Shown one piece after another: positions 1-26,544 of a stretch of 26,544 nucleotides of DNA. Numbering within the stretch: the first letter of the stretch is position 1; the number at the start of each line of letters is the position of its first letter. The stretch is from positions 1 through 26,544 of the IMG/VR virus record IMGVR_UViG_3300019742_000012; one strand, written 5' to 3'. The notes below the pieces were generated by a model. It saw only the letters and a program-made list of their open reading frames with translations. It was not told where the DNA came from and ran no database searches. The translations under genes were made by a program, and so were the position numbers. The stretch comes from a virus.

Positions 1-168
1 AAGAAATATTTAAAATAGAGTTTCATAGTGGAGTTATTTAGGGTTGTAACTATAGAAACTATAGATAAAAAAGGAGATTTTGTATTTTATGTGAGTAGAA
101 GATAGATTAGGTACAACGATAAGTTATGCACTTTTATCTATTATATAGTCTATAGATATATATTTATA

Positions 169-200
169 CACTTTTTATACACTTTAGGTGTATAAAAGTG
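169..200 (-). terminator. Hairpin terminator at the end of the late (lysis) operon
   Basis: CACTTTTTATACAC (169-182) pairs with GTGTATAAAAGTG (188-200) around a 5-base loop, with one bulged T. It lies just past the endolysin stop codon, where the long leftward operon should end. There is no long pure T run after it on the minus strand, so efficiency is uncertain. The remaining 168 bases to the window edge hold no convincing gene; they contain short AT-rich inverted repeats only and may be host or phage-end sequence. Confidence 0.55.
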
Positions 201-209
201 AGTTTTAGA

Positions 210-710
210 TTAAGTTAATAAATTTAACCATTTCTTTGCTAAAGAGGCTATATGTTCTCTTTTATCTCTGCCATTGATACATCTTCTAGCATTAATGAAA
301 TCACATTTATTTTTATTTATATATCTCTCAAGCGTTTTTCCTGTAAATATACCATTTTTAAATCCATGTACAAGTATAAATAAAGATACATTTGGACGAA
401 GTGCTATATCAGGATTTTTAATCATATCAATATTCAATATTTTTGAATAATTAAAATAGTTTCTTTTCCATGTTAGTTGCACAAAGCCTCTACCATGATA
501 AGGATAATATTTTAGGTTCTCTTTTCTCCATACCTCACTCATCCAATAAGCCTCTACTACTGGCTTAAAGGTACCATTTGTCTCGTGTTCAACTGTAGCT
601 AAAACATAAGCCATTTGTGTATGTAGGCTTAGTCCTTGTTGGGCACACTCAAAGATGATAGCCTCTATAGTCCCCTCTATTGTAGAGAAGTTATGCTCAC
701 GCTTTTCCAT
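210..710 (-). CDS. Phage endolysin, glycoside hydrolase family 19 (lysozyme/chitinase-like)
   Basis: A 166-residue muralytic enzyme expected to cut the glycan chains of host peptidoglycan at the end of the lytic cycle. Residues 38-50 hold the EHET motif followed by GTF, which matches the catalytic region of GH19 enzymes; E41 or E43 is the likely acid. Residues 70-85 read PYHGRGFVQLTWKRNY, the strongly conserved GH19 stretch (Y-x-GRG-x-xQLT-x-x-NY). A second family feature, R-x-x-INGRDK, lies near 142-150. There is no signal peptide, so export should depend on the holin encoded upstream at 1211-1669. It is the last gene of the leftward operon, 2 bases after the o-spanin gene. Length is near the family norm for phage enzymes. 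Confidence 0.88.
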   Translation of the reverse strand: MEKREHNFSTIEGTIEAIIFECAQQGLSLHTQMAYVLATVEHETNGTFKPVVEAYWMSEVWRKENLKYYPYHGRGFVQLTWKRNYFNYSKILNIDMIKNPDIALRPNVSLFILVHGFKNGIFTGKTLERYINKNKCDFINARRCINGRDKREHIASLAKKWLNLLT

Positions 711-712
711 AT

Positions 713-1009
713 CTATTTCCTATTATTTATTAGATTTATCTGCTTCACCATAGCGTTATTTGCTATAGTAAGCTTTTGTCTATCTTTATTACATAGATTA
801 AGTTTTTTTGTGATAAAACGAGCATCATCCAAAAGTAGAGTAACATTCCCATCTTCTTTAATAGTGTAGGTAATCTCTCTACTTTCAGACTCTTTAGTAT
901 CTACTTTAATAGCTGTGAGCTTTGGAGATACAAAAAGTTTCTCTTGATTTGCACAGCTATTTAAAAATATGAGTATGAGTACCCACGGTAGTAGGTAGAG
1001 TTTTTTCAT
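713..1009 (-). CDS. Outer-membrane spanin subunit (Rz1-like lipoprotein)
   Basis: Small predicted lipoprotein of 98 residues. The start at 1009 is chosen because GAGG sits 8 bases upstream of it; an in-frame ATG at 1018 would touch that site. The N-terminus is MKKLYLLPWVLILIFLNSC, a short charged end, a hydrophobic stretch and a lipobox (L-N-S-C, Cys19), so the mature protein should be lipid-anchored to the outer membrane. The start of the gene lies inside the 3' end of the preceding gene (957-1214) in another frame, as in Rz/Rz1 pairs. It would work with that inner-membrane partner to fuse or disrupt the outer membrane at lysis. The body (residues 20-98) is not recognised in detail and lacks the proline richness of many o-spanins. 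Confidence 0.7.
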   Translation of the reverse strand: MKKLYLLPWVLILIFLNSCANQEKLFVSPKLTAIKVDTKESESREITYTIKEDGNVTLLLDDARFITKKLNLCNKDRQKLTIANNAMVKQINLINNRK

Positions 1010-1214
1010 TTTTAGCATCCTCTTTTATTTGTTTTAGTTTACCAATTGCTTCACTAGCGATTGATGTTAAATTGTTTTCTATTGTTTTGGCAACAACAAC
1101 ATCTTTTAACCCTCGAACTTTCACCTCTTCATTATCTAACTCATTTGAAATATATTTTGTATATCCAATTAGCATAATTATCAAAGTAGCAGCTACAACA
1201 TATATGTATTTCAT
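957..1214 (-). CDS. Putative inner-membrane spanin subunit (Rz-like)
   Basis: An 85-residue protein with one N-terminal membrane segment (about residues 2-19, YIYVVAATLIIMLIGYT) followed by a charged, helix-prone region rich in Lys and Glu, the build of an i-spanin. It is shorter than lambda Rz (about 150), so identity rests on architecture and position: it follows the holin with an ATGA overlap (1211-1214), and the lipoprotein gene begins inside its last 60 bases in a different frame. A strong AGGAGG ribosome site precedes the ATG. An unrelated membrane protein cannot be excluded. Confidence 0.55.
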   Translation of the reverse strand: MKYIYVVAATLIIMLIGYTKYISNELDNEEVKVRGLKDVVVAKTIENNLTSIASEAIGKLKQIKEDAKNEKTLPTTVGTHTHIFK

Positions 1215-1669
1215 TCTCCACCTCCTAACTTTAAGTTTTTTTCAATCCAACCCCTAAAAATCTTTGATATTATAGATACTTCATCAAATTCAGGTAAAGT
1301 CTTTTTTCCCTTTGCCTTTTGTATATTATTGAATACACTAATAGCCTCTGACACTGATAATACTACTATAATAGCTGTTAATGCCACACCATAATCCCCT
1401 TGCATTTTTAAAACAATAGCGACTGTAATAGGGAGTACAAACATTAATAGCTTTGTAAGAAATCCTGCTGTAAATCTCTTTAATAACATCTGTTCTTTTC
1501 TGATGAATGCAGATAGCGTACCTGTAAATAAATCAATGAACAATAACAAAAAGTAGAGTCCGAAAATTTCTGCATCGATATTAAGATATGTAGCTATTAT
1601 TGTAAGTGTTGTGACAATAAAAGCCCATATAATTTTCAAGATAGTTGTGTATGATAATGGTTCGGTCAT
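1211..1669 (-). CDS. Phage holin (holin family 4 / Cph1-like)
   Basis: A 152-residue membrane protein with about four hydrophobic segments (near residues 11-28, 36-54, 70-88 and 93-108). The stretch FLLLFIDLFTGTLSAFIRKE (residues 40-59) and the later SEAISVFNNIQKAKGKKTLP (107-126) match the conserved D-x-x-TG and SE-x-x-S-x-x-NI patterns of the toxin-secretion/phage-lysis holin family. It should form the inner-membrane lesion that lets the endolysin out and sets lysis time. It sits upstream of the spanin and endolysin genes and overlaps the i-spanin start by four bases, so the four genes form a full lysis cassette. Confidence 0.82.
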   Translation of the reverse strand: MTEPLSYTTILKIIWAFIVTTLTIIATYLNIDAEIFGLYFLLLFIDLFTGTLSAFIRKEQMLLKRFTAGFLTKLLMFVLPITVAIVLKMQGDYGVALTAIIVVLSVSEAISVFNNIQKAKGKKTLPEFDEVSIISKIFRGWIEKNLKLGGGE

Positions 1670-1915
1670 TTATTCTCCTAAACTCTTAATACAATGCTTG
1701 GACTCTATCTTTTGCAAGATACAACATAGTTTTTTCTCAAACCAATTTGCTTGATTTGTTTTAATTTTTCTACCTATATGAGATGATATTGTCTCGTCTT
1801 GACTGCCGTTCCAAAAAATGACATTTGCCAATTGGTCTAAAGCTAGTAATAACCGTTTCAGTCTTGTACGCTTTGCTATGTCTTTATCGAATTTTTCATA
1901 GAGTTTTTTATCCAT
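1670..1915 (-). CDS. Small conserved phage protein with DQxxNxxxxxGxxDETISS motif
   Basis: An 81-residue soluble protein. The stretch ALDQLANVIFWNGSQDETIS (residues 25-44) followed by SHIGRK resembles a small protein often seen next to lysis or tail genes of phages of Gram-negative bacteria, where it is usually annotated as hypothetical. It carries two close cysteines (C69-C70 region, KKLCCIL) in its C-terminal part. It lies directly before the holin gene and overlaps the previous gene by 8 bases. No biochemical role is known to me; a part in lysis control or tail-fibre biology would be a guess from position alone. Confidence 0.6.
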   Translation of the reverse strand: MDKKLYEKFDKDIAKRTRLKRLLLALDQLANVIFWNGSQDETISSHIGRKIKTNQANWFEKKLCCILQKIESKHCIKSLGE

Positions 1916-2324
1916 TTAACACCTCCACTATCTCCTCTTTGGTTTGAGCATTCGTGAGAGTAACTATCTTTTCTGCTCCTGCTTTTATATGAGCATCTGT
2001 ACTAAGTAAAGACCCTATTAACATGTCTGAGTCTGTATAATCCGTACCTCCTAACTCTACTATTTTATTAAGAGCTGTTTGCTCTTTAGTAGTGAGAGTA
2101 GATATATCCGTATTTTTTAATCCGAGTGCTTTTGCTAGAAGCACTATAGCTTTACTATTAGAAGCAGACAACAAAACCTGATTATTGTCTAAATCTTTTT
2201 TGATGCTAATACCTGTTTGCCAATTTATTGTGTCTATAGCTACAGCTCTTAACTCTTCTAAAGATAAAGCCTCTATCTCTTTGGTTACATTGTCGTATAT
2301 TTTATCGACTAATTTTATTTGCAT
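1908..2324 (-). CDS. Hypothetical protein downstream of the tail spike gene
   Basis: A 138-residue protein I do not recognise. It has no membrane segment or signal peptide. It is rich in Leu, Thr, Lys and Asp, looks mostly helical, and contains repeated short Leu-Ala-rich helices (for example VLLAKALGLKNTD). It lies between the beta-helix tail protein (2336-3232) and the lysis cassette, so a tail-spike chaperone or accessory role is possible, because such small genes often follow receptor-binding genes. Start is ATG at 2324 with a GGGAGAA ribosome site. It overlaps the following gene by 8 bases. Confidence 0.6.
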   Translation of the reverse strand: MQIKLVDKIYDNVTKEIEALSLEELRAVAIDTINWQTGISIKKDLDNNQVLLSASNSKAIVLLAKALGLKNTDISTLTTKEQTALNKIVELGGTDYTDSDMLIGSLLSTDAHIKAGAEKIVTLTNAQTKEEIVEVLNG

Positions 2325-2335
2325 TTAATTCTCCC

Positions 2336-3232
2336 TTAGATTAGATTGTGTGATAGCACATTTAGAGGGTCACCATCCACACCTCTGACTACACCTGTGA
2401 TTAAGTCAGGCACCGTAATAGGTGTAGCATTGTCTGATTTAGTACCTAATGAGGTATCTTGAATATCAAATTTTGCTGAGTTTGACTGTAAAAAGAACAA
2501 AGGTTTATCTACACTACCCACCATATCTACCGTTCCTGCATAAATTTTCACATCAGGCGATGTTGAGCCTGATGCAGTTATAATAATAGGCTCATCCCCA
2601 ATTTTAATATTACAAATAAAAGTATTGAAACTACCACTTAGTGTAGTGTCATCTCTTTTTATAAGTCCTCCTGCAAAGTGTACAGATAAGCCTGAATTAT
2701 TTATAAGTCCTTCTATTTTTAAATATGCAAATTTAATGTCCGAACTTCTTAAATATAGACCGTAAGATAAAGCAAAATCTGTACCTAAATAGTTTTGAAC
2801 ACGATAATCTTGTTTAATAGTTACAAGAGAGTTATCTGTACTATTTCCATATATCAATATTCTTTTATTATTTAGGAATATATCTTGCGTTAAAGTATGT
2901 ACTCCATCTTTTAGTAGAATATAACCATAAGCTCCGTTCGGTACGCTGTCGACAGCTTTTTTTATTGTTGCAAAAGGAGATGCTGTTGTACCACTATTAA
3001 TATCATTTCCATTTAAAGAATCGACATAAAAAGTTTTATTCATTTCTCCAGCAACAGTATTACTCAAGTCATACATAAACTTAGCTCTATTCCCAAAAGT
3101 ATATGAAGCAACACTATCATCTTCCTCTATCCATTCGGTTGTTACATCTCCACTAGCACCCAACCAAAAATCTCTCATGCTCTTTAGCAAGTTATATCCA
3201 TTCGTTCCAAATCGTTGTAACGCTGTCATCAA
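2336..3232 (-). CDS. Tail spike / receptor-binding protein with parallel beta-helix
   Basis: A 298-residue protein likely at the tail tip. Residues about 68-90 (FYVDSLNGNDINSGTTASPF then ATIKKA) are the signature entry of DUF1565/pectate-lyase-like right-handed beta-helix domains: YVD-x-x-x-GND-x-x-x-G-x-x-x-xPF-x-TI-x-xA. It continues with short beta repeats (ILLKDGVHTLTQDIFLNNKR and later rungs). The N-terminal 60 residues lack this pattern and may attach to the tail. It overlaps the preceding gene by 4 bases (ATGA). The domain is found in tail spikes that bind or cut surface polysaccharide; no catalytic residues are obvious, so binding rather than hydrolysis is the safer call. Host-range determinant by inference. 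Confidence 0.7.
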   Translation of the reverse strand: MMTALQRFGTNGYNLLKSMRDFWLGASGDVTTEWIEEDDSVASYTFGNRAKFMYDLSNTVAGEMNKTFYVDSLNGNDINSGTTASPFATIKKAVDSVPNGAYGYILLKDGVHTLTQDIFLNNKRILIYGNSTDNSLVTIKQDYRVQNYLGTDFALSYGLYLRSSDIKFAYLKIEGLINNSGLSVHFAGGLIKRDDTTLSGSFNTFICNIKIGDEPIIITASGSTSPDVKIYAGTVDMVGSVDKPLFFLQSNSAKFDIQDTSLGTKSDNATPITVPDLITGVVRGVDGDPLNVLSHNLI

Positions 3233-3591
3233 TTCACTCCCTCTATTTTTATGCCAACTTCATTGGCTTTTAGTTCCCAGGTTTGCAGATATATAGAAGC
3301 CATCATCTCATCAATAGCTCCTATATTATATGCGTCTCCACTCGTTACTGTTGTGTTCTGTACTATAGAGGCTTTTTCAGCTACAAGAATAGCCTTAGCT
3401 TCTATTATCTTTCTCTCTGCTTCTATCTCTTCTCTCATTGCATTTGCTTGAGTAGAAAAAGTATTGATACTAGGAGCTAGATTATAAAGCCCTTTCCATG
3501 CTTTATCAGCTTTTTCTCTAAAAACAATATGCGTATCACCTAGTTTTGGATAATCCTCTAGCTTAGGAACTGTAACCGTTATTTGTATCAT
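3229..3591 (-). CDS. Tail protein, N-terminal tail-fibre-type domain
   Basis: A 120-residue protein. The first 60 residues (PKLEDYPKLGDTHIVFREKA, then a helix to about residue 50) resemble the short domain found at the start of many phage tail-fibre or side-tail proteins: a proline-led entry, F-x-x-KAD, then a long helix containing N or Q followed by an E/A-rich stretch. Residues 50-80 are rich in Glu, Ala and Ile and should form a coiled coil. It sits between a tail-tip protein and the beta-helix protein, and overlaps both, so it may be the linker that joins the spike to the tail. It is too short to be a complete fibre. Confidence 0.5.
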   Translation of the reverse strand: MIQITVTVPKLEDYPKLGDTHIVFREKADKAWKGLYNLAPSINTFSTQANAMREEIEAERKIIEAKAILVAEKASIVQNTTVTSGDAYNIGAIDEMMASIYLQTWELKANEVGIKIEGVN

Positions 3592-4466
3592 TAACCTACT
3601 CCTTCTATTTCTAAGGTATATGTACCTCTAGCGATGCCTATGTTAATATCAAAATCTCTAAAAAAACCAAATACAAGCATAGACTTCAAATTATCTTCTC
3701 TATCATCTCCTATAAATAGCGTAGGTATTCCATCTATCTCTGATAAACGATTTTCTACTGCATCTATATTATCAGTAGGTACACGCACAGGAACTGACAT
3801 ACGCTTCCAAGAGATACCCTGAGCTAGATATACATGTCCATCTACTGAGCGTTCTTTAGTTATATTTGAACGACGAGATACAGTTGCTCCCCATTGAGTG
3901 CAACCTAAACTTTTAGTTTGACCTAAAAAAAAGTGTGCACATTTAACAAGATTTCCTCTTCTCGTAATCGTAATTGTAATTGTTACATTAAAAATCATTG
4001 GCAACTGTACAAAAAAGTCTTTTTTGTACTCTCTTATATCTCTTGTATATTCATACCAATCGGTTATATTAAATACTTCTAAATCTTCATACACACTATA
4101 TAGTATCTCTAATGTAAGATTACTAACAATTTTTATTTCTACGGATGAAGCATAGAGACCAAAGAGGGCAATAGCATCTACATCCGAACCAAGTGCATCT
4201 AATACTATATCTACACTATTTACAGTCTCTGTATTAGTATATGCATCAAACATCCTATCTTGATTTACTCTACCTAGAGGATACCAAATTGTAGGAGATA
4301 AAGCAGGGTCTAGGGTTGCTATATTATCAAGTGATTTATATTTATATCCCTTATCCTGCACAATCGTATCAACTGCATAACCTGTATTAGGAACAAATAC
4401 TATAGCTGTGTCATCTTCTATAGTAGAAGATACAATAGTGTAATCTACATCAGTAGCTATAAGCAT
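3591..4466 (-). CDS. Tail-tip / baseplate minor tail protein
   Basis: A 291-residue protein directly after the tape measure gene (TAATG overlap at 4464-4468), the place of distal tail proteins. Residues about 30-75 (YAVDTIVQDKGYKYKSL, later SPTIWYPLGRVNQDRMFDA) match a domain seen in many phage tail-tip proteins: a carbohydrate-module-like 'Y-x-x-x-x-V-x-xx-GY-x-Y-x-SL ... SP-x-xW-x-x-LG-x-x-N-x-x-xMFD'. The C-terminal end (ARGTYTLEIEGVG) is also common in this family. I infer a structural tail-tip role; recognition of host or attachment of the spike is possible. Start is ATG at 4466. Confidence 0.62.
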   Translation of the reverse strand: MLIATDVDYTIVSSTIEDDTAIVFVPNTGYAVDTIVQDKGYKYKSLDNIATLDPALSPTIWYPLGRVNQDRMFDAYTNTETVNSVDIVLDALGSDVDAIALFGLYASSVEIKIVSNLTLEILYSVYEDLEVFNITDWYEYTRDIREYKKDFFVQLPMIFNVTITITITRRGNLVKCAHFFLGQTKSLGCTQWGATVSRRSNITKERSVDGHVYLAQGISWKRMSVPVRVPTDNIDAVENRLSEIDGIPTLFIGDDREDNLKSMLVFGFFRDFDINIGIARGTYTLEIEGVG

Positions 4467-7400
4467 TATGCACTCCTCTCATTTAGGTCTTGTATCTCTT
4501 TTCTCATTTTCTGTATCTCTTGTGCTTGTTGAATAGTGATATGGATAAGGTCATCAAACTTTTTTTCTAAAGCTGAATTATTTATACTTACAGGAATATC
4601 TCGACCATTTCGCATAGGGATAATCGCTTCAGGGTAACCTGCCTCTGCTACCATACCAAGGGTAGGACGAGATACTATACCTCCATCTGCAAAATATTTA
4701 ATTTGCCCCGTTTGAATTTGCCCCATTTTGGAGATACCATTACCAAAGTCTTGCTGCCAATTATCTACAGTAGGAGTAGGTACAGATACTGGTCGTACCC
4801 ATTTTGTTAGATTTAGAGGCTCTTGTGTAGCATTTTCTATCTCATCTTGTCTTTGTGTATCTAAGGTTAAGCTCTGCTCACTAGCATTTGTAATCTCTAA
4901 TAGAGCATTTTTGATATTTTCATTACTTGTTATCATACTATTATTAAAGCTCACTATTGCATTACCTAAAGAGACAAATGTAGCATCTTGACCTAATCCA
5001 CTTTCATCATCAAGAATTGTTATTTTGTCTAACTCTCTTGATATTCCCATAAGCTCCAAGATTGATGAGTTTATATCATTTGATGTGAGATTACCTGCAT
5101 CTGATAGAGTCTTGACATCTTCGAGTATAGTATTTAAATCACCTACTTTCTCATCTCTAGCTAATCCAAGCTCATCTCCTGCAATAATAACTTTCATCAC
5201 ATCTTCATTTTTTGTGAATATATCAAGGTACTTATTCATATCAGATACTATAGATGTATTTACATCGATAAGAGGATTAAAAGCTGAACTATCTTTTAGA
5301 TTGTTGGCAACTGTTTGTAAAGAGCTAAATGTATCTTGAAACTCTGTATAATCTATCCCTGTTTTAACCGTGCCATTTTCGTCAACGAAATTTGACATCT
5401 CACTTTTGAGAGAGTTATATCTTTGAGCATAGAACTTATATGACATCTCATCGGTTTTTGCTCCACCTGCCAATGAGTCTAAAAACTTTTGAGTTTCTTG
5501 TTTGAGAGAAGAGAAAGATGATAATATAGCATCTTGAGAGTCTCGTATTATCTTTGTCTTTTCATTTTCAAACTCTATTAAATTTTCAATCTGTGTGATA
5601 AAGTTAGCTTCATTCTCTTTTGAGAGTGCATCATATTTATCATTTATAGTTATCAATCGCTCTTCATTCGCATCTAAAAATGTTTTCATTCCATCATTTA
5701 GCACAATCAAAGAGCCATACAGTTCTTGACCAGATTTTGTTGTTAAGTCTTGAGCATTTAGTAGTTTCATATATGCTTTAGCAGTTTCTGGCAAAGAGAG
5801 ATTAAGAGATGTAAACTCTTCTGATAACTCTTTTCTTTGTAAAAAGAACTGCTCATCAGCACTTAGAAAGTTGGTTCTATAACTATCTAATGCACTTTGA
5901 AGTGTATCTATATCTCCAGCTCCATCAATCATAGATTGTGTAACATCAGCATAATCTTTTGATAGACTTCTAAGTAGAGATTGTGTGTCTTGTAGCTTGT
6001 CATATATACCTAAAAGCTCTTCTGCACTTCCCATAAAGCTAGATATAATATTACCTATACCACTATCCATAGTCTCATAAGCTACAAGACTATCTCTAAT
6101 TGTCTCTGCTGTTACATTTCCTGCTTTATTAGTAATATCTATAAAATCTACAACAGATATATCCATCTTATCAAGAACAAAAGAAGCCTGTTCATATCCA
6201 CTACTTACACGAGTTAAAGTTTCTAAGTATCCCTCACCAACATTTTGGAACTCTTTTACTTCAGGTAAAACATTCTGTGCTACATCAGATAGAGCATCAC
6301 CAAATGCACCAGATAGAAGTTCAGATATTTCTTTATTAGACATACCTTTGAAGTCCAATGAACCAATATCTATATTTGCATTAAGTAAAGCATCTTTTAG
6401 ATTGCCTTCTTCTTGCTTCATTATCCCCCAAAAACTATCAACTGCAACTTTACGACCTGTAGATAGTCCCAAAGCTGTTCCTGCTGTCAAAATCGTCTCA
6501 TACCCACTTGCAAGAGCATTCCCAAATTTTTCTTTGAGTTCTGTTGGTACTTCTGTAAAAGTTCTATCATAAGATACACTTTTTACAAGACCCCAAAAAT
6601 AGCTAGAAGATGTTTTTATATCTTTATATCCTTTAACAGCAAAGCTTTCCATACCATCTTTTAAGCTCTGTGAATAGGACTTCAAACCAGAACCTAAAAG
6701 CTCTGTTGTTTTTGAAGAAAAACCTGCAAATCCAAAATCTGCTGTAGGTTGAAAAGATCCACCTGCATAATCAAACCCTGTACTAGAGCTAATCCCTATA
6801 GCAATAGTACCAAAGATATTTTCCATATTTTGCAAAGAACTAACCATCTGGTAAGTAGCATCAAGTTGAGGATTCATAACATTATTTAGAGAGTTTGCTA
6901 AAGAGTTTGAGATAGATTGATATTCGCTTTTTCTTATACCTCTGTTTTTTTCATATTCATCTTTACCTGTAGTAGATGATAACATACCACCAAATAAATC
7001 TAGTGCATAGCCAACAGTAGATAAGATAGCATTATTAGAATCTTTAAGTCCATCTGCAAACTGTACTCCTAAATCCATAGAAGCCAAAGAGGCATTCAGA
7101 TTTATCCCATCTCTAAAATCATCCATAACACCATCAAAAGTATTACCAAATCCTTTTTCAAATGAACCTAAAAGCTCATCAAAAAAACCACCTTTTTTTA
7201 TATCAAGAGCATCACGGAGTACTTCTCCTAGTCCCTTAGACTTTACTTCCATCTTTGCCATTTCTGCATCATATATTTCTGAGAGTTGAGCTTGTGAAAG
7301 GTACTTCCCAAGTTCATTGAGTTTGTCTCCTAGCTTCATAGTAGAAGCCTCTTCTTCTCTACCTGTAAGCTCCAAGTATGTAATGTAAGCATCGTGAGAA

Positions 7401-8968
7401 CCTTTACGATAATCCTCTTCTGATTTTAGTGCATCTTTGAGAGCCTTACTATGCTGTTTTGCTCCTGCTTTGGATTTTTTGGCTGACTTTGTCGCTTTAT
7501 CATCTAAAGCTCCATATCCTGCTCCTAATTCATCGAGCTTCTTTTTTGCTTCATCTTTATCTTTATTTGTACTTTTTTCTGTTTTATTTATAGCTTTTAG
7601 ATTATTGTGTAGCTCTAATAAAATTTTATTGGCTTTTTTTGTTCCATCTTCATTTGTTACAGATTTATAGATAGACTTTAACTCTTTATCACTCCCTGCT
7701 AGTTGGTCTTTCCAATACGCCGTTTCTTTAGATGTAATAGCTGTAATATTTGCAATCTTTTTATAATCTTCTACTACAGTAGGTGTAAATGTAGGTATCT
7801 CTAGCTTTATATCTAATCCTGCCATATTAGCTATTACATTAACACCTTTTGCCCAATCTCCATAAAAATCTGTCCAAGCTTTGCCCCAAAAGTTGATTAC
7901 ATCATACCAAATTTGCTTGAGAGCAGTAGCCGATGTCCCCCAAGCATTTTGTATATTTATAGAGCCATTCATAAAAGCAACTACCCAATAATCCATAGAT
8001 TCATTCATAGCCAAAAATGTTTCTATTCCTGTATTTTTTACTATTTCTAAAACAAGATTAACACCATTATAAGCATCATATAAAGAGCCAATAGACTGTA
8101 TAGACCACTCTACACCTTCTATAATCGTATTATTAAGGCTCTTTGCATCACCATCAACGCCAAAGATAGCCTCGGATAAATTTGATTGTAAAGTATTTGC
8201 TAGAGCATTGGCATAATCAAGTAAACCCTCATCAGCAAGTTGTAGCTTAAAGTTAGTCCATTTGTTATCAATACCTTGTATCGTTCCTGCCCAGGACCCC
8301 TCATAAGCTTCTAATTGTCCTACATATTTTTCATTGAAGATTGCAGAGAGGGTGCTATCGATAATATCCTTATTATTTTTTATAGTAATATTACGAACTT
8401 TTCCACTGCTATCAGACCATGCATAAGATATTTCATCCCCAACCATTGAGGCTTTTACTCCAAACTCTTTTAATCGCTCATTTTCTCCAGTTAGTGCATC
8501 AGCCATCGCCTCAGCAAATTGGTCTATAGATTTGCCACCACCAATGGCTGTATTTGTATATATTTTTAATTGTTCTGTAGAATCTCTTAAACCATTATTT
8601 TTCATTAATAATAATGCTTCTGTAGTTTTATCTATTTCTCGTTTATAATCTAATGCAAATTCTTTTGCTCTTGCCATTTCACTATTATTCTCTTCTAGTG
8701 AAGTAGTAAAAGCAGACATACGATTATCATATTGTTCAAATTCAGAAGCCGTATCCAAAAAAGACTTCATAGAGTCTTTGGCTATATCTATACCTTGTTG
8801 CACTACATACATACCTGCAAATGCTTGTATGAAGTTTTTGATAGTGTTTTCAGTATCTAGGGTAGCTCTTTGAAGTCGAGTCATCCTATCTGTTGAGCGT
8901 CGAACTCCATCAACGAGTCTGGCGACATCTGCATCAAGCTCTATAACTACTGTACCGATATTTGCCAT
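4466..8968 (-). CDS. Tail tape measure protein
   Basis: At 1500 residues this is by far the largest protein. It has the build of a tape measure protein: long helical and coiled-coil stretches rich in Leu, Lys, Ser and Asp, an N-terminal region (ELDADVARLVDGVRRSTDRM and following) typical of tail length proteins, hydrophobic patches near residues 285-370 that may act in membrane passage, and a C-terminal FADGGIVSRPTLGMVAEAGY segment followed by PEAIIPM, a very common tape measure ending. By the usual rule of about 0.15 nm per residue, a tail near 220 nm is expected. It lies after the frameshifted chaperone genes and before the tip proteins, the standard siphovirus order. Its coding region contains one copy of the dispersed palindrome (5376-5390), read as FVDEN. 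Confidence 0.93.
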   Translation of the reverse strand: MANIGTVVIELDADVARLVDGVRRSTDRMTRLQRATLDTENTIKNFIQAFAGMYVVQQGIDIAKDSMKSFLDTASEFEQYDNRMSAFTTSLEENNSEMARAKEFALDYKREIDKTTEALLLMKNNGLRDSTEQLKIYTNTAIGGGKSIDQFAEAMADALTGENERLKEFGVKASMVGDEISYAWSDSSGKVRNITIKNNKDIIDSTLSAIFNEKYVGQLEAYEGSWAGTIQGIDNKWTNFKLQLADEGLLDYANALANTLQSNLSEAIFGVDGDAKSLNNTIIEGVEWSIQSIGSLYDAYNGVNLVLEIVKNTGIETFLAMNESMDYWVVAFMNGSINIQNAWGTSATALKQIWYDVINFWGKAWTDFYGDWAKGVNVIANMAGLDIKLEIPTFTPTVVEDYKKIANITAITSKETAYWKDQLAGSDKELKSIYKSVTNEDGTKKANKILLELHNNLKAINKTEKSTNKDKDEAKKKLDELGAGYGALDDKATKSAKKSKAGAKQHSKALKDALKSEEDYRKGSHDAYITYLELTGREEEASTMKLGDKLNELGKYLSQAQLSEIYDAEMAKMEVKSKGLGEVLRDALDIKKGGFFDELLGSFEKGFGNTFDGVMDDFRDGINLNASLASMDLGVQFADGLKDSNNAILSTVGYALDLFGGMLSSTTGKDEYEKNRGIRKSEYQSISNSLANSLNNVMNPQLDATYQMVSSLQNMENIFGTIAIGISSSTGFDYAGGSFQPTADFGFAGFSSKTTELLGSGLKSYSQSLKDGMESFAVKGYKDIKTSSSYFWGLVKSVSYDRTFTEVPTELKEKFGNALASGYETILTAGTALGLSTGRKVAVDSFWGIMKQEEGNLKDALLNANIDIGSLDFKGMSNKEISELLSGAFGDALSDVAQNVLPEVKEFQNVGEGYLETLTRVSSGYEQASFVLDKMDISVVDFIDITNKAGNVTAETIRDSLVAYETMDSGIGNIISSFMGSAEELLGIYDKLQDTQSLLRSLSKDYADVTQSMIDGAGDIDTLQSALDSYRTNFLSADEQFFLQRKELSEEFTSLNLSLPETAKAYMKLLNAQDLTTKSGQELYGSLIVLNDGMKTFLDANEERLITINDKYDALSKENEANFITQIENLIEFENEKTKIIRDSQDAILSSFSSLKQETQKFLDSLAGGAKTDEMSYKFYAQRYNSLKSEMSNFVDENGTVKTGIDYTEFQDTFSSLQTVANNLKDSSAFNPLIDVNTSIVSDMNKYLDIFTKNEDVMKVIIAGDELGLARDEKVGDLNTILEDVKTLSDAGNLTSNDINSSILELMGISRELDKITILDDESGLGQDATFVSLGNAIVSFNNSMITSNENIKNALLEITNASEQSLTLDTQRQDEIENATQEPLNLTKWVRPVSVPTPTVDNWQQDFGNGISKMGQIQTGQIKYFADGGIVSRPTLGMVAEAGYPEAIIPMRNGRDIPVSINNSALEKKFDDLIHITIQQAQEIQKMRKEIQDLNERSA
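5376..5390. repeat. Dispersed palindrome copy 1, in the tape measure gene
   Basis: TTTTCGTCAACGAAA. Arms TTTCGT/ACGAAA around CA. Read on the minus strand as FVDEN within the tape measure protein. Confidence 0.8.
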
Positions 8969-8970
8969 AA

Positions 8971-9231
8971 CTACCCCTTTCCATCTCCAAATATTGCGAT
9001 TAGCTTTTGTGTCAAAGCATCCTCTGTCATTATGTTTTTTTCTACTACTTTATCTTGCCACTTCTCATCAGATAGTGCCAAAAATCTACCAACTGATAAA
9101 AGCAAATATTTATAAGCTTTATATGATAGTCCTATTGCTTCTATCTCTTCTTTGATAGAGCTACGAGTGAACCCAACTGCTCCAAAGAAGCTATACTCAA
9201 AATCACATCTACTAGCTACATTTGCTAACAC
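8971..9231 (-). CDS. Tail assembly chaperone, frameshifted C-terminal (T) part
   Basis: The open frame reads MLANVASRCDFEYSFFGAVG... from a GTG at 9231, but it has no good ribosome site there. The same frame is open upstream to the A-AAA-AAG site at 9297-9303, giving AEWRVAFALRERDFKELTYF before the GTG. I therefore read it as the T part of a G-T fusion: residues 1-154 of the gene at 9282-9758, then 108 residues from this frame (262 in all). This is the classic pair of tail chaperones that coat the tape measure protein before tube assembly; the long form recruits the tube protein. It ends 2 bases before the tape measure ATG. As a free 86-residue protein it would be unusual. Confidence 0.75.
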   Translation of the reverse strand: MLANVASRCDFEYSFFGAVGFTRSSIKEEIEAIGLSYKAYKYLLLSVGRFLALSDEKWQDKVVEKNIMTEDALTQKLIAIFGDGKG

Positions 9232-9273
9232 AGTTTCAAAATATGTTAGCTCCTTAAAATCTCTCTCTCTAAG

Positions 9274-9303
9274 GGCGAATGCTACTCGCCACTCGGCTTT
9301 TTT
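9274..9303 (-). promoter_or_regulatory. Programmed -1 ribosomal frameshift site with hairpin
   Basis: On the minus strand the zero frame reads GAA AAA AAG CCG AGT GGC GAG TAG. The heptamer A-AAA-AAG (9303 to 9297) is phased exactly as needed for a -1 slip. Six bases later GGCGA (9290-9286) pairs perfectly with TCGCC (9278-9274) around a 7-base loop that holds the zero-frame stop. After the slip the frame GCC GAG TGG CGA... is open to 8971. Slippery site, spacer, hairpin and gene position agree with tail-chaperone frameshifting in siphoviruses. Confidence 0.88.
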
Positions 9304-9758
9304 TCAACTTCTTCTTTTTCTTTGCGTAAGAGACGCATTACCGTTTGATAACCTTTTGACTCTGCTATTTCAGCTAAACGATTTTTACCATCACCTGAAA
9401 CTAATGAGTTAAAATTCTCTTTTGCCTTTTGCTCATAGAAATCATCTCCACCCTTTTCATTTATATCTTTAGAGAGAGCATCTCCTACCTCTTCGACTTC
9501 TTGCAACTCTTTAAAGGTAAGCAATGCTCCTTTAAAATCTTCAGCACCTTTTTGGAGTTCTATTTTTGTTTCTAATTTATCAATAACTCGTAAATGTTTT
9601 TGAGATTTTTCAACTAAACCAATAAACTCCTTCTCTTCTAATCTAAGTGCATCTTTTTCTGCTTTTGTATATTCTCGTAGAGATACATTTAGTGTCTCTA
9701 CAGTTTTACCACCATTCTTTATCTCAATCTTGATTGGTGTATCTAAAAATAAATCCAT
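9282..9758 (-). CDS. Tail assembly chaperone, short form (G-like)
   Basis: A 158-residue acidic, helix-rich protein (many Glu and Lys) starting MDLFLDTPIKIEIKNGG. It has the two marks of a G-type tail chaperone: position between the tail tube and tape measure genes, and a slippery heptamer four codons before its stop. The N-terminal 45 residues look like a small beta domain (KIEIKNGGKTVETLNVSLRE), the rest is helical. Most ribosomes should stop at 9282 to give this form; a minority shift to give the long form ending at 8971. The protein is needed for tail assembly but is normally absent from the finished virion. Confidence 0.78.
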   Translation of the reverse strand: MDLFLDTPIKIEIKNGGKTVETLNVSLREYTKAEKDALRLEEKEFIGLVEKSQKHLRVIDKLETKIELQKGAEDFKGALLTFKELQEVEEVGDALSKDINEKGGDDFYEQKAKENFNSLVSGDGKNRLAEIAESKGYQTVMRLLRKEKEEVEKKPSGE

Positions 9759-9769
9759 TATATGCTCCT

Positions 9770-10207
9770 TTACGCTGCTGCTACAACAGTTGGATTTGTT
9801 GTAAGTTCTAGTGTTGTATTTGATACGAGTCGTCCATCTTTAGAGATACCACCAATATTATATTTTGGCACAATACACTCAAAATTGATTTGAGTACCAT
9901 TTGCACCTAAACTATTTGCTAATTCAATTTGAGCTTCTAGCTTAACGGTAGTTGTAGCTGCTTGTGCTGTTTTGATAATACCATTACCATCTGGTTCAAG
10001 AGGGTTATAGTTGTAAGAGATAGCCATATTACCTAAACTAAAAGCACCTAAGACTTTATCAATATCATCATCACTCATACAGTCATCGACGACAACACTA
10101 CGCTCCTTAAATGGAATATCTCCTATACTCTGTATCCGACCCACCTCTACGAAAGTTGGTTCACCTTTTACTTTTATTTTTAATGTCGTGTTCTGACCTG
10201 TAATCAT
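9770..10207 (-). CDS. Major tail tube protein
   Basis: A 145-residue, beta-rich protein in the exact position of a siphovirus tail tube subunit: after the terminator/completion genes and just before the tail chaperones. The start (MITGQNTTLKIKVKGEPTFV) and the 'RIQSIGDIPFKERSVVVDD' region followed by Gly-rich and Thr-rich strands resemble the tail tube fold shared with lambda gpV-type proteins. A C-terminal Ig-like domain, present in gpV, is absent, so this is the short form. It should stack in hexameric rings around the tape measure. Only one base separates it from the preceding gene. Confidence 0.78.
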   Translation of the reverse strand: MITGQNTTLKIKVKGEPTFVEVGRIQSIGDIPFKERSVVVDDCMSDDDIDKVLGAFSLGNMAISYNYNPLEPDGNGIIKTAQAATTTVKLEAQIELANSLGANGTQINFECIVPKYNIGGISKDGRLVSNTTLELTTNPTVVAAA

Positions 10208-10756
10208 CTAAATCTCCTTAATATTTTTTGGATTAATCTCTAATACTTTTATGCCTACATTCTCATATATAGATTTAATGTTTGCATCATTTGTATAAAC
10301 TTTGGTTGTTTGTCTTGCAGGATTGCCTGAGAAGTCTGCTATCTTTATTACCCTACCTTTTAGTGCGATAATCTCTTCATCACTATAGATAAGAATCATC
10401 TCATACCGTGATATACCAAAAGTGATAATCTCACGATATAGTGACATCTCTGCATCAAAGTCATCTTGTCTTTGTATATTTTTAGGAGGCGTAGGCAAAT
10501 CATACAAAGATGCAACTACATCTTCTGCAATAGCTCTACACTCTGAATCACTTTCACTATATACATCTATTTGAAGTGTCACATCTCCATCATCATCTTC
10601 TCTCTCTCCACTTAGAGGTGGTAAATCTCTATTGGTGATGATAGAGTATGCCAAAGCAGGAAATGGTGTATTTTGAGGAATAAACCGTGCAAATACACGC
10701 TCTTCTACTGCTACTACATCTGTTTTGAGATGTTCATATATCTCTTGTGCTGTCAT
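10208..10756 (-). CDS. Tail completion protein, DUF3168 family, with C-terminal extension
   Basis: A 182-residue protein. The first 115 residues fit DUF3168 (lambda gpU-like tail terminator fold): FPALAYSIITNRDLPPLSGE near 32-51, then VTLQIDVYSESDSECRAIAE near 59-78, and a later ITFGISRYEM strand. The family's usual length is about 120-140, so the last 55-60 residues (from about IYSDEEIIALKGRV) are an extension I cannot assign. The role is to close the tail tube and join it to the head. ATGA overlap with the gp10-like gene (10753-10756) suggests coupled translation. Confidence 0.75.
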   Translation of the reverse strand: MTAQEIYEHLKTDVVAVEERVFARFIPQNTPFPALAYSIITNRDLPPLSGEREDDDGDVTLQIDVYSESDSECRAIAEDVVASLYDLPTPPKNIQRQDDFDAEMSLYREIITFGISRYEMILIYSDEEIIALKGRVIKIADFSGNPARQTTKVYTNDANIKSIYENVGIKVLEINPKNIKEI

Positions 10757-11220
10757 GTTATTCTCCTTAAATTTTCTATTTCTCTATCTGTTCTGCGTGT
10801 TGCATACTCTTTGAACGCATCTATAGATTTTTGTGCTGACCCCTCAAATGCAGGACGCATAAAAGGTCGAGGTGGCATCTTGACAGTGCCAAACTCTACC
10901 ATGTGGGCATAGAATGCGTATCCAGTTGCTCTTATCTGTACTGCTTGATTACCTATCCTCCCTGCTACTCTAAATTTTGTCTTTTTACGAGCTGTTACTA
11001 GATACGATACATGACCTTGTTTGGTATAACGCTTTGACTTCTTCACTGGTGCTATACTTTTTCTAAGTAGTCCTGTCCGTACAGGTACTCTCGCTTTTGC
11101 ATCATCTGCTATAACCTTTGCCCCTGCTCTTGTTGCACCTACAACAACTTTATCTTGAATATGAGTAGGAAGAGCTTGAAGCCTGTTTCTAATCGCTTGA
11201 AAGTCTGCTGTCATACTCAT
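10753..11220 (-). CDS. HK97 gp10-family head-tail connection protein
   Basis: A 155-residue basic protein. It carries the features of the HK97 gp10 family: an N-terminal helix with GATRAGAKVIADDAKARVPV (residues 28-47) followed by RTGLLRKSI, a basic beta region, and the FYAHMVEFGTVKMPPRPFMR segment near 104-123, the hallmark Y-x-x-x-xEFGT-x-x-x-PRPF-x-RPA of the family. These proteins act at the head-tail interface. Start is ATG at 11220 with AAAGGAG five bases upstream; an in-frame ATG at 11214 is a possible alternative. It overlaps its neighbours by four bases on each side. Confidence 0.9.
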   Translation of the reverse strand: MSMTADFQAIRNRLQALPTHIQDKVVVGATRAGAKVIADDAKARVPVRTGLLRKSIAPVKKSKRYTKQGHVSYLVTARKKTKFRVAGRIGNQAVQIRATGYAFYAHMVEFGTVKMPPRPFMRPAFEGSAQKSIDAFKEYATRRTDREIENLRRIT

Positions 11221-11534
11221 AGCTTCTCCTTTGCTGTAATTATTAGAGTCTTGTTTCTCTCTCCTACATTAGCTATAAAAGTAATATCAAATTTTCGTTG
11301 ACGAAAATGTATCTGCATACTTGTATCAATATCTTTAATATATCTAATGACAAACTTATGCGAAGAAATCGCATGAATACTTTGAGAGATATATTTCTCT
11401 GAACCTGATAGAGCATTTATAGAAGCATAAGCCTCTGCAAACACTACAGGTGTCAAGATACTTCCACCTGTACTATCTTGTGTCTTTTCCATCGTGTGAA
11501 AAGATATTTTATGTTTTAAGCTACCTATTCTCAT
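11217..11534 (-). CDS. Head-tail adaptor (phage head-tail joining protein)
   Basis: A 105-residue small beta-barrel type protein starting MRIGSLKHKISFHTMEKTQD, then GG-x-x-x-TPVVFAEAYASINALSGSE, which is the pattern of the phage head-tail joining family (SPP1 gp16/HK97 gp7-like): R-x-G-x-L-x-x-x-I, then a W or Y followed by A-x-I-x-x-L-x-G-x-E. It should form the ring that links the connector to the tail. The coding region contains a copy of the dispersed palindrome at 11291-11308, read as HFRQRKF. ATGA overlaps occur at both ends. Confidence 0.85.
   Translation of the reverse strand: MRIGSLKHKISFHTMEKTQDSTGGSILTPVVFAEAYASINALSGSEKYISQSIHAISSHKFVIRYIKDIDTSMQIHFRQRKFDITFIANVGERNKTLIITAKEKL
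11291..11308. repeat. Dispersed palindrome copy 2, in the head-tail adaptor gene
   Basis: ATTTTCGTTGACGAAAAT, 8-base arms around TG; same core as copy 1 on the other strand. Read as HFRQRKF. Confidence 0.85.
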
Positions 11535-12076
11535 ACTGGTATAATCCTATAACTGTTTAATAATGAAAAGTAAAACTGCTTTGGTGTAGAGCTTACTATC
11601 GTCCCCACTACCAACATTTCACGATTTTCAAACATTGTGGCAGCATGAGCCAAAACAAAACTTTTGATTGGTGCAGGAGTTGGACTATATCCTGCTTCAT
11701 ATTCAATCTTGACTTCTGCTCCACTAATATAATCAAGTGGTGTAGAATTGAACCTAAGAGTACAAATATCAAAATAGTCATCTGTCTCATATTCAAAGTC
11801 AAGATAAGGTACTACATCTCCTAAATCATTGGTATATTCTATTTTTGTAATTGATACAAAAGGATTTTTTTTCAATACAATAGAATTAAAATCATTTTTC
11901 GTCAACGAAAAAGTAGAGAGAGACAGAGTCCTATTTGTCACTTGTTCTGCTATCTCTATCGCTGTATCAATAGAGAGTTTAATAGTATTATCTTCATCAT
12001 CATCAAAAATCCTAAAATATTCTTTGGCTTCTACTAGAGTCACTATAGGTAGCGAAGTGAGGAGGATACTTTTCAT
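11531..12076 (-). CDS. Head-tail connector protein (gp6-like)
   Basis: A 181-residue protein of the gp6-like connector family. The N-terminal part has the usual LVEAKEYFRIFDDDEDNTIK (residues 14-33) followed by helices (IDTAIEIAEQVTNR), and the centre has the common strand pair with 'V-x-x-x-xYxxGY'-type motif, here EVKIEYEAGYSPTPAPIKSF near 131-150. It should form the dodecameric ring under the portal. It contains a copy of the dispersed palindrome at 11895-11912, read as TFSLTKND near residue 55. The insertion falls in a surface-like region between the first helices and the beta part. Confidence 0.83.
   Translation of the reverse strand: MKSILLTSLPIVTLVEAKEYFRIFDDDEDNTIKLSIDTAIEIAEQVTNRTLSLSTFSLTKNDFNSIVLKKNPFVSITKIEYTNDLGDVVPYLDFEYETDDYFDICTLRFNSTPLDYISGAEVKIEYEAGYSPTPAPIKSFVLAHAATMFENREMLVVGTIVSSTPKQFYFSLLNSYRIIPV
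11895..11912. repeat. Dispersed palindrome copy 3, in the connector gene
   Basis: TTTTTCGTCAACGAAAAA, 8-base arms around CA. Read on the minus strand as FSLTK. It is a third reading frame of the same element. Confidence 0.85.
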
Positions 12077-12084
12077 TATTTAGC

Positions 12085-12441
12085 TCATATTGATTTTAAA
12101 TCAAATAGTGGTATTTTTATCTTTTCACCCTCAAAGATTATAAAATTATTATCAATACTTTGTATAATCTGTTCAAGTTCTTTAAGCTCTTTGATTAGTG
12201 CAGTTGCTCTATTTTTGAGTTCTGCCTCTTTTTGTACTGCTAAAACTTTTATAGCTATTTGTGCTTCATTATCTTCTTTCTTTTGAATACGAGCCATTAG
12301 AGCATTATGCTCTTTTGTACTTTTGGCTTTAGCTATCTCTTTATCAATATAACGCTTTGCTGTATCATCATCAAGTTCAATTTTGTCACCAATATCATGA
12401 GAATCAACGCCTGATAGTTGTTGGAGGAAGATAACTAACAT
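12085..12441 (-). CDS. Small head-associated protein of unknown function
   Basis: A 118-residue protein between the major capsid and connector genes. The first 40 residues (MLVIFLQQLSGVDSHDIGDK then IELDDDTAKRYIDKEIA) look like the small 'M-x-V-x-FL ... GD-x-x-x-L-x-x-x-x-A-x-x-LI-x-x-x-x-A' domain common beside phage capsid genes. The central part (residues 40-95) is a long charged helix, likely a coiled coil. The end is a short beta pair. Such proteins are sometimes decoration or assembly factors; here that is inference from position only. AGGAG lies 7 bases before the ATG. Confidence 0.55.
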   Translation of the reverse strand: MLVIFLQQLSGVDSHDIGDKIELDDDTAKRYIDKEIAKAKSTKEHNALMARIQKKEDNEAQIAIKVLAVQKEAELKNRATALIKELKELEQIIQSIDNNFIIFEGEKIKIPLFDLKSI

Positions 12442-12449
12442 CTCAACTC

Positions 12450-13610
12450 CTATGCGTTTTTACCAGCATTAAAGGCTTCTTCAATGATGGTTTTTGCATC
12501 AACTCTAACTGTAACTTGGAAGCCTACCATTCCTGTACCTGCATAGAGTTCATCAAGTCGTTGTATAGTCATCTCTCCTCTATCTGCAATTTGGAAATAA
12601 GAGAAATCACCAAATACAATAAATTTATTGCCTGTACCTAACTCTGCCATATTGTTTTCAACAACGACAGGTCTGCCTTTTATTACAGGAGTAACTGCAC
12701 CAGTTAAAGTTCCAAGTATATAATCACCGTTACTATCTTTTAACTTATCAAGGGCTTTTAGCGTAGCATCTGTACATCTCCATGTTGCTCTTTGTCTATA
12801 CTCAGATTTTAAATCATAAAAAATATCAATAATTTCATCTGCTGTTACAGCTCCGATGGCTGCTGTGGTTGAAGAAGCTCCTACTGTCGCAGATACAGCA
12901 TAACCTAAAGGTTTAGATATTCCATTCCCCACAGCAAATGCAGGAGATTCTGCTTTATCAATGCCCAAAGCGATTTGTCCTGCCATATAACTCTCAAAAT
13001 CTATACCTGAATCTTGTAAAAGTTCTCTTGATACTTTAATAATACCTCCCAACTTATGTGCTTGAATTTTCTTGTTGCCAAAGGTTGATTTTGTTTCACC
13101 ATACACTCCTGCTTCATCAATCCAAGTAAAAGTTGGAGCTTCTCCCTCAGTTGGAATATTAGTAGTTGAAGTAGTACCAATGACTGTTGAGATACTTCTT
13201 GTAGCACTTAGAGAATTAAGTTTTGCAACAACTGTAGATTGATAAGACTCTGGTACAATATATCCACCATCTGCATCAACTCCCTCTGTCATAGAAGCTC
13301 TATAATTAGATACATCACCAGTTGCCAAATATGCGTTAAAGCCTTTTTTATACTCTGGTGTAGCTATTGCTTTAATATCTGTAGTATCATTGGTATGCAT
13401 ATTTCCTAATGGTGTAGTAGTTGGCATAGAAAGAGACTTTTCTCTATTTACTTGAGCTTCAAGACGCTTAATATCACTATCAAGAGCATCATATTCAGCT
13501 TCAAGTGCTTCATAGGCTGTTACATCTTCATCTGTCATCGTTGGATGTGCTGTGATATATGCACTCATCTTATCAAAGAGTGATTTTCTTGCTAATATCT
13601 TATTTTTCAT
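12450..13610 (-). CDS. Major capsid protein, HK97 fold
   Basis: A 386-residue HK97-type capsid protein. Residues 1 to about 100 form a charged, helical scaffolding (delta) domain that the upstream ClpP-type protease should remove; a likely cut region lies between residues 85 and 108. The mature part starts near YRASMTEGVDADGGYIVPES, a strong match to the 'G-x-x-x-GG-x-x-VP' opening of the family, followed by the N-arm and E-loop region (FTWIDEAGVYGETKSTFGNK) and a C-terminal YAGTGMVGFQVTVRVDAKTI segment typical of the family. It self-assembles into the icosahedral shell. The start codon overlaps the protease gene by 11 bases, with AAGGA in the protease end as ribosome site. Confidence 0.94.
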   Translation of the reverse strand: MKNKILARKSLFDKMSAYITAHPTMTDEDVTAYEALEAEYDALDSDIKRLEAQVNREKSLSMPTTTPLGNMHTNDTTDIKAIATPEYKKGFNAYLATGDVSNYRASMTEGVDADGGYIVPESYQSTVVAKLNSLSATRSISTVIGTTSTTNIPTEGEAPTFTWIDEAGVYGETKSTFGNKKIQAHKLGGIIKVSRELLQDSGIDFESYMAGQIALGIDKAESPAFAVGNGISKPLGYAVSATVGASSTTAAIGAVTADEIIDIFYDLKSEYRQRATWRCTDATLKALDKLKDSNGDYILGTLTGAVTPVIKGRPVVVENNMAELGTGNKFIVFGDFSYFQIADRGEMTIQRLDELYAGTGMVGFQVTVRVDAKTIIEEAFNAGKNA

Positions 13611-14322
13611 TATTTTCCTTTTCTTTATGTGATAATCTTGCTTTCATAGCATTTACTTTGAGTGCATTTTTTGCACTCTCCTCTTTTGCAATATCTTCTT
13701 TGGTCTTTTCTGGCTCTTGTGATTTGAGATATGCCTTTACTCCCTCGAAATCTTGTTCGGTGACTCTGGTATGAGTAGAAGATAAACAAGATTTAAAAGT
13801 TTCATTTGCCAAAGCCAACGCTTGAGATTTATCTCCACTCTCATCAGCTTTGATGATTTCATCTACAAATCCATTAGCTAGTATCTCATCACCATATAGA
13901 TAAGTCTCAACATCCATCATTTTTTTAATTTCTTTGTCTGTTTTAGCTGTTTTAGAAACATATCTTTTTGCCAAAACTGCACTAAGTCCCTCAACAATAT
14001 TGGCTTTTTTACGAAGCTCATAATGGTCACCACTAACATATACAGAAGCATTATGTATCATATAGACAGCATTATCATAAGCTTTTACTGTATCTCCTGC
14101 TAGTGCGATATAAGAAGCCATTGACGCTGCCAAAGATGTAATAACAGTAGTTACTTTCCCTTTGTTATAAGCTTTTATAGCGTTATAAATTTGGATACCT
14201 TGAAATACAGAACCTCCACCACTTGCGATTTGGATTTCAAAATCTCCAGTCTCTTTATTGAGTTCGTTTTGGAATTCTGCAAAAGTAATATCCCAACCAA
14301 TCTCACCATTTATCAATATCAC
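13600..14322 (-). CDS. Head maturation protease, ClpP-like serine peptidase
   Basis: A 240-residue protein. The ClpP fold shows in MILINGEIGWDIT, IASGGGSVFQGIQIYNAIKA (the GG-x-V motif near 35-39), the nucleophile motif SLAASMASYIALAG with Ser67, MIHNASVYVSG with His90, and a candidate third residue Asp137 in MMDVETYLYGDE. It ends with a charged helical tail of about 70 residues, which may bind scaffold. It should remove the delta domain of the capsid protein and then itself. Order portal-protease-capsid and small overlaps (4 bases with portal, 11 with capsid) are standard for HK97-type phages. Confidence 0.93.
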   Translation of the reverse strand: MILINGEIGWDITFAEFQNELNKETGDFEIQIASGGGSVFQGIQIYNAIKAYNKGKVTTVITSLAASMASYIALAGDTVKAYDNAVYMIHNASVYVSGDHYELRKKANIVEGLSAVLAKRYVSKTAKTDKEIKKMMDVETYLYGDEILANGFVDEIIKADESGDKSQALALANETFKSCLSSTHTRVTEQDFEGVKAYLKSQEPEKTKEDIAKEESAKNALKVNAMKARLSHKEKENNEK

Positions 14323-15512
14323 TTATTACCTCCTTTAGTTGTTGTAGTTTCGGTCATATTCAATTGGACATAATATTTGTCACCCTCACTACCTATACTA
14401 TTCATATTTTCAAGTTTTCTAATCTCATTTACATTCAAAGCTCCAATCAATGCTAATGTTTTATATCCCTCTGTCCTAGTCTTAAAATCTCCTCTAAGTA
14501 GAGTATCTACATTAAATTTAATAGAATAAATATCTCTCTCATCTCTAGCCAAAAGAGACAATTCGAGCATTTGCTCTATGCGTTTAAACCACGGCAACAT
14601 TGTAAATTGTAAAAACTCTAAAGATTGGTGTTCTATATTAGAGAAAGTGGCATTTTCAAGTGAATTAATCATGTGCATAGGTACTCTAAAAATAGATGCT
14701 ATCTCTTCTTTTTGATATTTTCGTGTCTCCAAAAACTGAGAGTCAGTATTGGATAGAGAAAATTGTTGAAATGTCATACCACCCTCTAAAAGCATAGGTT
14801 TATGAGCATTTTGCATCCCTGTATAAGCATCATTTAGAGATGTTTTTAATCTTTGAAATGGTTTATCCTCTAATGTACCAGGGACTACAAAAGCTCCTGT
14901 AGCATTTGCACCATTATCAAAAAATTGGCTACCATAACTTTCTGCTGTACTTCCAAGCTCTAATGCTTTTTTATTATATGAGATTGGAGATAGTCCTGTA
15001 ATCCCATCACCTGATGGAAGTCCTATAATATGTAGTATCTCATAAGGATTAACATTAACTTTACCTGCTCCTGTATCATATATGTACTCTTTTTTACCCT
15101 CTTTGGTAAGAGTAACTTTCATTTTTGTAGATACTAAAGGATAAATAGAGACAATATCCCCTCTACCATCTCTAATTATTTGAGAATAGTGATTACCATG
15201 AAGATTTAAATCCATGACAATCCATTCTCTCCAAGTGACTGATGTGATATTAGGATTTGGAGATTGTTTAAGAAGATAATATAAATTATGATTGATAGCT
15301 TTATTTTTACCCTTATCTATCTTTTCATAAGTATTTAGACTAACAGATGAAGCTGTCTCAGCCAAAACCCTTATACAACTAAAAACGGTAGTGATATACA
15401 TAGCATTAGAAGGAGTAACACTTCGAGAGTTACCACCAAATAGACTTCCTAATACACTTCCCATCTGTACCATTGGCTTTGAAAGTGCTGTGTATCTATT
15501 TAGCAGAGACAT
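14319..15512 (-). CDS. Portal protein, HK97 family
   Basis: A 397-residue portal protein. The start at 15512 (MSLLNRYTALSK) is preferred because AGGAG lies 8-10 bases upstream; a longer reading from 15536 has no such site. Family features include NAMYITTVFSCIRVLAETAS near residue 35, the W-R-E-W-I and LHGNHYSQIIRDGRGDI region, and MLLEGGMTFQQFSLSNTDSQ followed by FLETRKYQKEEIASIFRVP, all typical of HK97-type portals. Twelve copies form the DNA channel at one capsid vertex and dock the terminase. It overlaps the preceding small membrane gene by 17 bases and the protease gene by 4. Confidence 0.95.
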   Translation of the reverse strand: MSLLNRYTALSKPMVQMGSVLGSLFGGNSRSVTPSNAMYITTVFSCIRVLAETASSVSLNTYEKIDKGKNKAINHNLYYLLKQSPNPNITSVTWREWIVMDLNLHGNHYSQIIRDGRGDIVSIYPLVSTKMKVTLTKEGKKEYIYDTGAGKVNVNPYEILHIIGLPSGDGITGLSPISYNKKALELGSTAESYGSQFFDNGANATGAFVVPGTLEDKPFQRLKTSLNDAYTGMQNAHKPMLLEGGMTFQQFSLSNTDSQFLETRKYQKEEIASIFRVPMHMINSLENATFSNIEHQSLEFLQFTMLPWFKRIEQMLELSLLARDERDIYSIKFNVDTLLRGDFKTRTEGYKTLALIGALNVNEIRKLENMNSIGSEGDKYYVQLNMTETTTTKGGNK

Positions 15513-15690
15513 TATTTTCTCCTGTATCAAATACAAAAATAATTAAAATGCTAACAGAAGATATAAGAAGTAAAATACCTGTAATGATATTTGATATAGG
15601 AGGATAAATAAGAGAGATAGCATATCCACTCACGAGAGAGATAGAAATAAAAAATATGTAAATAATAAATAATACAAATAATCTAATCAT
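15496..15690 (-). CDS. Small two-pass membrane protein between terminase and portal
   Basis: A 64-residue hydrophobic protein with two predicted membrane helices (about residues 3-25 and 32-53) and a short C-terminal tail, FDTGENNVSAK. Two ATG codons follow each other; the second (15690) sits 6 bases after GGAGG and is preferred to the first (15693). The end overlaps the portal start by 17 bases. It has no recognised family. Small membrane proteins in this position occur in some phages, but I cannot assign a job; it could also be a moron expressed late. Confidence 0.5.
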   Translation of the reverse strand: MIRLFVLFIIYIFFISISLVSGYAISLIYPPISNIITGILLLISSVSILIIFVFDTGENNVSAK

Positions 15691-15738
15691 CATATCCTCC
15701 CTCTTAATATTTTATATATTATGAATATTATCGAGATA

Positions 15739-15758
15739 ACGCTCACTATCGTGAGTGT
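15739..15758 (-). other. Hairpin between large terminase and small membrane gene
   Basis: ACGCTCAC (15739-15746) pairs with GTGAGTGT (15751-15758) around TATC, with one G-T pair. It lies in the 95-base gap after the terminase gene, one of the few gaps in the late operon. There is no T run after it on the minus strand, so it looks more like an mRNA processing or stability element than a simple terminator. Confidence 0.45.
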
Positions 15759-15788
15759 GGATATAAAAAGTTATAATTTGTTAAAAAT

Positions 15789-17531
15789 TTATAGGATTCT
15801 CATCCCTCTTTCATCATAAATAGATGTTTCTTCAGTTTTTTCTTTATGTATGAGGTATGCTAAAGTATTTATTATAGAGGCAACACCATCTATTTTGCGA
15901 AGAGGATGTGATTTATCAGGGATGACATTGTTTTGTTTATTGTGTTCTACTACCATATTACTTACCATCCAACGCAATACAGGGTCACCATCATGCACGA
16001 TTTTACCCTCTTTGATAAGATTTAAAAGAGTAATGGTAGGTTCTGAAAGGTCTTTGTAGCCTTGGGTAATAGGGATACAAGAGTCATAAGTGCTTTTGTA
16101 TCTTTCTATATCATCATAGTCCAAATCTTCACCAAACTCTAACATCAAATCTGTATCTATAGGCTCTGCTATTAATTTGATAAGCTTTTTTGCTTTATAA
16201 ACATCATAACAAAGGGCTTCCATATTCTCAATATCTTTGGCTATATCTTCATAGATATACATATAATTTATAGTTGCTCCTCGTGTAGCTGTGACATATC
16301 CTTGTGATACCCAACTATGTAAAGGTACTTTTAGCTCTCTTCCTCTCTCAAGTAAATCTTGCATAGGTACATAGTATTTCATTTTGACATGATAAGTATC
16401 TCCATGTCTATAGACCTTGGCAAAAGATGAAAAATCATCAGTTAAAGAGAGGTCAAGTCCTCCGACAAAAATACCTGTAGTATCAACCTCACCTTTACAC
16501 TCATTCCATTTATCTAAAGGTAAATAACTCTCTTTTGCACTTGACCAAATATTTAGATGTTTTACTAAAAAGGCATTAAGTTTTTCAGGTCGCTCTTTTG
16601 CTCTCTTTGCTTCTTGAACTAAAAAATCTCTATCTACAGACACATCATAATTTGGGTTTGCCATCTTCCAAACTGCTTCTGTAAAGAACCAATCAGCAAA
16701 CTCTTCGCCATCAGGCTTTTTGGGAGCTTCTGCAATAAAAACGAATAAGTCATTATCTTCTACTGTCCCATCTACGACTTTTTTGGCGTGTTCATAATCA
16801 TCATAACAAGGACTAGCTATATTAAATCCTGCTGTAGTTATATCCATCATGTGTGGTTGTAGTCGTGAAGCCATAGAAGATTTGACATTATCTCTAATAG
16901 AGTTATCTGGGTGAGCATGTCTCTCATCTGCTAAACCAAATGAAGCATTTATACCATCAAGAGTCTTACTATCTCTACCTAAAGCTTTAAATATAGTGTT
17001 GTTTCGTGTGAATGTGAGTTTATTGTAAGCAAGTTCTCTATAATCTTTCAGCTCTTGATGTTTTTTAAGTAGTTCATCAAATCCATCCCATGCAAGTCGT
17101 GCTTGAGCTTCTACAGTAGCAAAAGAATAGACTTCTCCACCCTCCTCACCACGCACTATCGTATCTACAATAGCTAAACCACTGCCCATAATAGTTTTAC
17201 CATTCTTTTTTGGAATAAACCAAAATGACTCACCAAAGCGTCTTATCCAAATGCCATTAGATTTTTTCTTTTCCCATCCTGCCCAAATCATAACGCACTT
17301 CTTTTGCCACGGTTCTAAGACAAATAACTCTCCAGCTTTTTGACCTTTATAGTGCCTAAAAGTTTGTAAGATTTTTACATAAACTTGACCTAATTGTTTA
17401 TTAAATCTATAATCCTTTTTTGATAACTCTTTTAAATCTCTTCGGTGACGCTCAAAAGTCTTTTCATAATAAGGTGTTATCCCCTCTAAAGCTTCTTCTA
17501 TCGCTCCAGTTGGTTTTACAAAAAGGCTCAT
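15789..17531 (-). CDS. terL: Terminase large subunit
   Basis: A 580-residue DNA packaging motor and nuclease. The ATPase half has the divergent Walker A FIPKKNGKT (about residues 105-113), Walker B FGLADE (198-203) and a coupling motif DITTAGFN (230-237). The nuclease half starts with GGLDLSLTDDFSSF (358-371), where Asp360 and Asp365/366 would bind metal. Length and sequence type fit the HK97/P27-associated terminases. It works with the small subunit encoded just upstream to cut the concatemer and drive DNA into the prohead through the portal. The 27-base gap before it contains a copy of the dispersed palindrome (17540-17557), close enough to affect its ribosome site. Confidence 0.96.
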   Translation of the reverse strand: MSLFVKPTGAIEEALEGITPYYEKTFERHRRDLKELSKKDYRFNKQLGQVYVKILQTFRHYKGQKAGELFVLEPWQKKCVMIWAGWEKKKSNGIWIRRFGESFWFIPKKNGKTIMGSGLAIVDTIVRGEEGGEVYSFATVEAQARLAWDGFDELLKKHQELKDYRELAYNKLTFTRNNTIFKALGRDSKTLDGINASFGLADERHAHPDNSIRDNVKSSMASRLQPHMMDITTAGFNIASPCYDDYEHAKKVVDGTVEDNDLFVFIAEAPKKPDGEEFADWFFTEAVWKMANPNYDVSVDRDFLVQEAKRAKERPEKLNAFLVKHLNIWSSAKESYLPLDKWNECKGEVDTTGIFVGGLDLSLTDDFSSFAKVYRHGDTYHVKMKYYVPMQDLLERGRELKVPLHSWVSQGYVTATRGATINYMYIYEDIAKDIENMEALCYDVYKAKKLIKLIAEPIDTDLMLEFGEDLDYDDIERYKSTYDSCIPITQGYKDLSEPTITLLNLIKEGKIVHDGDPVLRWMVSNMVVEHNKQNNVIPDKSHPLRKIDGVASIINTLAYLIHKEKTEETSIYDERGMRIL

Positions 17532-17539
17532 ACCATTCC

Positions 17540-17557
17540 TTTTTCGTCAACGAAAAA
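17540..17557. repeat. Dispersed palindrome copy 4, between small and large terminase
   Basis: TTTTTCGTCAACGAAAAA, identical to copy 3 over 18 bases. It fills most of the 27-base gap between the two terminase genes and lies just upstream of the large subunit start at 17531. Confidence 0.85.
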
Positions 17558-17558
17558 A

Positions 17559-18155
17559 CTATATCTCAACATCATCATCAAGATTATCAAGAAAATCAAA
17601 AAGTGAAGCTGTCTCTTTTTTCTTGCCTATTTGTATTTTTAATCTTTTTCGTGAAGCTATAGAAAGTCCTAATTTATCTCCTAACTTTGCCATATCAGCT
17701 TTTACACTTTGTAGTGCTGAAAAACTAGGATTCATATATTTACCACCAGTTTTGGGGCTTTCTATAACCTCACCTTCTTTATTTACTATCAATACTAACT
17801 TTAGATACCTCTCATAGCTCTCTGCATAAGAGATTAAAAGAGGCTCATCAACAGGAGAGTAAGCATCTCCTAGTTCCTCTATTAGCTCTTTTACTTTTCT
17901 AGTTGCTATTGCTCCTAATATTTCAAGTGGATTATTAGCTATTGATACATGTGTAGTAGGTGTTGTTTGAGAAGGTTGTATTGATGTAGAGGTAGGTTTA
18001 TATTTTTTCCACCCCTCAGATTTACTCATACGAGATATTTTCATTGGATAAGTTTTATATTTATTAGCCAAATCTTTCATTGAAATTTTGGTAGATTCAT
18101 ACTCATATCGTATAATTTTCCAAGTTTCATCTGTTATATCTGTTACAGTTTCCAT
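17559..18155 (-). CDS. terS: Terminase small subunit, P27 family
   Basis: A 198-residue DNA-recognition subunit. Residues 10-55 look like a helix-turn-helix (ISMKDLANKYKTYPMKISRM). The centre and C-terminus match the P27 family: DEPLLISYAESYERYLKLVL (residues 103-122), then a Gly-Lys turn and NPSFSALQSVKADMAKLGDK followed by LGLS. It should bind the cos or pac site and hand DNA to the large subunit. The ATG at 18155 follows a G-rich leader (GGGGGGTAGGT). The basic stretch SRKRLKIQIGKKK near the C-terminus may bind DNA or the large subunit. Confidence 0.9.
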   Translation of the reverse strand: METVTDITDETWKIIRYEYESTKISMKDLANKYKTYPMKISRMSKSEGWKKYKPTSTSIQPSQTTPTTHVSIANNPLEILGAIATRKVKELIEELGDAYSPVDEPLLISYAESYERYLKLVLIVNKEGEVIESPKTGGKYMNPSFSALQSVKADMAKLGDKLGLSIASRKRLKIQIGKKKETASLFDFLDNLDDDVEI

Positions 18156-18160
18156 ACCTA

Positions 18161-18240
18161 CCCCCCTAAATGAGTTTGTCTAAAGATTTGTGTTGGGGGG
18201 TGGTCTTAGATGTTAAGGTCTGTAGAGATATATCCCCCCC
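18161..18240. other. Cluster of G/C runs, candidate cos region or slippage tract
   Basis: Within 80 bases of otherwise AT-rich DNA there are three G/C runs: C6 at 18161-18166, G6 at 18195-18200 and C7 at 18234-18240 (plus strand). The first lies between the stop of the HNH-kinase gene and the small terminase start; the other two are in the last 25 codons of the HNH-kinase gene. In HK97-type phages cos often lies next to HNH and small terminase genes. The runs could also be prone to slippage. Confidence 0.35.
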
Positions 18241-19056
18241 TCCCTCACTATCAATAATATAATCTATATTATTTTTAGTATATGTCATAAACCATTTATC
18301 AATAATATTGTTAAAATATTCTAGTTTATCTTTTCGTCTCTCATCATTCTCTATTCTATTTTTGCATATTTTTTTTGGTATTAATAATAAAATCACATTT
18401 GAATTTAACTTTTTACTCCACCACTCTCTTGTCTCTCCATTAGGTGCTGATATTATAAAGATAGCTGAATCAAATTCTTTTGATATATTTGGAGCAGATA
18501 ATGAAGCTAAAAGTCTATTTCTCTCCAATAAAGCATTTTCTAATCCATCTGACTCACTCCAACAATATATATCTCTACCTAAAAGCTTTGATTTTATGAC
18601 ATCTAAATCAATAACTAATATTCTATCATTTGATAACTCATTTGATAAAAAAGATTTACCTGAGCCACTTGGTCCTGAAATAATCAATACAGGTATTTTG
18701 GGAGTAGGTAACCAATAAGGTCTATGTAAAATATCTTCTTTACTCGTTTTATATGAATGACAAGAGTTACAAAGTGCTTGAAGATTGTCTAAACAAGTTT
18801 TGCATCCACCTTTTTTAATAGGAATAATATGGTCAATATGAGAACTAATACTTTGAGTACATTGTCTGCATATTGGTTCAGACATCAATACTCTCTTTCT
18901 TATCTTCTTCCATATAGAACTATTGTAAAATTTAGTTACTTCTTTATTTCTATAGTTTTTATCATAATTCTTATTATAGAGTTTATTACATTTAGGACAT
19001 TTTGAAATAGATGTTTTCTTTTCCCATAGTCCATGTATAGCACAAAGCCGTTTCAT
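18166..19056 (-). CDS. HNH endonuclease fused to a P-loop kinase-like domain
   Basis: A protein of about 296 residues. ATG at 19056 is preferred (AGGA 8 bases upstream, ATGA overlap with the previous gene) over a TTG at 19062. The N-terminus has a Cys/His zinc-binding patch (CAIHG and CPKC). The HNH domain runs to about residue 108: CRQC, SSHIDHIIPIKKGG, LDNLQALCNSCHSYKT, so the metal ligands and catalytic His are present. From about residue 120 a P-loop domain follows: GPSGSGKS (Walker A), ILVIDLD (Walker B) and a lid-like RIENDERRKDK, resembling small nucleotide or polynucleotide kinases. HNH proteins next to terminase genes assist DNA packaging at cos in HK97-type phages. The kinase may act on DNA ends; that is inference. 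The 3' end carries G/C runs. Confidence 0.82.
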   Translation of the reverse strand: MKRLCAIHGLWEKKTSISKCPKCNKLYNKNYDKNYRNKEVTKFYNSSIWKKIRKRVLMSEPICRQCTQSISSHIDHIIPIKKGGCKTCLDNLQALCNSCHSYKTSKEDILHRPYWLPTPKIPVLIISGPSGSGKSFLSNELSNDRILVIDLDVIKSKLLGRDIYCWSESDGLENALLERNRLLASLSAPNISKEFDSAIFIISAPNGETREWWSKKLNSNVILLLIPKKICKNRIENDERRKDKLEYFNNIIDKWFMTYTKNNIDYIIDSEGGGDISLQTLTSKTTPQHKSLDKLI

Positions 19057-19385
19057 TTCCAAAATCCTATTTTAGTTTTATTGGTAATATTTAGTATATA
19101 CTCATAAGGAGTCTCATCATCTCCTATACTAAGAGCTGTTGCTGTGTAGTCTCTAATATACTCTTTGGCTTCCATAGGTACTTCTACTAATATCACATGC
19201 TTAAACTTTAATATATTGATATTTTTATTTAAGCTCTCACTATCTCTCACATGAGCAAAATAGCTAGTATGTAATCCAAAAAGCTTTGCTAACTCACTTC
19301 CTACTATAAGTCCATCCATCATTGCAGATACTACATTCTCCATCCCTAATCCTTCTCTCTTAACATCTTCATATATTCTATCCAT
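19053..19385 (-). CDS. Small unknown protein, possible DNA-binding helix-turn-helix
   Basis: A 110-residue protein starting MDRIYEDVKREGLGMENVVS. ATG at 19385 is used because GAGAGG lies 7-8 bases upstream; a longer reading would need a TTG at 19400. Residues about 30-50 (IVGSELAKLFGLHTSYFAHV) look like a helix-turn-helix. The rest is mixed alpha-beta with no family I know. It overlaps both the replication protein gene upstream (by 8 bases) and the HNH-kinase gene downstream (ATGA), so it belongs to the replication-packaging operon. Confidence 0.5.
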   Translation of the reverse strand: MDRIYEDVKREGLGMENVVSAMMDGLIVGSELAKLFGLHTSYFAHVRDSESLNKNINILKFKHVILVEVPMEAKEYIRDYTATALSIGDDETPYEYILNITNKTKIGFWK

Positions 19386-20157
19386 TCTGCAACCTCTCAA
19401 ATGCTGTTTTAATCTGTATAGACATCTTGTTATAGTTGTTGCGAAGTGAGTTCATATCTAATACTAATGATTTATAAAAAGAGCCATCCCATACATCGTA
19501 GTCATTATCATTTGTAAATATAAATTTAATCATGTTAGTTATCTCTACTATGCTCCTATCATCTTCTACTCTCATCTTGTAGCAGATACTAGACCATTTA
19601 TTCCAATTTGGCTCTTTAAACTTAGGTAACTCTTTTTTAATATATTCATATAACACTTTACTAATAGCCAAATCCTCATCTTCAAAAAGGTACTTTTTAG
19701 TATTGTTATTTGTTTTATCTTTTAGTCCAATTGATGTTTTTTTGTTGTAAACCTTTGGTCTCTTATTAGTCGCTTCTTTGGGCTTTATATCCTCTTCTTT
19801 TGTCTCATTGATGTCTGATTGTTGTCCAATTGATTTTTCAACACTTTTATTTACTGTTGATTTCACACTACCCTCAAATAACTCCCAAGACGCTTCAAAG
19901 TTCGCTATGACTCCATTGAACTCTTCTATCCAATTCCCTGCTGTAGTCCTTGACAGTCCTATAGTCTCTTTGCCTCTACTCTTATACGAGTTATGCCAAC
20001 ACTTAGCATAATAAGCATTAGCTTGTAGATTATCACTCCTATAATCGTCCCAGTAGTCAAGGAACGCAATAGCCATATCTCTCCTACCTACTCTCTTTAG
20101 CTCCTGCACAAAATAGATAGGATATGTATCATAAAGTCCATTTTTAGTTATATTCAT
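19378..20157 (-). CDS. Phage replication protein, helicase-loader/replisome-organiser-like
   Basis: A 259-residue protein of two domains. Residues 10-90 form an N-terminal helical domain (YPIYFVQELKRVGRRDMAIA, then FLDYWDD, ending GLSRTTAGNWIEEF, which looks like a DNA-binding helix-turn-helix). A polar Lys/Asn/Thr linker covers about 95-150. The C-terminal part (about 155-255) has W-NKWSS-x-x-x-KMR-x-x-DDRS-x-x-EI-x-x-MI-x-FIF-x-x-D, then W-x-x-x-FYKSL and LRNNYNKM, a pattern common to DnaD-like phage replication initiators and helicase loaders. It follows the helicase gene with an ATGA overlap, so it probably loads that helicase at the phage origin. The N-terminal domain has a UGA-broken paralogue at 22849-23061. 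Confidence 0.65.
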   Translation of the reverse strand: MNITKNGLYDTYPIYFVQELKRVGRRDMAIAFLDYWDDYRSDNLQANAYYAKCWHNSYKSRGKETIGLSRTTAGNWIEEFNGVIANFEASWELFEGSVKSTVNKSVEKSIGQQSDINETKEEDIKPKEATNKRPKVYNKKTSIGLKDKTNNNTKKYLFEDEDLAISKVLYEYIKKELPKFKEPNWNKWSSICYKMRVEDDRSIVEITNMIKFIFTNDNDYDVWDGSFYKSLVLDMNSLRNNYNKMSIQIKTAFERLQNG

Positions 20158-21419
20158 ATTCTAGGCATCTCCACTTTTGTATTAGCTTCTTCATAAAATA
20201 TTTCAAACGCAGGACTCTTTGGCACGATTTGTCTCTGAAACTTACTACCTATCCCTACTTTCAAATAAGTACCACCACCCCAATTATCTTTCGTGAGCTT
20301 GATATTTCTCATCTCTTGATTACTTTCTAGCCTATTGCCTTTTATATCTCGGATAAAGTCCATCTCATACGCTATTCTCATAGATGTCCGAATAGTAGTA
20401 GCCCCTCTAAACACTCCTGCACTCTTGCCATCACCTTTAGTATGATGATGCAAAAAGATGATACTCTTGCCCTCTTCAGCAGACCATCGTTTAAATGGCT
20501 TCATAAATGTAGAAGCCTCAGAGTTGTCATTCTCATCAGCTCCCATAAAATCACTCAATGGGTCAAGTACAATCAATCCAAAATCTTTGAGTTGTTTCTT
20601 CATCTTATAAAAGATAGGACTTACCTCTGATGTCTTAAAGCTTTTTTTGACTACAAGTGATGGAGGTTCTTTGGTTGTGAAATATATACAGTGTACTATC
20701 TTGCTATAGTCTTTAGAGTATCCCAAAAACTCTACAACTTGTTTTAGCCTATAATCTATAACTCCCTCAGGGTCTTCACTAAGCCACAAAAAAGCCTTCT
20801 TTTGATATTTGTGTTCAACAACATACCTAATAGCCAATTGTAACGCTATCCAAGTCTTACCCACACCACCATCAGCAGAGATAAGAGTTAATCCAAATAG
20901 AGGTATAGGAAGCCACTCTTTACAAGAAAATAAAGGCTTCTCTTTGCTTAATTGAGTACCATCTTTCAAATCAAGCTCAAAGGAGTCACCCTCTATATCC
21001 TCCAAACTCTCTTGTATAGTAGCCAAAATATCATCAGGAGTCTTATCAAGTGCATTAGTAGCGTTTTGGATATTTGCACCAAGCATCTGTAGTTTTCGTT
21101 TGTTAGATAGTTCTAGTAGTTGGCTTATGTAAGGAGCTGTATTAGTAATAGGATTAGCAGACATAACAGTAAGTAAGTCTTCTGTATCAAACTTACCATG
21201 TTTCTTCATCTCAATCTCTATAAAGTCATCATCAAAAGGTTTCTCTTCTCTCTCAAGAGTGAGAAAAGCTTCAAATAATTGTCTATGAAAAGGATAAAAG
21301 AAAACTTCACTCTCAATTTTAAGTGAAATATCTCCAAAAGCTTTAGGGTCAAATATTATAGAAGATAGTAATGCTCTCTCAACATTTAAATTAAATAGTG
21401 TACTATGTTGATTACTCAT
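20154..21419 (-). CDS. Replicative helicase: DnaB N-terminal domain with RepA-type ATPase
   Basis: A 421-residue protein. ATG at 21419 has GAGGAG 6-7 bases upstream; a GTG at 21422 is an alternative. Residues about 10-110 are a DnaB N-terminal domain (VERALLSSIIFDPKAFGDIS, FYPFHRQLFEAFL, and the NTAPYISQLLELS helix). After a linker, residues about 170-400 form a RecA-like ATPase of the RepA/AAA_25 type: Walker A SADGGVGKT, then LWLSEDP, Walker B LIVLDPLSDFMGADEND, FLHHHTKG, and FRGATTIRTSMR with likely arginine finger. It should unwind DNA as a hexameric ring in phage replication. This replaces the usual DnaB C-terminal motor with a RepA-like one. The first residues repeat those of the upstream small gene. 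Confidence 0.85.
   Translation of the reverse strand: MSNQHSTLFNLNVERALLSSIIFDPKAFGDISLKIESEVFFYPFHRQLFEAFLTLEREEKPFDDDFIEIEMKKHGKFDTEDLLTVMSANPITNTAPYISQLLELSNKRKLQMLGANIQNATNALDKTPDDILATIQESLEDIEGDSFELDLKDGTQLSKEKPLFSCKEWLPIPLFGLTLISADGGVGKTWIALQLAIRYVVEHKYQKKAFLWLSEDPEGVIDYRLKQVVEFLGYSKDYSKIVHCIYFTTKEPPSLVVKKSFKTSEVSPIFYKMKKQLKDFGLIVLDPLSDFMGADENDNSEASTFMKPFKRWSAEEGKSIIFLHHHTKGDGKSAGVFRGATTIRTSMRIAYEMDFIRDIKGNRLESNQEMRNIKLTKDNWGGGTYLKVGIGSKFQRQIVPKSPAFEIFYEEANTKVEMPRI
21385..21416. repeat. Direct repeat copy 1 (start of helicase gene)
   Basis: This 32-base stretch matches 21698-21729 with one mismatch (g at 21410 against c at 21723). It encodes most of SNQHSTLFNL at the helicase N-terminus, in the same frame as the second copy in the upstream gene. 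Confidence 0.85.
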
Positions 21420-21735
21420 CACTAACTCCTCTATCTATCCAATACTCTTTATGATTTGATTCATCTACTAATCGTCTCTCAACCTTGATTTGATATTTAT
21501 TAACTAAGTCTGATATACGAGTCTTGATATTGTGTATAGCTCTTCCCTCAGCGTCTGTTGGCTTATTATTATAGTCATCTATCACATCTCCACGCCAGAG
21601 AGCATAAAGTACATGATAATTATGTGAAGAGTTTAACATTCTACGATTGTGTATAGATTTCAAATCTTTGATAGCTTCATCAAAGCTACAATCAAACTTT
21701 AAATTAAATAGTGTACTATGTTCATTACTTATCAT
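21412..21735 (-). CDS. Small winged-helix protein (HTH_39-like)
   Basis: A 107-residue protein. ATG at 21735 is preferred to a TTG at 21771 that lacks a usable ribosome site. Its N-terminus MISNEHSTLFNLKF nearly repeats that of the helicase encoded next (MSNQHSTLFNLNVE). The remainder has HVLYALWRGDVIDD, then a helix and TRISDLVNKYQIKVERRLVD, which resembles the phage helix-turn-helix family with 'L-x-x-L-x-x-G ... RI-x-DL-x-x-x-x-x-I-x-x-x' used in small replication or regulatory proteins. It overlaps the CII-like gene by 11 bases and the helicase gene by 8. A role at the origin beside the helicase is inferred from the shared N-terminal peptide and gene order. Confidence 0.6.
   Translation of the reverse strand: MISNEHSTLFNLKFDCSFDEAIKDLKSIHNRRMLNSSHNYHVLYALWRGDVIDDYNNKPTDAEGRAIHNIKTRISDLVNKYQIKVERRLVDESNHKEYWIDRGVSDE
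21698..21729. repeat. Direct repeat copy 2 (start of winged-helix gene)
   Basis: Partner of 21385-21416; 31 of 32 bases are the same. It encodes SNEHSTLFNL near the N-terminus of the small winged-helix protein. Confidence 0.85.
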
Positions 21736-22222
21736 CTTGTTCACCAAGCTTGACTTCTGCCATATCGACAATCTCTTGATACTTAACAGAGGCTTCTCTA
21801 CTCTCTTTTATAATGTCTCTTAGCTCATCACTTGTTAATACTTTATCCTTCAAAGCTCTCTTTGTCACTTTGAAAGCCTCATCACCCTCTATCATCGCAT
21901 TATCAATGGCTTCGTGAAAGCTGACTGCAGTAATAGTAACAGGACAAATAGATACAGGACGCAATCCAAAAGCTCTCATTCTCTCAGTGAAATATTCTTT
22001 TACTGCTATATCATCAAGAGCATGAAGGAGTATCTCTTCTTTTGCGTGATTAAGCATTTTGGATTCATTGTTTGGATTGAGAGCATTGGAAAACTGTATA
22101 GAAGCATTATCACCTCTATAGCCTAGTAAATCAGCTAAATATCTACGACAAGTATTTTGACGCATATTAAAGCCATCTACAGCCTTGATAAAGGCATTAT
22201 AAATAGTAACTGGTTTGTTCAT
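21725..22222 (-). CDS. CII-like phage regulatory protein (CP76 type)
   Basis: A 165-residue protein, first gene of the leftward replication-to-lysis array. The N-terminal part (FIKAVDGFNMRQNTCRRYLA, then LLGYRGDNASIQFSNALNPN) resembles the Phage_CP76 / P2-186 CII-like regulators, which place a helix-turn-helix before an 'L-x-x-x-LNP' segment. The C-terminal half is helical and charged and may mediate oligomer formation. Such proteins set the lysis-lysogeny choice. The ribosome site AAAGGAG is part of a 13-base inverted repeat with an upstream copy, so translation is probably controlled by RNA structure. It ends inside the next gene (11-base overlap). Confidence 0.6.
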   Translation of the reverse strand: MNKPVTIYNAFIKAVDGFNMRQNTCRRYLADLLGYRGDNASIQFSNALNPNNESKMLNHAKEEILLHALDDIAVKEYFTERMRAFGLRPVSICPVTITAVSFHEAIDNAMIEGDEAFKVTKRALKDKVLTSDELRDIIKESREASVKYQEIVDMAEVKLGEQDDK

Positions 22223-22315
22223 TTGAAACTCCTTTTAATGTCTGCTTTTGTAGATGAATAGATGATAAGAGGAAAGGAGTTTCAATTCAAACCTAAATCA
22301 CCTACAAAAGCAGAC
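22223..22315 (-). promoter_or_regulatory. Interleaved inverted repeats covering the CII-like ribosome site (RNA switch candidate)
   Basis: Reading the minus strand toward the gene: GTCTGCTTTTGTAG (22315-22302), 16 bases, TTGAAACTCCTTT (22285-22273), 19 bases, CTACAAAAGCAGAC (22253-22240), 4 bases, AAAGGAGTTTCAA (22235-22223), then ATG. Segments 1 and 3 are perfect 14-base complements; segments 2 and 4 are perfect 13-base complements. Segment 4 contains the ribosome site and segment 2 is its exact antisense. The pairs are interleaved, so they form a pseudoknot or two competing hairpins. Confidence 0.75.
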
Positions 22316-22370
22316 CAAAAGATAAGCATAAACTACTTTTAGATAAAATAGCTATGCACCGTATGTGTAA

Positions 22371-22410
22371 GAGTGCCTTTTTCGTCGTCGAAAACTAAAA
22401 AAAGGTACTC
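22371..22410. other. Long hairpin upstream of the zinc-ribbon gene
   Basis: GAGTGCCTTTTT (22371-22382) pairs with AAAAAGGTACTC (22399-22410) with one G-T pair. Nested in it is a diverged copy of the dispersed palindrome (22378-22394, TTTTTCG-TCGT-CGAAAA), which gives an alternative inner stem. It lies in the leader of the leftward early transcript and upstream of the rightward zinc-ribbon gene, so it could act as attenuator or operator for either. Confidence 0.6.
22378..22394. repeat. Dispersed palindrome copy 5 (diverged), inside a longer hairpin
   Basis: TTTTTCGTCGTCGAAAA differs from the core in two central bases but keeps TTTTCG/CGAAAA arms. Enclosed by the 22371-22410 stem. Confidence 0.6.
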
Positions 22411-22443
22411 ACTCTATCAATCCCCCGAAAGGAACTGAACAAA

Positions 22444-22635
22444 ATGAGCATATTAGACAATACCAAGCTAGATATAACCTGTCCAGAGTGTAATAAAAAT
22501 CAATCACTAACCATAAAAACATTAAAGAGCAATAGATACAAATGTACCAGTTGCAAAGCAATATTTAATGCCAAAGCTTTTAATAGTGAAATCTCCAAAA
22601 TAGAGTCTCAACTTAAAAAGATGGGTTTTAGATAA
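22444..22635 (+). CDS. Small zinc-ribbon protein
   Basis: A 63-residue protein with a clear four-cysteine zinc ribbon: CPEC (Cys13, Cys16) and YKCTSC (Cys34, Cys37), followed by a short helical tail (EISKIESQLKKMGF). It has a good ribosome site (AAAGGAAC) and a perfect-stem terminator right at its stop codon, which supports a real rightward gene even though its 3' half overlaps a leftward ORF. Zinc ribbons of this size often bind nucleic acid or RNA polymerase; here the function is unknown. Transcription from the leftward promoter at 22783-22812 would run antisense across it. Confidence 0.7.
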   Translation: MSILDNTKLDITCPECNKNQSLTIKTLKSNRYKCTSCKAIFNAKAFNSEISKIESQLKKMGFR

Positions 22636-22740
22636 ATTTTCTAAAACTTTTTGATTACCAGACTTTTTGGCTTTTTTAAATCGTCTATAAATAGGCATAT
22701 TTTGTCTCTTAGCTAAAATATAGATGATATTTTGAGTCAT
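22522..22740 (-). CDS. Small basic ORF behind a consensus promoter, antisense to the zinc-ribbon gene
   Basis: A possible 72-residue protein starting MTQNIIYILAKRQNMPIYRR, strongly basic in its first 40 residues. It has AAGGAA 4-6 bases before the ATG and lies about 36 bases after the expected start of a transcript from a near-perfect sigma70 promoter, the position of a first early gene (where lambda has cro). Against it: the last 38 codons lie opposite the zinc-ribbon gene and look like antisense sequence, and no family is recognised. It may be a short real protein, a truncated one, or just leader RNA. Confidence 0.35.
   Translation of the reverse strand: MTQNIIYILAKRQNMPIYRRFKKAKKSGNQKVLENLSKTHLFKLRLYFGDFTIKSFGIKYCFATGTFVSIAL
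22625..22652 (+). terminator. Intrinsic terminator of the zinc-ribbon gene
   Basis: GTTTTAGA (22625-22632) pairs perfectly with TCTAAAAC (22640-22647) around TAAATTT and is followed by TTTTT (22648-22652). The stop codon TAA (22633-22635) is in the loop. The T run is only on the plus-strand side, so it works rightward. Confidence 0.75.
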
Positions 22741-22782
22741 AAAGTTCCTTCTGTTACAAAATGTTATAAAAACTTGAAGAGC

Positions 22783-22812
22783 ATTATAGACAAAGTTGTA
22801 TATAAATGTCAA
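22783..22812 (-). promoter_or_regulatory. Early leftward promoter (consensus sigma70)
   Basis: On the minus strand TTGACA (22812-22807), an 18-base spacer, and TATAAT (22788-22783); both boxes are perfect. The start should be near 22776. The surrounding sequence, TACTTGACATT...TACAA...TATAATGC, is shared with the rightward promoter at 25668-25696. TACAAAATGTTA at 22755-22766 resembles the operator-like TACAAAAATGTA at 25679-25690, so both are probably controlled by the repressor at 25219-25632. Confidence 0.8.
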
Positions 22813-22848
22813 GTATTTTATTGAAAAATTAATTTTAAAGGAAAAAAT

Positions 22849-23061
22849 ATGTTAGTTGGAATATACCCATCTAGTTATGTAAAAGAATTAAAAGCTAAAG
22901 GAGAAAGAGATAAAGCAGTAGCTTTTATGGATTATTGGGATGATTGCCAAACAAATAATCATAACTACCTAGAATATCAAAAACACTGAAACTGTGATAA
23001 TATTCAACTATGGATAGAAGAGTTTGACACTTATATAAAAATATTAAATAAAAAGGACTAA
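22849..23061 (+). pseudogene. UGA-interrupted paralogue of the replication protein N-terminal domain
   Basis: Reading from ATG 22849 gives 46 residues (MLVGIYPSSYVKELKAKGER, then DKAVAFMDYWDDCQTNNHNY, LEYQKH), a TGA at 22987-22989, then 23 more in-frame codons (NCDNIQLWIEEFDTYIKILN) to a TAA at 23059. The whole matches residues 12-84 of the replication protein at 19378-20157: YVKELKAKGERDKAVAFMDYWDD against FVQELKRVGRRDMAIAFLDYWDD, and WIEEF in both. TGA stands where the paralogue and family have Trp, so one G-to-A change explains it. TGA is a normal stop elsewhere here. The product is a 46-residue fragment unless read through. The nuclease gene starts 2 bases after the TAA, and its ribosome site AAGGA lies in the last codons here. 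Confidence 0.75.
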
Positions 23062-23063
23062 AG

Positions 23064-24404
23064 ATGGAAATACTAATACTACTCATCCCTATACTTACCC
23101 TCATACTAGGCTACTTACTTATAAAGAGTAAAACAAAATACAAAAAACTAGAAAAAGAGTCTGAAGAGTTCAAACTAAAATATGAACCTATACTAGATAT
23201 TGAAGTAGAGGTAGAGAAGAAGAAAGAAAGTTTATCTAAAATAAAAAAAGATATTAGAGAAATCAAAAAGTCTTATTCAGAGAAGAGAGCTATCTATGAT
23301 GATTTAACAAAACAACTCTCTCTCTATGAAGAAGACTTAGCTCTTACAGAATTAGGCTTTTATAAACCTCGCTTTGCACTAGATGACTCCGAAAAGTACA
23401 AACGCGAAATTACCAAAAATAGAGATAAACAAAAAGTTTTGATGTCAAACAAAACAGCAATTACAGCCAGTCAAGAATGGACAGTAGATGGCAGTAAAAC
23501 CAAAGGTAAAGCGATGATTAATAAAACAATCAAGCTTGTAGCTAGAGCCTTTAATAATGAGTGTGATGTAATTATCTCAAAAGTCAAATGGAGTAATTTA
23601 GACTCGTCTGAAAACCGTATGAGAAAAATGTATGATACTATCAATAAGCTTGTAGAAAATCAAAATGTTAGTATTAACTACGACTACCTCAGTTTAAAAA
23701 TAGATGAGCTTATCCTTACCCATGAATACAGAGAAAAACAACAAGATGAAAAAGAAGAACAAGCCCAAATACGCCAACAAATGCGTGAAGAAGCCCAACT
23801 CATCCAAGAAATAGAAAAAGCCGAAAAAGAAGAAGATAAATATGCCAAGCTACTCGCCAAAGCCAAACTTGATGCAGAAAAAGCCACTGGAGAGAAACTA
23901 TCAATACTACAATCACAAATAGCACAACTCCAAATAGACCTAATAGAAGCCCACAAGAAAAATGAAAGAGCCAAATCTATGGCACAACAAACAAGAGCAG
24001 GACATGTATATATCATCTCAAATATTGGCTCTTTTGGTGAGAATATATACAAGATAGGAATGACAAGACGATTAGAACCACTAGACAGGGTCAAAGAGCT
24101 AGGAGATGCTTCTGTACCCTTTCTATTTGATGTTCATGCAATGATTTATAGTGAAGATGCTCCAGGTATGGAAAAAAACTTGCATAATATTTTTAACCAA
24201 AATAGAGTAAATTTGGTAAATAATAGAAAAGAATTTTTCAATGTCTCTTTACAGCAAATCAAAGAAGAGGTACTCAAACACAAAGGAGATGTAGAATTTA
24301 TAGAGACCATAGAAGCAAGAGAATACACAGAATCACTCTCTATTAGAGCGTCACTCAATCAAGAACAACCACAAGTATTACATACACCACCCTCTAGTAT
24401 CTAA
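23064..24404 (+). CDS. Membrane-anchored DUF4041 + GIY-YIG (T5orf172/MUG113) nuclease, SNIPE-like
   Basis: A 446-residue protein. Residues 3-20 form a single N-terminal membrane anchor. A coiled coil follows (about 22-95), then a globular region (about 95-225; ELGFYKPRFALDDSEKYK..., SQEWTVDGSKTKGKAM, NNECDVIISKVKWSNLDSSE) matching DUF4041, then a second, Gln/Glu-rich coiled coil (about 222-305). The C-terminal domain (313-405) is of the T5orf172/MUG113 branch of GIY-YIG nucleases: GHVYIISN, YKIGMTRR, DRVKELGDASVPF, the likely metal-binding Glu370 in APGMEKNLHNIF, and NNRKEFF. This architecture is that of SNIPE, a membrane nuclease reported to cut phage DNA as it enters. In a prophage it would act as superinfection exclusion. 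It faces the repressor operon and ends at a shared hairpin. Confidence 0.82.
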   Translation: MEILILLIPILTLILGYLLIKSKTKYKKLEKESEEFKLKYEPILDIEVEVEKKKESLSKIKKDIREIKKSYSEKRAIYDDLTKQLSLYEEDLALTELGFYKPRFALDDSEKYKREITKNRDKQKVLMSNKTAITASQEWTVDGSKTKGKAMINKTIKLVARAFNNECDVIISKVKWSNLDSSENRMRKMYDTINKLVENQNVSINYDYLSLKIDELILTHEYREKQQDEKEEQAQIRQQMREEAQLIQEIEKAEKEEDKYAKLLAKAKLDAEKATGEKLSILQSQIAQLQIDLIEAHKKNERAKSMAQQTRAGHVYIISNIGSFGENIYKIGMTRRLEPLDRVKELGDASVPFLFDVHAMIYSEDAPGMEKNLHNIFNQNRVNLVNNRKEFFNVSLQQIKEEVLKHKGDVEFIETIEAREYTESLSIRASLNQEQPQVLHTPPSSI

Positions 24405-24422
24405 TACGACTCAAGAGCCATA

Positions 24423-24779
24423 TCAAGCCGAAACGATATTTTCAGTTTGGCTTTTGTCGCAGTTGAAAGTTATCTTTTTACAATTTCGCTTATCTTTGAT
24501 GATGGTCTCATATTCTCTATGCTTTCCAATCCACACAAAGATAGCTTTTTTGGGTTTGCACAAAATCAAAACCAATAGCCTAATTTGAGTATTGGGAATA
24601 GACAAAGAGACAATCGTATCATGTTTGTTGCATTGTATCTTATGAGGTCGTATCTTGTGGTGCAAAGGTTCTTTTTTATAAATACACCTCAAATGCCTAT
24701 ACTGAGCAGAAGAGAGTATCCCCTTAGCAATCAAAGCATCAAGCTTCTTCAAGAAAATGATAGTTGCTTTCACTTCCAA
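24423..24779 (-). CDS. RelE/HigB-like toxin candidate
   Basis: A 118-residue basic protein. The probable start is TTG at 24779, 7 bases after AGGGGAG; a GTG at 24773 is an alternative. The N-terminal helix pair (FLKKLDALIAKGILSSAQYR) is followed by beta strands with IRLLVLILCKPKKAIFVWIG and KHREYETI, which resembles the last strand and 'IG-H-x-x-xY' end of RelE/ParE-superfamily toxins. These cut mRNA at the ribosome. The gene overlaps the 155-residue gene upstream by 41 bases, so the two are translationally linked. It is in the repressor operon, expected to be on in the lysogen. The match is to a motif, not the whole family; catalytic residues cannot be named with certainty. Confidence 0.5.
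   Translation of the reverse strand: MEVKATIIFLKKLDALIAKGILSSAQYRHLRCIYKKEPLHHKIRPHKIQCNKHDTIVSLSIPNTQIRLLVLILCKPKKAIFVWIGKHREYETIIKDKRNCKKITFNCDKSQTENIVSA
24425..24455. terminator. Bidirectional hairpin between convergent nuclease and RelE-like genes
   Basis: AAGCCGAAAC (24425-24434) pairs with GTTTGGCTT (24445-24453) with one bulged G, followed on the plus strand by TTTTG. It is inside the last codons of the RelE-like gene (minus) and 20 bases after the nuclease stop (plus), so it could end both transcripts. Confidence 0.5.
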
Positions 24780-25206
24780 TACAAGACTCCCCTATCTTCA
24801 AAGATATATCAAACGATATATTCACAAGCTCCACATACAGCTCTTCCAACGCAATATGAAGCCTATCCCCTATCACAGGAGACAATTTAGTAAACGCCTC
24901 TTCATCCAAGAGACATTCCACCTTATCCTTACTCTCTTCCAAATCATCATAAAATATATTCAATACCTTGCTATCTACTTCTATATCATTGATATAATAC
25001 AAAGCAATCATATCTCTAAAAGATTTAAGCTCCGAAGTTGCCCTATCAATAGGTTGCAATAGTTTAAAAGTCTTTGTCTGAATACTCTCAAGTAACAATT
25101 CTTTTTTATATGCACTAAAAGCATTTTTCATACTCTTGCTTAAAGAGCTAAACAATTCTTCTATTACATTACCTTGTGTTTCATAACTAAAATTACTATA
25201 AGTCAT
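24739..25206 (-). CDS. Unknown protein in the repressor operon, possible antitoxin or exclusion factor
   Basis: A 155-residue acidic, helix-rich protein that I do not recognise (MTYSNFSYETQGNVIEELFS...; later SKDKVECLLDEEAF and LHIALEELYVELVNISFDIS). It has no membrane segment and no known DNA-binding motif. It has a good ribosome site (AAAGGAA) and starts 12 bases after the repressor stop; its end overlaps the RelE-like gene by 41 bases. Tight linkage to a toxin-like gene and low charge complementarity (acidic against basic) make it a candidate antitoxin, though it is larger than most. Lambda rexA/rexB-like exclusion function is an alternative by position. Confidence 0.6.
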   Translation of the reverse strand: MTYSNFSYETQGNVIEELFSSLSKSMKNAFSAYKKELLLESIQTKTFKLLQPIDRATSELKSFRDMIALYYINDIEVDSKVLNIFYDDLEESKDKVECLLDEEAFTKLSPVIGDRLHIALEELYVELVNISFDISLKIGESCIGSESNYHFLEEA

Positions 25207-25218
25207 ATTTTTTCCTTT

Positions 25219-25632
25219 CTATTCATTTTCAATATCCAAAACACAACGCAAAACCTTTCTGCGTTTGGCTTTGTCCATCTCTTCCATCATCTCCACCACA
25301 TTCAATATATCAGCAGGTAAACACTCAGTGATGACCTTGTTGGCTTTAGTAGTACAAGAGCCTATACTATTACCATTTCCTACTATCTGATTATTTTTTT
25401 TACCGTTTTGAGACAAAATAGGTTTCTCTTCTCCATTTTCTATATATGAAATTTCGTCAATAGTAAAAATTTTTAAAAGTCCATCTTTCATAAAGAAAGG
25501 CATATTCTTAGCACCATTTCCTTTTTCATAACGACTAATCCGAGTAACATCTTTTTTTAACACAATAGCTAAATCCTGTTGAGTTTTTTTATTATTCAGT
25601 CTTACTTCTTTTAATCTATCAAACCATTCCAT
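25219..25632 (-). CDS. Phage repressor, XRE-family helix-turn-helix
   Basis: A 137-residue repressor. Residues 4-60 are an HTH_3/Cro-CI domain (RLKEVRLNNKKTQQDLAIVL, then DVTRISRYEKG, with the recognition helix near 27-37). A Gly/Asn-rich linker (KKNNQIVGNGNSIGS) is followed by a short helical C-terminus (ILNVVEMMEEMDKAKRRKVL) likely for dimer formation. There is no LexA/CI-type Ser-Lys peptidase domain, so induction should not go through RecA-driven self-cleavage. It is divergent from the rightward promoter at 25668-25696 and upstream of two co-oriented accessory genes. It likely binds the TACATTATGTA-type sites in the gap to its right. A distal half-copy of the dispersed palindrome (TTTCGTCAA) occurs at 25452-25460. 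Confidence 0.85.
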   Translation of the reverse strand: MEWFDRLKEVRLNNKKTQQDLAIVLKKDVTRISRYEKGNGAKNMPFFMKDGLLKIFTIDEISYIENGEEKPILSQNGKKNNQIVGNGNSIGSCTTKANKVITECLPADILNVVEMMEEMDKAKRRKVLRCVLDIENE

Positions 25633-25655
25633 TTATTATAAAAATCTCCAAAATA

Positions 25656-25696
25656 TACATTATGTACTTGACATTATGTACAAAAATGTATATAAT
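25656..25696 (+). promoter_or_regulatory. Early rightward promoter with repressor operators
   Basis: TTGACA (25668-25673), a 17-base spacer and TATAAT (25691-25696), both perfect; the start should be near 25703. Overlapping it are operator-like sites: TACATTATGTA (25656-25666, a perfect 5+1+5 palindrome), GACATTATGTA (25670-25680) and TACAAAAATGTA (25679-25690). A repressor bound here would block this promoter and could regulate its own leftward transcription. Confidence 0.85.
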
Positions 25697-25748
25697 GCCT
25701 CATCTATTTACCAACAATTACCAACAATTACAAGGTAATTATATCAAG

Positions 25749-25796
25749 ATGATATTAAATAGAGAAAGGTTAAGGAGGTTTTTCTTTAACACATAG
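25749..25796 (+). CDS. Possible 15-codon leader peptide with orphan AAGGAGG
   Basis: In the early rightward leader, ATG 25749 opens MILNRERLRRFFFNT before TAG. It includes AGA, AGG, AGG and AGG arginine codons. The strongest ribosome-site match in the leader, AAGGAGG (25772-25778), lies inside it with no start codon at the right distance, and is held in a hairpin (GTTAAGGA 25769-25776 with TCTTTAAC 25783-25790). It may control the gene at 25811. Weak evidence. Confidence 0.2.
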   Translation: MILNRERLRRFFFNT

Positions 25797-25810
25797 ACAA
25801 AAGGCAAACT

Positions 25811-26056
25811 ATGATTATAGAGACAAATCAGGTGATTAATAGATACAAAATATCTGCAAAGACTCTTTTTAATAAAAGAAAGATTATCGAGGAAGCAGGT
25901 GGTATCATCAAAGGTGATGGTGGCTCTAGCAAAAACCTCTACAAAACAAGTGTCTTAGATAGACTCGCTAGAGAGAAAAAACTAGGAAGCCAACCATATA
26001 AAGTTATCTTGAATAAAGATAAAGAGAAAGCTGATTTTTTCGCCGACGAAAATTAA
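25811..26056 (+). CDS. Early phage regulator, small HTH protein
   Basis: An 81-residue basic protein, first full gene of the rightward early operon. MIIETNQVINRYKISAKTLF followed by NKRKIIEEAGGIIKGDGGSS resembles the winged or MerR/excisionase-type helix-turn-helix seen in small phage regulators: a short helix, 'IS-x-x-TL-x-x-RK', a loop with Gly and Lys, and KNLYKTSVLDRLARE as the recognition or wing-support helix. AAAAGG lies 6-7 bases before the ATG. Its last codons (FFADEN) are encoded by a diverged copy of the dispersed palindrome (26037-26052), which may have extended the C-terminus. By position it could be Cro-like or an early activator. Confidence 0.6.
   Translation: MIIETNQVINRYKISAKTLFNKRKIIEEAGGIIKGDGGSSKNLYKTSVLDRLAREKKLGSQPYKVILNKDKEKADFFADEN
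26037..26052. repeat. Dispersed palindrome copy 6 (diverged), at the end of an early gene
   Basis: TTTTCGCCGACGAAAA; arms TTTTCG/CGAAAA kept, centre CCGA. Read on the plus strand as the last residues FADEN before the stop. Confidence 0.6.
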
Positions 26057-26079
26057 AAGCTTTTTTTAGAGGAAACAAA

Positions 26080-26148
26080 ATGAACAAAACACAAGAAGAA
26101 CTGGAGCAACTAACACGAATCCATCATATATTAATAGGAGATAGATAA
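26080..26148 (+). CDS. Tiny early ORF, 22 residues
   Basis: MNKTQEELEQLTRIHHILIG plus DR, with a good ribosome site (AGAGGAAAC) and a TAATG overlap with the following gene. Either a true micro-protein or a translational-coupling leader for the gene at 26148. Confidence 0.45.
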   Translation: MNKTQEELEQLTRIHHILIGDR

Positions 26149-26544
26149 TGACCAAGCTAAAGTATAACGCATTTTCATCTTTAGCTGAAAATGTAGAGAG
26201 ATTACCACAGAGCAAAAATGAACTAGCCAAAGAGTGTGAAGTATCAGCAAATACACTAACCAAATATCTACATAAATTCAATAGACAAAATCAATTAAGA
26301 GATGATGAAATAGATATTATGAATCATATATCAAAGATTATTCTAAATAAATTTGTATATGTGCCAAAACAAGCACACAAAATAAAGAGATATGAAAATT
26401 GGAAAATATTTGGATGTAAAGATTGTAAATATAGCACTATTGATACTAATATATGTATCAAGTTTTCTATATCAAAAAATGATATAAATAGTGGATATGA
26501 AGTCCATTTACTAAATAATAAACCATACAGCTTCAGACTCAATG
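26148..26544 (+). CDS. Partial early gene with helix-turn-helix, runs off the window
   Basis: Open for 132 residues from ATG 26148 (TAATG overlap with the previous ORF; AGGAG 8-12 bases upstream) to the window end with no stop. MTKLKYNAFSSLAENVERLP is followed by KNELAKECEVSANTLTKYLH, a clear helix-turn-helix (residues about 22-45), then a mixed region with Cys residues spaced as CKDC...C (about residues 90-105) that could bind metal. Family unknown. It continues the rightward early operon, so a regulatory or replication-related role is likely. The 3' end is missing. Confidence 0.65.
   Translation, partial: MTKLKYNAFSSLAENVERLPQSKNELAKECEVSANTLTKYLHKFNRQNQLRDDEIDIMNHISKIILNKFVYVPKQAHKIKRYENWKIFGCKDCKYSTIDTNICIKFSISKNDINSGYEVHLLNNKPYSFRLN

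What the first reader, a model, noticed from the sequence alone, without database searches (positions are those of the whole stretch)
22783..25696. Lambda-like immunity region packed with likely lysogenic defence genes
Two outward-facing, consensus and sequence-related early promoters (22783-22812 leftward, 25668-25696 rightward) bracket a 2.9 kb block. Inside are the repressor, a 155-residue unknown and a RelE-like protein on one strand, and a membrane-anchored DUF4041/GIY-YIG nuclease on the other. In lambda the same space between pL and pR holds cI, rexA and rexB. Seen directly: promoters, gene order, domains. Inferred: that these genes are on in the lysogen and block other phages.
Basis: partly seen in the sequence, partly recalled or inferred. 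Interest (0 to 1): 0.8.

Follow-up and report, generated by a model that had tools for sequence, protein, structure and literature searches.

The report
Prophage immunity block carrying defence genes
Between two matching early promoters this prophage keeps its repressor together with a membrane nuclease of the recently described SNIPE anti-phage family and a probable toxin-antitoxin pair, and related phages fill the same slot with other nucleases, toxins or a methyltransferase, so the slot looks like a standard place for genes that protect the infected cell.

Summary
The two outward-facing promoters are the only perfect TTGACA/TATAAT sites in the window (about 0.08 expected), and they share an operator-like sequence over the -10. 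The nuclease (23064-24404 +) belongs to the SNIPE / PD-Lambda-1 defence family (PADLOC E=9e-172; catalytic Glu, DUF4041, GIY-YIG and N-terminal membrane helix present). [quoted passage not shown] coli (Nature 2026). The 155-residue and RelE-like genes form a conserved overlapping two-gene unit found in eight further loci; the second has a predicted RelE/YafQ fold and the first is all-helical, so a probable toxin-antitoxin pair with an undescribed antitoxin family. Related phages, including mitomycin-released Sulfurimonas phage SNW-1, have the same bracket around their repressor but different cargo: SNase plus HipA-like kinase/DUF3037, BRCT plus the same pair, PBECR2/DUF2283, a type II methyltransferase, and an HSDR_N nuclease (one promoter only). 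In all eight loci the first cargo gene starts 15-44 nt beyond the left promoter's -35. This is an immunity-region cargo slot, comparable to lambda rexAB and Salmonella bstA but independently organised. Expression in the lysogen and protection are inferred, not shown.

The parts
22783..22812 (-). leftward early promoter (12/12 sigma-70 consensus, 18-nt spacer), reading into the CII/helicase/replication operon
22784..22805 (.). left operator-like imperfect palindrome TTATATACAACTTTGTCTATAA (9 of 11 symmetric positions) over spacer and -10
   Evidence: binding not tested
22849..22989 (+). 46-aa ORF with SD, 36 nt beyond the left -35; remnant of a paralogue of the N-terminus of the replication protein 19378-20157 (similarity continues past a TGA to about 23061); probable leader of the nuclease transcript
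23064..24404 (+). SNIPE / PD-Lambda-1 family membrane nuclease, 446 aa: TM about 2-21, DUF4041 157-212, GIY-YIG 313-403, catalytic E370
24423..24779 (-). RelE/YafQ/HigB-fold probable toxin, 118 aa, TTG start, overlaps the upstream gene by 41 nt
24739..25206 (-). 155-aa all-helical protein, probable antitoxin of a family without a Pfam model
25219..25632 (-). HTH_3 repressor, 137 aa, no S24 domain; 39% identical to the HTH regulator of phage SNW-1; 12 nt upstream of the 155-aa gene
25668..25696 (+). rightward early promoter (12/12, 17-nt spacer)
25674..25695 (.). right operator-like sequence TTATGTACAAAAATGTATATAA
   Evidence: binding not tested
25811..26056 (+). first gene of the rightward operon, 81 aa, weak excisionase-type match
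21725..22222 (-). CII-like regulator, first conserved gene of the leftward operon (flank of the slot)
20154..21422 (-). DnaB/AAA_25 replicative helicase of the leftward operon (flank of the slot)

Best explanation
This is the immunity block of a temperate tailed phage, very probably of Campylobacterota, used as a cargo slot for genes that act in the lysogen. The repressor probably holds both outward early promoters off by binding similar operators over their -10 boxes (inferred). The repressor gene continues after 12 nt into an overlapping two-gene unit, a helical probable antitoxin followed by a RelE-fold probable toxin, so this pair would be made whenever the repressor is made (inferred from anatomy). 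On the other strand a rightward transcript, starting in or beside the left operator, would make a SNIPE-family nuclease. [quoted passage not shown] The resident prophage is spared because its DNA is not injected.
For: Twin 12/12 promoters with related operators, far above chance. SNIPE assignment: PADLOC PD-Lambda-1 9.4e-172, DUF4041 2.7e-21, T5orf172 3.4e-15; E370 aligns with E414 of the 500-aa PD-lambda-1 of phage PhiR26_1, and E414A abolishes SNIPE defence; hydropathy 2.6 at residues 2-20. SNIPE cuts during injection and spares an induced prophage (PMC13190303). The two-gene unit keeps order and overlap in L209, L210 and L236-L241; in L239-L241 it also lies downstream of the repressor on the same strand. 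Toxin fold matches RelE, YafQ and HigB. Six related complete blocks and one half block have the same bracket with different cargo. In 8 of 8 the first + strand cargo gene starts 15-44 nt beyond the left -35. SNIPE genes elsewhere also lie beside repressor-type genes.
Against: No expression, binding, toxicity or infection data. The nuclease promoter is not identified; no good consensus site precedes it. Much cargo in relatives has no known function. PADLOC scores the SNW-1 HipA-like/DUF3037 genes only moderately (E about 3e-8), and those models are candidate systems.
Confidence: 0.7

Rival explanations
1. The cargo genes are ordinary morons inserted by chance near the repressor, each with its own regulation; the slot has no special role in lysogeny.
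For: SNIPE genes also lie in tail and late regions of other phages (ES18 gp19, PhiR26_1); the two-gene unit also occurs in a morphogenesis region (L236) and beside host genes (L209).
Against: The same bracket with different cargo recurs in seven complete blocks and one half block, from phages whose helicases, where compared, are only about 32-38% identical, always with the first cargo gene 15-44 nt beyond the left -35.
Confidence: 0.17
2. The nuclease and the RelE-like pair act on the phage's own cycle (early takeover of the host, maintenance of the prophage by addiction) rather than against other phages.
For: RelE-type pairs are often maintenance modules (general knowledge); relatives L237 and L238 carry ParA/ParB-like genes and may be plasmid-like phages, where addiction would help.
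Against: The nuclease is a full-length relative of an experimentally shown defence protein that does not affect an induced prophage. Cargo in relatives includes a type II methyltransferase and an HSDR_N nuclease.
Confidence: 0.25
3. The 155-residue and RelE-like genes are not a toxin-antitoxin pair; the RelE-fold protein is an mRNA-processing or regulatory factor and the helical protein its partner.
For: No family model reaches its cut-off, the helical partner has no DNA-binding domain or PDB match, and toxicity is untested.
Against: Fold matches are led by RelE, YafQ and HigB toxins. Invariant RPHK and WxGKH-EYE residues suit an RNase. Gene order, overlap and mobility are typical of such pairs.
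Confidence: 0.2

Closest known systems
SNIPE (PD-Lambda-1), Saxton et al. Nature 2026 (PMC13190303); Vassallo et al. 2022 (PMC9519451)
   Same: N-terminal membrane helix, DUF4041, GIY-YIG nuclease, catalytic Glu; 51% overall identity to the 500-aa PD-lambda-1 of phage PhiR26_1
   Different: shorter (446 against 500 aa) with a different N-terminal region; in a Campylobacterota-type phage; inside the immunity block rather than in a nin-region or late-region moron position
phage lambda immunity region (pL-rexB-rexA-cI-pR)
   Same: repressor and exclusion-type genes between two outward early promoters with related operator sequences
   Different: nuclease on the opposite strand to the repressor; repressor without S24; no Cro recognised; cargo unrelated to RexAB; the replication and structural operon lies leftward
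bstA of Salmonella prophage BTP1 (PMC8585504)
   Same: a defence gene in the immunity region behind the repressor; that paper cites the lambdoid repressor-N interval as a mosaic hotspot
   Different: different protein and mechanism; no aba-like self-immunity element was sought here
RelBE / HigBA / DinJ-YafQ type II toxin-antitoxin systems
   Same: RelE-fold toxin and an overlapping two-gene operon
   Different: the partner is all-helical with no recognised DNA-binding domain; sequence outside known families
Sulfurimonas phage SNW-1 (OP810509, PMC11290706)
   Same: same CII/helicase/replication operon, homologous 138-aa repressor, same twin-promoter bracket
   Different: cargo is BRCT, SNase, HipA-like kinase with DUF3037, and others; no SNIPE and no RelE-like pair found

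Membership tests
SNIPE (PD-Lambda-1) | DUF4041 domain followed by a C-terminal GIY-YIG (T5orf172/MUG113) nuclease domain | tested here: met
   DUF4041 2.7e-21, T5orf172 3.4e-15, PADLOC PD-Lambda-1 9.4e-172 over residues 24-435
SNIPE (PD-Lambda-1) | catalytic glutamate equivalent to E414 | tested here: met
   E370 aligns with E414 of the 500-aa PhiR26_1 protein; invariant in eight homologues
SNIPE (PD-Lambda-1) | membrane targeting by the N-terminal region (one TM in 59% of homologues) | tested here: met
   mean Kyte-Doolittle 2.6 over residues 2-20, then a Lys-rich stretch; localisation itself not tested
SNIPE (PD-Lambda-1) | cleaves phage DNA at injection; contacts tape measure protein | not testable with these tools
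   needs infection assays; literature only (PMC13190303)
lambda-type immunity region | two outward early promoters bracketing the repressor | tested here: met
lambda-type immunity region | same repressor binds operators at both promoters | tested here: inconclusive
   related operator-like sequences; no binding data
lambda-type immunity region | exclusion genes co-directional with and behind the repressor gene | tested here: inconclusive
   met for the 155-aa/RelE-like pair (12-nt gap), not met for the nuclease (opposite strand)
lambda-type immunity region | Cro as first gene of an early operon | tested here: not met
   no Cro-type HTH among the first genes either side
lambda-type immunity region | repressor with S24/LexA-like autocleavage domain | tested here: not met
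   HTH only; relative L238 does have S24
RelE-superfamily type II toxin-antitoxin | toxin with RelE fold | tested here: met
   pLDDT 80.5; RelE 1wmi, YafQ 4q2u, HigB 5ycl; target TM 0.69-0.73; best E 1.9e-3
RelE-superfamily type II toxin-antitoxin | conserved bicistronic pair | tested here: met
   nine loci with the window, partner first, overlap about 40 nt
RelE-superfamily type II toxin-antitoxin | antitoxin with a DNA-binding domain of a known antitoxin family | tested here: not met
   helical, no known family
RelE-superfamily type II toxin-antitoxin | toxicity and neutralisation | not testable with these tools
   bench test needed

The most novel reading that the evidence does not exclude
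Temperate phages of Campylobacterota share a dedicated two-sided cargo slot in the immunity block. A rightward cargo gene is fired from a promoter overlapping the left operator, and a second cargo set is co-transcribed behind the repressor. Defence and toxin genes are exchanged in this slot and their expression is tied by the repressor to the lysogenic state. The 155-aa protein founds a new antitoxin family for a new RelE-fold toxin family.
Probability: 0.4. Interest if true: 0.65.

Novelty: new variant of a known kind. Interest (0 to 1): 0.55.

Why it matters
It gives a rule for finding prophage-encoded defence genes in an under-studied bacterial phylum: look between two perfect outward promoters around the repressor. 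It places SNIPE, a defence that acts at DNA entry, in a position expected to be on in the lysogen and harmless to the resident phage. It also offers an undescribed RelE-fold pair and many unknown cargo genes as defence candidates, testable with a cultured host because SNW-1 is released by mitomycin C.

Tried and rejected
Single-protein scans of viral contigs with the repressor, helicase and 155-aa protein, and of genome contigs with the helicase, found nothing; alignments were needed. tblastn of the 155-aa and RelE-like proteins in phage and plasmid collections found nothing. Helicase relatives L199 and L202-L205 showed no twin bracket and appear to be other element types; L206 lacks the bracket as well. 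L207, an interrupted relative, has no 12/12 promoter. L248 is another phage type and was set aside. L243 has a related helicase but no twin promoters. A profile search of the RelE-like family against PDB sequences gave only chance hits. An alternative genetic code for the TGA at 22987-22989 was considered and rejected: one stop in a decayed copy. Operator palindromes alone are not significant against shuffled sequence in most cases; the case rests on the conserved TGTNTATAAT half-site in 15 of 15 promoters and on the promoter pairs.
Full report
What is there. The window is a 26.5-kb IMG/VR virus record. Most predicted genes run leftward: a CII-like regulator, helicase, replication protein, HNH protein, terminase, portal, capsid, a 1500-aa probable tape measure protein and a lysis region (the structural names beyond the terminase are my reading of the translations). 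At 22812-22783 (-) and 25668-25696 (+) stand the only two perfect sigma-70 promoters of the window, against about 0.08 expected from a dinucleotide model. They face outward. Between them lie the repressor, a 155-aa protein and a RelE-like protein on the minus strand, and a nuclease on the plus strand.

The nuclease. PADLOC assigns it to PD-Lambda-1 at 9.4e-172, and Pfam finds DUF4041 and T5orf172. PD-lambda-1 is now called SNIPE. It is an E. coli inner-membrane nuclease that cuts phage DNA during injection, associates with tape measure protein, and does not affect an induced prophage (PMC13190303). The window protein has the hydrophobic N-terminal helix, and E370 aligns with E414 of the 500-aa PD-lambda-1 protein of phage PhiR26_1. 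E414 is the residue whose change to Ala abolishes SNIPE defence. Overall identity to the PhiR26_1 protein is 51%. SNIPE genes in other phages sit either as separate insertions (ES18 gp19, PhiR26_1) or in the lysogeny module behind the repressor (Corynebacterium phage Poushou, Streptococcus phages phi5218 and Javan523). Among 95 neighbours of SNIPE genes, taken from 52 dereplicated viral contigs with some neighbours left out, 13 match HTH_3, 7 Peptidase_S24 and 7 Peptidase_M78.

The 155-aa and RelE-like genes. Relatives were found in Campylobacterota genomes L209 and L210 and in six viral contigs L236-L241. In all of them the 155-aa homologue comes first and overlaps the RelE-like gene by about 40 nt. 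AlphaFold2 on the seven-sequence alignment gives the RelE-like protein a RelE fold (pLDDT 80.5). Foldseek ranks Pyrococcus RelE, E. coli YafQ and HigB first (target TM 0.69-0.73 for the clean matches; E about 0.002-0.01). The partner is modelled as all-helical, without a convincing PDB match. I infer a toxin-antitoxin pair with an undescribed antitoxin family. In the window the pair starts 12 nt after the repressor stop codon. In L239, L240 and L241 it also lies downstream of the repressor, one gene removed, on the same strand.

The slot. Phages with the same CII/helicase/replication operon or the same repressor type were examined. Complete blocks with two outward promoters were found in SNW-1 (record 31850 - and 1 +), L237, L238, L242 (right promoter 11/12), L251 and L252; L201 shows only the left half before the contig ends. 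In the five loci other than the window with two 12/12 sites, those sites are the only ones in 12-17 kb, with 0-0.03 expected. All 15 promoters contain TGTNTATAAT, consistent with an operator half-site fused to the -10. In all eight loci the first plus-strand cargo gene starts 15-44 nt beyond the left -35, nearly always with a clear Shine-Dalgarno. Its transcript must therefore start in or beside the left operator, unless it comes from further upstream. Cargo differs: SNIPE and the RelE-like pair (window); BRCT protein, SNase, DUF3037 and HipA-like kinase (SNW-1; PADLOC candidate PDC-M66); BRCT protein and the RelE-like pair (L237, L238); DUF2283 with a PBECR2-type nuclease, weak matches (L242); type II methyltransferase and a 221-274-aa neighbour (L252); HSDR_N-type nuclease (L201); unknowns (L251). 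SNW-1 is a real phage released by mitomycin C (PMC11290706), and its repressor is 39% identical to the window's over 135 residues.

Mechanism. Shown: the anatomy, the families and the recurrence of the slot. Inferred: repressor binding at both operators, expression in the lysogen, and protection. The most likely working is as follows. The repressor silences both early promoters. Its own transcript carries the RelE-like pair. A weak promoter back-to-back with the left early promoter makes the nuclease, which waits at the membrane and cuts the DNA of incoming siphophages. The resident genome is not injected and is spared, as shown for SNIPE in E. coli.

Comparison. The lambdoid repressor-N interval is a recognised mosaic hotspot holding rexAB or bstA (PMC8585504). 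The block works like that region but is not the same system. The repressor lacks an S24 domain, Cro was not found, and the nuclease is on the opposite strand. I therefore call it a new variant of a known kind. SNIPE itself is a new member of a published family; the RelE-like pair is the least known component.

Limits. The host is inferred from relatives (SNW-1 in Sulfurimonas; Campylobacterota genomes). The repressor-operator link and the nuclease promoter are unproven. Only seven complete blocks were seen, and cargo functions are mostly by family match.

Noticed in passing
22849-23061 (+): A 46-aa ORF followed by a TGA and further in-frame similarity is a shortened paralogue of the N-terminus of the replication protein at 19378-20157 (38% over 77 columns, E=2e-12 in a pairwise comparison).
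   Followed up: yes
25655-25685: ACATTATGTAC occurs twice in direct repeat at the right promoter, suggesting a second operator copy upstream of the -35.
   Followed up: no
25219-25632; L237:6398-6904; L242:7560-8120; L245:9037-9654: Repressors and small membrane proteins of these blocks share an Asn/Gly-rich motif like NNQIVGNGN / GNNNNQAGRD; its role is unknown.
   Followed up: no
L237:10371-11754, L238:10133-11558: ParA- and ParB-like genes in the rightward operons suggest that these relatives may be plasmid-like phages.
   Followed up: no
22444-22635 (+) and 22522-22743 (-): A zinc-ribbon ORF and a 73-aa ORF with a good SD overlap tail to tail just left of the left promoter; either or both may be real.
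   Followed up: partly
L252 (reverse strand), between 12/12 promoters at 5684 (-) and 8768 (+): A type II methyltransferase with a preceding 221-274-aa ORF, likely a restriction-modification system, in the same immunity slot.
   Followed up: partly
L236:5556-6348: The same helical/RelE-like pair sits in a morphogenesis region next to an antirepressor-like gene in an unrelated phage.
   Followed up: no
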